Below are positions 1-64,000 of a DNA stretch of 64,000 nucleotides, in pieces (the stretch's first letter is position 1; each line of letters begins with the position of its first letter). The translations under genes and the position numbers were made by a program. The DNA is from Hydrogenovibrio sp. (GTDB lineage: Bacteria; Pseudomonadota; Gammaproteobacteria; Thiomicrospirales; Thiomicrospiraceae). The notes beneath the pieces are model-generated. The model was not told where the DNA came from and did no database searches. It worked only from the letters and a program-made list of their open reading frames with translations. Location: the NCBI GenBank assembly GCA_015484555.1, contig WFMZ01000065.1:1-64000 (forward strand), read 5' to 3'.

Positions 1-247
1 AACCAAAGGTTTCGAGCATACAGAACGATAACCTAGTGGAATTGGCAGGCTTGCCTGCGTAGGAAAATCAAGGCAAGCGCAGTGAGCGTGGCCAGCCACG
101 TGACACGGAGCTGAATGACAGGCTAGTGCGCAAGAAACCAAAGGTTTCGAGCATACAGAACGATAACCTAGTGGAATTGGCAGGCTTGCCTGCGTAGGAA
201 AATCAAGGCAAGCGCAGTGAGCGTGGCCAGCCACGTGACACGGAGCT
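1..247. repeat. 135-bp direct tandem repeat, two copies visible (second partial)
   Basis: Positions 1-112 and 136-247 appear identical by eye, so the period is 135 bp; copy 2 diverges after 247. Each unit holds short hairpins: GCAGGC-TT-GCCTGC (45-58), CGTGGC-CA-GCCACG (87-100) and GAAACC-AAA-GGTTTC (134-148, across the junction). An alternative pairing, GCTTGCCT (49-56) with AGGCAAGC (71-78), would compete with the first. CCTAGTGG (32-39 and 167-174) is matched in inverse by CCACTAGG at 283-290, after the array. No open reading frame was recognised. The array may continue to the left of the window, so the copy number is unknown. It lies just beyond the atp operon terminator. Confidence 0.9.
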
Positions 248-292
248 TAACGCAGAGTTTCCAAGCAGGCGGGTCTGCAAAACCACTAGGCG

Positions 293-320
293 AAAAAAAA
301 GCGCCGTAAAGGCGCTTCTT
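293..320 (-). terminator. Rho-independent terminator of the atp operon
   Basis: On the minus strand AAGCGCC-TTTAC-GGCGCTT is followed by a run of T. It starts 16 bp after the atpC stop codon, the expected place for the end of the ATP synthase transcript. Confidence 0.88.
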
Positions 321-335
321 AACTGAGATTAATTA

Positions 336-770
336 TTACGCCAATCCAGTTTTATGCAAACGATCTCTAAGTTTAGTGATTGTTTGAATTTGAGCAACCG
401 CTTCGGCTAATTCGCCCTGGGCACGAGCAACATCTATATCAGATTTTGCTTGATCCATGGCGTCTTCAGCACGGCGCTTTGCTTCTTCAGCTGCTACTGA
501 ATCTAAGTCTTCGGCACGAATTGCTGTATCAGCTAAGATTGTCAACACAGTTGGTTGAATCTCGATAATACCGCCGCTGATGTAGAAAAAATCTTCTTCA
601 TCACCAGATACAACACGGACTTGACCCGGTTTCAGAGAGCTTAAAAACTGGGCATGGTGCGGTAGGATACCTACCTCACCATTGGCAGCCTGTGCATAGA
701 CCATTTCCGCTTTACCAGAGAAAATAGAACCTTCTGCACTAACAATATCTACTTGCATTGAGACTGCCAT
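336..770 (-). CDS. atpC: ATP synthase F1 epsilon subunit
   Basis: Epsilon subunit (144 aa) of the central stalk of F1. It links gamma to the c-ring and can inhibit ATP hydrolysis. The N-terminal beta-sandwich (about residues 5-90) contains the family pattern GEVGILPHHAQFLSSLKPG and is followed by a two-helix C-terminal domain rich in Ala, Glu and Lys. Its length is normal for the family. It is the last gene of the atp operon, 5 bp after atpD, with a strong terminator directly downstream. Confidence 0.96.
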   Translation of the reverse strand: MAVSMQVDIVSAEGSIFSGKAEMVYAQAANGEVGILPHHAQFLSSLKPGQVRVVSGDEEDFFYISGGIIEIQPTVLTILADTAIRAEDLDSVAAEEAKRRAEDAMDQAKSDIDVARAQGELAEAVAQIQTITKLRDRLHKTGLA

Positions 771-775
771 ACCGA

Positions 776-2179
<1,404 letters not shown>

Positions 2180-2185
2180 TCAAAT

Positions 2186-3052
2186 CTAAACAGCTGCAGA
2201 GCCAGAAACAATTTCTGACAATTCCGCTGTGATTGCAGCTTGACGTGCTTTGTTATATGCCAGTTTCAGATCATCGATCATTTCACCTGCATTATCCGTA
2301 GCATTCTTCATAGCTATCATTCGTGCACCTTGTTCACAAGCTGCATTTTCAACCACAGAACCGAAAACTGTACTTTCGATATAACGGCGCATTAGTAAAT
2401 CTAGCGCAGTTTTAGCATCAGGTTCATATAAATAATCCCACTGTTGCGAATCGTCCGTTATTTCTCCAGCCTGAAGCGGTACCAATTTTGAAACGGTTGG
2501 TGCTTGAGTCATGGTGTTAACGAATTGGTTTGAAGCTAAATACACTTCATCAATTTCGCCAGCATCATACTTATCAAGTACCACTTTAATGGTTCCTACT
2601 AAATCGTCAATGTGAGGGGCATCCCCTAAATCGGCAACCGTAGCCACGACATTTCCACCGTGCGAACGGAAGAATGCTTGTGCTTTGTTACCGACTAAGG
2701 CTAGTTCAACCTCAACACCTTGATCTTTCCAGGCTTTAAGTTCTGGCAAGGCTTTGCGGAATAGATTTGAATTTAAACCACCACATAAACCACGATCGGA
2801 AGAAATAACAATCAAACCAACGCGTTTAACCGCGTCACGAGATTGAGTGTAAGGGTGCTTGTATTCTGGATGTGCTCCAGAAACATGCCCGATTACTCTC
2901 TTCACTTTTTCTACGTAAGGTCGGGTAGCATCCATGCGAGCTTGCGCCTTACGCATTTTAGAGGCTGCTACCATTTCCATCGCTTTCGTGATTTTTTTGG
3001 TATTTGTTACAGAGCTAATCTTAGCTTTAATTTCTTTACTACCGCCTGCCAT
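2186..3052 (-). CDS. atpG: ATP synthase F1 gamma subunit
   Basis: Gamma subunit (288 aa), the rotating central shaft of F1. The N-terminal segment with [26 protein letters not shown] and the C-terminal helix with [21 protein letters not shown] are the two strands of the shaft coiled coil and are highly characteristic. Normal length. It is 10 bp downstream of atpA in the standard order. Confidence 0.97.
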
Positions 3053-3062
3053 GGGTTACTCC

Positions 3063-4604
3063 TTAGTAAACGCCGCTAGCTTTAAATGCTTCGATACACG
3101 CTTTAACTTCAGTGATGATTTCCGCATCCCATCCGCCTTTCACGTTGATCTTAGCAGCTAAATCTGCGTAGTCAGAGTTTAAAGAGCCATGTAAAGCTGC
3201 TTCAAAATCTAGAACTTTGTCTACTTCGACATCATCTAAGTAACCTTCATTCGCAGCGTATAGAGAAGTTGCCATTTCAGCAATTGTTAAAGGAGAATAT
3301 TGCTTCTGCTTCATCAATTCTGTTACGCGCTTACCGCGCTCTAGCTGTGCTTTAGTCGCTGAATCAAGATCAGATGCGAACTGAGCAAAAGCTGCCAACT
3401 CACGATACTGAGCTAGATCAAGACGAATACCGCCACCTAACTTCTTAATGGCTTTAGTTTGCGCAGCACCACCAACACGAGATACAGATAGACCAGCGTT
3501 AACCGCAGGACGAATACCTTGAGTAAATAAACTTGTCTCAAGGAAAATCTGACCATCTGTAATCGAAATTACGTTGGTTGGTACGAAAGCAGAAACGTCA
3601 CCCGCTTTGGTTTCGATAATAGGTAGCGCAGTTAAAGAACCGGTCTTACCTTTTACTTCACCGTTAGTGAACTTCTCAACATAGTCAGCACTTACACGAG
3701 CAGCACGCTCTAGAAGACGACTGTGGAGATAGAAAACATCACCAGGGAATGCTTCACGTCCTGGTGGACGACGAAGTAATAATGATACCTGACGGTAAGC
3801 TTCAGCTTGCTTAGTTAAATCATCATAAATGATTAACGCATCTTCACCACGGTCACGATAATATTCACCCATCGCACAACCTGCGTAAGCAGCCATGTAC
3901 TGAAGCGCAGCTGGGTCAGAAGCGTTAGCAGCAACGATAACAACGTTATCCATTGCGCCCATTTCTTCTAGCTTGCGTCTTACGTTGTTAACCGTTGAAG
4001 CTTTTTGCCCCATCGCAACGTAAACACACTTAACACCCGTGTTCTTTTGAGAAATAATTGCATCGATAGCAATAGCTGTTTTACCAGTCTGTCTATCACC
4101 AATGATCAACTCACGTTGACCACGACCTACTGGAATCATTGAGTCAATTGACTTGATCCCTGTCATCATTGGCTCGTCAACTGATTGACGGTCAATAACA
4201 CCCGGTGCGATTCGTTCAATAGGTGAACTGATGTTAGACTCGATAGGACCTTTACCGTCAATTGGACGACCTAAAGCATCTACCACACGACCCATCATTT
4301 CCGGACCTACTGGTACTTCTAGAATTTTAGAAGTACAGGTGACTTTGTCACCTTCTGAGATATGTTCATATTCTCCAAGAATAACAACACCAACAGAATC
4401 TTGCTCTAAGTTTAGAGCCATTCCGAAAGTATCCTTATCGAATTGAACCATCTCGCCATACATTACGTCTGATACGCCGTGAATAAGAGCAATACCGTCA
4501 GCAATGCTAACGACAGTTCCTTCACTACCAGACTCAGCGGCTGCATCAAAACCTTTAATACGGTCTTTGATCAAGCTGCTAATTTCAGAGGCATTCAATT
4601 TCAT
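3063..4604 (-). CDS. atpA: ATP synthase F1 alpha subunit
   Basis: Alpha subunit (513 aa) of F1, carrying the non-catalytic nucleotide sites. The Walker A loop [11 protein letters not shown] and the segment [24 protein letters not shown] are diagnostic. I place the start at 4604 (protein beginning MKLNASEIS, as in relatives). GGAGAG lies 5 nt upstream of it, whereas an in-frame ATG at 4616 overlaps the atpH stop and has no ribosome binding site of its own. It follows atpH by 11 nt. Confidence 0.97.
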
Positions 4605-4615
4605 CTGTCTCTCCA

Positions 4616-5149
4616 TTATTGCGCGATTGCTGCGCCAAGTTTGTCTAATTGTGCTTGTGCTGAGCCATCAATAGCCCAGTCACCAACGATAATTTTTATG
4701 CCTGAAATCAGTGAAGCATCTACTTCAGCGTTAATTTCAACTTCAGCATCAAACTTAGCATTTAAAGCAGTACTTAATTTCTTAGTTTGCTCAACGGTAA
4801 GCTTACGAGCTGATACAACAGTGGCTCTAATACGCTTTTCCACTACATCTTTAAGATCTTCGAAAAGATCTGAAACTGCAGCTAGTGCGCTTAGGCGCTT
4901 ATTGTCTGCCATCACTGCTAACAGATTTTGAACTTCAGTCATCATAGAGCCCATGATAGAGGTAAAGATTTCTAATACCTTATCCTCTGCTATTTCAGGG
5001 TTAGCAATTAAACCTTGCATGTCATCATCTGATGCAATTAAGGCTAAGTTTGCTAGTTCCTGAGACCATTCTGTTAGTTTTCCAGCATCCATTGCTGCTT
5101 CAAAAGCAGCATTAGCATACGGTCTTGCAATTGTTATTAATTGTGCCAT
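4616..5149 (-). CDS. atpH: ATP synthase F1 delta subunit
   Basis: Delta subunit (177 aa, OSCP type), the peripheral-stalk cap joining F1 to the b subunits. It begins with the family pattern [13 protein letters not shown]; a helical N-terminal domain (about 1-105) is followed by the C-terminal segment [25 protein letters not shown]. Normal length. It lies between atpF and atpA in the conserved operon order. Confidence 0.96.
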
Positions 5150-5159
5150 AGAGTCACCC

Positions 5160-5630
5160 TTAGATTGATTTAACTAAGGTCTGAAGCATTTCATCATGTA
5201 CTGCTGCATCAACTTCTTTGTTAAGAATTTTTTCTGCACCAATTACCACTAAAGCAGAGACTTCTTGACGAAGATCTTCTTTAGCACGACTTACTTCTTG
5301 CTCTAATTCTGCCTGGGCAGAAAGCTTAATTCTGTCAGCTTCTTCTGTGGCTTTTACTTTCGCATCTTCTACGATTTCAGAACCACGTTTTTCAGCTTGA
5401 CCTAATATAAGTTGAGCTTGAGATTTAGCTTCTTTAAGCACTTCTTTGGCTTTTTGTTCAGCTAACTCAAGTTCATGCTTTCCTTTCTCAGCAGCTGAAA
5501 GACCATCAGAAATTCTCTTCTGACGATCTTCCATTAGCTTTGAAATTGGCCCCCACAGCACTTTGTTCACAAGCCAAACTAGCATTAAAAAAGCTATTAT
5601 TTGGATGAGAAGCGTTGCATTAATACTCAC
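5160..5630 (-). CDS. atpF: ATP synthase Fo b subunit
   Basis: Subunit b (156 aa), the peripheral stalk. One N-terminal membrane helix (about 5-27; [20 protein letters not shown]) is followed by a long charged coiled coil (about 35-140) with the typical [20 protein letters not shown] junction. Length equals the E. coli-type subunit. Only one b gene is seen, so a b2 homodimer is expected. Confidence 0.96.
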
Positions 5631-5689
5631 GGTGGATACCTCGCCATTCGTTATTGTTTATCGGGTTAATTAAGCGTACCAAAGGACTA

Positions 5690-5974
<285 letters not shown>

Positions 5975-6114
5975 TTAGATTACTCCATAGTTAATAGTTA
6001 AAAGTTAAAAAAAAGTTTTTTACCCAAGTCGTTTTAAGTAAAACAGTTGAGGTAGGTGCACTTAAACCTTTTGCCAACCTAGCAAGCTAAGTTAGCTATT
6101 TTCTGTTATTGCTA

Positions 6115-7293
<1,179 letters not shown>

Positions 7294-7304
<11 letters not shown>

Positions 7305-7599
7305 CTTTTTTTGACTCTTCTTTATTGACCATTTTAAGGCTAGCTGGATCCATTAAATCCATCTTTTCAAGCAACTTATGTACTTTTTGAATACCGCCAA
7401 TAAAACCGAGCACACCAAAACCTAACATAAAAATAGGCGTCGTTTTAAGAACCATATCTACTAGATAACCGACTAAAAAACCTGCCACAATCATACTGGT
7501 AAACATGGAACCTGCGCCCAGCAACAAAAAGTTGAGCGCTGGTTTTGGCTTATGCTTATCCGACTTTGTTAAGTCGACTGGCTTTTTAATCTCACTCAT
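7294..7599 (-). CDS. AtpZ/AtpI-type F0F1-associated membrane protein
   Basis: First gene of the atp operon (101 aa). A charged N terminus (about 1-22, KPVDLTKSDKHKPKP) is followed by two membrane helices (about 24-50 and 55-72), with GGIQKVHKL after the second. This is the pattern of the short AtpZ/ATPase_gene1 proteins at the head of atp operons, implicated in Mg2+/Ca2+ transport or Fo assembly. Having both this and an AtpI-like gene is a known arrangement. On the minus strand a TATCAT box (7664-7669) about 65 bp upstream could be the -10 of the operon promoter, but no good -35 accompanies it. Confidence 0.72.
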
Positions 7600-7774
7600 G
7601 CTCTACAAGCACTCCAAAATAGTCCCTTAAAGATGTTTTATTCCTTAAGGTAAACGGGCGAGAATGATAGCCGTTCTTAGGGTTAAAATCCAGTAGTTAT
7701 CAGCTTTTTTTTACCTAACCACTAGATATGGCTATAGACTAACCCCTGAGCACTATATGATGTCTTTTTGTTGA

Positions 7775-8635
7775 TTAGTTTAATCCTGCTAAAATTCTTT
7801 CTAGGTCTGCTTCCGATTTATAAGAAATTTCAATTTTCCCTTTACCCTTTGAATTCATATGTATTTTCACTGGCGCTGATATTTTCTGAGTTAACTCGTT
7901 TTCTCTTTCAAGATACTGCTGACTCAACTTTGATTTAGCGGCCTTCTTTAGCTTCGCAGGCACCAAAATAGCTTGTACTGCTGCTTCCATATCTCGTACA
8001 GACCACTGCAATTTAATGGCCTTTTTTGCCAGCTTCATTTGTAAGTCTTCAGGCAGAGTAATAATGGCACGAGCATGCCCCATCGTTAGCTCACCCTTAT
8101 GCAACCACTCTTGAATATTTTCAGGTAGCTTCAACAAACGCAATAAATTGGTTACTGCAGTACGAGAGCGCCCCACTGCATCGGCAACGCCTTGCTGATT
8201 CAAGTCAAACTCTTTCATTAAACGCTTTAAACCCAAAGCCGTTTCAATGGGGTTTAAGTCTTCTCGCTGGATATTTTCTATTAAAGCCATCGCCAAGGTA
8301 GCTTGATTGTCTGCTTGACGAACAACCACTGGCACAGTCGTTAAGCCTGCTAGTTTAGCTGCTCGCCAACGACGCTCTCCCGCAATAATTTCATAACAGT
8401 CATCTTCAACGGCTTTAACCACAATCGGCTGAATAATACCTTGAATACGAATAGAATCGGATAACTCTGACAAGGCGGCTTCATTAAAAGCATAACGAGG
8501 TTGATAAATACCTGGTAATAACTTACCTACTGAAACCTTCTCAATACGTAAATCACTAGCTGATTGCTCTGTTTTTTTCAAAGCACCAAATAATGCTCTT
8601 GCACCACCTTTACCCATTCCACGTTTCTTTGCCAT
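7775..8635 (-). CDS. parB: Chromosome-partition protein ParB
   Basis: ParB/Spo0J (286 aa) binds centromere-like parS sites near the origin and acts as a CTP-dependent DNA clamp. The N-terminal nuclease-like domain shows GIIQPIVVKA and the CTP-binding motif GERRWRAAKLAGL. The central helix-turn-helix has DLNQQGVADAVGRSRTAVTNLLRLLKLP and the C terminus is a dimerisation segment. I choose the ATG at 8635 (MAKKRGMGKG), with TTGGAA upstream, over an in-frame ATG two codons earlier that has no spacing for a ribosome binding site. It follows parA by 14 bp. Confidence 0.95.
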   Translation of the reverse strand: MAKKRGMGKGGARALFGALKKTEQSASDLRIEKVSVGKLLPGIYQPRYAFNEAALSELSDSIRIQGIIQPIVVKAVEDDCYEIIAGERRWRAAKLAGLTTVPVVVRQADNQATLAMALIENIQREDLNPIETALGLKRLMKEFDLNQQGVADAVGRSRTAVTNLLRLLKLPENIQEWLHKGELTMGHARAIITLPEDLQMKLAKKAIKLQWSVRDMEAAVQAILVPAKLKKAAKSKLSQQYLERENELTQKISAPVKIHMNSKGKGKIEISYKSEADLERILAGLN

Positions 8636-8649
8636 TATCATTCCAATTA

Positions 8650-9417
8650 TTATAGTTTGGTTTTTCTAATTAATTCATTTGCCAAAGCCAAGTAAGCAAT
8701 CGCACCGTTAGAACTTAAGTCATAGTCCATAATAGACTCGCCATGACTAGGCGCCTCTGCCAACCTAACATTTCTAGGCACAATCGTTTTCAACACTTTC
8801 ATACCAAAGTGCGCAACTAATTCGTTAGATACATCATTTGCTAGGTTATTACGGCGGTCGTGCATGGTTCTTAACAAACCATCTATCTGTAAATTAGGGT
8901 TTAAATTTTCTTGTACCGCTTCAATGGTATCCATTAAGTCAGACAACCCTTCTAGGGCAAAGAATTCACACTGTACTGGTACCAATATACCATCTGCTGC
9001 GGTTAAAGCATTTACCGTCAACATATTCAAAGTAGGCGGGCAGTCTATAATAGTAACGTCATATTGAGACTTTACGTCTTTTAAGGACTGCTTTAGCTTA
9101 TTTGGCCCAGACTCATCATCAATCAACGCCACTTCTGCCGCGGTTAAATCACTATTTGCACCCACTAGGTACAGGTGTTCAATGGGTGTTTCCATAATAA
9201 TATCTGACGTAGTACCATCACCTACAAGCAAGTCATAAGCTGACAACACTAGCTCATTTTTATCAACCCCCACACCAACCGTTGCGTTACCCTGAGGATC
9301 CATATCAATGAGCAATACTTTCTTGCCCATGCGCGCTAAAGCAGCACTTAGGTTAATACTTGAAGTGGTTTTTCCGACCCCGCCTTTTTGGTTGGCGACT
9401 GCAACAATTCTACCCAT
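8650..9417 (-). CDS. parA: Chromosome-partition ATPase ParA (Soj)
   Basis: Deviant Walker ATPase (255 aa) that forms a DNA-bound gradient for ParB-parS segregation. The deviant Walker A motif KGGVGKTTSSINLSAAL follows directly after the start (MGRIVAVANQ), so there is no N-terminal regulatory domain as in plasmid type Ia ParA. Walker B is DVTIIDCPPTLNML. The chromosomal type is supported by length and by the rsmG-parA-parB context. Confidence 0.96.
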   Translation of the reverse strand: MGRIVAVANQKGGVGKTTSSINLSAALARMGKKVLLIDMDPQGNATVGVGVDKNELVLSAYDLLVGDGTTSDIIMETPIEHLYLVGANSDLTAAEVALIDDESGPNKLKQSLKDVKSQYDVTIIDCPPTLNMLTVNALTAADGILVPVQCEFFALEGLSDLMDTIEAVQENLNPNLQIDGLLRTMHDRRNNLANDVSNELVAHFGMKVLKTIVPRNVRLAEAPSHGESIMDYDLSSNGAIAYLALANELIRKTKL

Positions 9418-9421
9418 ATAA

Positions 9422-10057
9422 CTAAGGATTCACTTTTTCTAATTGAATTAAAGTACGCTCGGCTTCCAGCTTCGGGACAACCAAATCAAACACTTCCACC
9501 ATTTTAGCAAAATCAGGCAGGTGTGCTAGCTCCTCTTGCGTTTTTTGTGCTTTCATTGCCCACCAATACCCGCCTTCTTTTAACAAATGCGGTGTCCACT
9601 GCAACATGTCATCTAAAGAGGCAAAGGCACGAGACACCACGCCATCATACAAAGGCTCAGGATGATAGGATTCAACGCGATGATGAATCACCTGCGTATT
9701 CTGTAATCCTAACTCGGCTTTTGCTTGAATAAGAAAGCGGGTTTTTTTGCTGTTACTATCCAACAAATCTACCTGACGATCTGGATACAAAATAGCCATG
9801 GGAATACCAGGCAAACCACCGCCCGTTCCCACATCAATTAAACGCTGGCTATCAATATGTGGGGCGACCGCCAAGCTATCTAAAATATGCTTGGTGAACA
9901 TTTCATCTTTATCACGAATAGAAGTTAGGTTATAAACCTTGTTCCACTTTTCGAGCAAGAATAAATAATCCACCAACTTATTCCACGCGGCCACATTATC
10001 TGGCAAGCCTAGCTGATTTGAATAAGTTTCCAGTTGAGCAAGATAGGTTTCTCTCAT
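9422..10057 (-). CDS. rsmG: 16S rRNA (guanine-527 N7) methyltransferase RsmG
   Basis: SAM-dependent methyltransferase (211 aa) that modifies G527 in the 530 loop of 16S rRNA; loss confers low-level streptomycin resistance in other bacteria. The SAM-binding glycine loop LIDVGTGGGLPGIPMAILYP and the segments YNLTSIRD and VVSRAFASLDDML are diagnostic. The start codon is immediately adjacent to the mnmG stop, as usual for the gidA-gidB pair. Confidence 0.96.
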   Translation of the reverse strand: MRETYLAQLETYSNQLGLPDNVAAWNKLVDYLFLLEKWNKVYNLTSIRDKDEMFTKHILDSLAVAPHIDSQRLIDVGTGGGLPGIPMAILYPDRQVDLLDSNSKKTRFLIQAKAELGLQNTQVIHHRVESYHPEPLYDGVVSRAFASLDDMLQWTPHLLKEGGYWWAMKAQKTQEELAHLPDFAKMVEVFDLVVPKLEAERTLIQLEKVNP

Positions 10058-11947
10058 TTAACTGTCCAACTTTCGGCTGTTACGGTGCTTTTTAATAAAC
10101 ACCAATAAAATAGAAATCGCGGCAGGCGTGATGCCTGAAATACGTGAGGCCATGCCAATAGTTTCTGGCTGATGATCTTTAATTTTTTGTTTCACTTCGT
10201 TCGATAAGCCCGACATTATATCCAAATCTAAATCTACGGGAATCTTCACCGAATCGGAACGTTTTTGTTTGGCAATATCTATTTTTTGGCGCTCAATGTA
10301 GCCAGAATATTTAGCCTCTATTTCTATCTGTTCAATCACCAACGGGTCTTCAACCTGACCGCCAAACACTTCCATCTCAGCCAAGGCCTTATACTGAACA
10401 TTTGGACGCTTTAGTAAGTCGTATAAACACTGTTCTTTACGCAAAGGTAAATCCATCAAAGCTTCTGCCTTTTTGGCTTCTGGGTGCGATGGAAAAATCC
10501 AAGTATCTTTTAACCTGGCCAGTTCAGCTGTCATTGACTCTAATTTGGTTTCAAAGGCTGCCCAACGTGCATCATCAATCAACCCCATTTCACGCGCAAT
10601 CGGCGTTAAACGTTGGTCGGCATTGTCTTCACGCAACATTAAACGGTATTCGGCACGAGAGGTAAACATTCTATAAGGTTCTTTGGTGCCTAACGTAATT
10701 AGGTCATCCACCAACACGCCTAAATAAGCTTCATCTCGACCTGGTGTCCAGGACTCTTTGCCTTGTGATCGACGGGCAGCATTTAAACCTGCCAATAAAC
10801 CTTGTGCAGCCGCTTCTTCATAGCCCGTTGTACCGTTAATTTGCCCGGCAAAGTACAAGCCTTGAATCGCCTTAGATTCTAAAGAAGACTTTAAGCCACG
10901 GGGATCAAAATAATCATATTCAATGGCATAACCAGGGCGCATAATTTTAGCGTTTTCCAGCCCTTTCATTGAACGCACAATTTGCATCTGCGTCTCAAAC
11001 GGCAAGCTGGTGGAAATACCATTTGGGTACAACTCATTCGAGGTTAAGCCTTCAGGTTCAATAAAAACTTGATGGCGATCTTTATCCGCAAAACGCATCA
11101 CTTTATCTTCAATAGACGGGCAATAACGAGGCCCCACACTGTCTATTTCACCGTCATCCGAATACATGGGCGACTGGTGCAAAGAAGCACGAATAGCATC
11201 ATGCGTAGCAGTATTGGTATAGGTAATATAACAGGGTAATTGCTTGGGGTGAAGACTGCGATTGCCCATAAATGAGAACACCGGTACAGGGTCATCGCCA
11301 TGTTGAATTTCCATGTCTGCGAAATTAACCGAACGAGCATCAATACGAGGCGGCGTACCCGTCTTTAAACGACCAACAGGCAAGGACAATTCACGTAACA
11401 TAGCTGCCAAACGGTTAGCAGGTTCATCACCCGCGCGCCCCCCTTCATAATTTTGCAGGCCAATATGAATACGACCTGCTAAAAAAGTACCGACGGTCAA
11501 GACCACCTGTGGTGCGTAAAAGTCTAAATTCATTTTGGTTTTTACGCCGACCACTTGACCATTTTCAACAATTAAATCTTCTGCTGCTTGCTGAAAAATA
11601 AATAGATTTTCTTGGTTTTCTAAACGTGTACGAATAGCATCACGATACAAAACACGATCGGCCTGCGCACGTGTAGCACGAACAGCAGGCCCTTTAGAGA
11701 CGTTTAGAGTACGGAACTGAATCCCCGCTTCATCAATGGCCAAACCCATAATGCCACCAAGCGCATCAATTTCTTTTACCAAATGCCCTTTACCAATACC
11801 ACCAATTGCGGGGTTGCAAGACATTTGACCCAAAGTATCAATATTGTGTGTCAGCAAAAGCGTCTTAACACCCAAACGAGCAGAAGCCATTGCCGCCTCT
11901 GTCCCTGCGTGCCCGCCGCCTACAATAATTACGTCATACTTCGTCAT
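10058..11947 (-). CDS. mnmG: tRNA uridine-34 5-carboxymethylaminomethyl modification enzyme MnmG
   Basis: FAD-dependent MnmG/GidA (629 aa). With MnmE, also encoded in this window, it adds the cm(n)m5 group at U34 of wobble tRNAs. The N-terminal dinucleotide fold [21 protein letters not shown] and the family signature GTPPRID are intact, as is the C-terminal helical MnmE-binding region (QTIGMASRI-type segment). Full length. First gene of the mnmG-rsmG-parA-parB run; its upstream region contains a long inverted repeat (12048-12118). Confidence 0.97.
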
Positions 11948-12047
11948 ACCTGGACTACCAAACTTTAAATCGATTTAAATAATTGGAAATTATACCACCT
12001 ATTTATAAAACCAAAGTTGAATCCGTTTCAGGGAATGATTCAACCTT

Positions 12048-12118
12048 AAAAATCGCCAGGGGTGGTCTTAAATGATTCCGCTATATATTTATATATCAAC
12101 CCACCCCTGGCGATTTTT
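12048..12118. repeat. Dispersed palindromic repeat, inverted pair (locus a)
   Basis: AAAAATCGCCAGGGGTGG at 12048-12065 and its perfect reverse complement at 12101-12118, separated by 35 bp that include an AT-only stretch. The left arm is preceded by TTCAACCTT, as at other loci. It sits between the divergent mnmG and lipoprotein genes, so it cannot simply be a terminator of either. Confidence 0.93.
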
Positions 12119-12224
12119 GACATTGCGATATCCCTGACAACTTGATAGCCAGAAGTTAAGACTATTTTTATTATTTTAACTAAATATGATAGAGTTAAGG
12201 TCTCATTTCCTCAAGGACATTGCC

Positions 12225-12818
12225 ATGTTAAAGCGAACACTATTATTGTGCACAGCCGCGGGATTACTCTCGATTTCTGCTTGCGCTTTAAACCCACCTA
12301 AAACAATGATGGATGTTCAATCGGGAGAACAGTTTACGCTTAAACAAGCCTTATCTTTTAAACCTGATACAGCGCGTGTTTTTATCCAATACGGCAAGGT
12401 TATTTTGCCTAGCGAACGCAGCCAATTTGACCCTTATTGTGCGCTAGAAATAAATGCCCTTTCTGACCAAGCTCAGACCATTCAGCCAGATACTTTTACC
12501 ATTGATAAAGTACGTTTAGACGAACAAGAGGTCGCACAAAATTTACCTAGCCCAACCTTAACTGCCTACAACAACTACGCTGACATTCAAGCTGACGTTC
12601 CATTATTGCTTGCAGACAGCAGTTCTGACGCAGGTGTCGCCCCTACTTATGACATGGTTTATTTTTATATCAGCTCGCCTAAAAACCAAAATGTTTTACG
12701 TTTAATTTGCTCCGGATCGTTAAGTGATGGAGACCCCATGGATGAACCTCGTAGCCATCGACCACAGCAAAAAGAAGTTAATAAAATTTTAGGAACTATC
12801 GGAAAAATAACACCATAA
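12225..12818 (+). CDS. Predicted outer-membrane lipoprotein of unknown function
   Basis: A 197-aa protein with a lipoprotein signal peptide: MLKRTLLLCTAAGLLSISAC with the lipobox Cys at residue 20. The start is chosen at 12225 because AAGGA lies 7 nt upstream and the signal peptide begins there; an in-frame ATG at 12186 would add 13 residues before it. The mature part contains no domain I recognise. Asp occurs at +4 and beyond rather than +2, so export to the outer membrane is likely. Confidence 0.75.
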   Translation: MLKRTLLLCTAAGLLSISACALNPPKTMMDVQSGEQFTLKQALSFKPDTARVFIQYGKVILPSERSQFDPYCALEINALSDQAQTIQPDTFTIDKVRLDEQEVAQNLPSPTLTAYNNYADIQADVPLLLADSSSDAGVAPTYDMVYFYISSPKNQNVLRLICSGSLSDGDPMDEPRSHRPQQKEVNKILGTIGKITP

Positions 12819-13050
12819 AATCAGTTAAACCCACCACTTTTACCCTTAGCCTGCTACTGTGACAAAAGGTACTATGTGTCAAATACAATAAAAAAATTAA
12901 TCCAGAAAGGCGAATGGGATAGAAGCTTATTACGTTCGTCAAAGTGGCTCTATTAATAAGTCTGCTTGCCTCTGACAAATTATAAAGCCTATCCCTTTTT
13001 CTATTCAGGTAAAATATCGTCTCTTTTCAAGTGTCCAAGGCTCATTCATT

Positions 13051-13881
13051 GTGATTAAAAAAATTCTAATCCTTCTTTTGGGTATTTTATTTCTAGCCCT
13101 AATTTTGTTAAAAAACCTGCTGAGCTTCTTCATCCGCCCAATATTTGGCCTACTTGAAAATGTTTTTAAATCTATCAAAAATAGTCATAGTATTAAAGAA
13201 GCTTGGCAGAATTTTACCTCTAAAAAATATGCACGAAGCCGCTTAAGTATCCCCCAAGAAGTGATTGCATTGATGGCTAAAATTGCAATTTGTGATGGCA
13301 AAGTTAGCCGCTTAGAAGTTGAGTACATGAGTGATACCATTCTACAAATGATCGCAGGTTTGAAAAGGAGTCGTTTGCCTAACAGCATGGTTGAGCGTGC
13401 TAAAACGCAGTTATTTGAAATTGCCAACTCTGCTAAAAAAGACGAGCATTCCGTTTTATTTTATACCCGCACACTGCAAAGCGCTCGACCACAGATTCGC
13501 CAAGGGGCTTTTATGCAGATTATTGCCTTTTCTTTATTAGATGGCCTCTCCGACAGCACGCTTGCCCTACTGAAACAAATCGGCGGCGCCCTTGGTTTTA
13601 CTGAGGCTCAAATTGAACAACTGATTGAAAGCGTTAAAGGCGGCGCATTAAATCAAAATGGCTATGACCAAACTAAAGACCCTTACGAGATACTAAACTG
13701 CCAAGCGTCAGATGAATTCAGTATTATTAAAAAATCCTACCGAAGACTGGTTAAGCAAAACCACCCTGACTATATGCAAGGGAAAGGGAAAAACCAACAA
13801 GAGATTGAAGCGACTACGCTCAAAATGCAAGAAATTAACGCTGCCTATGCTGAAATAAAACGCCTAACGGGCAAGCGATAA
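13051..13881 (+). CDS. Membrane-anchored TerB/DjlA-like J-domain protein
   Basis: A 276-aa protein with an N-terminal membrane helix (about 3-27), a TerB-like helical domain (about 70-195, with AKIAICDGKVSRLEVEYM) and a C-terminal J domain (about 210-275) carrying the essential His-Pro-Asp at 238-240. This is the architecture of DjlA, a DnaK co-chaperone facing the cytoplasm. The start is GTG (13051), with AAGG about 10 nt upstream. No chaperone gene is nearby. DjlA is a family-level call. Confidence 0.82.
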   Translation: MIKKILILLLGILFLALILLKNLLSFFIRPIFGLLENVFKSIKNSHSIKEAWQNFTSKKYARSRLSIPQEVIALMAKIAICDGKVSRLEVEYMSDTILQMIAGLKRSRLPNSMVERAKTQLFEIANSAKKDEHSVLFYTRTLQSARPQIRQGAFMQIIAFSLLDGLSDSTLALLKQIGGALGFTEAQIEQLIESVKGGALNQNGYDQTKDPYEILNCQASDEFSIIKKSYRRLVKQNHPDYMQGKGKNQQEIEATTLKMQEINAAYAEIKRLTGKR

Positions 13882-13974
13882 ATGGTCATTAACGATATTT
13901 AATACACCAACGAGCCTGAAAATATAAGCTCACCTATGTTGCAGATATTAAATATCGAATTACTTTACAAACAT

Positions 13975-14436
13975 TTAATGGGTAGCAACCGTAGCAAACT
14001 TGTTCAACACCTTGCCAATTTTACTCACCGTTTGGCTAGCACAATGACCTAAGTGATAACGCTTTGCCAGATACACAGGATTGTTATAACTTAACCAAAC
14101 CTGCCCATGATTATCTTCCCAAATCAATGCTTTTTGTGGCAAGTCTAATGCCGCGAGAGCATTACATTGTATTAATAAGCTACCAATTTTAGGGTTGCCA
14201 AAAATAACTAAGGTAGAGGGGTTTAAGGTTAATCCCACACTACTCGCCCCTTTTGCATGGTCTATCGTAGCAAAAACTGTCAACCCTTTAAGCTGTAATG
14301 CCTTAACCAGCTTATGGGCTGTTTGCTCTACGCTATGCGTGCTTAAAACAGTCACGACACCTTCCGCTTCGGAGGCAGAGGCCACCCAAGAATGTAAACC
14401 AAGCAGAACAAGTAAAATAATTTGAAGCTGTTTCAT
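13975..14436 (-). CDS. Exported DUF302-family protein
   Basis: A 153-aa protein with a signal peptide (about 1-22, ending ASASEA) followed by a DUF302 domain: the N-terminal strand VVTVLSTHSVEQTAHKLVKALQLKGLTVFATIDHA, then TLVIFGNPKIGSLLIQCN and LDLPQKALIWED. DUF302 proteins occur widely in sulfur- and metal-metabolising bacteria; their biochemical role is not settled. Monocistronic. An 11-bp inverted repeat (CGATATTTAAT, 13893-13903 and its complement at 13947-13957) lies just downstream. Confidence 0.82.
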   Translation of the reverse strand: MKQLQIILLVLLGLHSWVASASEAEGVVTVLSTHSVEQTAHKLVKALQLKGLTVFATIDHAKGASSVGLTLNPSTLVIFGNPKIGSLLIQCNALAALDLPQKALIWEDNHGQVWLSYNNPVYLAKRYHLGHCASQTVSKIGKVLNKFATVATH

Positions 14437-14602
14437 CGTGTTTCCTAAAAAATAATTAAAGATAAGTAAAAAACATTATACTGGTTTTAAAAACTTCTTT
14501 GCTAAATTAGTATTTTTCAACTCCGTGTTAATTTCCTTCTCCAAAAGGGCATTTTATGGCAAACTATCTTGTTCTACTTATTTTTGTTAAAAGGAATTAA
14601 AC

Positions 14603-15514
14603 ATGGATTTTCTAATCTTCGTCATTGTCATCTCCGTTTTCATCGTGCTCTATCTATTGATGGCCATTCGAGTCGTACCGCAGTCAGATCAATGGGTGAT
14701 TGAACGTTTAGGAAAATACAACCGTACCATTGAAGGTGGCTTGAGTTTTATTATTCCTTTTATTGACAGTAAACGTTCTCGCTTTAGCACCCAAGAGCAA
14801 ATTGTTGATGTCGCCCGTCAATCGGTGATTACCAAGGATAATGTTAGCATCAACATTGATGCCGTTGTCTTTATCCGAATCAACAACGCTCGCCAAGCCA
14901 CTTATGAAATTGAAGACCTAAAGCTGGCAATTGCCCAACTAGCCCAAACCACTTTACGTGCAGAAATTGGTTTACTGGAACTAGATGAAACCCTTTCTTC
15001 TCGTGCTGACCTAAATGCCGCCTTACTAACTTCATTAGATATTGCCAGCCAAACTTGGGGTGCTAAAGTTACCCGTGTTGAAGTGGCTGATATTTCAGTA
15101 CCACAAGCTGTACAAGGTGCCATGGAATTACAAATGGAAGCCGAACGTCGTCGTCGCGCAACAGAAACAGAAGCGGAAGGGGATAAAAATGCCTTAATTG
15201 CCAAAGCAGAAGGCGAAAGACAACAAGCCTTTAAACAAGCTGAAGCGGTGGAACGTATGGCCGATGCAGTTCGTTATGAAAAAGAACAGCATGCACAAGG
15301 TGAACAAAAAGCCATGGAATTAATTAATACTGCCATGGCAGACAATGGCCATGCTGCAGAATTCTTATTAGCCAAAGACCGTATTGAAGCCTTCTCGGGT
15401 ATTGCTAAGTCAGATTCTGCTAACAAGGTTATTGTGCCAATAGAAACAGCTGAAATGGTGGGTTCCTTAACGGCCTTAACCAGCTTGTTAACTCAGTCTA
15501 ACGGCAATAAATAG
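14603..15514 (+). CDS. SPFH/prohibitin-domain membrane protein (stomatin/QmcA-like)
   Basis: A 303-aa protein with one N-terminal membrane helix (about 2-21) and the SPFH domain: RVVPQSDQWVIERLGKYNRTIEGG, IDAVVFIRINNARQATYEIEDL and TLRAEIGLLELDETLSSR. The C-terminal half is an Ala/Glu-rich coiled coil (about 190-260). It is thought to form membrane-microdomain oligomers. It is followed 8 bp later by an NfeD-family gene, the usual bacterial stomatin-NfeD pair. Confidence 0.92.
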   Translation: MDFLIFVIVISVFIVLYLLMAIRVVPQSDQWVIERLGKYNRTIEGGLSFIIPFIDSKRSRFSTQEQIVDVARQSVITKDNVSINIDAVVFIRINNARQATYEIEDLKLAIAQLAQTTLRAEIGLLELDETLSSRADLNAALLTSLDIASQTWGAKVTRVEVADISVPQAVQGAMELQMEAERRRRATETEAEGDKNALIAKAEGERQQAFKQAEAVERMADAVRYEKEQHAQGEQKAMELINTAMADNGHAAEFLLAKDRIEAFSGIAKSDSANKVIVPIETAEMVGSLTALTSLLTQSNGNK

Positions 15515-15522
15515 AGGTTTTT

Positions 15523-15960
15523 ATGACAGATATTCTTCCCCAAATATCCGCTTGGATTTTAATTGGTATCGGGCTAGCGCTGATGAGCGTCGAAATATTT
15601 ACCGCCATGTTTATTCTGCTCTTTTTTGGCCTAGCATTTGTTATTGTCGGCATCGTGGCATTTAGTGTTGCTATGCCTGGTGAAGTACAAATATTATCCG
15701 CTATGTTATTGGGTGGCCTATTAACGTTTGCGCTTAGAAAGTGGCTGTTACAATATCTTCAAGCAGACGACTTATCATTAGAAACTTTAAAAACAGGTGA
15801 AGTAGGTGTGTTGCAAGAGTTTGCAGGTGAATTACGGGTAAGCTACAAAGGTACCACCTGGCCAGTACAGCCACACCATGGCTTAGAGCTTAAAGCAGGG
15901 GATAGTGTCATCGTAACCGAGCTAGTGAATAACATGGCGAGCATTCAAAAAATAGATTAA
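15523..15960 (+). CDS. NfeD-family membrane protein
   Basis: A 145-aa protein with three membrane helices in the first 70 residues, then an OB-fold C-terminal domain (about 90-143, with GEVGVLQEFAGELRVSYKGTTWPV and LKAGDSVIVTEL). This is the short, protease-less NfeD form that partners an upstream SPFH protein, as here. The pair ends at a terminator (16030-16070). Confidence 0.9.
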   Translation: MTDILPQISAWILIGIGLALMSVEIFTAMFILLFFGLAFVIVGIVAFSVAMPGEVQILSAMLLGGLLTFALRKWLLQYLQADDLSLETLKTGEVGVLQEFAGELRVSYKGTTWPVQPHHGLELKAGDSVIVTELVNNMASIQKID

Positions 15961-16029
15961 ATTAAATATTTCAACAATACGCAAGTGCACAATACCATTC
16001 CTAAACTAAGCAACTAATGGTTTATGACT

Positions 16030-16070
16030 AAAAAGCTCCTTCTGGATTAACGCTAGAAGGGGCTTTTTTA
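16030..16070 (+). terminator. Rho-independent terminator of the SPFH-NfeD operon
   Basis: AAAAAGCTCCTTCT (16030-16043) pairs with AGAAGGGGCTTTTT (16055-16068), with one G-U wobble and an 11-nt loop, followed by T residues. Confidence 0.8.
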
Positions 16071-16085
16071 ATGGTCTTCAACCTT

Positions 16086-16134
16086 AAAAATCGCCAGGGG
16101 TGGTCTACATAACAGACCACCCCTGGCGATTTTT
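16086..16134. repeat. Dispersed palindromic repeat, tight hairpin (locus b)
   Basis: The 18-bp core AAAAATCGCCAGGGGTGG (16086-16103), extended by TCT, pairs perfectly over 21 bp with 16114-16134 across a 7-nt loop. It is preceded by CTTCAACCTT, as at loci a and e. It lies 16 bp after a conventional terminator, so it is not needed for termination. Confidence 0.95.
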
Positions 16135-16180
16135 GCGTTTATCGAGGCTTAACAATAACTAAAAATGAAGTCATTTTTTT

Positions 16181-16451
16181 CTAGTCCGAAAGTTTCTTGC
16201 CATAAAAGTGACGTTTTTTAGGGTACACCATCTCTGTCCCAACCCACAATGTGAAGTCCTCGCATGAAGCACAGGTGGCTACAGAAGAATTTTCTAGGAC
16301 AATGTCATTAAATTTTGCTGTAGTTTAAATACAGATGGTTAAGAATATCCCAGACACTTTTACCAGCCTTATCCGCAGAAAACCAGCTTTGAGCTGCAAC
16401 TGTGTCACAGTGCGGGCATTTAAATTTACTATATTCATACTTGGGAACCAT
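16181..16451 (-). pseudogene. Frameshifted remnant of a DUF4145-like two-CxxC protein
   Basis: From ATG 16451 the minus strand reads 47 residues (MVPKYEYSKFKCPHCDTVAA, then QSWF..., ...NYSKI) to a stop at 16308-16310. The adjacent +1 frame continues the same pattern from about 16309 (FNDIVLENSSVATCASCEDF, then TLWVGTEMVYP) to a stop at 16181. CPHC followed about 40 residues later by CxxC, a Trp and VYP is the N-terminal layout of DUF4145 proteins. One extra A in the AAAA run at 16311-16317 would explain the shift. The usual C-terminal domain is missing, so this is a truncated and frameshifted relic. The family call is from memory of the pattern. Confidence 0.62.
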
Positions 16452-16474
16452 GATTTACGCCATAACTTTACTGT

Positions 16475-16771
16475 TTAGTCATACGCCTGTTGTCGGTGTT
16501 TAAAATCTACGATGGCCACAATCAATTTTTCATCTTCAACCAGGTAAAACAGTCTGTAATTTCCGATTCTATATCGGTAATAGCCTTCTAAATTATCTTT
16601 GAGTTTTTTGATATTAGGGCCGTAAAAAGGGTTCTCTCGTAGCAGAGGATAGACAAAAGTTTCTATTTTTACATACAACTTTTTATCCAGCTTCTTTTTT
16701 AATTTTTGAAATGTTTTTGTCTCAGCAATTTGATAGTTAGACAATATCGTAGTCGCCATTTTTAAAGTCAT
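16475..16771 (-). CDS. RelE/ParE-superfamily toxin of a type II toxin-antitoxin pair
   Basis: A 98-aa basic protein. The pattern NPFYGPNIKKLKDNLEGYYRYRIGNYRLFYLVEDEKLIVAIVDFKHR is typical of RelE/ParE-fold toxins, which cleave ribosome-bound mRNA or poison gyrase; the sequence does not say which. It overlaps the upstream antitoxin gene by 35 bp (or 23 bp if the start is the internal ATG at 16759), as expected for translational coupling. Confidence 0.85.
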   Translation of the reverse strand: MTLKMATTILSNYQIAETKTFQKLKKKLDKKLYVKIETFVYPLLRENPFYGPNIKKLKDNLEGYYRYRIGNYRLFYLVEDEKLIVAIVDFKHRQQAYD

Positions 16772-16973
16772 TTAACCCGTTCATCAGGTTTTGCACAAGA
16801 TCTTTGTCATCCAAAATTTCTTTCATTTCATCATTGTCTACAAATTGTGACGAGGTTAAGTATTGCATGGTGGCAAATTCAATGTAATTTGATAGATTTC
16901 TTTTTTGGCCATCTGCAGCTAGTTTAATCATCTTGTAGATAGCGTCATCCACTCGCATCGTTACCGTTTTCAT
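16737..16973 (-). CDS. Ribbon-helix-helix antitoxin partner of the RelE-like toxin
   Basis: A 78-aa protein. The N-terminal MKTVTMRVDDAIYKMIKLAA with KRNLSNYIEFA is a ribbon-helix-helix DNA-binding domain (about 1-45); the acidic C-terminal tail (NDEMKEILDDKDLVQN) would wrap the toxin. Such antitoxins repress their own operon. Upstream, ATTCAATTTTATTCAAA on the plus strand could hold the operator, but no clean palindrome was seen. Confidence 0.83.
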   Translation of the reverse strand: MKTVTMRVDDAIYKMIKLAADGQKRNLSNYIEFATMQYLTSSQFVDNDEMKEILDDKDLVQNLMNGLNDFKNGDYDIV

Positions 16974-17063
16974 GGTACTTCCTTTGAATAATTATGACAC
17001 CCATTGTATTCAATTTTATTCAAACGGTCAATAATAAAAATCGCCCTAGTGTCGCTTCACCTT

Positions 17064-17888
17064 TTATTGCCGTGCTAATCGAGCCAAATCAAACTCATCT
17101 TCAAAGTTTGAACGATAAGGGTTAATGTCTAAACCGCCACGGCGGACATAACGCGCATACACCGTTAACTTATCTGGCTTGCACCTTGCCATAATATCGC
17201 AGAACATTCGTTCGACACATTGCTCGTGAAACTCATTGTGGTTGCGGAAAGAGATAATGTACTTCAATAAAGCTTCATGGTCTATTTGCTTGCCTTCATA
17301 ACGAATCACCACCGACCCCCAGTCTGGTTGACCCGTCACCAAACAGTTAGACTTTAACAAGTTGCTATGAAGCGTTTCACTTACTTGATCTTCCCCTGCC
17401 GCTAACAAACTGGCATCAACTTGGTATTGACTTATTTCAATATCTAGCTCATCTAGCGATTCACCTGGCAAGGCGCCAATTTCGGTGACTTCATCTAAAC
17501 GACGAACTTCGGCATAAACATCGGCACCCGATACGGCTGATAAATCTTTTTCCCACAAGGCAATCACATCTTCTTCATTCTCAAAGCGAGTGCCATTAAA
17601 GGAATTTAAGTACAATTTAAACGATTTAGATTCCACCAAGTTAGGCGCATCGGCAGAAAAAGAGAATTCAACAATGCGTACCTGTGGCTTGCCCTTGGCA
17701 TTCAACCAAGATACTTCATAGGCGGTCCAAATATCTAGCCCTATAAAAGGTAGGTTAGCTAGTTTAATATTCAATTCATCTCGGTTTTCTTGGCGAGGAA
17801 TGGGAAACAGCAAGCTGGCATCATATTGGTCGGCATAAGCGGTAGATTGACCTAAATGGCTTTGTTCAGCGGTAGGATGTAAACTCAT
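17064..17888 (-). CDS. queF: NADPH-dependent 7-cyano-7-deazaguanine reductase QueF (bimodular)
   Basis: QueF (274 aa) reduces preQ0 to preQ1 in queuosine biosynthesis. It is the long bimodular type: the family motif [15 protein letters not shown] is at 86-100, and the catalytic Cys182 lies in [12 protein letters not shown] in the second T-fold module, followed by [13 protein letters not shown] (220-232). Monocistronic in context, apart from the YigZ-family gene upstream on the same strand. Confidence 0.96.
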
Positions 17889-17959
17889 AAAATTGTCTTT
17901 TGGTTAATGGTTTGAAATAGTTGTTTTAAAGATTTAAAGCCTATTCTAAACGACAAGCC

Positions 17960-18580
17960 TTAATCGGAAACTGGCTCTATCACTTTATAGGCACAGCCTT
18001 GCCCGCTAAAGCCATTTAACGTGCCTTGAAAGCTGTCTAAATTTACACTGGGGACTTGCACTTGCATCTCAATTTGCTCGCCATAATTGACTTGGACAAC
18101 CAGACCTTCTGCCATACCAACCCAATGGCGTAAAGGCTGTTCTAAAGCAAAACTGGCTTGAATATGAATGTCTGTTTGCGCCACTTGTTGTGCTACCGGC
18201 AATACTTCCATCACCGCTTGTGCTGCCCCAGAATAAGCTCGGGTTAGCCCGCCTGCTCCCAGTTTTATGCCACCGAAATAACGCACGACAATTACCATTA
18301 CATCTCCCACCCCTTTATGCTGCAATACATTTAAGATGGGTTTGCCAGCGGTGCCAGAGGGTTCGCCATCATCACCCATGCCGGCATTACTCGCCCTTTC
18401 TGGATGACCTATTTGATAGGCCCAACAATGGTGACGGGCATCTGGGTATTCGGCTTTTATTTCTGCCAACCAATTCAGTCCATCAGCGCGGCTTTCAATA
18501 TGCTTCGCATAAGCAATAAACTGGCTTTTTTTGATAATGATATCGGCTCTCGCAAGCTCGGTAGGAATAGGATATGTCAA
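17960..18580 (-). CDS. YigZ/IMPACT-family protein
   Basis: A 206-aa protein of the UPF0029/IMPACT family. The conserved block ARHHCWAYQIG, DDGEPSGTAGKPIL and VVRYFGGIKLGAGGLTRAYSGA is complete, followed by a C-terminal ferredoxin-like domain. Eukaryotic IMPACT regulates the eIF2 kinase GCN2; the bacterial role is not firmly known. Encoded upstream of queF, same strand, 71-bp gap. Confidence 0.93.
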   Translation of the reverse strand: MTYPIPTELARADIIIKKSQFIAYAKHIESRADGLNWLAEIKAEYPDARHHCWAYQIGHPERASNAGMGDDGEPSGTAGKPILNVLQHKGVGDVMVIVVRYFGGIKLGAGGLTRAYSGAAQAVMEVLPVAQQVAQTDIHIQASFALEQPLRHWVGMAEGLVVQVNYGEQIEMQVQVPSVNLDSFQGTLNGFSGQGCAYKVIEPVSD

Positions 18581-18730
18581 AAATTCTATCTTTCATTTAA
18601 TAAAGGCCAACCTATTGTACGACAGAGTTTGTTTCATTAAACCAAAACAGCATGAAAATACCCCAAAAATTTCGTGTCAATCTGATAAAGTTCTACTTAA
18701 ACCATTAACTTACGCCTTGAGAACTCAGAA

Positions 18731-19789
18731 ATGCCTTTGTCTAAAAGTGAAAATATCATTCATTCGCTGTACCACATCACAAGCCAATATGAAAAGGGCT
18801 TTGAATTTCAGGTTGAGCAGTTGCTAAAACTAGGTTGTGAGAGATTTAATCTAGAAATTGGTATCCTCTCGAGTATTGTTGAAGATGACTTCACTTTAAT
18901 ACAACAAATAAGCCCACCTGAAGTGGGTTTAAAAGTAGGCATGGTATTTGATGTCAACCGAACCTACTGCGCACTTACCCTTGACACCCATAATGCCATT
19001 GCTGAAGCACACTTTCAACATTCCAAATACAAATGCCACCCCGCTTATAATGACTTTGGTTTAGAAGCCTATATTGGCGCACCGGTTACTGTTGATGGTG
19101 CCTTGTTTGGTACCTTTAGTTTTTCTAGCCGAACCCCTTTAGATGAACCTTTTACTCAGGTAGATTTGGATGCTATTCAACTGATGGCCAGCTGGATAGG
19201 CACGGAGCTATCTCGACGTGAAAAAGAACTCATGTTACAAGAATTGAACGATAAGCTTTTGAAGCTGTCCACAACTGATGGCCTAACCCAAATTAAAAAC
19301 CGCATGTTTTTCCAAGAAGAGCTAGAAAGACAAATTAGTTTTGCAAACCGCTCTTGTACACCCTTATCTGTCTTAATTTTAGACATTGATTACTTCAAAA
19401 ACTATAACGATGATTTAGGCCACCTTGAAGGTGATAATGCCTTGATTCAAACTGCCCAAATTATGATGGAAAATAGTCGAGATTATGATATTGTTTCCAG
19501 ATTCGGAGGGGAAGAGTTTGCGATTATTTTGCCTAATACAACCTCTACCGGCGCGCTACAGTATGGAGAAAAATTATGTTCGGCATTTGAAAAATATCCT
19601 TGGCAATTTAAAAAAATTACTGTCAGCATTGGGATAGAAACGTTAATAGGCGACAACACTGAAACAGATATTAAAGCCATTAGTATTAAGTTAATTAACC
19701 AAGCAGACAAAGCACTTTATTATTCTAAAGATAATGGCCGAAACCAAGCTAACCATTTTAAAGATATTGCCACCTTCTCTATCAACTAA
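18731..19789 (+). CDS. GAF-GGDEF diguanylate cyclase
   Basis: Soluble protein (352 aa) with a GAF-like sensor (about 20-160, including YIGAPVTVDGALFGTFSF) and a GGDEF domain (about 180-345). The active-site motif is GGEEF at 259-263 and an inhibitory-site RxxD (Arg250-Asp253) lies exactly five residues before it. It should therefore make cyclic di-GMP and be product-inhibited. No membrane segment. Divergent from the YigZ-family gene, alone on its strand. Confidence 0.92.
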   Translation: MPLSKSENIIHSLYHITSQYEKGFEFQVEQLLKLGCERFNLEIGILSSIVEDDFTLIQQISPPEVGLKVGMVFDVNRTYCALTLDTHNAIAEAHFQHSKYKCHPAYNDFGLEAYIGAPVTVDGALFGTFSFSSRTPLDEPFTQVDLDAIQLMASWIGTELSRREKELMLQELNDKLLKLSTTDGLTQIKNRMFFQEELERQISFANRSCTPLSVLILDIDYFKNYNDDLGHLEGDNALIQTAQIMMENSRDYDIVSRFGGEEFAIILPNTTSTGALQYGEKLCSAFEKYPWQFKKITVSIGIETLIGDNTETDIKAISIKLINQADKALYYSKDNGRNQANHFKDIATFSIN

Positions 19790-19951
19790 GTTAAAACAAT
19801 ATAAAACATAACAGACAGGTATCTTAAAAGCAGTAGATAATCTGACTAAAAAATGTATGTATATTTCTTTAATTCAAAGGCATGTAACCGCTCGACCATA
19901 ATAGGTATAGCGGTTTATCTAAATCTATCGTTTTAGCCAAGTATATCGATT

Positions 19952-21289
19952 CTATAAACGCCCTATACTCCAGTAAAAACCAACCCAGTTTTGCCAAATT
20001 TTGGCTTCCGTAACAGGAATATCTCTTTCTGCTTTGTGCACATTACGTTGTGCATTCAATAAATCTAAAATATTACGGGTACCAGTGGTTAAGCCATTTT
20101 CTGTTGCTCTTAATGCTTGCTTACTAGAGTCCAGTACTTGATTTAGCGCGACTAGCCTTTTTAAACTAGATTGATAAACCAGGTTATTGGCTCGTGCCTT
20201 AGCTTTAAGCTGTAGCTTCAATTCACGTTGTTGTGCTTGTAATTCACGGGTTTTAGACCGAGCTTTGGCTACAGATGCATCCGTTCTGCCCCCAATATAC
20301 AAGGGGACTTCTAATTGTAACCCGCCTCTGACTCCTTGCATGTCATCGTAAAAATTACCGTTTGAATTGTTGTAAACAACCGCACCAAAGGCATTCAACT
20401 TAATACCTTCCTTATGTTCTTCAAACATAACTTGCTGGTTAGAAGCTTGTTCTAGTTGCTTTAACTGTTGCACTTTTGGGTGATGACTGACCCATTTCAA
20501 CCAACTCCCCTCTTTTGAATTATTCACCGCTAATAAAGGCGGCAAGCCCTGAATGCCTATTAACTTTTGAAAAGAAATACCTTGCCCTACTAAGGCCTCC
20601 AAGTTAGCTTCTGAAACAGCAATAAGCTCCTCTGCTTGTAGGGATTCTGCTAGGTTGTTGTCTAACCTAGCTTGTATTTCCGCCACATCGTTTAAATCTT
20701 GATAACCCACTTCTAAACGCTGCTCTAGTTGTCCTAAAATATCCGTAATGGATTCTTTTTCTTTGGCTAAAAAAGTTTTATCTGCTACCTGTGCAACATA
20801 CGCGAAATAGGCATCTGAAATATCTTTAATTAACTGCTGACGCTGATTCTCATAAGCCATCTCAGACGCAGAGAGTTGGTGGGTCGCTACGCCATTCATT
20901 GCAGAAATATCTGGCTGGTACAGCGGATAGGTTCCGATTAACTGGTTAGCGGTACGAGGGAAACTATTGCTTTTCATCATCGCATAACTCAATGAAGATT
21001 TTAAACGTACATCAGGCTTTTCATAAGAATGAGCTTGCTGTTGGTTGCTTTTAGCCGATTGTACCTTAGCTGTTGCCACCGCTAAGATGGGGTTATGCTC
21101 CATTGCCAGCAAAATTAAATTTGTTAAAGGGGTTTTCTGCTGATTAAACTCTATCGGTGTATAGTCATCACTAGTCGTCATATCTTTATCAGCCTGTTCA
21201 TTCATTGCAGCTGAAGCTGGTAAAGCAATCACCAAATAGAGACTACTGCTGAAACAAGCCAGCATTATTTTGTAAGGTAACTTAGTCAT
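19952..21289 (-). CDS. TolC-family outer-membrane channel of the copper/silver efflux system
   Basis: Outer-membrane factor (445 aa). A signal peptide (MTKLPYKIMLACFSSSLYLV..., cleavage near ALPASAA) is followed by the repeated coiled-coil arrangement of TolC proteins, with GTRNILDLLNAQRNVHKAERD near the C terminus. No lipobox is present, unlike E. coli CusC. The start at 21289 is preceded by AGGAG and overlaps the cusA stop by 8 bp, which suggests translational coupling; an upstream in-frame start lies inside cusA. Last gene of the efflux operon. Confidence 0.9.
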   Translation of the reverse strand: MTKLPYKIMLACFSSSLYLVIALPASAAMNEQADKDMTTSDDYTPIEFNQQKTPLTNLILLAMEHNPILAVATAKVQSAKSNQQQAHSYEKPDVRLKSSLSYAMMKSNSFPRTANQLIGTYPLYQPDISAMNGVATHQLSASEMAYENQRQQLIKDISDAYFAYVAQVADKTFLAKEKESITDILGQLEQRLEVGYQDLNDVAEIQARLDNNLAESLQAEELIAVSEANLEALVGQGISFQKLIGIQGLPPLLAVNNSKEGSWLKWVSHHPKVQQLKQLEQASNQQVMFEEHKEGIKLNAFGAVVYNNSNGNFYDDMQGVRGGLQLEVPLYIGGRTDASVAKARSKTRELQAQQRELKLQLKAKARANNLVYQSSLKRLVALNQVLDSSKQALRATENGLTTGTRNILDLLNAQRNVHKAERDIPVTEAKIWQNWVGFYWSIGRL

Positions 21290-24200
21290 GTATTTTCTCC
21301 TGTTGTGCTGTTTTTTTTCCAAATAATCGCTTGCTCATTAGTAGGTAGGTCAAAATAGGAATTAAGATCATAGAAACCACGGGTGCTGAAATCATCCCTC
21401 CAACCATGGGGGCGGCGATACGTTTCATGACATCTGACCCGGTACCCTCTCCAAACATTATGGGTAATAAACCAATGACAATCATCGACACTGTCATCGC
21501 TTTTGGCCGAACACGCTGTACGGCACCTTCCATAATAGCGGCAATCAAATCTTTTTTAGAGTTCATCTTACCTGCTTTTTTAGCTTCATCTATGGCCTGG
21601 TTTAGATACATTAACATCACTACGCCAAACTCGGCGGCGACCCCAGAGAGGGCAATCATCCCCACGGCAACTGCAACCGAATAATCAAACCCTAGCCACC
21701 AAACCGACCATACAGACCCTAGTAAAGCGAAAGGTACCACCATTAAAATCATTAAGGCTTCAGTAACATCTTTAAAGATGAAATACAGCAGTAAGAAAAT
21801 AATTAAAAGCGCCATTGGTACAATTTGCTCTAAAGTCTTCTGTGCTTTTAATAGATACTCATATTGTCCTGTCCACTTCACGCTATAACCTGGCGGCAAG
21901 TTAACTTTATCTGCCACTACTTTTTGTGCATTTTGTACATAACCAGCTAGATCCGTACCTTTCTTAAGATCAACAAACGTCCATCCATTGAGTCGTGCAT
22001 TTTCTGACTTAATCATCGGAGGCCCTAGCTTAATCACTACATCAGCTACCTGACCTAGTTGAACCGTATCTCCCGTAGGCGTAATTAATGGCATAACGGT
22101 TAGTTTTTCAACCGAGTTTCGCCATTTTTGAGGGTAACGTAAATTCATCGAATAACGTTCACGACCTTCAATGGTGGTGCCTAAAACCTTGCCCCCTACA
22201 GCGGTTGATAAAATATCAGCCAAATCGCCCATATTTAAACCATATAACGCCATTTTTTTACGGTCTGGCAAGATATCAATATAACGCCCGCCTTGTGCTC
22301 GATCAGAAAAGGCAGACAAGGTACCAGGTAAACCCGTAACGGCTCTTTCGATATCTTGTCCTACCTTTTCAATCACTTTAAGATCATCACCCGATACTTT
22401 GATGCCAATTGGCGTTTTAATACCAGTGGAAAGCATATCAATACGGGTTTTAATCGGCTGTACCCAAGAGTTCGTGACCCCTGGAAACTTCACCTTTTCA
22501 TTCAACGCAACAATCAACTTGTCTAGCGTCATACCTTCTGGCCATTCAGATTTATCTTTCAGTTGAATAGTGGTTTCAATCATCGTTAAAGGAGCTGGAT
22601 CCGTTGCAGTATCCGCACGCCCAATTTTACCAAACACCGACTTCACCTCTGGAAAAGTCTTAATTAAGGCATCCGTTTGCTGTAACAACGCTTGTGCATT
22701 ACCAATAGACAACCCGGGTAAGGTGGTTGGCATATACAGTAAATCGCCTTCTTCTAGTTCGGGCATAAATTCTGACCCTAACTGTTGCCAAGGGTAAACA
22801 ATAGAGGCCATGGCGATAACAGACAACAACATCACCGATTTTGGCCACTTTAAGCAAAATGTTAAGGCAGGACGATATAGAAAAATCAAACCACGGTTTA
22901 AAGGATTTTTATTTTCTGAAGGCAGCTTACCCCGCACAAAGTAACCGATTAATACCGGTACTAAAGTAATCGCTAGCCCAGCTGCCACCGCCATCACCAA
23001 GGTTTTGGTTAAGGCCAAAGGCGTAAATAAACGCCCGGCTTGTTCTTGCAAGGCAAAAATAGGCATGAAGCTGACCGCAATAATTAACAGCGAAAGAAAC
23101 AAAGGTAAGCCGACTTCTTTGGCTGACTCGGTCACCACCTGCCAGTGTGCTTTGCCCGCCGCGGGTTCACCATGCTTTTTATGGTAAGCTTCGAGATGCT
23201 TATGGGCATTTTCAATCATCACGATAGCGGCATCGACCATGGTACCAATCGCTATCGCAATCCCTCCTAAACTCATGATGTTTGCAGAAACACCCAGTTT
23301 TTCAAGGATTATAAAGGCGCCTAAAATACCTAAAGGTAATGAAATAATGGCCACTAAAGCAGAACGTAAGTGCATTAAAAAGATTAGTGAAATTAAGGCA
23401 ACTACCAACATTTCTTCCAGTAACTTGTGGGTCAAGGTTTCTACACTACGTTCGATTAAAGCCGAACGGTCATAAACTGTGACAATTTCAACCCCTTCTG
23501 GCAGACCTTTTTTTAATTCATCTAAACGTTTTTTAACGGCTGAAATAACCTTTTGAGCATTTTCACCCGAGCGCATTACGATTACACCCCCAACGACTTC
23601 ACCTTCGCCATTCAGTTCTGCAATACCACGACGCATTGCAGGCCCTAGTTTCACCGTTGCAATATCTTGCAGTAAAACAGGCGTTTGGTTAGCAGAGTTA
23701 ATGCCTACAGGAACAAGCTTTAGGTCTTTAACCTTAGTCACATAACCCTTCATGGCAACCATATATTCAGCTTCGGCTTGTTCAATGACCGAGGCGCCCA
23801 TTTCAACACTGCTTTTTTGAATCGCACTTTGTACCTTAGACAAACTTAGCTTGTAAGCACGTAATTTGTTCGGATCAATCGTTATTTGGTATTGCTTGAC
23901 CATACCCCCAATCGTCGCGACCTCAGATACACCTTGCACGGCTTGCAATTCAAACTTTAAAAACCAATCCTGCAAAGTTCTTAGTTCTGCTAACGATTTT
24001 GAGTGGGTTTTATCCACTAAAGCATATTCATACACCCAACCGACACCTGACGCATCAGGCCCCAAAGTTGGCTGTACACCAGCTGGTAAAGCTGCTTTTA
24101 CTTGGCTTAAATATTCTAGTACGCGTGATCTAGCCCAATAAGGATCTGTTCCATCTTCAAACAACACGTAAACATAAGAATCACCAAAGAAAGAATAGCC

Positions 24201-24449
24201 TCGTACCACTTTAGACTTGGGCACAGACATCATTAAATTGGCAATAGGATAGGTAATCTGGTCTTCCACTACCTGAGGGGTTTGTCCTGCAAAAGGAGTT
24301 TTTACAATAACCTGAACATCAGATAAATCGGGAATCGCATCGAGAGGGGTCTTTTGAAAAGACTGCCAGCCCCAAATGCCCATTGCAACACTCAACAACA
24401 AAACTAATACACGATTTTGAATAGCTGCTTCTATAATTTTTGGAATCAT
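21282..24449 (-). CDS. cusA: Cu(I)/Ag(I) RND efflux pump, CusA type
   Basis: Inner-membrane heavy-metal RND pump (1055 aa). The fourth-helix signature GGIAIAIGTMVDAAIVMIENAHK is that of the monovalent-metal (CusA) subgroup, not the Zn/Co/Cd (CzcA) group. The three methionines of the periplasmic metal site appear conserved in EGDLLYMPTTLPG, APLTMIETTIQLK and TRIDMLSTGIKTP. Twelve membrane helices are expected in two sets. It lies 10 bp after the adaptor gene. Substrate assignment is from motifs. Confidence 0.93.
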   Translation of the reverse strand: MIPKIIEAAIQNRVLVLLLSVAMGIWGWQSFQKTPLDAIPDLSDVQVIVKTPFAGQTPQVVEDQITYPIANLMMSVPKSKVVRGYSFFGDSYVYVLFEDGTDPYWARSRVLEYLSQVKAALPAGVQPTLGPDASGVGWVYEYALVDKTHSKSLAELRTLQDWFLKFELQAVQGVSEVATIGGMVKQYQITIDPNKLRAYKLSLSKVQSAIQKSSVEMGASVIEQAEAEYMVAMKGYVTKVKDLKLVPVGINSANQTPVLLQDIATVKLGPAMRRGIAELNGEGEVVGGVIVMRSGENAQKVISAVKKRLDELKKGLPEGVEIVTVYDRSALIERSVETLTHKLLEEMLVVALISLIFLMHLRSALVAIISLPLGILGAFIILEKLGVSANIMSLGGIAIAIGTMVDAAIVMIENAHKHLEAYHKKHGEPAAGKAHWQVVTESAKEVGLPLFLSLLIIAVSFMPIFALQEQAGRLFTPLALTKTLVMAVAAGLAITLVPVLIGYFVRGKLPSENKNPLNRGLIFLYRPALTFCLKWPKSVMLLSVIAMASIVYPWQQLGSEFMPELEEGDLLYMPTTLPGLSIGNAQALLQQTDALIKTFPEVKSVFGKIGRADTATDPAPLTMIETTIQLKDKSEWPEGMTLDKLIVALNEKVKFPGVTNSWVQPIKTRIDMLSTGIKTPIGIKVSGDDLKVIEKVGQDIERAVTGLPGTLSAFSDRAQGGRYIDILPDRKKMALYGLNMGDLADILSTAVGGKVLGTTIEGRERYSMNLRYPQKWRNSVEKLTVMPLITPTGDTVQLGQVADVVIKLGPPMIKSENARLNGWTFVDLKKGTDLAGYVQNAQKVVADKVNLPPGYSVKWTGQYEYLLKAQKTLEQIVPMALLIIFLLLYFIFKDVTEALMILMVVPFALLGSVWSVWWLGFDYSVAVAVGMIALSGVAAEFGVVMLMYLNQAIDEAKKAGKMNSKKDLIAAIMEGAVQRVRPKAMTVSMIVIGLLPIMFGEGTGSDVMKRIAAPMVGGMISAPVVSMILIPILTYLLMSKRLFGKKTAQQEKIHD

Positions 24450-24459
24450 AATCTCGCCC

Positions 24460-25722
24460 CTACTTACTTGGTTCAGTAATTAAACGGCGTAAATTTGCCT
24501 GGATTTGGCTTTCTGAATCAATTAAGAACTGACCCGACACCACAATTTCATCGCCTTCTTTAACACCCGAATAAATTTCGACAATATCTTGAGTGACCAT
24601 GCCCGTTTCAACCTTATGCACTTCAAATCGACCATTAGGCAAACGAATCACAACACGTTTTTCAGATCCATCATCAATAATGGCTTGTTCTGGAATAGCT
24701 AATACATCTTTTTTAGGTCCTGCAAAGAGTTCAACCTCGACCAACATATTCGCTTTTAGCTTTCTATCCGAGTTTATCACTGGTAAGCGCACCTTCATGG
24801 CTTGAGATTTTAAGTCCACCGTAGGGTAAATATAATCAATAGCCGACTCCCAACGAGAATCTGGATAAGCAATCGAGGTAATATTTGCTGTCACCCCCTC
24901 TTTTACCCATGCCTGTTGAAGTGGCAAAACCTCAGCTTCAATCCAAACCGTGCCATAATTCTCAATTTTCATCAATTCTGTTTTAGGTTGAACATACATG
25001 CCATTCTGCACAATCAAACTCTCTACCACCCCTGTTTTAGGTGCATAAACCGGAATATCATTAATCACTCGGTTACGTTTTTCAATGATTCTAATCACTG
25101 AATCTGCCACCCCTAATAACTGTAAGCGAATTTTAGCAGACTTCATTAAATTACTGGCTCGACTACCTTGACGCTTCATGCTCTGCTTTGCTAATAATAA
25201 GTCTTGTTGGGCAGAAACAATTTCAGGAGAGTAAATACGGTAAAGAATATCGCCTTTTTTAACCTTTTCACCATTACTTTGTACGCTTAAATTTTTAATC
25301 CAACCCGCAGCTCTTGGGTGAATGTGAACGACTCTTGACTCATCAGCGGTTATCCTGCCAAAGGTAGAAATATACTTCCATAAAGTCGTTTTCTGTACCT
25401 TGGTTACTCTAATCGCCAAGCCTTGTTTCAAACCATTGGCGCTAGATGATCCCACACTAACGCTGGGAGTACCTGAATTTTGTTCAAATGCTTGCTTCAC
25501 TAAGGTCATGCCACATATTGGGCAGGTTCCTTCATGGTCACGAATAATTTGCGGGTGCATTGGACAAACATATTTAAAGGTAACCTGGCTATCAGACCCC
25601 AGATCTAGGAGTTCTGGTGTGGTACTCCCAACCGTTGATTGATGCTGGCTAGGGTTTTCAGCCATTGCCGAGGGAGAAATAAAGATTGCTGAAATAAGCG
25701 ATAAAGAAAGTAAACGTTTCAT
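24460..25722 (-). CDS. cusB: Periplasmic adaptor of the Cu(I)/Ag(I) efflux system, CusB type
   Basis: Membrane-fusion protein (420 aa). A signal peptide (1-21) is followed by a small heavy-metal-binding domain (about 50-75; YVCPMHPQIIRDHEGTCPIC with CGMTLV), then the lipoyl/beta-barrel adaptor: VVHIHPRAAGWIKNLSVQSNGEKVKKGDILYRIYSPE and the C-terminal GVKEGDEIVVSGQFLIDSES. The fused N-terminal CPMHP domain may hand metal to the pump. First gene of the efflux operon. Confidence 0.93.
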   Translation of the reverse strand: MKRLLSLSLISAIFISPSAMAENPSQHQSTVGSTTPELLDLGSDSQVTFKYVCPMHPQIIRDHEGTCPICGMTLVKQAFEQNSGTPSVSVGSSSANGLKQGLAIRVTKVQKTTLWKYISTFGRITADESRVVHIHPRAAGWIKNLSVQSNGEKVKKGDILYRIYSPEIVSAQQDLLLAKQSMKRQGSRASNLMKSAKIRLQLLGVADSVIRIIEKRNRVINDIPVYAPKTGVVESLIVQNGMYVQPKTELMKIENYGTVWIEAEVLPLQQAWVKEGVTANITSIAYPDSRWESAIDYIYPTVDLKSQAMKVRLPVINSDRKLKANMLVEVELFAGPKKDVLAIPEQAIIDDGSEKRVVIRLPNGRFEVHKVETGMVTQDIVEIYSGVKEGDEIVVSGQFLIDSESQIQANLRRLITEPSK

Positions 25723-25897
25723 AATTTAAGCCTTAAAAGTAAAGGGGGTAGAACAAATATAAATAAATTAAAAATATAGAAGTGCTAAAGAGTCGAAACG
25801 AAGTTGACTTAAAAAGGAGAAGCTAGCTAAGTGAGATAAGGGCAAAACATACCCATCAAACTATCCCTATCAAACCGTCGAAGGCTTTAGCGAGGAA

Positions 25898-26257
25898 TTA
25901 AGCGATTTTGGGAGGCTGAAAGCTCTTTAAAGTCGGTGCAACAGGTAGTTGACTGACAAATAAGGTAAAACCAAGAACTGAAGGTGCTTGAAAAGAATAA
26001 GCAAGATTATTCCACACTACTGCTGAACCAGGAGCATGCATCGTATGTTGGTTGCAATGACACTTATCCTGACAATTTGGACAGTCCATCTCTGAAGACA
26101 TTTCAGAATCACAACAGTCATGGGCTGAAGCCATTTTCAGCGAAGCCATATGAGGACAAGGCGCTTCATTGTCTAAATTTTCAGCCGCCACAACACCCGC
26201 CCAGCTGTTACTGAGAGAGGAGAATAGAATAAAGAAGGCGACTAAAAAATGTTTCAT
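25898..26257 (-). CDS. Small exported Cys/His/Met-rich protein, CopL-like
   Basis: A 119-aa protein with a signal peptide (about 1-20, ending NSWAG) and a short central region packed with likely metal ligands: CPHMASLKMASAHDCCDSEM, then MDCPNCQDKCHCNQHTMH. The C terminus ends SFQPPKIA, resembling the end of CopL proteins, which bind copper and affect copA/copB expression in Xanthomonas. The position before cusBA on the same strand (175 bp away) supports a copper role. Homology is weak outside the ligand-rich part. Confidence 0.58.
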   Translation of the reverse strand: MKHFLVAFFILFSSLSNSWAGVVAAENLDNEAPCPHMASLKMASAHDCCDSEMSSEMDCPNCQDKCHCNQHTMHAPGSAVVWNNLAYSFQAPSVLGFTLFVSQLPVAPTLKSFQPPKIA

Positions 26258-26315
26258 GGTGACTATTCTAAGAGCAAAACCTAGGTAATGTAAAGCTTTT
26301 AACTATCTAAACCCC

Positions 26316-26355
26316 AAAAATCATCAGGGGTAGGTAACCACCCCTGGCGATTTTT
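26316..26355. repeat. Dispersed palindromic repeat, imperfect hairpin (locus c)
   Basis: AAAAATCATCAGGGGTAG (26316-26333) faces an exact copy of the reverse core, CCACCCCTGGCGATTTTT (26338-26355). The left arm has changes in the CGCC part (CATC) and in GTGG (GTAG). It lies between the CopL-like gene and the downstream gene on the same strand, next to the end of the GGDEF gene. Confidence 0.85.
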
Positions 26356-26382
26356 GGATTAAGAAAGGCTAAGTTAAATTCC

Positions 26383-28083
26383 TTAATTATTTAAGTTTAA
26401 ACAAGGCTTTCTATTAAGACCTTCCGAAATAACTATTCTATTTCGACCTTGTGCTTTGGCTTCATAGACGGCGGCATCAGCCGCGTTAAATAGGGCTTTT
26501 GGATCAGCTTGAGGTTGATTGTTTTTAAAAGCAACCCCTATAGAAATGGTTTGGGTAAAAGGCTTCCCCTCAAACTGGAATGCTATTGTTTCTATTGATG
26601 CTTTTATTTGGTTAAGCGTCTCCATCACCTCTTCCTGGGTATATCCCATGAATAAAACAATGAACTCTTCTCCACCATAGCGATAACAATGAACATTTTT
26701 TAAGATTCGAGTCTTATCAAATAAGACATTGGCCATTTGAATAAGCACCTGGTCCCCCATATCATGACCGTAAGAGTCATTAACTGATTTAAAGTGATCA
26801 CCATCAATAAATGCTAAGGCAATATCATCAGAATGGGTGTAGTAATCTTCGTAGTCAGCTTCATATTTTCTCTTATTATAGAGGCGGGTCAAGCCATCCG
26901 TATTAGCTTCCCCTTGCGCTTGTCGTCGCTCGTCTTGAAGAATTTTAAATTTGTAAGACAGCAAATAAGACAGCACTAAGGCTTCAATGACAATACCCAC
27001 GCCAATACCGTGTAAGGCAATATAGCTATAATCCACCAAGCCCATATAGAATAAAAGCGCGTAGATATTGAAAATAATATAAAAAATATGAGCCACTAAA
27101 AATATCTTAACCAGCTTATTTCCTTTTCTATAAAGGCTAATACTTACCCATAAAAAGACAATTAGTGTGTAATCAAGTAACAAAGATAAAAGCTGTAAAG
27201 CACTATTAAAATCAACGATGCCATAAAGCACATTTAATGTTAATAGCACAATAATGCTGGTTAAAAATTTATGCTCTGTTGGATATTTTGCCTTGGTTTC
27301 GAAAATAGATTGCACAAATAAGGCTAAAAAAATGGGAATAATCATCAATGCAAAATTAAACCTAAAAGCAATACCGCCATACAAATGAATATAGTGCGCT
27401 AGAGACCCATACATATAGAACATCCAAGTCATGGCTGTTAAGAGGTAGAGGGAATAATACAAATACTCTTTAGAGCGAGATGAAACAAAGAGTAAAAGAT
27501 TATAGATGGCCAAGGCAAGCAATAAACCGACAAAGAAAATACTGTCTATTTTTTCTGCAATTAAAAATTCCTGTGCATTCTTATCGCTTCGTATCGAGAA
27601 GTTATAAAAATGGTAAGCGTCCGTTTTTTGTCGGACAAATATTGTCCGATATTCTTGTGGTTCAAGCGTAAAGGCATACAAGGCATCTGCCCCATGCATA
27701 TCTGATTCTAAGGCAGGGTTTACCTGCTGTTGATCAATCAGTTCACCCTGTTTGTTCACTAAAAAATACTGCATATCGATAAAGGTATAGCCTAAATCTT
27801 GATGTAACACCAAGGATTGCTGTTTGTCAGTGGCATTGAACAGATTCATTTTAACCCAAGTATCTGTCACCGTTATCCCTAAGGTATCCGCATTATTACT
27901 TTCTACAAACTGCTGGGATTGAATAGCTGGAAAATCTAATTTATCAGTATTATTTAAGAAAAGACCTATTTTAAACTGGGTAAGATTGGTCGTATCTGAA
28001 TTGATGGTAACAAGAGGTTCAGACTGAGCAGCCATTGCTGAATTTAGCGATAGTAGCAATAAAAATGTAAACAATAACCTCAT
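26383..28083 (-). CDS. 7TMR-DISM receptor-type diguanylate cyclase
   Basis: A 566-aa protein with a signal peptide (about 1-18), a periplasmic 7TMR-DISM extracellular domain (about 25-175), a block of seven membrane helices (about 180-380) and a cytoplasmic GGDEF domain with GGEEF at 470-474. No RxxD inhibitory site precedes it (the five-residue spacer HCYRY is preceded by LKNV). Such receptors sense carbohydrate-like or other periplasmic ligands; the ligand here is unknown. Confidence 0.9.
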   Translation of the reverse strand: MRLLFTFLLLLSLNSAMAAQSEPLVTINSDTTNLTQFKIGLFLNNTDKLDFPAIQSQQFVESNNADTLGITVTDTWVKMNLFNATDKQQSLVLHQDLGYTFIDMQYFLVNKQGELIDQQQVNPALESDMHGADALYAFTLEPQEYRTIFVRQKTDAYHFYNFSIRSDKNAQEFLIAEKIDSIFFVGLLLALAIYNLLLFVSSRSKEYLYYSLYLLTAMTWMFYMYGSLAHYIHLYGGIAFRFNFALMIIPIFLALFVQSIFETKAKYPTEHKFLTSIIVLLTLNVLYGIVDFNSALQLLSLLLDYTLIVFLWVSISLYRKGNKLVKIFLVAHIFYIIFNIYALLFYMGLVDYSYIALHGIGVGIVIEALVLSYLLSYKFKILQDERRQAQGEANTDGLTRLYNKRKYEADYEDYYTHSDDIALAFIDGDHFKSVNDSYGHDMGDQVLIQMANVLFDKTRILKNVHCYRYGGEEFIVLFMGYTQEEVMETLNQIKASIETIAFQFEGKPFTQTISIGVAFKNNQPQADPKALFNAADAAVYEAKAQGRNRIVISEGLNRKPCLNLNN

Positions 28084-28160
28084 TCTCTCTCAATCCTTTT
28101 AAATTATTGAACGAATTTTAGCATAAAAGCTTAGTATTCAGCCCATATTGACGTACCGCG

Positions 28161-29507
28161 TTACTTGTTTTTTGGGAACTCTGAGGTTAGTTTTAAAATA
28201 ACTGGTGACAGTAACAGCAAGGCAATTAGATTAGGGATTGCCATTAGTGCATTTAACACGTCTGCTAAGATTAAAAGGGTGTTGAAGTAGTTAGATAAGG
28301 CAGCGCCCATAAATACCGCTAAAACCCATAATACTCGGTAGCTGAAAATGCTCTTAAAGCCCATTATGTATTCTGCACAACGCTCTCCATAATAGCTCCA
28401 GCCCACAAGAGTGGTGAAAGCAAATACGGTTAGTGCGATGGCAACAATGATTCCACCTACTTCAGAATCTAAGCCCGTTGAAAAGGCCAAAGCAGTTAAA
28501 GGTGCACCAGTTTCACCGCTTTGCCAAGTATGGGTGACTAAAATAACCAAGGCTGTAATGGTACAGAGAATAATCGTGTCTATAAAAGTGCCTAGCATGG
28601 CAATGTGCCCTTGCTCGACAGGGTTGTTGGTTTTGGCAGCCGCATGCGCAATAGGCGCGGTTCCTAGCCCGGCTTCGTTTGAAAACACGCCACGTGCCAC
28701 ACCAAATTGAATGGCTAGAATAATACTGGCACCCGCAAAGCCACCCGCGGCGGCTTGACCGTTAAAAGCACTGTTCACAATGTTTAATAATGCATCAGGT
28801 AGTTGATCTGCATGAGTGCCTAGAATATAAAGTCCCACCCCTAAATATAGCAAGGCCATGACAGGAACCAATAAGGTAGCCGTTTTGGCAATACGCTGAA
28901 TACCGCCAAATAAGACTAGGCCAACCAGGAGCATTAAAATACCTCCAGTTAGCGTGTTGTCTATATCAAAAGCTGATTCCATTGCACCTGCAACAGCATT
29001 GGCTTGTACCATATTACCAATGCCAAATGCGGCAATGGTGCCGAATAAGGCAAAAGCAAAGGCTAGGGGGGTCCATTTTTTACCCAGGCCATTTTTTATG
29101 TAATACATGGGTCCGCCAATATGATTACCTTCAGCATTTTCTTCTCGGTACTTTACTGCTAGCACCGCTTCACCATATTTGGTCGCCATGCCAACAATGG
29201 CAGTCATCCACATCCAAAAAATAGCGCCTGGCCCGCCAATAAATAAGGCGGCGGCAACGCCCGCAATGTTTCCCGTTCCAACGGTAGCAGCCAGTGCCGT
29301 CATTAAGGCGGCAAAAGGTGGAACATCACCTTCTCCTTGAGAACGCCTGCCTTTCCACAATAGGCTAAAGGCATACAATAGGTTTCTTAAGGGCAAAAAA
29401 CGCAATTTTAAGGTTAGATATAAACCCGTTCCCAATAACAGCACAAGCATCACAGGTCCCCATACAATGCTGCTGGTAGCGGAAAGAAGTTGATTAATAT
29501 TTTCCAT
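28161..29507 (-). CDS. AGCS-family amino acid (alanine/glycine):Na+ symporter
   Basis: Polytopic inner-membrane transporter (448 aa). Family blocks include the GTGNIAGVAAALFIGGPGAIFWMW region, MATKYGEAVLAVKYRE, GGPMYYI and FGVARGVFSNEAGLGTAPIAHAAA. Na+-driven uptake of alanine or glycine is the family role; the exact substrate is not deducible. Last of three tightly spaced minus-strand genes (SYLF, ChaN, this one). The Na+ dependence fits the presence of NhaA and NhaD. Confidence 0.93.
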   Translation of the reverse strand: MENINQLLSATSSIVWGPVMLVLLLGTGLYLTLKLRFLPLRNLLYAFSLLWKGRRSQGEGDVPPFAALMTALAATVGTGNIAGVAAALFIGGPGAIFWMWMTAIVGMATKYGEAVLAVKYREENAEGNHIGGPMYYIKNGLGKKWTPLAFAFALFGTIAAFGIGNMVQANAVAGAMESAFDIDNTLTGGILMLLVGLVLFGGIQRIAKTATLLVPVMALLYLGVGLYILGTHADQLPDALLNIVNSAFNGQAAAGGFAGASIILAIQFGVARGVFSNEAGLGTAPIAHAAAKTNNPVEQGHIAMLGTFIDTIILCTITALVILVTHTWQSGETGAPLTALAFSTGLDSEVGGIIVAIALTVFAFTTLVGWSYYGERCAEYIMGFKSIFSYRVLWVLAVFMGAALSNYFNTLLILADVLNALMAIPNLIALLLLSPVILKLTSEFPKNK

Positions 29508-29519
29508 AAGAAATCCTAG

Positions 29520-30512
29520 TTATAAACAGGGTTGTGTAGCTGATCTTGTAAATGAAGCTTTCAGCATTTTCTGACGGTTTTTATACTGTACAAATTCAGC
29601 AGGTTGCTGATTTACCATATAAAAAAAAGAGCTCTTTCTTATTTGAGGCTGGCTCACCACTTCCTCCGCTTCATCAGTATGAAGAGGACTAATGACTGCC
29701 ACGGTTAAGGTAGGATTTCGCTGCTTAAGTAAGGCTACTGTCCCCAAAAAATCTTCGCTATGAAAGGTACCATTGATGTGAAGCACCTGTGCATTAGGGT
29801 GATCTTTTAAGGCTTGTAAAATAGTTTCTGCCATACTGTTATCACGCAATAATTGAGCCGAATAACCATTTTTAAGCGCGGTATTGTGCTTGCCTACTTT
29901 GGCGACAAAGCGGGTAAACTTTGCTTCATAGTCCGCATCATTAACAAAAGGTTGCTTAGGTAGGGTTGGATATTGCTGTTGAACCGCAGGCGAGAGATAA
30001 GCCTTCCCTTTTCGCCCCACACAACGCACTACTTGTTCGGGTGCATTCGTGGCATAAACGGGTAAATCGTCTCGCTTTGCAAACTCCACTAAAGGACGAT
30101 AACTGCCCACATAGTTTTGCCAAGCATTAGCTTGCTTAATAAAAGGTTTTTCGCCTATTTCGCTATCTAAATAACGGTCCAATACGGGCTGTTTGTCGGT
30201 GGTGAATTGTTCTAAGGTCAACACTTGGTTGGGTTGCTGCGAATAAAGTGCAGCTTGAAGTTGGGCTTCCAATAAATGGCTCGCATGGTTACCATGAAAC
30301 TCACCCATAAATACAACATCTACGCCTTGTAACTGGTGTACTAAATCATTAAATGTAATAGGGTTGGCACGACCCGCTTGAAAGAGCTGATAATCATAAC
30401 TGGTCTTAAGTTCAGCGAAAGAATAAGGGGCATTAGACGGTAAGCTAGAACAGGCGGACAGGAGTAAAGTAATGATCGAAAAAAATGGAATTAACCCTAC
30501 TTTTTTAATCAT
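29520..30512 (-). CDS. ChaN-family lipoprotein
   Basis: A 330-aa lipoprotein (MIKKVGLIPFFSIITLLLSAC; lipobox LLSAC) with the ChaN/haem-binding uptake fold: VDVVFMGEFHGNHASHLLEAQ, LTLEQFTTDKQPVLDRYL and VLHINGTFHSEDFLGT. In Campylobacter and Pseudomonas, ChaN-like proteins are linked to haem or iron uptake. No TonB receptor is nearby. It sits 6 bp after the SYLF gene and 12 bp before the transporter gene, so the three are probably co-transcribed. Confidence 0.86.
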   Translation of the reverse strand: MIKKVGLIPFFSIITLLLSACSSLPSNAPYSFAELKTSYDYQLFQAGRANPITFNDLVHQLQGVDVVFMGEFHGNHASHLLEAQLQAALYSQQPNQVLTLEQFTTDKQPVLDRYLDSEIGEKPFIKQANAWQNYVGSYRPLVEFAKRDDLPVYATNAPEQVVRCVGRKGKAYLSPAVQQQYPTLPKQPFVNDADYEAKFTRFVAKVGKHNTALKNGYSAQLLRDNSMAETILQALKDHPNAQVLHINGTFHSEDFLGTVALLKQRNPTLTVAVISPLHTDEAEEVVSQPQIRKSSFFYMVNQQPAEFVQYKNRQKMLKASFTRSATQPCL

Positions 30513-30518
30513 GCTAGC

Positions 30519-31082
30519 TTAGTTTTGCTCAAAGCTAAATGATTGACCTGAAATAGCAGCTTCATACATTAAACCGCCTTTTGCAACCGTAAAGGTTGCC
30601 ATACCGTTATGGTAATTAGCTTTACTACTAAGGCTATTTTTTCCACCACTGGCGCCGATATGATTACCCGTCGTACCTGCACTGGCAGATGCCCCAGCCG
30701 TAACCGCAACCGCTGATGCCGTTGCACCAAATTCAAAATCACCCGTGGTAAATTCAATATAAGCACGCTTGTCTTTAAAGAAGATAATTTCACTAAAAGC
30801 CTGGCCCCCTAATTGAAAGCCGATAGAAATCGCAGCTAAAGAGGTTTGGCCCGTTACCTGACCTTTTACAAAAGTCTTGCCTTCACCATAACTACCTCCC
30901 ACACCAAAGCCACCTTTACCCACGGTGGGGAACAAGGCATAACCATAGGCACTTTTAAAAAAGACATGGGTTGCTTTAGCAGATTTAAAAGATTTAACCG
31001 CATCAGAATAATCATCTGCTACCGCATTGAACGACCATAAACTGACCAGTAACATTCCTAATATTTGAATTCGCTTAAACAT
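30519..31082 (-). CDS. Exported SYLF-domain (YSC84-type) lipid-binding protein
   Basis: A 187-aa protein with a signal peptide (about 1-22, ending AVAD) and a SYLF domain: AYGYALFPTVGKGGFGVGGS, GQVTGQTSLAAISIGFQLGGQAFSEIIFF and FEFGATASAVAVTAGASA. Eukaryotic members bind phosphoinositides; bacterial members are usually periplasmic and uncharacterised. First gene of the SYLF-ChaN-symporter run. Confidence 0.88.
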   Translation of the reverse strand: MFKRIQILGMLLVSLWSFNAVADDYSDAVKSFKSAKATHVFFKSAYGYALFPTVGKGGFGVGGSYGEGKTFVKGQVTGQTSLAAISIGFQLGGQAFSEIIFFKDKRAYIEFTTGDFEFGATASAVAVTAGASASAGTTGNHIGASGGKNSLSSKANYHNGMATFTVAKGGLMYEAAISGQSFSFEQN

Positions 31083-31145
31083 GGAACTTCCTTTAAAAGT
31101 GTAATGAATGAAGTAACTTTACCGCATTGCCACATAGTTTGAAAA

Positions 31146-32231
31146 CTATTTAGCGCTAACATTACCCTGGTTTATATCAAAGAAGCTAGCGGTATCTGGA
31201 TTTAAGTTAGCAATTAAGCTTTGACTAGTGGTTGAAATAATATGTTGGATATTTAGGTCTTGCAGCAAGGTTAACAAGGTTAAGCGATGCTGTTCATCTA
31301 GTTCGGCTGGTAAATCATCAATGAGCATAATCACCTGTTCTTGGCTTTCTTGCTCATACAAACTGGCTTGTGCCAATAATAAAGCGCACACAAATAGCTT
31401 TTGCTGACCTCGTGAAAGCTTCAACATGGCCTCTGTCCCCGCAAATTTAAAGCGAATGTCTGCTCTGTGGCAACCGTACTGCGTAAAGCCTTGCTTGGCA
31501 TCTTTGCCATAGTTTTGCGCTAACAGTGCTGCAAAAGAGTCTGAGGCTTGCGGCCAACCGGCACGATAACCTAAATCAACCTGCTCAGCCATTTCGGGCA
31601 TTAAGGCTTTGCAAAACTTCACCACAAAAGGGGTTAGCTTCAAGACATAGGCTTGTCGAATAGCGTCTATTTTAGCGGCTAAATCTACTAGCTGTACATC
31701 CCATATTTGGGTCTGATTTTGCGGAAGACGTTTCTTTAAAGCCTGGTTACGCTGTTTTAAAGCACGCTGATAGCCTCGCCAATGTTGAATAAAGTCGGCC
31801 GAAGCATGAAAGCAACCCCAGTCTAAAAACTGGCGACGCACCTTGGGTCCATCTTCTAGCAAACGATGGCTTTCAGGGGTAAGCAATTGCACGGGCAAAC
31901 GTTCTGCCATGTCAGCTTGAGAGGGCACTACTTCACCATTTATTTTACATAAAGACTTTTCAATACTGCGCTTCAAGCCCATTTTATAGGTTTGATTAGT
32001 TTGGGTGACTTCAGAAAATAGGGTGAAATTAGGATGGTCTGCATTAATTAAATGCGCAGGTTTGGCGGTACGAAAAGAACGGCCTGTGGATAGCACCCAA
32101 ATGGCTTCGATTAAAGAGGTTTTACCCGCCGCATTATCGCCAATAATTAAGTTTAGCCCTGATGAGAAGGTTAAATTGGCTTGGTCAATATTGCGAAAGT
32201 AATGAAGGGTTAGGCTTTGAAGTTTAGACAC
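31146..32231 (-). CDS. recF: DNA replication/repair protein RecF
   Basis: RecF (361 aa), an SMC-like ATPase that loads RecA at gaps with RecO and RecR. Walker A IIGDNAAGKTSLIEAI lies near the N terminus, the ABC signature is KLSRGQQKLFVCALLLAQ, and Walker B is MLIDDLPAELDEQHR. I place the start at GTG 32231 (V/MSKLQSLTLHYFRNI), with TTGAG a few nt upstream, because family members start close to the FRN motif; a TTG eight codons earlier is the alternative. Third gene of dnaA-dnaN-recF. Confidence 0.94.
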   Translation of the reverse strand: MSKLQSLTLHYFRNIDQANLTFSSGLNLIIGDNAAGKTSLIEAIWVLSTGRSFRTAKPAHLINADHPNFTLFSEVTQTNQTYKMGLKRSIEKSLCKINGEVVPSQADMAERLPVQLLTPESHRLLEDGPKVRRQFLDWGCFHASADFIQHWRGYQRALKQRNQALKKRLPQNQTQIWDVQLVDLAAKIDAIRQAYVLKLTPFVVKFCKALMPEMAEQVDLGYRAGWPQASDSFAALLAQNYGKDAKQGFTQYGCHRADIRFKFAGTEAMLKLSRGQQKLFVCALLLAQASLYEQESQEQVIMLIDDLPAELDEQHRLTLLTLLQDLNIQHIISTTSQSLIANLNPDTASFFDINQGNVSAK

Positions 32232-32264
32232 AGTGTACTCAAAAATACCAGGCAAAGTGCCAGA

Positions 32265-32345
32265 CCACCCCTGGCGATTTTAACCGTTCAACTTTAATAA
32301 GAACCTTAAAAATTACCCTAAAGGGCATAAACGCCAGGGGTGGGG
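32265..32345. repeat. Dispersed palindromic repeat, reversed orientation (locus d)
   Basis: CCACCCCTGGCGATTTT (32265-32281) and CGCCAGGGGTGG (32332-32343) form a 12-bp inverted pair, with arms in the opposite order to loci a and b. Between them AACCTTAAAAATT (32302-32314) resembles the flank of other loci. It fills most of the dnaN-recF gap, so it could attenuate or process the dnaA-dnaN-recF transcript. Confidence 0.82.
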
Positions 32346-32364
32346 TGAAACAAATAAGGTTTAA

Positions 32365-33471
32365 CTATAAGCGCATTGGCATAATAACATGCTGACAAGT
32401 ACACGCATCGCCCAAAGAATCTATTAGGCAACTGCTATTCGCATCTTTCATGCTTAGGGTAACACAGTCATCATTCATAGAGTTTAGTACGTCAATAATG
32501 TAATTTACATTAAAGCCAATTTCTATTTCTGCCCCTTGATAATCAATCGCCATGTCTTCATGTGATTCATCTTGATCTGAGTTTTGAGCATGAACAGACA
32601 ATAGATTTGGCGCTAAGGCTAAACGAATACCTTTAAATTTATCGTTTGATAAAATCGCTGAACGTTGTAGCAAGCTTTTCAATAAAGTGCGGTCTATCTG
32701 CACTAATTGGTCATTGGTTTGGGGAATAACACGTTTAAAGTCAGGGAAACGGCCATCAACCAACTTACAGGTAAAAACTGTGTCTTCAAACTGGACAGTT
32801 AAATAGTTTTTAGCCAGTGCAAATGAGATTAAGCTTTCGTCATCGCCAATTAATTTTTGCAATTCCAGCACACCTTTTCTAGGCAAAATAGCTTGGGTAG
32901 CCGTTAAGCCTTCTGTTGCTAACTCTGTGGTGCAGGTTGATAAACGATGCCCATCGGTTGCCACAACACGCAAAGTTTGGTGGCTAATATCGAACAACAT
33001 ACCGTTAAGGTAAAAGCGAACATCTTGGCTAGCCATTGCAAACGCAGTGTTATGAATAAGTTGCTTTAATTGATGCTGTTGTAATGAAAATGACAGTTCA
33101 ATTTGGGTTAAATCAATAATTGGGAAGTCATCAGCTGGCAAGGTCGATAACTTAAATTTTGAACGCCCTGCCGATAAATCACAACGCATTTCATTGAAGT
33201 CCATTACCACAGTCAAACCATCTGGCACCGCTCTCACAATGCTATTTAACTTAATCGCCGGCAAGGTCACTGAAAAATCGCTTTCGCTACTTTCTAGCTC
33301 GGTCGATGCACGCGTTTCTATTTCTAAATCTGATGCGGTAACCGTTAGGGTATTCTGGCTCACTTGGAACAGAACATTCCCTAAAATGGGCATGGTTTGA
33401 CGTTTTTCAACCACGCCAACTACGGTGTGTAATACAGATAAAAGGTTTTCACGTGATAAACTGATTTTCAT
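32365..33471 (-). CDS. dnaN: DNA polymerase III beta sliding clamp
   Basis: Sliding clamp (368 aa) of the replisome, a ring-forming homodimer with three repeated domains. The N terminus MKISLSRENLLSVLHTVVGVVEKRQTMPILGNVL, the central LNGMLFDI...RVVATDGHRLS and the C-terminal MPMRL are classic. Normal length. Encoded 86 bp downstream of dnaA. Confidence 0.97.
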   Translation of the reverse strand: MKISLSRENLLSVLHTVVGVVEKRQTMPILGNVLFQVSQNTLTVTASDLEIETRASTELESSESDFSVTLPAIKLNSIVRAVPDGLTVVMDFNEMRCDLSAGRSKFKLSTLPADDFPIIDLTQIELSFSLQQHQLKQLIHNTAFAMASQDVRFYLNGMLFDISHQTLRVVATDGHRLSTCTTELATEGLTATQAILPRKGVLELQKLIGDDESLISFALAKNYLTVQFEDTVFTCKLVDGRFPDFKRVIPQTNDQLVQIDRTLLKSLLQRSAILSNDKFKGIRLALAPNLLSVHAQNSDQDESHEDMAIDYQGAEIEIGFNVNYIIDVLNSMNDDCVTLSMKDANSSCLIDSLGDACTCQHVIMPMRL

Positions 33472-33557
33472 CTTTGTGCCTTGATTTCGTTAAATTTATG
33501 TAAGATTTAGTAAGCATTATGCCTAAAATGGGCGCGAGTTTAAAGCGTTTCCCCAGA

Positions 33558-34973
33558 CTAAGTGGTAATGATTCTAATTAATGTATTGTAATCTTCATCT
33601 ATACGATGATCTTCTTCACGTAATTCTGCAATTTTTCGAACTGCGTGAAGCACCGTAGTATGGTCTCTGCCGCCAAAAGCATCGCCTATTTCTGGCAAAC
33701 TATGGGTGGTAAGTTCTTTCGAAATTGCCATGGCGACTTGTCTGGGCCTTGCCAGGTTACGGGTTCGTTTTTTAGATAAAATTTCAGCCACTCTAATCTT
33801 GTAAAAATTAGAAACCGTTTTTTGAATATTTTCTAACGTCACCATTTTTTGCTGTAAGGCAAGCAGGTCTTTTAATGACTCTTTCGCCAACTCGATAGAC
33901 ACCGTTTGCTGTGTAAACTGGGCAAATGCACCCACTCTTTTCAGCGCGCCTTCTAGGTCACGAACGTTACCACGCAAGCGCTTGGCAATAAAGAAAGCCA
34001 CTTCATCTGGCAGCATAATATTAAATTCTGATGCTTTTTTAAGCAAAATAGCCACGCGCATTTCAAATTCTGGCGGCTCCACGGCAATGGTTAAGCCCCA
34101 ACCAAATCGAGATTTTAAGCGGTCTTCTAAGCCATCTACTTCTTTCGGGAAACGATCACTGGTTAAAATAACCTGCTTGTTACCTTCTAGCAGCGTATTA
34201 AAGGTATGAAAGAACTCTTCTTGTGACTGGTCTTTATTGGCGAAAAATTGAATATCATCTATTAATAGTGCATCTAAAGAGCGATAGAAACGTTTGAACT
34301 CATCAATTTTATTATGACGAAGCGCATTGACCATATCGGCCACAAAACGTTCTGAATGTAAATAGACTACGCGCGCATCTGGGTTTTTGGCCAATAAGGC
34401 ATTACCAATGGCGTGCATAATATGAGTTTTACCCAAACCAACCCCGCCATAAATAAAGAATGGGTTGTAGCTTCCACCCGGGTTTTCCGCCACTTGACGA
34501 GCCGCTGCAGCCGCTAATTGGTTAGCCTTACCTTCTACAAAAGAGTCGAAGGTGAAGTTGGGGTTTAGGTTGTGTTTAATAGTTTTTTTAGGCGCTTTAC
34601 GGGCATTATCTGCCTTGGCGCCTGAACCAGTTGTTTCACGAATATTGGCAAACAAGTTTTGCTTCGGCTCACTCACACGCAATGGTTGAGGCACAGATGT
34701 GTCTTCCATTTCGGTTAAGGTTTCAATAGCATATTCACCCGCTTCTAGCTTAACCGCTGGCGGGTTAACAGGCATGACCAAAGCAACCGCTTCTTCAATT
34801 TTACCCATTAGGCGTCTTTCCACCCAATCAAAAATAAAGCTGGTAGGCGCAATTAAACGGATAACACCTGGCTCTTCAATGGACACAATAGGCTGTATCC
34901 AAATCAAAAATTGTTGGTCATTAAGGGTTGATTGAAGCTGTTTCTGAACCTGTGGCCAAAGTAATTGTGTCAA
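33558..34973 (-). CDS. dnaA: Chromosomal replication initiator DnaA
   Basis: DnaA (471 aa). Domain I (about 1-90), a variable linker (about 90-140), the AAA+ domain with Walker [20 protein letters not shown] and Walker [11 protein letters not shown], and the C-terminal DNA-binding domain with [19 protein letters not shown]. The start codon is TTG (34971-34973), preceded by AGGAAGAG with a 7-nt spacing; there is no nearby in-frame ATG. Its upstream region contains the proposed oriC. Confidence 0.97.
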
Positions 34974-35361
34974 AAGCTATCTCTTCCTCTGAGAATTTAA
35001 TATCACCTTAAATTTGGCGATACTTAACTAAAAACCTATTATTATTTTCTGGCTTTTTCGATCCGTTAAACGGAAAACAAGTGTCAAAAATAGGGTTTTT
35101 ATAATCGTGAGCGAATTATAACTGTGAATAACTTTAATTAATAGACATACCCTGTGGATAAGATTGGGATAAACCCTGTGTACAACTTAAGTAAAATACA
35201 TTGTAACCAGTTGATTTAAAATGTAATTATACAATGTTTTTTAAAAATAAAATAAGTTGTATAAAAGGTTTTATACACATCATTACAAATAATGATAGCG
35301 ATAACATACCCTCGCGAAATCCTTGATAACAAAAGGGGTTGGAGTGGAGGGTCTAAAAAAG
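34974..35361. other. Probable chromosomal replication origin (oriC) with DnaA boxes
   Basis: A 388-bp AT-rich gap between dnaA and the next gene. DnaA boxes: TGTGAATAA (35123-35131) and TGTGGATAA (35153-35161, perfect complement of TTATCCACA), plus TTATACACA (35271-35279); weaker TGTGTACAA (35177-35185) and TTATACAAT (35227-35235). The stretch 35221-35280 is nearly all A/T and could be the unwinding element. Gene direction switches around it: mostly minus to the left, plus to the right. The dnaA promoter must also lie here; TATAAT on the minus strand (35226-35231) is a candidate -10 without a clear -35. Confidence 0.82.
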
Positions 35362-36150
35362 TTAAAAGAAAAACATCTTCATTGCTAAAATAATTAGCAA
35401 CAATCCAAAGACTATTTTCAGCTTTTTAACCGGTAGCTGATGGGTTAATCTTGCTCCTAAAGGCGCTGTAAAATAACTAGACAATACAATACCCAAGAAA
35501 GCTGGCCAATAGATAAATCCTGTAGAATAGGCAGGCAAGCCAACTACAGACCACCCTGCCCATAAAAATCCGATGGTACCTGACAGAGCCACGGGTAAAC
35601 TGCAAGCCGCAGAGGTAGCAATCGCTCGTTGCATGGACACATTGTGCCACACCATATAAGGTGTATTTAACGCCCCTCCGCCAATGCCCACTAAAGAAGA
35701 TAAGCTACCAATAAGTGTCCCTGCAAAAGTTTGTCCTGCTTTACCTGGTAACGCTCGATCTGGTGCTGGTTGAAAATTCGACAACATTTTTAAAGCAATG
35801 ATTAATTCCATGACAGCAAATGTTTTTGCCAATACCTCGCCTGACATAAACTGCGCAATCCAGGCACCTAATAACCCACCGATAAAAATACCTGGCGTAA
35901 TAGTTTTAAAAATATCCCACCGCACAGCATCATGTTTATGATGAGCTCGAACAGAAGCTAGCGAGGTGATTAAAATAGTGGCCAAAGAGGTACCAATGGC
36001 TAAATGCACTAAATGATCGCTCTGCAAATAAACCGCAAACACGGCTGTCAGCACCGGCACTAAAATTAACCCACCGCCAATGCCTAGCAAGCCTGCAAAG
36101 AAACCCACCACGGCACCCGTGACTATGTATATACTAAATTCTAAAATCAT
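35362..36150 (-). CDS. TSUP (TauE/SafE)-family membrane transporter
   Basis: A 262-aa membrane protein with eight predicted helices in two repeats. GFFAGLLGIGGGLILVPVL near the N terminus and GSLSSLVGIGGGALNTPYMVWH in the second half are the twin glycine-rich family motifs. Members export or import sulfite, sulfoacetate and other organosulfur compounds; the substrate here is unknown, though sulfite would suit a sulfur oxidiser. The start at 36150 is preferred, because an earlier in-frame ATG runs into the divergent gene's region. Confidence 0.88.
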   Translation of the reverse strand: MILEFSIYIVTGAVVGFFAGLLGIGGGLILVPVLTAVFAVYLQSDHLVHLAIGTSLATILITSLASVRAHHKHDAVRWDIFKTITPGIFIGGLLGAWIAQFMSGEVLAKTFAVMELIIALKMLSNFQPAPDRALPGKAGQTFAGTLIGSLSSLVGIGGGALNTPYMVWHNVSMQRAIATSAACSLPVALSGTIGFLWAGWSVVGLPAYSTGFIYWPAFLGIVLSSYFTAPLGARLTHQLPVKKLKIVFGLLLIILAMKMFFF

Positions 36151-36281
36151 GCGGTAAATTATAAGCCATTGAACCCCGTAGCGGGCGTATGCTTGAACCC
36201 ATTTTTCTGATAAGGTTATCAATAATACGTTTGAAACGTCACCTCCTTGACAAAATTCGGAAGCATTTAGAAAGTATAATC

Positions 36282-36605
36282 ATGTCAGACAAAAAGCATC
36301 TCACCTTTAACCAACAGTGCTACGAATTATTAAAGCAAATACCTGAAGGCAAAGTTTCTACCTACAAAGCACTTGCCAATGCATTAGGCACCAAAGCTTA
36401 TCAAGCCGTCGGCAATGCCATGAACAAAAACCCAAACCCTTATGTAGTGCCTTGCCACAGAGTGGTTCAAACCAATGGTGAGCTAGGTGGATTTGCTTAT
36501 GGGCCTAAAGAAAAAATAGCACTGCTTAAAAAAGAAGGTGTCCACATTGAAGACAATAAGGTCGTTGATTTTAAAATTCATTTCTTTGATGGCTTTCAAC
36601 CTTAA
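36282..36605 (+). CDS. Short O6-alkylguanine-DNA alkyltransferase-family protein
   Basis: A 107-aa protein consisting only of the DNA-binding/active-site domain: IPEGKVSTYKALANALG, QAVGNAMNKNPNPYVVPCHRVV and GFAYGPKEKIALLKKEGV. The acceptor cysteine of the PCHRV motif is present, so it is not an alkyltransferase-like protein (those have Trp there). The N-terminal Ada/Ogt domain is missing. The start at 36282 (MSDKKHLTF) matches the family; a longer reading to 36189 looks spurious. Its stop codon lies inside repeat locus e. Confidence 0.85.
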   Translation: MSDKKHLTFNQQCYELLKQIPEGKVSTYKALANALGTKAYQAVGNAMNKNPNPYVVPCHRVVQTNGELGGFAYGPKEKIALLKKEGVHIEDNKVVDFKIHFFDGFQP

Positions 36606-36621
36606 AAATCGCCAGGGGTGG
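36604..36621. repeat. Dispersed repeat, single arm (locus e)
   Basis: AAAAATCGCCAGGGGTGG as a single forward copy preceded by TTTCAACCTT. The TAA stop of the alkyltransferase-like gene (36603-36605) is formed by the repeat flank, so the last codons of that gene (Gln-Pro) come from the repeat's CAACCTTAA. No inverse arm was seen nearby. Confidence 0.9.
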
Positions 36622-36734
36622 GGTCGCCAGGAAGCACTGTGAAATGAACGAGCTATTTAATATAGTTAATTATTTTGAGGCGTGCTGTCGACAGGTATAA
36701 TGGATAACATTATTATTAAACTAAGACCTTCAAT

Positions 36735-37052
36735 ATGAAAAAAACCTTCTCTCTCCAGCACGAAAAAATCAAGCCTGCGCGTTTAGCTGACAAAATTAAA
36801 CATGAAGTTAAAAAGTACATGAAACGTGAATCTCGTCGTGCCTTACCGACGGGCATGGATTTTTGGGATTTTGATTGTCGTTTTGGTGCCAATGCGAAGA
36901 CGGCCGAAGTTATCCATGTTTCAAAGATCAATGAATATATTAGTCAAGCTGAAGCAGATGAACTGTCTGAATTTTATTTAGAAATCTTATCTCATGCTAA
37001 AAAACGTCACTACACCGCTTCTGAATCAAATGAATACGACGGCCTAGACTAA
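36735..37052 (+). CDS. Conserved hypothetical protein, DUF6172-like
   Basis: A 105-aa highly charged protein. MKKTFSLQHEKIKPARLADK, KHEVKKYMKRESRRALPTG and MDFWDFDCRFG form a conserved block I associate with the uncharacterised DUF6172 family. No signal peptide or membrane segment, so it is probably cytoplasmic. Between the alkyltransferase-like gene and rpmH. No function can be proposed. Confidence 0.72.
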   Translation: MKKTFSLQHEKIKPARLADKIKHEVKKYMKRESRRALPTGMDFWDFDCRFGANAKTAEVIHVSKINEYISQAEADELSEFYLEILSHAKKRHYTASESNEYDGLD

Positions 37053-37167
37053 GGGTAAACTAATTTTATGCCGTCCATTCATGAACAAATGCATTAACTT
37101 AATCTTGACTAGATTAGTAGAATAGTCACCTAATTCCGCGTTTAAAACAATTTAGACGCTTAAGAAT

Positions 37168-37195
37168 TTGCTTATTTCCTAAAAAAACGTATAAT
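37168..37195 (+). promoter_or_regulatory. Sigma-70-type promoter of rpmH-rnpA
   Basis: TTGCTT (37168-37173), 16-bp spacer, then TATAAT (37190-37195), followed by a GC-rich discriminator GCCCCG. It is 44 bp upstream of the rpmH start. A perfect -10 and a GC discriminator are usual for ribosomal protein promoters under growth-rate control. Confidence 0.65.
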
Positions 37196-37239
37196 GCCCC
37201 GTTCTTTCGCAAGAAATATTTATTTAAACAGGTGATATC

Positions 37240-37374
37240 ATGAAACGTACTTTCCAACCTAGTGTTATCAAACGCGCTCGTACCCACGGTTTCCGTGCTC
37301 GCATGGCTACAAAAAATGGTCGTAAGATCATTGCTGCTCGTCGTGCAAAGGGACGTAAGCGTTTGACTCCATAG
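37240..37374 (+). CDS. rpmH: 50S ribosomal protein L34
   Basis: Forty-four codons: [20 protein letters not shown], then [20 protein letters not shown], then RLTP and stop. This is a full-length L34, a highly basic protein of the large subunit. It precedes rnpA by 16 bp, the near-universal bacterial pairing. It is not adjacent to dnaA here, since three genes and oriC lie between them. Confidence 0.97.
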
Positions 37375-37390
37375 TCGTTAAGCTTTCTTA

Positions 37391-37834
37391 ATGACTATAG
37401 AAAAACAAGATTTTGATGCGCTAACGCCTTCCGAGACTTCGGAATTAGCGCAGCTTAATTGCTCAGATTTATCTCGCCCCACCCTCCCTAAAGAGCAACG
37501 TCTCTTAACACCCGACCATTTTTCTTTTGTTTTTGCAGATGCAAAAAAGTTTGCCAATAAACATTGGACACTCATCGTTCGCCCCAACCAAAAGCCATAC
37601 CCTAGAATAGGTTTAGCCGTTGCAAAAAAACAGCTAATTAGGGCTGTCTGGCGAAATAGAGTAAAAAGATTGGCTCGCGAAGCATTTCGTCAACATAAAC
37701 AAGCCTTAAGCGGGTATGATATTGTGGTTTTAGGGCGTCGTGAAATGCAAAATATTGACAACCAAACCCTAAACAACAGTTTTGAACATTTAATTCGAAA
37801 AATTAAAAATAGCCGTTTAAAAGACAGTAAATAA
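37391..37834 (+). CDS. rnpA: Ribonuclease P protein component
   Basis: Protein subunit (147 aa) of RNase P, which trims the 5' leader of tRNAs. The RNR motif in VWRNRVKRLAREAFRQHK and the N-terminal LPKEQRLLTPDHFSFVF are diagnostic. The first 30 residues, before LPKEQ, are longer than in most homologues (a variable acidic stretch), so a later start cannot be excluded. Directly follows rpmH and precedes yidC by 17 bp. Confidence 0.93.
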   Translation: MTIEKQDFDALTPSETSELAQLNCSDLSRPTLPKEQRLLTPDHFSFVFADAKKFANKHWTLIVRPNQKPYPRIGLAVAKKQLIRAVWRNRVKRLAREAFRQHKQALSGYDIVVLGRREMQNIDNQTLNNSFEHLIRKIKNSRLKDSK

Positions 37835-37851
37835 GTAGGACTTAAATAAAC

Positions 37852-39540
37852 ATGAATATGAGATCTTTTTGGTGGATGGCATTAGCCTTCACGCTTTTGT
37901 GGATTTGGATGGAGTGGAATAAATTCCAACAGGTTCAAGTGATACCTACAACACCTGATAATGCTGAAATAGTTGCTCCCGCTTCTGCTAATGCAGGGGT
38001 TCCCGCGACCAACCAGGCTAGGGCTTCACAAAGTGATATTCCTGTAGCTGAAGTACAAAATAAAGTTGTACCTACTGCTAAACCAGAGATTGCTCAAGCA
38101 CAAAGAATTCATGTTAAAACTGATGTTTATGACCTTGTTCTAGACACCCACGGCGGTGGTATTAGAGAGCTAAAGCTATTAAAGTATGCAGCAACTAAAG
38201 ACCATTCAAAAAAATTCCAGCTAATGGGAGACAGCGGTCCAAGACTTTATATCGCTCAAAATGGGATTGCCACAGAACCTAATGCCACCTTACCCGCGCC
38301 AACCCATAATTCACTGTATCAATCTAGCCAAAACAGTTATACGCTAGTAGGTGATACTTTAGTGGTGCCAATGACTTGGCAGAAAGATGGTATTAAGATC
38401 ACAAAGACTTATACCTTCCACAAAGGCGATTATAAAATTTTTGTGGACTACAAAGTAGAAAACAATACTCAGCAAAAATGGGCAGGTAGCCTTTATTCTC
38501 AAATCAAACGCAATACTTTCGATCCTGACCATAACCGAATGATGCATACCTACACTGGTTTTGTTTTATACGATGGTCATGCTGAAGATAAGTATGTTAA
38601 GCATTCTTTTGATGACTTAGATACTAAACCTGTGGTCTCTCAACAAGAAACTGGTGGTTGGGCTGCGATGATTCAGCAGTACTTCTTATCTGCCATTATT
38701 CCCAAGCAAACAGCTTTAAATACTTTTTATGCTAAGCCTGCTGGCAATGGAACCTATGTTGCTGGCGTAGTAGAGCCTTTAGTTTCAGTTAATTCTGGGA
38801 AATCTGCTACCCTGTCAACTGAACTATATATCGGGCCTATTATTCAAGGTACCTTGGCAAGTGTTGCTCCTGGGTTAGAGCTAACCGTTGATTATGGTAT
38901 TTTAACCCTCATTGCTAAGCCTATTTTCTGGTTGCTAAGTTTCATTCATTCATTCCTAGGCAACTGGGGTTGGTCAATCATTTTACTGACGATCATCATT
39001 AAAGCAGCTTTCTATAAGCTGTCGGCAACCTCGTATCGCTCAATGGCACACATGAAGAAGTTCCAACCTAAGTTAAAGCAGCTGAAAGAAAACTATGGTG
39101 ATGACAAAGCTTTATATCAGAAGAAGATGATGGAGTTGTACAAAAAAGAGAAGATCAATCCATTAGGCGGTTGCTTACCTATTTTGCTACAAATGCCAGT
39201 CTTTATCGCACTTTACTGGGTACTATTATACTCTGCTGAAATGCGCCAAGCACCGTGGATTTTATGGATTACCGATCTATCAGCAAAAGATCCTTATTTC
39301 ATTCTACCAGTGATAATGGGTATCTCTATGTGGGTACAGCAAAAGCTTAACCCATCGGCCATGATGGATGAAATGCAACAGAAAGTAATGAAGTTTTTAC
39401 CTATTATTTTCACGGTATTCTTCATGTTCTTCCCTGCAGGTTTGGTACTTTACTGGGTAGTTAACAACGTATTATCTGTTACCCAACAATGGTATATCAC
39501 CAAAAAGATTACTGAAGAGGAAGTGGCGAAAGCTAAATAG
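37852..39540 (+). CDS. yidC: Membrane protein insertase YidC
   Basis: YidC (562 aa) inserts membrane proteins alone or with SecYEG. It has an N-terminal membrane anchor (about 5-20), a large periplasmic beta domain (about 55-340) and the conserved C-terminal insertase core of five helices, including GNWGWSIILLTIIIKAAFYKLSATSYRSMAHMKK and NPLGGCLPILLQMPVFIALYWVL. The substrate-groove arginine is in IIKAAFYKLSATSYRS. The small gene yidD, usually between rnpA and yidC, is not present. Confidence 0.96.
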   Translation: MNMRSFWWMALAFTLLWIWMEWNKFQQVQVIPTTPDNAEIVAPASANAGVPATNQARASQSDIPVAEVQNKVVPTAKPEIAQAQRIHVKTDVYDLVLDTHGGGIRELKLLKYAATKDHSKKFQLMGDSGPRLYIAQNGIATEPNATLPAPTHNSLYQSSQNSYTLVGDTLVVPMTWQKDGIKITKTYTFHKGDYKIFVDYKVENNTQQKWAGSLYSQIKRNTFDPDHNRMMHTYTGFVLYDGHAEDKYVKHSFDDLDTKPVVSQQETGGWAAMIQQYFLSAIIPKQTALNTFYAKPAGNGTYVAGVVEPLVSVNSGKSATLSTELYIGPIIQGTLASVAPGLELTVDYGILTLIAKPIFWLLSFIHSFLGNWGWSIILLTIIIKAAFYKLSATSYRSMAHMKKFQPKLKQLKENYGDDKALYQKKMMELYKKEKINPLGGCLPILLQMPVFIALYWVLLYSAEMRQAPWILWITDLSAKDPYFILPVIMGISMWVQQKLNPSAMMDEMQQKVMKFLPIIFTVFFMFFPAGLVLYWVVNNVLSVTQQWYITKKITEEEVAKAK

Positions 39541-39548
39541 GAATTCTT

Positions 39549-39884
39549 ATGCATTTATCTTATGAAAAACTAGGCATCGACCACCCAATGTATGGCAAAG
39601 CACGATACATTGTGATGGATGGTATGAATGCCGTTTGTTACAAAACAGACGAAGGCTACCTACCTTTAGCGGCCGATGGTTCTGCACCTGCACCGGTTCA
39701 AGCTGTTGAAAAGAACAAGCATCAACAAGCTAGATCTTTATTTGTATTAAGCTTTGCCATTAATGGTGAAGCCGAAGAAATGACCTTTAAGTCTAAAAAG
39801 AAAATGGATAAAACCATCGCCTTTTATAAAGATAAAGCCTTCGTTACTGATATTAAATCTACTGAATATCAGTTAGCAGACTAG
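39549..39884 (+). CDS. Small hypothetical protein between yidC and mnmE
   Basis: A 111-aa soluble protein, no signal peptide or membrane segment, with no domain I recognise. Visible blocks: GIDHPMYGKARYIVMDGMNAVCYKTDEGYLPL and EEMTFKSKKKMDKTIAFYKDKAF. It begins 8 bp after the yidC stop and ends before a terminator (39897-39935), so it is co-transcribed with yidC and probably with rpmH and rnpA. Confidence 0.75.
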   Translation: MHLSYEKLGIDHPMYGKARYIVMDGMNAVCYKTDEGYLPLAADGSAPAPVQAVEKNKHQQARSLFVLSFAINGEAEEMTFKSKKKMDKTIAFYKDKAFVTDIKSTEYQLAD

Positions 39885-39896
39885 CTTTCCATTTTT

Positions 39897-39937
39897 AAAA
39901 CGCCTGCTTGTGTGTGAACATTGGTAGGCGTTTTTGT
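39897..39937 (+). terminator. Rho-independent terminator before mnmE
   Basis: AAAACGCCT (39897-39905) pairs with AGGCGTTTT (39926-39934), with an imperfect inner stem, followed by T residues. It ends the rpmH-rnpA-yidC run, so mnmE needs its own promoter. Confidence 0.75.
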
Positions 39938-39968
39938 ATCCACTGACTTCACAGGCTATAATAAGCGC

Positions 39969-41390
39969 ATGACTCTTTCCCCTAACGAACTTGATGATCA
40001 TCACCAAGATACCATTGCCGCCATCGCCACGGCACCTGGTCGGGGTGGTGTGGGTATTGTTCGTGTGTCAGGCCCTTTGGTAAAAGACATTGCTACTGCT
40101 ATTTTGGGCAAGTTACCTACCCCACGTTATGCAAAATATGGTGCTTTTCTAGCTGAAGATAACAGCCCTATTGACCATGGCATTGCCTTGTACTTTCCCA
40201 ACCCGCACTCCTTTACAGGAGAAGAGGTGCTGGAACTACAAGGCCACGGTGGACCTGTCGTATTAGACTGGTTGCTAAGTCGAACCATTCAGCTGGGTGC
40301 CAGAATGGCACAGCCGGGTGAGTTTTCAAAACAAGCCTTTTTAAATGATAAGCTCGACTTAGCCCAAGCTGAAGCCATTGCTGACCTGATTGATGCCAGC
40401 TCACAACAAGCCGCTAAATCAGCTTTGAAGTCATTACAAGGTGAATTTTCAGCACAAATAAATGATTTGGTTGAACAGCTTATTCAGCTACGAATATTTG
40501 TAGAAGCAGCGATTGATTTTCCAGAAGAAGAAATCGATTTTTTATCTGATGGTAAAGTGGCAGGACAACTACAACACATTTTAGATCAGCTTCACCGTGT
40601 CTTCCATTCTGCCCAGCAAGGCGTATTGTTACGAGAAGGCATGTCGGTAGTTATTTTAGGCCGCCCTAATGCTGGAAAATCTAGCTTATTAAATGCCCTA
40701 GCCGGGAAGGAAGCGGCTATCGTTACCGATATTGCCGGCACCACCCGCGATATTGTTAAAGAAGAAATTCAAATTGACGGCATGCCGCTCCATATTTTAG
40801 ACACCGCCGGGCTACGTGAAGCCACCGACGCAGTCGAAAAAATAGGCATTCAAAAAGCCTGGGATGCCATTATAGATGCCGACCGAATTTTAGTGATGGT
40901 ACAGGCAAGTGAAGACATTGACCCTGATGACCAGGCTATCTTAGACAAGCTACCTAAGCATATTCCTGTTACGCTTATTCGTAACAAAATTGACCTAATG
41001 GATATAGCACCCAAAATAGAACACCAAGATAATACTGGGCAAAGTATGCAGGTTTTTGGGCATGAAGAAACCGTTATTTGGCTATCTGCAAAGCAGGCTC
41101 CTGAGCATAATAAAGGCCTGGCGCTTCTGAAAAAGCATTTAAAAACCACCATGGGCTTTGCCCAAACTGAAGAGGGTGTATTTATGGCTAGAAAACGCCA
41201 TTTAGATGCCTTAACCGCCGCTTTAGAGTTAGTTCAAACAGGCCAGCATCAGCTAGAAAACTTTGCTGCCGGAGAACTATTAGCGGAAGATTTGCGCCAA
41301 GCACAGATTGCCTTATCTGAAATTACCGGGCAATTTACCAGCGATGATTTATTAGGGCGAATATTCACCTCTTTCTGCATTGGTAAATAA
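39969..41390 (+). CDS. mnmE: tRNA modification GTPase MnmE
   Basis: MnmE/TrmE (473 aa), partner of MnmG in U34 modification. The N-terminal tetrahydrofolate-binding domain ([12 protein letters not shown]) is followed by a helical domain, then the inserted G domain with G1 [15 protein letters not shown]2/G3 IAGTTRDI and DTAGLR, G4 NKID, and the C-terminal FCIGK with the essential Cys. I chose ATG 39969, since the earlier in-frame start (39921) is a TTG inside the terminator hairpin. Confidence 0.97.
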
Positions 41391-41457
41391 CGAACTACCC
41401 CCAAATTAATAGCACTACACGCAAAAATAACGTAATTAAAAGCAAAGGCAAGCAAAT

Positions 41458-42675
41458 ATGATCACCCTTAAAATTGACAATTTAAGCCACGATGGAAAAG
41501 GCATTGGCCGTATAGAGGGTAAAACTATCTTTGTTGCCGGCGCCATTCCTGGCGATGAAGTCAGTGCCTATATTACCCAAGAACAAGCCAGCTTTTCAGA
41601 AGCCACTTTAAAAGAGATTTTAGTGGCCTCACCTGACCGAGTTGAGCCTTTTTGCGAGCTATACAACCAATGTGGTGGTTGCCAATTACAGCATGCAAGC
41701 ATTGAGGCACAAAGACGTTTTAAAACAGACAATTTTATTACCGCCTTAAAAAAGGCTGTTGATATGCGCAAATGTAAAATAGCGCCTGCATTAACTTCGG
41801 AAGATACCGGTTATCGCCGTCGTGCTCGCTTTGTGTACGGCCGTAACAAATCTAATAAAGAAGCTAACTTTGGGTTTAGAGCCAAAGGCAGTGTCGATAT
41901 TATCGATGTGCCACAATGCCCATTACTAACCCCTGCATTAAATGAAGCTTTAACGTTAAAACGTGAACAACGTATTCCTGAAGCCAGCCGTTCTTTAAAA
42001 GAAGTGACCGCACTAGAAACTCCGACGGGCGTAGTATGGTCTGATGAAACGACCAGCGCAAATTACAGCTTCAGCTTAAAACAACAGGCTTATCAGTTTA
42101 GTTTGCCCAGCGATGGCTTTATTCAGGTAAACAGCGAACTGAACGAACAGATGATTCAACAAGCCATCGACTGGTGTCAATTAGAAAGCCACCACTCTGT
42201 GTTAGATCTATTTTGCGGCGTGGGGAACTTCACTCTACCTATTGCCAGCCAAGTCGCTAAGGTTGTCGGTGTCGAAGGCGATGCACAGCTTATTGAGCAT
42301 GCTAAGAAAAATGCCGATGCCAACCAATTAGGTCAAACCCAGTTTTATAAAACTGACCTGTTTAATGACTGTTCTGGCTATCAATGGTTTCATGGTGAGA
42401 AATATGATCGAATCTTACTCGATCCAGGCCGCCAAGGTGCCCACCAAATTAGCCAGATTTTAGGCAGGTTAAAAGCTGAAATAATTGTGTATGTTTCTTG
42501 TAATGCTGCAACCTTAATTAGAGACCTAAAATTACTCGAAGCTCAAAACTACCAAATTCGTAAAGCCGGCTTCATGGATATGTTCCCGCATACCTCTCAT
42601 GCTGAAGTGATGGTGCAGTTGGTTAAAGTTAAAAAGCTGCCTAAAAAGAAAAAACAAGATATTTTCAAAATATAA
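41458..42675 (+). CDS. rlmD: 23S rRNA (uracil-5) methyltransferase, RlmD-like
   Basis: RumA/RlmD-type enzyme (405 aa). N-terminal TRAM domain (about 1-55, DGKGIGRIEGKTIFVAGAIPGDEV). The [4Fe-4S] ligands are Cys66, Cys72, Cys75 and Cys154. The SAM domain shows VLDLFCGVGNFTLPIA and LLDPGRQGA, and the catalytic nucleophile Cys348 lies in YVSCNAATLIRD. The E. coli protein (m5U1939) is slightly longer. RlmD is the best match; a paralogue such as RlmCD type is possible. Confidence 0.88.
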   Translation: MITLKIDNLSHDGKGIGRIEGKTIFVAGAIPGDEVSAYITQEQASFSEATLKEILVASPDRVEPFCELYNQCGGCQLQHASIEAQRRFKTDNFITALKKAVDMRKCKIAPALTSEDTGYRRRARFVYGRNKSNKEANFGFRAKGSVDIIDVPQCPLLTPALNEALTLKREQRIPEASRSLKEVTALETPTGVVWSDETTSANYSFSLKQQAYQFSLPSDGFIQVNSELNEQMIQQAIDWCQLESHHSVLDLFCGVGNFTLPIASQVAKVVGVEGDAQLIEHAKKNADANQLGQTQFYKTDLFNDCSGYQWFHGEKYDRILLDPGRQGAHQISQILGRLKAEIIVYVSCNAATLIRDLKLLEAQNYQIRKAGFMDMFPHTSHAEVMVQLVKVKKLPKKKKQDIFKI

Positions 42676-42718
42676 CGGTAGTATAAGGGGCTACATTAAA
42701 TAGTCTTTAGGGTTACGT

Positions 42719-43576
42719 GTGAAAAAAAAGCTCAATAAGGCCGTACAAATTTGTTCTAAGATGGCCATACCTTCTATTCCTGAAGAAGTGCTCAAACTCA
42801 AAGAAGAGTTGAATAAAAAATACCCTAATACCGTTACCATCGCTAACTTAATTAGCCATAACCCTGAACTATTAGCCAGCTTCTTAAGCTTAGTCAACTC
42901 TAGCTTAACCGAAAATACCACGCCCATTGGGGATGCAAAAATGGCAGTGAGTGTTATGGGGCTGGATGAAATTTATAACCTATTTCTGGCCACCAGTTTA
43001 ACCAATGCCATCGCACAAACTCCCGCTGAAAAAGCCATTTTAATGCATGGTGCTAAAGCAGGTCTAGCGGCTGCAGAGCTCTCCTATTGGGTATTTGATG
43101 TGACCCGTTCTGAAGCTTATATGGCCGGCCTTATGCAAAATGTTGGCGCGGTATTCTTAGCCAGACAAGATCCCGAAAGCTACCATCAATTATTTTCAAA
43201 ACAACTCAGTAACCCTCTTACCGCTTATAAAGAAGAAGTGATAGATTATGAAACCTCTCATAGCTATTTAGGGACTTTTTTAGCCAAGAAATGGCATATG
43301 AATAGTGAGCTTTACCAAGCAATTTTAATGCACCACTATGCTGACTTTGCCAGCAAAGTTACCAATGAAAAAATACGCCATTTAATTGGCTTAATGATGG
43401 CCGCTAACTATGTCGTTAGCTCTGCCACGGGGGAAATGTACATTACCCAAGAGCTAAAAGACTACCGAGATTTAGGACTAAAAGAACTTAACTTACCCGC
43501 CAATGCAATGCAAGCTGCCTCTGCCGCCGTAGCAAAATGGGGTAACTCTATTGGGCTAAGTACAGGCAGCCACTAG
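42719..43576 (+). CDS. HDOD-domain signalling protein
   Basis: A 285-aa protein composed of a single HDOD domain (about 10-215): IPSIPEEVLKLKEELNKKYP, HNPELLASFLSLVNSS, AVSVMGLDEIYNLFLATSL and YMAGLMQNVGAVFLA. The His-Asp metal site of true HD phosphohydrolases is not obvious, as in other HDOD proteins. It starts at GTG (42719). HDOD proteins often act in two-component or cyclic di-GMP networks. Between rlmD and gyrB. Confidence 0.86.
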   Translation: MKKKLNKAVQICSKMAIPSIPEEVLKLKEELNKKYPNTVTIANLISHNPELLASFLSLVNSSLTENTTPIGDAKMAVSVMGLDEIYNLFLATSLTNAIAQTPAEKAILMHGAKAGLAAAELSYWVFDVTRSEAYMAGLMQNVGAVFLARQDPESYHQLFSKQLSNPLTAYKEEVIDYETSHSYLGTFLAKKWHMNSELYQAILMHHYADFASKVTNEKIRHLIGLMMAANYVVSSATGEMYITQELKDYRDLGLKELNLPANAMQAASAAVAKWGNSIGLSTGSH

Positions 43577-43633
43577 AGAAAATTTTATCAAACCTGCCGC
43601 CTCTACGCTCTACTAAACCTCTGTTTCCAGACC

Positions 43634-43651
43634 CCACCCCTGGCGATTTTT
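43634..43651. repeat. Dispersed repeat, single arm, reverse orientation (locus f)
   Basis: CCACCCCTGGCGATTTTT followed by AAGGTTCAA, the reverse complement of the full consensus unit including its flank. In the 282-bp gap between the HDOD gene and gyrB. No partner arm seen. Confidence 0.9.
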
Positions 43652-43849
43652 AAGGTTCAACAAACCTTTTTTAAGGCTGAATAATCTAACCTGACAAATC
43701 CTTCATATCTTTATTAAAATAACTTTAATAATTTCAATGACTTATAACTGTTCTTAAAGCCCAAGTTTTGTTCGCTATTACCCCAGTATTTTGGTAAAAT
43801 TACCCTAGTTTTATAAACACCTAAAACTCCCTAGCAAACCATCCATTAA

Positions 43850-46303
<2,454 letters not shown>

Positions 46304-46456
46304 AAGGAATAACCCTCGTTTTTAAAGCAGGGGTATCACCTTGAAAAACAAACAGATTTGATAAAATCATCAAAATCGGCTTTAATACGCCCACTAAATT
46401 TTTAAACATAAACTTCTTATTGGCTTTTGCTGGTAAAGAACTTTGGAGAAACTGAT

Positions 46457-47395
46457 ATGTCAATACAACACCCTATTATTACAGTTACCGGTTCATCTGG
46501 TGCTGGTACTTCTTTTGTAAAACGTGCCGTAGAAACTATCTTTGACCGTGAAAAGCTAAAAGTTGCGGTTATCGAAGGCGATAGCTTCCACAAGTATTCT
46601 CGTGTTGAAATGCGTGCTAAAGTTGCAGAGTCTAAAGAGAATGGTGGTCCAGTACTAACTCACTTTTCTGAAGCGGCTAACGAATTCAACAAGCTAGAAG
46701 ACTTATTTGCTTCTTACAAAGAATCTGCAACCGGTAAAAAACGCTACTACATTCACTCTGAAGAAGAAGCGGACGAGCATAACGCACGTTTAGGAACTGA
46801 TTTCGTACCAGGTGAATTTACACCTTGGGAAGAGATTGAAAAAGATACAGATATTATGTTTTACGAAGGTCTTCACGGCATGGTTAAGCGTAAAGATCAC
46901 GGGCCAAAAGAAGGCATGTACGATGTTTCTCAGCACGTTGATTTAGGTATTGGTGTCGCACCCGTGGTAAACATTGAGTGGATGCAGAAAATCTACCGTG
47001 ATACTTCAGAGCGTCCTTATACCGTAGAGCAAGTACGTGACACCATTATGGAACGTATGGATGACTACATCGAGTTTATCGTGCCTCAGTTCCACCGTAC
47101 ACACGTAAACTTTCAGCGTATCCCGTTAGTAGATACTTCGGATCCTTTCTCTACTCAGACTACCACTGCACCAATGGGACCTTCTCCTGAAGATTCTTTA
47201 ATCATTACGCATGTTCGTCATGATGAAATAAATTTAAAGGATATCGTAGGTCAAATTGAAGGTGCTTGGTTACAGAATGAGCAGACTATGATTTGTTCAG
47301 GCACTCAAATGGTTGATGCAATGGATATCATCATGACACCAATCATTCAAAAGCTAATCGCTAAAAAGCGTGCAGCAATGGCTAAGCGAGCTTAA
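46457..47395 (+). CDS. prkB: Phosphoribulokinase
   Basis: Phosphoribulokinase (312 aa) makes ribulose 1,5-bisphosphate, the Calvin-cycle substrate for Rubisco. The P loop is ITVTGSSGAGTSFV, followed by VIEGDSFHKYSR, the segment FYEGLHGMVKRKDHGPKEGM and the C-terminal FQRIPLVDTSDPF. This is the proteobacterial class. The start is ATG 46457, with GGAG 9 nt upstream; an upstream in-frame TTG is unlikely. No Rubisco genes are in this window. A strong terminator follows. Confidence 0.94.
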   Translation: MSIQHPIITVTGSSGAGTSFVKRAVETIFDREKLKVAVIEGDSFHKYSRVEMRAKVAESKENGGPVLTHFSEAANEFNKLEDLFASYKESATGKKRYYIHSEEEADEHNARLGTDFVPGEFTPWEEIEKDTDIMFYEGLHGMVKRKDHGPKEGMYDVSQHVDLGIGVAPVVNIEWMQKIYRDTSERPYTVEQVRDTIMERMDDYIEFIVPQFHRTHVNFQRIPLVDTSDPFSTQTTTAPMGPSPEDSLIITHVRHDEINLKDIVGQIEGAWLQNEQTMICSGTQMVDAMDIIMTPIIQKLIAKKRAAMAKRA

Positions 47396-47422
47396 TCGAT
47401 TCTTACCTTTTTGACTGTAAAG

Positions 47423-47446
47423 AAACCCGCTAATGCGGGTTTTTTA
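47423..47446 (+). terminator. Rho-independent terminator after phosphoribulokinase
   Basis: AAACCCGC (47423-47430), loop TAAT, GCGGGTTT (47435-47442), then T residues. Located 28 bp after the stop codon. Confidence 0.92.
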
Positions 47447-47487
47447 TTATCGGTTATAGCTAATAAATTCAAGAGATTATCCTGAAG

Positions 47488-47690
47488 CGTTAAAACCAAT
47501 AATCTTACGGCGGTCTCGTTTGGTTGGACGACCCATTCTACGGTCACAATACCCCACCAAAGCCATATTTTATGATGACGATTTCGGGGTTAAGCCGCTC
47601 ACCATCTAATTAAAAAGGTTTGAGCTGTTTCAAAATTATCATGCTTATCTAATCTAAGCAGAGCCCTAATTTTAACTTTTCGATAGCTTA
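47488..47690 (-). pseudogene. Degenerate second copy of the hslR 3' end
   Basis: On the minus strand this segment resembles the last half of the intact hslR gene (48632-49018). A 32-bp stretch (47505-47536) is identical to 48663-48694 and codes MGRPTKRDRRK in one frame. NFETAQ is readable in another frame, and in-frame stops interrupt the region between them. It has lost its 5' half and its reading frame. It lies on the other side of an unknown gene from the intact copy, consistent with an old local duplication. Confidence 0.85.
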
Positions 47691-47708
47691 GTAAAAAGTA
47701 AATAACAA

Positions 47709-48536
47709 CTACTTAGGTGGTGTTGTTTGTCCCATTGCCGGATAAAATACTAACTTAAAAACTCCATTTTTAGGATCAAAATACTTTCCTGCATACATCG
47801 CCTCTCTTAGCACCGATAAGCTATTGGCTTCAAAGTAAATTCTTTCCAACAACTCATTATTACCTTTAGCTGTTCCATATAGGTTATATTGAAATTCAAC
47901 TACCCCTTTTCTAATTTGCTTCATGGTGTAATTAACAGCATAAGGGTGATAATCTAACGCATAAGTTTGGCTACGGATACCTTGTTTGTCCATGGGTAAT
48001 ATCACTGGACGAATCATTTGAAAATGAAAATTAGGAACCAGCGTATCTTGTACAAATCGTTCTTCTGATAAATTTTTAAGGTATAAGTTTCCTGAAGAAG
48101 CTTGTCCAAAATCAAATTTAACATCCATACTTTGACCTTTTACATTAAAAGTCAAACCAAAAATACCCAATTTCTTTAGTGATGACACACCATTATTAGC
48201 GAAAAATAAAAAACCAAGTTTATTTCCTTTGCCATCTTTAATAGTAAGGTATAAGCTGGTGGGATAAGAGCGATTGCTAGGTAATTTTTTATATTTCAAA
48301 TCAAAAGTATAAGCATCCCCTGCTTTGTCTTTAAATATAAAATGTATTTTGTTTTTACCTTCCCCTACATCACTTAAGACAAGGGCTTTAGATACGTCGA
48401 CATTATTACCTGAAGAAATGGTGAGTTGAAAAGGGCTAGTATCAGCTAGTACTTGCGTGCTAAGCCCAAGTAGTATTGGGAATAAAACCTGCTTAATTAA
48501 GTGAAAAAAAGGGCTAAAGGTATATTTAAGGCGCAT
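47709..48536 (-). CDS. Exported protein of unknown function
   Basis: A 275-aa protein with a likely signal peptide (MRLKYTFSPFFHLIKQVLFP..., cleavage near QVLADTS) and a beta-rich mature part with no domain I recognise. ATG 48536 is chosen for AGGAG 8 nt upstream; an in-frame ATG 12 codons earlier lacks one. It is flanked by the degenerate and the intact hslR copies, so it may have arrived with that rearrangement or been trapped by it. Confidence 0.72.
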   Translation of the reverse strand: MRLKYTFSPFFHLIKQVLFPILLGLSTQVLADTSPFQLTISSGNNVDVSKALVLSDVGEGKNKIHFIFKDKAGDAYTFDLKYKKLPSNRSYPTSLYLTIKDGKGNKLGFLFFANNGVSSLKKLGIFGLTFNVKGQSMDVKFDFGQASSGNLYLKNLSEERFVQDTLVPNFHFQMIRPVILPMDKQGIRSQTYALDYHPYAVNYTMKQIRKGVVEFQYNLYGTAKGNNELLERIYFEANSLSVLREAMYAGKYFDPKNGVFKLVFYPAMGQTTPPK

Positions 48537-48631
48537 TAGAAAACTCCTGGTTATATTTAGTTTATAAGGCATCTTAACTAGAACGGAAGTAGCAAAATTT
48601 ATTACAAGAAATACCCAAATAATTAAATAAA

Positions 48632-49018
48632 CTAGCTTTCAGTAAAGTTAAACCCTATTATTTTACGGCGGTCTCGTTTGGTTGGACGACCCATGCCACG
48701 TTCACGATACCCTGCTAGTGCCATATCTGCTGGTGGAGATTTTTGGTTAAGCAGTTCGCTGTCTAATTGAAATAAGGCTTGAGCTGTTTCAAAATTACCA
48801 CGCTTATCTGAAATAAGCAGCACTGTAATTTCAACTTTTCGATGAGCCTGAGTAATCTTTAATTTATCACCTGCTTGTAAAGTTTTACTGGGCTTTGGCT
48901 TGATGCCATTTAGTGAAACTTTTCCGCCTTTAATCGCTTCCAAGGCTACACCACGAGTTTTAAAAAATCGGGCAGCCCATAACCATTTATCAACCCGGAG
49001 TTTATTCAACTTTTTCAA
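48632..49018 (-). CDS. hslR: Heat shock protein 15 (S4-domain ribosome-associated RNA-binding protein)
   Basis: Hsp15 (128 aa) binds 50S subunits carrying stranded nascent chains. The S4 domain starts LRVDKWLWAARFFKTRGVALEAIKGGKVSLNG; the C-terminal tail is basic (GRPTKRDRRK). The start codon appears to be TTG (49018, or the second TTG at 49009), as no ATG precedes the S4 motif. It overlaps the nhaA stop by up to 17 bp, so the two are translationally coupled. Confidence 0.9.
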   Translation of the reverse strand: MKKLNKLRVDKWLWAARFFKTRGVALEAIKGGKVSLNGIKPKPSKTLQAGDKLKITQAHRKVEITVLLISDKRGNFETAQALFQLDSELLNQKSPPADMALAGYRERGMGRPTKRDRRKIIGFNFTES

Positions 49019-50381
49019 AGCCTTCTTGTACGTCTGCAGATTTGGCTATAAATCGTAACCAAATATAGCCAAATAGGCCGGCAAATAAAGAAGCAATTAA
49101 AATACCCATTTTGGCTTGAAACAACATTACCCCATCACCAGGCCAAGCTAAGTTGGCAATGAATATTGACATGGTAAAACCTATTCCGCCTAAGAAAGAG
49201 ACCCCAAATAGCTGTGAATTTGTTGAGCCATTAGGTAGCTTTGCCAAACCTAATTTAATGGCGATAAAAGAGACGCCAAAAATACCCACCACCTTACCTA
49301 CCACTAGACCTATCATCACCCCCATAGTAATCGGTTCTACAATCACTTCTGAAAGATGTGAAAAATCAATCGCAATCCCTGCATTGGCCATGGCAAATAA
49401 TGGAATAACTAATAAGCTCACTGGCAGATGAAAATCATGCTCTAGCCGGTTTAAAGGGGCTTGAACAGAATGAATATTACTTTCCATTTTATGCAAAATA
49501 CCCTTTTGCTGATCATGTAGTTGAAAGTCTTCTTTAAATTTATACTCTGAAAACTTTTCAGTTAAATCACACATACGTTCTTGAAAGGCTTTAGGATTGT
49601 AAGCTGGCTTTGCTGGAATGGCCATAGCAACTAAAATACCGGCTATGGTTGCGTGAATACCTGATTCCAACATAAAAGCCCACATCACAATACCTACCAA
49701 GAAATAAGGCAATGGGCGATGAATACCAAAACGATTAAAACCAATTAAAAGAACAAAACAGCCCAAAGCCCACAATAAGGGCAACATATTAATTTGTTCT
49801 GTATAGAAAATAGCAATGACCCCTACTGCAACCAAATCATCTACGATGGCTAGGGCAACTAAAAAGGTAACCAAGGCAATGGGAACGCGTTTACCTAAAA
49901 GTACGAGTGCAGAAACAGCAAAAGCAATATCGGTTGCCATCGGAATTCCCCAGCCATTTTCACCTGGTAATCCCATGTTAATTTGATAATAAATCAACGC
50001 GGGAACAATGACCCCTCCTAGTGCAGCAATAATCGGTAAAATAGCATTTTTGATATCTGACAGTTCGCCAACCAACGCTTCTCGCTTAATTTCTAAACCA
50101 ATTACAAAAAAGAACAAGGCCATTAAACCATCATTAATCCAGTGGTGAATGGAGTGATCTATCTTGTAATCTCCTAGTCCAATCACGATACGAGTTTCAA
50201 AGAAATGATGGTAAGTATCGTACAAATAGCTGTTGGCTAAAATTAAAGCTACTACCGTCATGAACATCAATATTAATCCAGTAGTGGTTTGTTGATGTAA
50301 AAAGTGCTCAAAAGGCGTCGCCACTCGGTTAAAGGCCTTTTCCCAGGGTGCGTAAAGTTTAAAGTCTTTTAAGGTTTTCAT
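49002..50381 (-). CDS. nhaA: Na+/H+ antiporter NhaA
   Basis: NhaA (459 aa), electrogenic 2H+/Na+ antiporter. The ion-binding region with the paired Asp residues in LVTFLVALAIVDDLVAVGVIAIFY is intact, as are GLMALFFFVIGLEIKREALVGELS and MATDIAFAVSALVLLGKRVP. A charged loop of about 60 residues (around KAFQERMCDLTEK...HKMESNIHSV) makes it longer than E. coli NhaA (388). Divergently transcribed from nhaD, 76 bp apart. Confidence 0.95.
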   Translation of the reverse strand: MKTLKDFKLYAPWEKAFNRVATPFEHFLHQQTTTGLILMFMTVVALILANSYLYDTYHHFFETRIVIGLGDYKIDHSIHHWINDGLMALFFFVIGLEIKREALVGELSDIKNAILPIIAALGGVIVPALIYYQINMGLPGENGWGIPMATDIAFAVSALVLLGKRVPIALVTFLVALAIVDDLVAVGVIAIFYTEQINMLPLLWALGCFVLLIGFNRFGIHRPLPYFLVGIVMWAFMLESGIHATIAGILVAMAIPAKPAYNPKAFQERMCDLTEKFSEYKFKEDFQLHDQQKGILHKMESNIHSVQAPLNRLEHDFHLPVSLLVIPLFAMANAGIAIDFSHLSEVIVEPITMGVMIGLVVGKVVGIFGVSFIAIKLGLAKLPNGSTNSQLFGVSFLGGIGFTMSIFIANLAWPGDGVMLFQAKMGILIASLFAGLFGYIWLRFIAKSADVQEGFEKVE

Positions 50382-50457
50382 AATTGCGGTTAATTTTCCG
50401 TACAGTCTAAAATCAATTCCTTATAATACACGTAAAACCCCATTTTAAGGATAAAAA

Positions 50458-51876
50458 ATGACTCTATTCAAGGCTATACTCAGTGTTTTATTACTCGCTT
50501 TGCTCCCTACGTTAGCACTAGCAACCGATAAGCCACATAGTATAGATTTAACCACTCATTGGGCAGGTTATACCGCTTTAGCTATCTTTGTCTTAGCTTA
50601 TATATTCGTAATGACTGAAGAGTTTACCCACTTAAGAAAGTCTAAACCCGTTATATTGTCTGCCGGTTTAATTTGGGTTTTAATTGCCTATGTAATGAAC
50701 TCTTATGGCTTTGACCATATTGCTGAAGAAGCCGTTCGTCATAATATTTTAGAATTTGCAGAATTATTCTTATTCTTGCTAGTTGCCATGACCTATATTA
50801 ATGCCATGGAAGAACGTGGCGTGTTCGATGCATTGCGGGGTTGGTTAGTATCGAAAGGCTATACCTATAAACAACTATTTTGGATTACTGGAATGCTGGC
50901 TTTCTTTATCTCGCCAGTAGCCGATAACCTCACCACGGCTTTATTAATGGGTGCAGTTATTTTAGCGGTGGGCGTTAAGTCACCTAAGTTTGTGGCGATT
51001 GCTTTTGTAAATGTCGTTATTGCAGCCAATGCTGGTGGTGCCTTCAGCCCATTTGGTGACATCACAACCTTGATGGTTTGGCAAAAAGGGCATTTACAAT
51101 TTGCTGAATTCTTCTTGTTGTTTATTCCTTCTTTAGTGAACTTTGTGGTGCCAGCGATCATTATGTCATTCGCTATCCCTAACGATAAGCCAGAATCCTT
51201 GGCAGAAACAACTTCTTTAAAACGAGGGGCTATGCCAATAGTGACCTTATTCTTCTTAACCATATTAACTGCGGTAAGCATGCATAACTTCTTACACTTA
51301 CCCCCCATGTTGGGCATGATGACTGGTTTAGCTTACTTACAGTTTTATGCCTATTATTTGAAGAAAACGGGTGAAACCACTACTGAAGTTTTAATTGATA
51401 AAAATGGTACAGTGAACACCATTTCAGAACCCATTGCCTTCAATATCTTCAATAAAATTGCCCGCGCCGAGTGGGACACATTGTTGTTTTTTTTCGGTGT
51501 TATTTTATCTGTCGGTGGCCTAGGTACTTTAGGTTATCTAGCGATGGCATCAGATGTGATGTACAACCAATGGGGCGCAACCGAAGCCAACATTGCCGTC
51601 GGTTTCCTATCCGCCATTGTAGATAACATACCCGTGATGTTTGCCGTTCTAACCATGAACCCAACCATGCCTGACGGACAATGGTTATTAGTAACCTTAA
51701 CAGCCGGTGTAGGCGGTTCACTACTGTCTGTTGGTTCTGCTGCAGGGGTCGCATTAATGGGGCAATCTAAAGGTAAATACACCTTTATGAGCCACTTAAA
51801 ATGGACACCTGTTATTTTGCTAGGTTACTTTGCCAGTATCGGCGCCCATTTATGGGTAAACAGCGCTTTGTTTTAG
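50458..51876 (+). CDS. nhaD: Na+/H+ antiporter NhaD
   Basis: NhaD-type antiporter (472 aa) of the ion transporter superfamily, with about 12 helices. Symmetric motifs FISPVADNLTTALLMGAVILAVG, AANAGGAFSPFGDITTLMVWQKG and SAIVDNIPVMFAVLTMNP are the family hallmarks. The N-terminal segment could be a signal sequence (ending TLALA). Common in marine and haloalkaliphilic bacteria. A copy of the dispersed repeat lies just after its stop. Confidence 0.93.
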   Translation: MTLFKAILSVLLLALLPTLALATDKPHSIDLTTHWAGYTALAIFVLAYIFVMTEEFTHLRKSKPVILSAGLIWVLIAYVMNSYGFDHIAEEAVRHNILEFAELFLFLLVAMTYINAMEERGVFDALRGWLVSKGYTYKQLFWITGMLAFFISPVADNLTTALLMGAVILAVGVKSPKFVAIAFVNVVIAANAGGAFSPFGDITTLMVWQKGHLQFAEFFLLFIPSLVNFVVPAIIMSFAIPNDKPESLAETTSLKRGAMPIVTLFFLTILTAVSMHNFLHLPPMLGMMTGLAYLQFYAYYLKKTGETTTEVLIDKNGTVNTISEPIAFNIFNKIARAEWDTLLFFFGVILSVGGLGTLGYLAMASDVMYNQWGATEANIAVGFLSAIVDNIPVMFAVLTMNPTMPDGQWLLVTLTAGVGGSLLSVGSAAGVALMGQSKGKYTFMSHLKWTPVILLGYFASIGAHLWVNSALF

Positions 51877-51890
51877 AGCTATTTAGGATA

Positions 51891-51908
51891 CCACCCCTGG
51901 CGATTTTT
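51891..51908. repeat. Dispersed repeat, single arm, reverse orientation (locus g)
   Basis: CCACCCCTGGCGATTTTT, 15 bp after the nhaD stop. It lies before the TraF-family gene, with no inverse arm nearby. Confidence 0.9.
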
Positions 51909-52027
51909 GGCTTTGCATTTTGTTATTTATAAGTAAGTATAACTAACTAGCAATCATAAAAAATTATAGATATAATCGTCCTTATTGTTTAATTAAACAA
52001 TTATAGCCTTCTATATAGGATAACAAT

Positions 52028-53362
52028 ATGAAACTAAAAGCAATTTCTATCGCAATACTACTCACCACACTAGGACTTGGTTCTGCTTTTGCTGCCTCTA
52101 ATGTTATTCCTGTCGGAGCTAACCTAGGTTATGGCGATGCCAGTAATAAACACACCGTCTTCTCTTCAACCGCAAACCCTTCTTGGATTAGCGGCAGTAT
52201 CCATGAAGAAAATAACTATGGTTTTGGCTTGAGTGGTGGCATACGTATTAAACAAAAGGGTTATAGCAAGTTAACCAAGCAATACAATTCAAGCGTTAAA
52301 CCTCTATTAGAAAACTTTAGTAGCTCTACTAACCCTGCAAGTGACTCGACCAAAATTATTAATAACTTAAACACGCTTATTATTAATGCTCGAGATGATT
52401 TTTATGGTCAACAAGATTTTGCCGTCTCTTTACCTATTGTTATTACCAATGGTTCTTTTGGTGGGCTAGGTATTGAATTATCAGGCACAGCAGTAGGACG
52501 CGAATCTTTACTTAGCGCCAATACTCCTATTTCAGGAGCTTACACAAATGGACAAACAGTTAACCAATTCATTGATGCCTTAACAATTCAATCTGCTATT
52601 TATTTAAAAACAGCCGTTCAATCTGAAATTGCATTAAGCTATGGTAATCAAGTCTACCAGGGTGAAAGTGGAAATTTATCACTAGGCGTTCGCGGAAAGT
52701 TTATGCAGGCTAAACTCGTTAGGTCTATTAATAACCTTGGTTCATACCTAAAAACCTCTGCTAAAGGCGGCAGTATTACTGACCAAATTCAAAATGATAT
52801 TAAAGCCCATACATCAACCTCAAATACAGATAGTAATTTCGGTGTCGATTTAGGCTTACAGTGGTTTGCAAAGAACTGGATGGCAGGACTAAGTCTTCTA
52901 AACGCCAACTCACCTTCTTTTGCATATAACGGCCTAACCGTTGCAAGCTATTACGGTAACCAAGTATCTACTACTGAAAAAGTAACGCTTGTACCACAAG
53001 GTCGTGTTGAAGCCTCTGTTTACTCTCAAAACCGTAACTGGACACTTTCTGGTTCTTACGACTTAAACAAAGCCAATGACCTTGTTAACCAACAATATCA
53101 GTGGGCGACAGCCAGTGTGTCTTATGACACTAGTGTCTCCGGTAGTTGGTGGTATGCTCTTATCCCAGATGTTCGTCTGGGCTATAGAACCAACTTAACC
53201 GGGGATAAGCACCATTATATTACCCCTGGATTCACTTGGGGTTTCTTAAGTTTAGATATTGGGTTTTCTGAGTTTTCAGACATTGATAGAGTGATAAAAG
53301 GAGACCCTAATGATCTCCCCAAAGCTTTTATGGCCAATATTGGTCTTGAATTTTACTTCTAA
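52028..53362 (+). CDS. TraF_2-family exported protein (conjugal-transfer-like), probable outer-membrane barrel
   Basis: A 444-aa protein with a signal peptide (about 1-23, ending AFAAS). The mature part has the short alternating strands and Asn/Ser/Gly-rich loops of an outer-membrane beta barrel and ends in Phe (LEFYF). The layout resembles the TraF_2 family, named from plasmid transfer genes but common in chromosomal gammaproteobacterial loci. No other conjugation gene is nearby. The same-strand gene 65 bp downstream is also a predicted barrel. Confidence 0.7.
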   Translation: MKLKAISIAILLTTLGLGSAFAASNVIPVGANLGYGDASNKHTVFSSTANPSWISGSIHEENNYGFGLSGGIRIKQKGYSKLTKQYNSSVKPLLENFSSSTNPASDSTKIINNLNTLIINARDDFYGQQDFAVSLPIVITNGSFGGLGIELSGTAVGRESLLSANTPISGAYTNGQTVNQFIDALTIQSAIYLKTAVQSEIALSYGNQVYQGESGNLSLGVRGKFMQAKLVRSINNLGSYLKTSAKGGSITDQIQNDIKAHTSTSNTDSNFGVDLGLQWFAKNWMAGLSLLNANSPSFAYNGLTVASYYGNQVSTTEKVTLVPQGRVEASVYSQNRNWTLSGSYDLNKANDLVNQQYQWATASVSYDTSVSGSWWYALIPDVRLGYRTNLTGDKHHYITPGFTWGFLSLDIGFSEFSDIDRVIKGDPNDLPKAFMANIGLEFYF

Positions 53363-53426
53363 TTCGACTGTACTAAATTTAGTAAACAAATTTAAAAGCT
53401 CTTCATCTCCCTGTTTTGGATAAAAT

Positions 53427-54158
53427 ATGCATAAAAAAATACTACCTTTATTAATCACCACATTATTACCTACAGCATCTTTTGCAGGTAAAAATAATAT
53501 TGATTACCTTAACTTTGCTTCTCAAAGAGATTTTGAAAACTTTGCAAATGACTTAACAGGAGCTTTAGCCTATAAAACACTTCGCCCAACAGAACCTTTT
53601 GGTATAGCTGGGTTTGATGTTGGCTTGACTGGTAGCTTATCTAGCTTTAAGCATAAGCAAATGGGCAGCGTCTCTTCTAATGGTGGCGGTACAATGGAAA
53701 CCTACACCCTTTCTGCCACTAAAGGGCTTCCTTTGGATATAGATATTGGTTTGGACTATACATTTGTCCCTAACAGTAACATTACCACTTGGAGTGGTAA
53801 TTTAAGCTGGTCATTAACAGAGGGAGGCACAGCTACACCTGCGGTAGGATTTACAGGTAGCTATACACAAACTAATGGTATTAGTGCTATCAACTATAGT
53901 AGTTATGGACTTGATGTAGGTATTTCAAAAGGATTTTTAAATTTTACGCCCTATGCCTCTGCCGGGCTAGTTTCTAGTACCATACAAGCAAAAGAGACCA
54001 ATGTTGGATTAGCAGGGCAACTAAAAGATGCAAGCAGTTTACTCACCAAGTTAGCAATAGGGATAAACATTAATTTGCTATTTATGGATGTACTGATTGC
54101 AGCCGAGCAAATTGGAGAGGTACCAACTTATAGTTTAAAAGCGGGTTATCGGTTCTAA
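53427..54158 (+). CDS. Predicted outer-membrane beta-barrel protein
   Basis: A 243-aa protein with a signal peptide (about 1-20, ending ASFAG), then repeated amphipathic strands and a C-terminal strand ending in Phe (YSLKAGYRF), the recognition signal for outer-membrane insertion. No specific family recognised. Probably co-transcribed with the TraF-family gene and ended by the terminator at 54188. Confidence 0.72.
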   Translation: MHKKILPLLITTLLPTASFAGKNNIDYLNFASQRDFENFANDLTGALAYKTLRPTEPFGIAGFDVGLTGSLSSFKHKQMGSVSSNGGGTMETYTLSATKGLPLDIDIGLDYTFVPNSNITTWSGNLSWSLTEGGTATPAVGFTGSYTQTNGISAINYSSYGLDVGISKGFLNFTPYASAGLVSSTIQAKETNVGLAGQLKDASSLLTKLAIGININLLFMDVLIAAEQIGEVPTYSLKAGYRF

Positions 54159-54187
54159 ACAGAACTAAGTTAGCTTAAAATTTGTAT

Positions 54188-54213
54188 AAAAAAGGGCTAA
54201 TAAGCCCTTTTTT
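54188..54213. terminator. Bidirectional rho-independent terminator
   Basis: AAAAAAGGGCT (54188-54198), loop AATA, AGCCCTTTTTT (54103-numbered stem right arm at 54203-54213). The perfect symmetrical stem with A and T runs on both sides lies between convergent genes, so it can serve the barrel gene (plus) and engB (minus). Confidence 0.92.
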
Positions 54214-54244
54214 ATTGTCTATATTTTTTAGCTAGGTTTTTTCA

Positions 54245-54976
54245 CTAAATTTCATTCTCTTCCTTTTTCTTGGCTTCTGCTTCTTCCAATGCTCTTATTT
54301 CAAATCGTTTTAAAGGCTTACCATTTTCACCCACTAATACTTTCTTTTTAGCTTGTTTTTTTACCTTTACAGGACGAGTATATTCCATCCAAGTATCTAG
54401 TTGTTTCCATACTTGTTCCAAGCCATCTTTCTTTAAAGAAGAAAAAAGCTGTACGCTTGCATGAGGATAGTTTTCCGTTAATACTTGTTGAAGCTTCAAC
54501 AAACTACTCTTCGCAGGGCCCTTTTTAAGCTTATCACTTTTGGTTAAAAGCACATGAACAGGTAAATCTAAACTTAACGTCCAATCTAACATCACCATAT
54601 CTATTTCTGTTGGTGGCATTCTGGCATCCATCAATAAAATAAGGCCTTTTAAAGCGGTTCGCTCTTCAATATAAGCTGATAAGCCTACTTCCCAAGCTTT
54701 TTTAACTTTTAAATTCACCTTAGCAAAACCATAACCTGGTAAATCTACCAATTTATGCTCTTCATCACATTCAAAAAAGTTTAGCATTTGAGTTCGGCCA
54801 GGCGTTTTACTAATTCTAGCCAAAGATTTTTGAGCGGTAATTACATTTAAAGCGCTCGACTTACCCGCATTAGAACGGCCTGCAAAAGCGACCTCGAATC
54901 CTTCATCAGGAGGACAATGAGTTAAGTCAGGCGCAGATTTTAGGTAGAGCGCTTTTTGGTATAGTGGATGCTGCAT
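54245..54976 (-). CDS. engB: Ribosome-biogenesis GTPase EngB (YsxC/YihA)
   Basis: GTPase (243 aa) needed for 50S assembly. G1 GRSNAGKSSALNVI, G3 DLPGYGFA and G4 TKSD are intact, with the family stretch SKTPGRTQMLNFFE. The C-terminal 40 residues (TRPVKVKKQAKKKV...EAKKKEENEI) form a charged extension longer than in most homologues. I chose ATG 54976; a TTG seven codons earlier is in frame. Divergent from resB. Confidence 0.94.
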   Translation of the reverse strand: MQHPLYQKALYLKSAPDLTHCPPDEGFEVAFAGRSNAGKSSALNVITAQKSLARISKTPGRTQMLNFFECDEEHKLVDLPGYGFAKVNLKVKKAWEVGLSAYIEERTALKGLILLMDARMPPTEIDMVMLDWTLSLDLPVHVLLTKSDKLKKGPAKSSLLKLQQVLTENYPHASVQLFSSLKKDGLEQVWKQLDTWMEYTRPVKVKKQAKKKVLVGENGKPLKRFEIRALEEAEAKKKEENEI

Positions 54977-55057
54977 AGGAAAGTCATTCTTTATCAATTA
55001 TTCAATTAAGGGTATACTTTACAATCTTTTATTACTTCCCATTAAAGAATTTACTAA

Positions 55058-57049
55058 ATGTCTGATACTGATAAATCACCAAAAACCTCCAAGCCTTTAA
55101 AACAAAAGCCTTTTTTCCTGTTTTTAGGCTCAATGAATTTAGCAGTAACGCTTCTAATGATGTTAGCTATTGCCTCTGTTATTGGCACCGTATTGCAACA
55201 AGATCAAAATTTTCAAGATTATATTATTGAATTTGGTCCTTTTTGGACTCAAGTATTTAATACTTTAGGCCTGTTCCATGTTTATGGTGCAGCCTGGTTT
55301 ATATTAGTTTTATTATTCCTACTGGTTTCAACCACAACCTGTGTCAGCAGAAATGGCCCCACTTTCATGCAAGATATGAAGCAGTTTAGTGAAAAATTAT
55401 CTATTAATGCTTATAAACACCAACCTTATTCTGAAACCTATACTGTTGAAAATTTTGAACCCGAAAAAGCAGCGCTACTTTTAAAAGAAAAGGGCTTTAA
55501 AACTAAAATTTATCAGCGTAACAACGGTATTACCGTTGCCGGTATGAAGGGTCGGTTTAATCGACTGGGTTATATCTTCACCCATGCTTCTATTATTATC
55601 ATTTGTATCGGTGCTCTTTTTGACAGTAACCTATTACTAAAGTTTAGAGAAATGACTGGTGGTTTAGTGGCTGAAACTCGTGCAATTCCCGTCAATGATA
55701 TCCCAGCTAAATCTTGGTTAGGAGAGGATAACTTTTCTTTCCGAGGTTCCGTCAACGTGGTAGAAGGTCAGAAAACAGATGTTTTATTTTTACCTTATGA
55801 AAGAGGATTCTTGGTTCAAAAACTTCCTTTCAGTATTGAGGTAAAAGAATTCCGTATTAAATACTATGATACTGGTATGCCAAAGTCTTTCGAATCAGAT
55901 ATTGTTTTAACCGCACCTGATTTAAAAAAACCTATCGTTAAGACTATTCGTGTTAACCAACCCTTATATTACAAAAATTATGCTATTTATCAGTCTTCCT
56001 TTGGTGATGGTGGCTCTGAGCTTTCTTTAAAGGTTCATCCTTTGCTAGCACCAGAACCTAAATCCTTTACATTAAAAACTACGGTTGATAGCACAGAGCC
56101 TTTAAAAACACCTTTGGGCACCTTTAATGTAGAGTTTAGCAGCTTCAGAATGTTTAACATTGTGCCGAGCACAAAAGAAGAAAAAGCTAAAACAGGCAAA
56201 AAAGTACATAACAATGGTCCTAGCATTGGCTTCAAGGTTAGAAATGACCAGGGTAAAGCCTGGGAATATGATAACTTTATGTTGCCTAGTAAGCAGGACA
56301 ACCGTTACTTCTTTATGACTGGTGTACGAGATACACCAACAAAGCCTTTCCGCTACTTATTTATTCCAGCTGATGAAAAGAAGTCAAACAATCGCTTCTT
56401 TCAGTTTTTAGCTGTGGTTAATAACCCAATTAAAACCAATAAATTTATAAGAGAAGCTATTCCTAAAACAGATAAGGTTGATCCTCAAGTTTACAGGTTA
56501 CAAATACGTTTACTAAATCAACTATTAGTCCTTTTCCGTCAAAAAGGATTTGAGGGTATTAATGAATTTGTAGAAAAAAGTGTTCCTAAAGCTGAGCAAA
56601 AAAAGGTTCGTGATTATTATCTTAGCCAAACCAGCACCGCTCTCCAAATTTTATACCTAGGTTTTTTAAAAGAAACTTATGGAAAGGATTATGTCAAAAA
56701 TGATGTCATATCAAATTTTGATAGCCAGTGGTTTGAAGATGCCTTAGTCGTTATTAACACTATTCCACTTTATGGACCACCAATGTATTTTGAATTAACA
56801 GGCTTTAAGCAAATTGATTCAACTGGCTTGCAGATTACTAAATCTCCAGGCAAAAATATTGTTTATTTAGGCAGTACCTTCCTTATTATTGGGGTGTTCT
56901 TTCTGTTCTATTTAAGACAAAAACGTGTTTGGATAGCTTATTCAGAGACAGATAAAACCCTAACCGTAGCAGGTAAAGATACCCGAGATTTACCAGAGAC
57001 TCAAAAAGAATTTGAGCAACTACTTAACGAAATTAAACAAAAATTATAG
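55058..57049 (+). CDS. resB: Cytochrome c biogenesis protein ResB (Ccs1)
   Basis: ResB (663 aa), half of the System II haem export and ligation complex. Three N-terminal membrane helices (about 22-45, 73-98 and 165-190) and one near the C terminus (about 615-635) flank a large periplasmic domain containing FKIRYYDTG-like PKSFESDIVL and PLYYKNYAIYQSSFGDGGS. Its partner ccsA starts 11 nt after the stop. Confidence 0.93.
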   Translation: MSDTDKSPKTSKPLKQKPFFLFLGSMNLAVTLLMMLAIASVIGTVLQQDQNFQDYIIEFGPFWTQVFNTLGLFHVYGAAWFILVLLFLLVSTTTCVSRNGPTFMQDMKQFSEKLSINAYKHQPYSETYTVENFEPEKAALLLKEKGFKTKIYQRNNGITVAGMKGRFNRLGYIFTHASIIIICIGALFDSNLLLKFREMTGGLVAETRAIPVNDIPAKSWLGEDNFSFRGSVNVVEGQKTDVLFLPYERGFLVQKLPFSIEVKEFRIKYYDTGMPKSFESDIVLTAPDLKKPIVKTIRVNQPLYYKNYAIYQSSFGDGGSELSLKVHPLLAPEPKSFTLKTTVDSTEPLKTPLGTFNVEFSSFRMFNIVPSTKEEKAKTGKKVHNNGPSIGFKVRNDQGKAWEYDNFMLPSKQDNRYFFMTGVRDTPTKPFRYLFIPADEKKSNNRFFQFLAVVNNPIKTNKFIREAIPKTDKVDPQVYRLQIRLLNQLLVLFRQKGFEGINEFVEKSVPKAEQKKVRDYYLSQTSTALQILYLGFLKETYGKDYVKNDVISNFDSQWFEDALVVINTIPLYGPPMYFELTGFKQIDSTGLQITKSPGKNIVYLGSTFLIIGVFFLFYLRQKRVWIAYSETDKTLTVAGKDTRDLPETQKEFEQLLNEIKQKL

Positions 57050-57059
57050 GTCACTGCTT

Positions 57060-58235
57060 ATGACAACTATGAATAAAACTTACAAAAAAGAGGCTAAATC
57101 CTGCCCTTTTGCTTTAAGAGAATTACTTTGGATTACTCTTGTCACCCTTGGAACTTTCTTGACCTGGCAACAGCTGGGACAATTAATGAGTATCTATGAA
57201 GATGGTATCTTAGCTGGAGTCACTATTGGCTTAATTACGCTAGGCTATTTTTGGCCAAGTATCAAAACCCTAACTTACTGGGTAGCAGCATTAACGGCTT
57301 TGGGTATTTGGACCTATGCTAATAATGGCAATCAATATTCTGCTAATGAAACGGCTTTCTTTTTAAAGTTTTTAGTCTCTAGCCAGTCTGCTACTATGTG
57401 GATGAGTACACTATATGTATTAGCGATGGTGACTTACTTTGCCGCTTTATTTGTTAAGTCTGACTATGTAGGAAAAGTTGCTTCTGCCTTAACTTGGTCT
57501 GGTGTCGCATTTGGACTTACCGGTATGATGGTCAGATGGCGTGAATCTTATATTATTAACTTCGACTATGGCCATATTCCGGTCAGTAGCTTGTATGAAG
57601 TGTTTATTTTATTCACCGTTGTGACCACACTAATTTATTTATATTACGAACAAAAAACCAAAACTAGAGCCTTAGGTGGCTTTGTTATGTTGGTGGTGAG
57701 TGCAGCTGTTGCCTTTCTACTTTGGTATACCTTTGATAAGCAAGCAAACGTTATTCAACCTTTAGTGCCCGCTCTTAAAAGTTATTGGATGAAAATACAT
57801 GTTCCAGCTAACTTTATTGGTTATGGTTCTTTTTCTATCGCTGCCATGACAGGTTTAGCTTATTTATTAACCGAAAAACTTGCAGAAAAACGTCCAAACT
57901 CTCCTTTATTGGCTAAAATGCCTACCTTAGAAGCTATGGATGATTTAATGTATAAAGCCATTTCTCTTGGCTTTGCTTTCTTTACCATTGCTACTGTTTT
58001 AGGTGCCATGTGGGCCGCAGAAGCTTGGGGTGGTTATTGGTCTTGGGATCCAAAAGAAACTTGGGCCTTAATTGTTTGGCTTAACTATGCCGCCTGGTTA
58101 CATATTCGTATGTCTAAAGGTTGGCGTGGATCTTCCATGGCTTGGTGGGCTTTAGTTGGGTTAATTATTACCGCTTTTGCTTTCCTTGGCGTAAATATGT
58201 TCTTATCTGGTTTACATTCTTACGGCGAATTATAA
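57060..58235 (+). CDS. ccsA: Cytochrome c biogenesis protein CcsA (ResC)
   Basis: CcsA (391 aa), the haem-handling membrane subunit of System II. The Trp-rich haem-binding signature WGGYWSWDPKETWALIVWLNYAAWLH is complete, as are conserved His residues in helices such as HVPANFIGYG and MSKGWRG following it. The start at ATG 57060 is chosen, since an earlier in-frame ATG lies inside resB. Followed by dsbA 23 bp later. Confidence 0.94.
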   Translation: MTTMNKTYKKEAKSCPFALRELLWITLVTLGTFLTWQQLGQLMSIYEDGILAGVTIGLITLGYFWPSIKTLTYWVAALTALGIWTYANNGNQYSANETAFFLKFLVSSQSATMWMSTLYVLAMVTYFAALFVKSDYVGKVASALTWSGVAFGLTGMMVRWRESYIINFDYGHIPVSSLYEVFILFTVVTTLIYLYYEQKTKTRALGGFVMLVVSAAVAFLLWYTFDKQANVIQPLVPALKSYWMKIHVPANFIGYGSFSIAAMTGLAYLLTEKLAEKRPNSPLLAKMPTLEAMDDLMYKAISLGFAFFTIATVLGAMWAAEAWGGYWSWDPKETWALIVWLNYAAWLHIRMSKGWRGSSMAWWALVGLIITAFAFLGVNMFLSGLHSYGEL

Positions 58236-58258
58236 ATCATGTACTTAAAAGGCAATTT

Positions 58259-58879
58259 ATGAAAAATCTAATTTGGCTCTTGGCTATTACCTTTTCAATA
58301 GCATCATTTGGCGTCAAAGCCAATGATTCTTTTGAGTATGTAGAAGGCATTCATTACAAAAAAACTAATGAAATTGTTTCAATTGCACCTTATAAAAAAC
58401 AAGTCACCGAAGTCTTTTTTTATGGCTGTCCTCACTGCTATCACTTAGAGCCTAGCTTACATGCTTGGCTAAAAACTAAACCTAAAGATGTTCATTTTGA
58501 ACGCATGCCTGCTGTTCTAAATAACCCCAACTGGATTTTTATGGCACGTGTTTATTACACAGCTAAAGCATTGGGTATTGAAGAACGTTTTCACAAAGCT
58601 TATTTTGATGCTATTCAACGGGATGGAAGAGCTATTTTTGATTTACCCGCGTTGAAAAAATTTGTGGCTCCTATGGGGATTAATGGCAAACAATATGAAA
58701 ATATGTTTAAAAGCTTTCAAGTTGATGAAATGGTAAAAAAAGCCAGAGTTAAAACAGAAAAATATGGTATTGAAGGCGTACCAGCTATCATTATTAACGG
58801 TAAATATCTAACCGATGTGGGAATGGCAACCAGCCGAAATAAAATGTGGAAGTTAGTAGACACCTTAGTCCAGAAGTAA
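58259..58879 (+). CDS. dsbA: Periplasmic thiol:disulfide oxidoreductase DsbA-type
   Basis: A 206-aa protein with a signal peptide (about 1-21, ending GVKA) and a thioredoxin fold with the active site CPHC at 57-60 (VTEVFFYGCPHC) and the cis-proline loop GVPAIIINGKY. The CPHC sequence and helical insert fit DsbA. It lies in the cytochrome c maturation operon, where thiol redox must be controlled before haem attachment. The start at 58259 has AAGG upstream. Confidence 0.92.
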   Translation: MKNLIWLLAITFSIASFGVKANDSFEYVEGIHYKKTNEIVSIAPYKKQVTEVFFYGCPHCYHLEPSLHAWLKTKPKDVHFERMPAVLNNPNWIFMARVYYTAKALGIEERFHKAYFDAIQRDGRAIFDLPALKKFVAPMGINGKQYENMFKSFQVDEMVKKARVKTEKYGIEGVPAIIINGKYLTDVGMATSRNKMWKLVDTLVQK

Positions 58880-58907
58880 GCTCTAAGTTTAAATATTGTA
58901 CGAATTT

Positions 58908-58932
58908 AACCCATTTTTTAGTGGGTTTTTTA
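58908..58932 (+). terminator. Rho-independent terminator after dsbA
   Basis: AACCCA (58908-58913), loop of about 8 nt, TGGGTT (58922-58927), then T residues. It ends the resB-ccsA-dsbA transcript. Confidence 0.85.
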
Positions 58933-58962
58933 TTCTTTATTGTATAAGCAACATCCTACTGA

Positions 58963-58980
58963 CCACCCCTGGTGATTATT
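58963..58980. repeat. Dispersed repeat, diverged single arm (locus h)
   Basis: CCACCCCTGGTGATTATT differs from the reverse core at two positions. AAGGTTAAAA follows about 19 bp later (58999 onward), recalling the usual AAGGTT flank. It lies in the gap between the dsbA terminator and the cyd promoter region. Confidence 0.78.
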
Positions 58981-59081
58981 AGCTTTTCGATAGTTTTTAA
59001 GGTTAAAATCTTTATAAAATATAGTAATCTAAGCTATTGAAATAAAACACGTTATTTCTAAATCTATAGGACACTACACCT

Positions 59082-59159
59082 CTATTCGACCACATAGTAC
59101 GAATAGGCTTTTAACCAAAACATAAAAGTATTGACATTAAATAACTTTCATGTTAAAAG
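59082..59159 (+). promoter_or_regulatory. Putative promoter and upstream dyad of the bd-oxidase operon
   Basis: TTGACA (59131-59136) with a 17-bp spacer to TAAAAG (59154-59159) is a plausible sigma-70 promoter. Upstream, CTATTCG (59082-59088) and CGAATAG (59100-59106) form a 7-bp dyad with an 11-bp gap, placed like an operator or activator site about 25 bp before the -35. No regulator is identified; no clear FNR (TTGAT-N4-ATCAA) site was seen. Confidence 0.5.
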
Positions 59160-59194
59160 TTATTAGTAATCCAATTTTACAAAGCAAAAAATAA

Positions 59195-59240
59195 CAACTT
59201 CAACTTCAACTTCAACTTCAACTTCAACTTCAACTTCAAC
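59195..59240. repeat. CAACTT hexanucleotide microsatellite
   Basis: Seven perfect CAACTT units (59195-59236) followed by CAAC. It occupies the leader between the candidate promoter and the ribosome binding site (GTAGGAAG, 59247-59254) of the cydA-like gene. Copy number is prone to change by replication slippage. Confidence 0.95.
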
Positions 59241-59259
59241 AATATTGTAGGAAGACACA

Positions 59260-60618
59260 ATGGATGACTCGATTATTTTGCTAGATCGATTGCACTTTGC
59301 ATTCAATATCATTTTTCATTATTTATTTCCCCAGTTAACCATGGGTTTAGCTTTTATTATTGTGGTATTTAAAAGTATCGCACTTTATACAAAAAATGAA
59401 GCATATAACAGAGCTGTCCGTTTTTTAATTAAATTATTTGCAATCAATTTTATTTTTGGTGTGGTAACAGGTATACCAATGGAATTTTTGTTTGGTACTA
59501 ACTGGGCGGAGTTTTCAAGAAGAACTGGAGGTGTTATTGGTAATACGCTTGCAATGGAAGGGCTATTTGCATTTCTACTAGAGTCTGCATTTCTCGGGCT
59601 ATTATTATTTGGAGAAAAGCGTTTGACTCCAATTGTTCATTGGTTTTCTGCACTGATGGTCTTTATTGGGACATGGTTATCAGGATTCTTTATTTTGGCA
59701 ACTAATGCCTGGATGCAACATCCTGTCGCTTATTCCATTGACAGTGCAGGGCTATTTTCAGTAACAAGCTTGCCTGAAATGTTAACTAATCCCTGGTTGT
59801 TTTGGCAGTATTTACACAATATGAATGCAACGTTGATTACAGCTAGCTTTGTAGTTGCATCCATTGGTGCTTTTTATCTCCTATCCAATAAACACACTGA
59901 ATCAGCTCGCCTTTATGTAAGAACTGCTGTCATCATTGCCGCTATAGCAACCGTTCTTCAAATATTTCCATTCGGTGATGGAGAGGCTAGACAAGTCTTT
60001 AAACACCAACCAACTAAAGCTGCTGCAATGGAAGGAATTTTTCACACTCAAAAAGGCGTACCTTTTGTCTTATTTGGACAGCCGAATATGGATACTCTAA
60101 AACTTGATAATCCAATCGTCATTCCATATGCAGACAGTTTGATGGTTACCGGAACAATGGATGGTGAAATAAAAGGCTTAAATTCATTTCCAAAAGAAGA
60201 CTGGCCTGATTCTGTACCACTTGTTTTTTATGCCTTCCATGTCATGGTCATTCTAGGATCCTTGTTTGCTCTCATTATGTTAACGGCACTTTTCTTATTA
60301 TGGCGAAAAAAGCTTTTTCCATCGCGTTGGATGCTATGGATACTAATGTTAAGTGCACCATTGCCATATCTTGCAACAATTTCGGGCTGGATAACCACAG
60401 AAGCAGGACGACAACCATGGCTAGTTTATGGATTGATGCGGACAGTAGAAGGAGCTTCACCTCATGTTAGTTCGGGTAATGTATTATTCACCTTATTGGG
60501 CTTTACTTTAATCTACCTATTTATGGGAATGCTTTTCGTCACTTTAGTTATTCGAGTAATTACTATTGGACCACCTCATAAATCTGAATCTATTGAGATT
60601 ACACAAGGGAGTAAATAG
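59260..60618 (+). CDS. cydA: Cytochrome bd-type quinol oxidase subunit I (short Q-loop, CioA/CydA)
   Basis: Haem-bearing subunit (452 aa) of a bd-family oxidase that oxidises quinol and reduces oxygen without pumping protons. Ligand His20 (DRLHFAFNIIFHYLF), the acidic pair in AMEGLFAFLLESAFLG, the His of YLHNMNAT, the Q-loop start KHQPTKAAAMEG and GRQPWLVYGLMRT are visible. The Q-loop is short compared with E. coli CydA (about 522 aa), so it resembles the CIO/short-loop type. It has an unusual microsatellite leader and is followed by subunit II 2 bp later. Confidence 0.93.
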   Translation: MDDSIILLDRLHFAFNIIFHYLFPQLTMGLAFIIVVFKSIALYTKNEAYNRAVRFLIKLFAINFIFGVVTGIPMEFLFGTNWAEFSRRTGGVIGNTLAMEGLFAFLLESAFLGLLLFGEKRLTPIVHWFSALMVFIGTWLSGFFILATNAWMQHPVAYSIDSAGLFSVTSLPEMLTNPWLFWQYLHNMNATLITASFVVASIGAFYLLSNKHTESARLYVRTAVIIAAIATVLQIFPFGDGEARQVFKHQPTKAAAMEGIFHTQKGVPFVLFGQPNMDTLKLDNPIVIPYADSLMVTGTMDGEIKGLNSFPKEDWPDSVPLVFYAFHVMVILGSLFALIMLTALFLLWRKKLFPSRWMLWILMLSAPLPYLATISGWITTEAGRQPWLVYGLMRTVEGASPHVSSGNVLFTLLGFTLIYLFMGMLFVTLVIRVITIGPPHKSESIEITQGSK

Positions 60619-60620
60619 TA

Positions 60621-61667
60621 ATGGAAGCATTTTGGTTTATTGTTTTAGGAGTATTACTAACGCTATTTATAGTGCTTGATGGTTTTGATTTTGGCACGGG
60701 CATTATTTATCACTTTATTGCCAAAACTAACGATGAACGAAGAGCTGTTCTAAATGCTATCGGTCCAATATGGGATGGTAACGAAGTTTGGCTAATTATT
60801 GCTGGTGGTGCTTTATTTTTTGCTTTTCCTATCGCATATGCATCTATTTTTAGTGGCTATTATCTGGCACTAATATTTTTGTTGTGGCTGCTCATATTTC
60901 GTGGTCTATCAATGGAGCTACGTTCTCAAATTTCAAACCCACTTTGGCATACTTTTTGGGATGCTATGCTGACTATTGGCAGTGTCTCTATTGCGTTACT
61001 GTTAGGCGTCGCGCTGGGTAATGTTCTACGGGGTGCTCCATTAGATGCGGATGGTTTCTTTTTCTTACCTTTATGGACAGATTTTAGAACAGGAGTTTAC
61101 CCAGGAATTTTAGATTGGTTTACTGTATTAATTGGCGTCTTTAGTGTGGTTCTTTTAGCCGTTCATGGTGCTAATTTTATTGCTTTAAAAACCGTTGGCG
61201 TAATACAGGATAGAGCACGAAAAATTGCTCGTAAAGGAACCTTGATAGTTATTTTATTTGCACTATTTCTACCTGTTGCAAGTTATGTGGCGCAGCCTAT
61301 GTTATTAGAAAATTATAAGCTGTATTGGATTGGTATATTACTTCCTATACTGTCTTTTTTTACACTACTAGGGTTGTTTATCACACGTCGTAAAGATAAT
61401 GATTTATATGCATTTTTATCTTCTGCCTTTTTAATTGTACTACTAATGCTTAGTGTTGCATTTTCAGTATTCCCTAATATGATCATTGCAACAACTAATC
61501 CATCTTATAGCTTAACTATCTATAACACGGCAACATCAGAATATGCTTTGCGTACTGGCCTGATTTGGTATTCTGTTGGTGCCTTTCTTGCACTTTGTTA
61601 TACCCTTTTTATGTATCGATCATTTAAAGGAAAAGTCTCTCTACCTAAAGAGGGTGAGGGTTATTAA
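60621..61667 (+). CDS. cydB: Cytochrome bd-type quinol oxidase subunit II
   Basis: Subunit II (348 aa), about eight to nine membrane helices. The N terminus MEAFWFIVLGVLLTLFIVLDGFDFGTGI with GPIWDGNEVWLIIAGGALFFAFP is the signature of CydB/CioB. It pairs with subunit I directly upstream. No CydX-like short helix gene or cydDC was found in the window. Confidence 0.94.
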   Translation: MEAFWFIVLGVLLTLFIVLDGFDFGTGIIYHFIAKTNDERRAVLNAIGPIWDGNEVWLIIAGGALFFAFPIAYASIFSGYYLALIFLLWLLIFRGLSMELRSQISNPLWHTFWDAMLTIGSVSIALLLGVALGNVLRGAPLDADGFFFLPLWTDFRTGVYPGILDWFTVLIGVFSVVLLAVHGANFIALKTVGVIQDRARKIARKGTLIVILFALFLPVASYVAQPMLLENYKLYWIGILLPILSFFTLLGLFITRRKDNDLYAFLSSAFLIVLLMLSVAFSVFPNMIIATTNPSYSLTIYNTATSEYALRTGLIWYSVGAFLALCYTLFMYRSFKGKVSLPKEGEGY

Positions 61668-61717
61668 CTAGTTAATAATACAAGTTATTAACATCATAAA
61701 AATGATAGGAGTTTATC

Positions 61718-63001
61718 ATGAAGAAACCACACGTTATTGTTTTGGGCGGTAATTTTGCCGGATTGGGTAGTGCTCAAAAAATACGAGAATATGCTAAAGA
61801 TAGCGTTGATATCACGGTTATTGATCGTAAAGACTACTTGCTTTATGTACCCAATATTCCTGTAGAGGTGTTTGACAATAAAGACCCTCAAGAATCATTA
61901 AGAATGGAGTTACCCTCAACCTTAAAACATGATGATATTAACTTTATACAGGCTGAAATTCAGTCTGTAGATATTGAAAAAAAACACATCAACTTTATAC
62001 CATCTGAGCGACCAGGATCGGAAACCCAAAAGATTAGTTATGATTATATTGTCATTGCTGTTGGGTGTCGACTAGCCTATGACCGAATTCCAGGATTTGC
62101 TGAATTTGGTGATACTGTTTCCGACTTTTATCATGGTAATAAACTACGTAAAAAATTACATGACGGTACATATAAAGGTGGTCCTGTTGTTATTGGGTCC
62201 GCTGTGTTTCATCAAGGTGATGGTGCAGAAGGATTAGAACCTTATCCAGGAGGTTCTATTCCAAACGCTTTAGCTGCATGTGAAGGACCAACGGTTGAAG
62301 TATCGCTTGCAATGGCCTCATGGTTACAAAAGCATAAAATGGGCAGCGCTAAAAATATCAGTATCACGACACCAGCTAATATAGTCGCTGAAGACGCTGG
62401 TGAAAAAGTTGTAGGGGAGTTACTTGAAGCAGCTGGAAATATGGGCTTTAACTATGTCAATAATTGTGGAGATATTGTTGAACTGACAAAAGACGGTATT
62501 AAGTTTGAAAATGGACAATATTTAGAAGCTGAATTAAAAATTATTTTACCTGATTGGGTTCCTCATAATTTTTTGAAAGGATTACCTATCACAGATAATC
62601 AAGGTTTTGTAATTACAGATTTATTAATGCGTAACCCAAAGTATCCTGAAGTTTTCGCCGCGGGAGATTGTGCTGCTGTCACTATGCCAAAATTAGGTGC
62701 TATTGGCCATCAACAATGTGAGATTGTAGGTTTACAAATTGCGCTGGATATGAAGGTTATAACTGAAGAAAAAGCAAATAAACCTTTAAAACCTGTTGTA
62801 TTTTGTATTGGTGATATGGGCGGTGGTAAGGCATTCTATATCCGATCTGACTCCTGGTTCGGTGGTGATACACAAGTTTTAAAAATGGGGAAAATTCCAT
62901 ATATGCTAAAAATGCAGTATAAGACATTATTTATGAACACTAAGGGTAAAACACCTCCTTGGGGAAATGAAATGGCTGAATTTTTAGCTGAAAAGTTATA
63001 A
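61718..63001 (+). CDS. Sulfide:quinone oxidoreductase-like FAD enzyme
   Basis: Flavoprotein (427 aa). The N-terminal FAD fold HVIVLGGNFAGLGSAQKIRE is followed by YDYIVIAVGCRLAYDRIPG and EVFAAGDCAAVTMPKLGAIGHQQ. Cys188 (AACEGPTVEVSLA) and Cys363 (VFCIGDMGGGKAFY) sit where the redox pair of sulfide:quinone oxidoreductases lies; Cys117 is a third candidate. The sequence is rather divergent from type I Sqr, so a related sulfur or NADH dehydrogenase cannot be excluded. Placed 50 bp after the bd oxidase, which would accept electrons from the quinol it makes. Confidence 0.8.
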   Translation: MKKPHVIVLGGNFAGLGSAQKIREYAKDSVDITVIDRKDYLLYVPNIPVEVFDNKDPQESLRMELPSTLKHDDINFIQAEIQSVDIEKKHINFIPSERPGSETQKISYDYIVIAVGCRLAYDRIPGFAEFGDTVSDFYHGNKLRKKLHDGTYKGGPVVIGSAVFHQGDGAEGLEPYPGGSIPNALAACEGPTVEVSLAMASWLQKHKMGSAKNISITTPANIVAEDAGEKVVGELLEAAGNMGFNYVNNCGDIVELTKDGIKFENGQYLEAELKIILPDWVPHNFLKGLPITDNQGFVITDLLMRNPKYPEVFAAGDCAAVTMPKLGAIGHQQCEIVGLQIALDMKVITEEKANKPLKPVVFCIGDMGGGKAFYIRSDSWFGGDTQVLKMGKIPYMLKMQYKTLFMNTKGKTPPWGNEMAEFLAEKL

Positions 63002-63093
63002 TATTAAAGCTCATTTTAAAAAATAAAAACTTTACAAATTAAAATATTAAAGTAAAGTCATTTCTTACTATCAACTATATAAAGGGAAAAAAC

Positions 63094-63282
63094 ATGCCTA
63101 ATATGCAAGAAATTGAGATTAGTCGTTATCACAAACGAATTGTTAAAGATGTAAATCATTTAATTAAAAGATACCGTGAAATTATGGCATGGGATATCCC
63201 TGAAAATGACTCCACTGAGGCAGATAGATTAATTTTTAAGGCGGTTCATGAAGCGCTTAGTGATATTGAAAATAAAAAGTGA
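63094..63282 (+). CDS. Small charged protein of unknown function
   Basis: A 62-aa helical, charged protein (MPNMQEIEISRYHKRIVKDV, then NHLIKRYREIMAWDIPENDS...). No signal peptide, membrane segment or cysteines. A good ribosome binding site (AAAGGGAAAAAAC) precedes the start. It is 92 bp after the Sqr-like gene and probably in the same transcript. I do not recognise a family. Confidence 0.68.
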   Translation: MPNMQEIEISRYHKRIVKDVNHLIKRYREIMAWDIPENDSTEADRLIFKAVHEALSDIENKK

Positions 63283-63344
63283 GTTAAAAATACTCTATTT
63301 TAAATACATTTATCCTAAAATTTTTTTATGTCCTGCTCGTTATA

Positions 63345-63370
63345 CACCGCTGTTTTTTTAAGCAGCGGTG
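63345..63370. other. GC-rich stem-loop downstream of the sulfide/oxidase cluster
   Basis: CACCGCTG (63345-63352) pairs with CAGCGGTG (63363-63370) over a 10-nt loop TTTTTTTAAG. A short T-rich stretch follows but no clear poly-T, so it may terminate the upstream transcript inefficiently or stabilise its 3' end. Confidence 0.6.
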
Positions 63371-63554
63371 GCCCTTTCTTCCAAAACTATATGCTATTTA
63401 CCTATAACCATTAACTTCAGATTTTATGTTCTAAATACTTCCTTAAGCGATTATTGAGCTTCTTAACAAGTGTGGACACCCCTGTCCTTTAAACGCTTAG
63501 TTTAATACTTTATAAAATTTGTTTAAATTTAAAAACCTAGTAAACTAGTAGGAT

Positions 63555-64000
63555 ATGATAAAGCCCCACTTATCCCAAAATTATTTAACCCTACCAAACT
63601 GTTTTTATAGTCATGTTAGCCCTGAACCTATGCAAAATTCTCAACTGGTTTCCGTTAATCAACTACTTAAAGATAAGCTTAATATTAATTTATCAGATGA
63701 GTCATTATTAGATTTATGTTCAGGACAGCTACAAACCTTTAACTGCCAACCTATTGCACAAAAATATACAGGCCATCAATTTGGTTATTACAATCCACAA
63801 CTAGGAGATGGACGAGGCCTATTATTAGGTCAATGGATAGACCAAACAAACACCGCTTGGGACTTTCACTTAAAAGGCGCTGGCAGAACACCCTATTCAA
63901 GATCAGGTGATGGTCGTGCCGTACTGCGTTCAACTATTCGAGAATACTTAGCATCAGAAGCCCTAGCTGGGCTTGGTGTACCCACTACACGAGCTTTAGC
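63555..64000 (+). CDS. selO: Protein adenylyltransferase SelO (YdiU), 5' part
   Basis: The first 148 codons of a SelO pseudokinase, which transfers AMP to protein hydroxyls (redox-related targets in E. coli). Readable family blocks are [20 protein letters not shown] and [20 protein letters not shown], followed by [20 protein letters not shown]. The gene runs off the window end, so only about a third is visible. ATG 63555 is taken as the start; the AGGA only 1 nt before it is too close to be a good ribosome binding site, so a different start is possible. Confidence 0.93.

Follow-up and report, generated by a model that had tools for sequence, protein, structure and literature searches.

Why does a gene for a respiratory oxidase subunit carry a perfect hexanucleotide repeat between its putative promoter and its ribosome binding site, and does the number of repeat units matter? 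The question is raised by a cydA leader in the window, the 64,000-nt stretch of Hydrogenovibrio sp. DNA that was analysed. Bet-hedging by repeats has mostly been described for the surface structures of pathogens adapted to a host. A unit number that varied at this locus, with consequences for the cell, would carry it into the core respiration of an environmental bacterium and into a gene cassette whose adjustment to a new host is still under way.

A perfect microsatellite in the leader of cydA

TRF reported (CAACTT)7.7 at 59195-59240 on the plus strand (period 6, 100% matches) with a score of 92, the highest among the short-period arrays of the window. Seven complete CAACTT units (59195-59236) are followed by CAAC, then by AATATTGT, the Shine-Dalgarno sequence AGGAAG and the cydA ATG at 59260; 19 nt separate the array end from the start codon. 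The array is real, perfect and non-coding, which bears out the microsatellite that an earlier note had placed in the cydA leader. Of the span given there, 59195-59254, the start is correct and the end is not, since 59254 takes in the ribosome binding site AGGAAG (~59249-59254). A coding repeat was ruled out because no ORF of at least 60 aa runs over the array; a 14-codon ATG frame from 59150 was also rejected, as it stops just 5' of the array and is without a Shine-Dalgarno sequence. The features of the leader and its upstream neighbour are as follows.

58256..58879, plus strand: dsbA-like thiol:disulfide interchange protein (PF01323, E 1e-18)
58908..58927, plus strand: intrinsic-terminator-like hairpin 3' of dsbA (8 pairs, T-rich tail, 0.3 expected)
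59131..59159, plus strand: candidate cydA sigma-70-type promoter, TTGACA-17-TAAAAG with a TG extension (consensus match only)
59140..59164, no strand assigned: perfect 9-bp inverted repeat, AATAACTTT-N7-AAAGTTATT, over the spacer and -10 element (repeat search)
59185..59246, plus strand: G-free run of 62 nt, C-rich, with UC every 6 nt across the array (composition scan)
59195..59240, plus strand: microsatellite (CAACTT)7.7, perfect, in the predicted 5' UTR (TRF, genome survey)
59249..59254, plus strand: Shine-Dalgarno AGGAAG of cydA (sequence)

No longer G-free run occurs on either strand of the window, and C minus G over 78 nt at the leader lies in the top 0.6% of the plus strand. A hexamer survey of 1,854,548 of the 1,919,990 genome bases (97%; three short contigs, ~7.4 kb, read N) gave four arrays of at least 4 copies (12.8, 7.7, 5.0 and 4.0), among which the CAACTT array is the second longest; no second CAACTT array occurs elsewhere in the genome. 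In three Markov-1 control sequences of genome size the hexamer maximum was 3.0 copies, so an array of 7.7 copies is far from random. With 7.7 perfect units the repeat is also long enough for slippage.

Because the terminator-like hairpin closes off dsbA, cydA needs a promoter of its own. The candidate scored 11.2 compared with 8.1 ± 1.3 in Markov controls, using a weight matrix modelled on E. coli promoters, and is the best match in the 380-nt gap between dsbA and cydA. A simple consensus scan missed it because its -10 element is without the final T. The transcript is predicted to start at ~59166. The only good promoter match lies 5' of the array, which makes it most likely that the array is transcribed, all of it as part of the cydA 5' UTR. 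The order of promoter, array, ribosome binding site and cydA, with dsbA ended by a terminator-like hairpin, agrees with the anatomy proposed in the note. A minus-strand promoter using the TTGAAG of the array was rejected, the match being at chance level, and a known RNA element in the leader was likewise rejected, the Rfam matches being chance-like and far below gathering scores.

A perfect 9-bp inverted repeat is found in 8% of random sequences, and the dyad at 59140-59164 may be the operator of a regulator, either acquired or local. No second copy was found at up to 2 mismatches in the surveyed genome; a regulon sharing the dyad was rejected on this ground.

A horizontally acquired cydA-cydB-SQR cassette

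The genes downstream of the array, and the DNA that they share with a distant copy, are listed below.

59229..63003, plus strand: DNA in common with the cassette of L007, 88-91% identical (blastn; left edge inside the array)
59260..60618, plus strand: cydA, cytochrome bd oxidase subunit I, short form, 452 aa (PF01654, E 4e-145)
60621..61667, plus strand: cydB, cytochrome bd oxidase subunit II (PF02322; TIGR00203 above cut-off)
61718..63001, plus strand: sulfide:quinone-reductase (SQR)-like FAD oxidoreductase (PF07992)

The SQR-like protein matches the NCBIfam type III SQR family below the family cut-off only. The dsbA gene marks the host side of the cassette, and the order resB-ccsB-dsbA is conserved across the loci of the genus. 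In 11 congeners (12 loci) dsbA is directly followed by an acetolactate-synthase-like gene; the host has this gene at contig position 65085, with cydAB, SQR, a 62-aa ORF and selO in between. The block cydAB-SQR-ORF62-selO (window 58880-63554) thus sits between genes that are adjacent in the 11 congeners. For ORF62 (63094-63282), neither Pfam nor NCBIfam nor the other genomes of the genus gave a match.

Of the 63 genomes of the order that were searched, none but the host has a CydA of like similarity, and relatives within the family reach 40% identity at most. Among 398 sampled genomes of the phylum no other SQR of like similarity was found. The nearest copy of the cassette is in L007, a metagenome-assembled genome named Alteromonadaceae, between unrelated flanks; the three proteins are 90, 89 and 94% identical and the DNA 88-91%. 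No further copies came from viral contigs (no CydA) or from plasmids (best 51% identity). A scan of viral contigs for the array gave 31 matches. The cassette cydA-cydB-SQR is horizontally acquired, since it is absent from this site in 11 congeners and has an 88-91% DNA match in an unrelated context.

Origin of the array

The L007 leader contains a single unit compared with 7.7 here, and the last ~30 nt of the leader are otherwise common to both. The leader of the relative is TAACTTTAATAATATT, that of the host CAACTT repeated and then CAACAATATT; where L007 reads TTTTAACTTTAATAATATTTTAAGGAAAAGGAATG, the host reads ...CAACTTCAACAATATTGTAGGAAGACACAATG. Aligned in register, the two leaders agree at 19 of 29 nt, a match reached by none of 20,000 shuffles; the best of 47 other window leaders gave 17. 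Nothing recognisable is common to host and L007 5' of the shared leader. The difference between one unit and 7.7 points to growth of the tract and, as homology stops within the last array units, to a lineage-specific expansion at the left edge of the cassette. In the simplest reading of the alignment, this growth took place in the host lineage. The direction (expansion here as opposed to loss in L007) rests on parsimony because there is one relative with alignable leader DNA; it is helped by the absence of arrays from other cydA leaders: arrays of 3 or more copies that span at least 16 nt were found in none of the 78 testable ones from other genomes.

The single unit of L007 is followed by the near-copy TAATAA, for which the host has CAACAA, and unit and near-copy together make a natural seed for slippage. 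We suggest that an ancestral YAACTT-YAAYAA near-duplicate just 5' of the ribosome binding site seeded slippage and that growth followed the separation from the nearest known relative. It would have taken place where the cassette abuts unrelated DNA of the host side, which carries the promoter. Slippage variation of the CAACTT number is plausible, and such changes in array length probably continue, at a low rate. Loss of mismatch repair as a cause was ruled out, as mutS and mutL are both found in the genome with scores above cut-off. The acquired status of the cassette and the relative with one unit are new facts about this locus.

Predicted effect of unit number

In the folding model the CUUC of each unit can pair with the GAAG of the Shine-Dalgarno sequence. 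Opening the latter costs 0.6-0.7 kcal/mol at 0-1 units, 1.5 at 2 and 3.1 at 3, and 2.6-3.5 kcal/mol from there to 15 units. Around 7 units, a one-unit step shifts the cost by ~0.1 kcal/mol. Varying the coding length (three values) and the start site (three positions) left the result standing. Growth from 1 to at least 3 units may therefore have somewhat reduced the accessibility of the ribosome binding site. Shuffled 42-nt arrays gave an opening cost of 4.7 ± 1.8 kcal/mol, above that of the real array, and because they close the Shine-Dalgarno sequence more, the CAACTT unit is not tuned to hide it. Tuning through such pairing was rejected on this ground and because the effect saturates at 3 units. 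Taken whole, the leader is no more stably folded than its shuffles (z -0.08).

Since the opening cost is nearly flat in unit number, translation tuning by simple secondary structure is unsupported at the present length. The interpretation in the earlier note is partly supported: the tract has expanded (1 versus 7.7 units), but the predicted accessibility of the ribosome binding site, which hardly changes between 3 and 15 units, lends no support to tuning by slippage. As the array is non-coding, changes in 6-nt steps, is G-free and lies outside the promoter elements, a single step would be expected to have a small, graded effect on expression. Folding does not capture transcript-level effects of leader repeats such as those of hmw1A. 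What is striking is the 62-nt stretch lacking G, with its UC at 6-nt intervals; it could help Rho to load or S1 to bind.

Comparison with known leader repeats

Repeats that tune expression from transcribed leaders are already known (hmw1A, uspA2). The hmw1A and hmw2A genes of non-typeable Haemophilus influenzae carry (ATCTTTC)n, likewise a perfect G-free tandem repeat in the 5' UTR and 5' of the ribosome binding site; the hmw1A heptamers lie within the leader of the transcript from P2, the main promoter there, and more units give less mRNA (PMC8262952). These repeats differ from CAACTT in that variation and an mRNA effect are proven and the product is an adhesin of a host-adapted pathogen; they are also heptamers, with 13-24 units in the constructs described, and touch the -10 box (PMC8262952). 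The AGAT tracts of uspA2 in Moraxella catarrhalis are also leader repeats that tune expression (PMC7302503; PMC4679880). In the same species gor, a metabolic redox gene (glutathione disulfide reductase), has a variable (GACTGTTT)n 25 bp 5' of its start codon; the likeness of uspA2 (AGAT)n and gor to the present locus is in having upstream repeats, and they differ in unit length and in that strain-to-strain variation in number has been shown (PMC7302503). Candidatus Maribeggiatoa and relatives, which are sulfur-oxidising bacteria, have TAACTGA, likewise short direct repeats just 5' of start codons; these are heptamers over ~170 loci that mostly replace the Shine-Dalgarno sequence, whereas CAACTT is a single-locus hexamer with a normal one (PMC4679880). 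With one array in the genome and a normal AGGAAG, the locus does not belong to a leader repeat network of the TAACTGA type.

The arrangement had been called unusual for a respiratory oxidase. Within the limited library searched no paper was found on such a repeat before cydA, which agrees with the claim; metabolic genes with upstream repeats do occur, gor of M. catarrhalis being one (PMC7302503).

Discussion

As judged from sequence, the array would fit the anatomy of a contingency locus: it lies between the best promoter match and the Shine-Dalgarno sequence of a transcript with a predicted start, though the predicted folding at the ribosome binding site is nearly flat in unit number. Within-species variation and an effect on expression are the defining features of such loci. 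If it were one, unit number would vary between cells and set the mRNA or protein level of cydAB-SQR, giving variants pre-adapted to differing oxygen or sulfide levels. We regard this reading as rather unlikely. The position of the array is like that of the 5'-UTR repeats of hmw1A (PMC8262952) and uspA2 (PMC7302503, PMC4679880), and variants in oxidase level could matter because bd oxidases keep respiration going in sulfide (PMC8657789). At the transcript level, a growing C-rich, G-free leader may load Rho or change mRNA stability, with which the exceptional length of the G-free run and the excess of C over G are consistent. Against this, folding in silico gives no steep dependence of the ribosome binding site on unit number, mutS and mutL are in the genome, a hexamer is incapable of frame switching, and the Rho route is one that we infer, no paper having been found that joins Rho and such repeats. 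It is quite improbable, in our judgement, that the locus is an acquired sulfide-tolerant oxidase cassette with a slippage tuner, its terminal oxidase level bet-hedged by the CAACTT number; if true, an environmental bacterium, probably a sulfur oxidiser, would have a contingency locus for respiration.

The lack of structure in the G-free leader could itself be what counts, the number of units being irrelevant, if the leader were a fixed enhancer of translation or a standby site for ribosomes that aids 30S or S1 binding. The 62-nt run and the folding score close to that of shuffles fit this idea, as do S1 proposals for the TAACTGA leader repeats of large sulfur bacteria (PMC4679880), but units added to the ancestral single one reduce the predicted accessibility of the Shine-Dalgarno sequence, and cydA has the canonical Shine-Dalgarno that most TAACTGA leaders are without; we give it little credence. 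The regular repetition of the array between the dyad and the ribosome binding site could reflect successive binding sites for a regulator that recognises DNA or RNA. Its 6-nt period is out of step with the DNA helical repeat, one array per genome means no regulon, and the array is absent from the L007 relative, all of which makes this very improbable. The genome is a 73-contig draft, and short-read assembly might have produced the array or its unit number; since 46 bp is less than an ordinary read length and both flanks are unique, at most the exact unit number would be the consensus of a mixture, and an artefact is hardly credible. On balance we favour a young, slippage-generated 5'-UTR microsatellite of an acquired cassette, with a weak graded effect at best, and hold this with modest confidence; an uninterrupted perfect array could also be kept by selection. 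Should unit number prove immaterial, the locus would be a clean case of microsatellite birth from a near-duplicate hexamer at the edge of transferred DNA.

Other repeats in the genome

The three other hexamer arrays of the survey are listed below; gene names at these arrays come from translations read by eye, not from family searches.

L152:13544-13620 (G000:C8): AACAAT x12.8, a poly-Asn stretch in a Wzz-like coding sequence (translation)
TGCTTT x5, in a VWA/TPR-like coding sequence (translation)
AGTAGA x4, the fourth hexamer array of the surveyed genome

The AACAAT array is the longest microsatellite of the surveyed genome, and in-frame changes in its length could alter the poly-Asn part of the Wzz-like chain-length protein. 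As this longer hexamer array lies within a wzz-like coding sequence, arrays arise outside leaders too, and the genome tolerates hexamer growth elsewhere. A heptamer array, GCAAAAA x5.3 at L199:1908-1944 (G000:C53), directly follows an ATG with GAGGG upstream, in a 17-codon frame; because a heptamer shifts the frame, it is a better candidate for an on-off switch than the CAACTT hexamer. The nonamer array TTCATTTGA x4.8 (L250:16481-16523, G000:C30) is apparently intergenic and adjoins a minus-strand ORF at 16546-17070. At the contig start, window positions 1-247 hold a perfect 135-bp direct repeat in 1.8 copies, where the assembly probably ended within a repeat.
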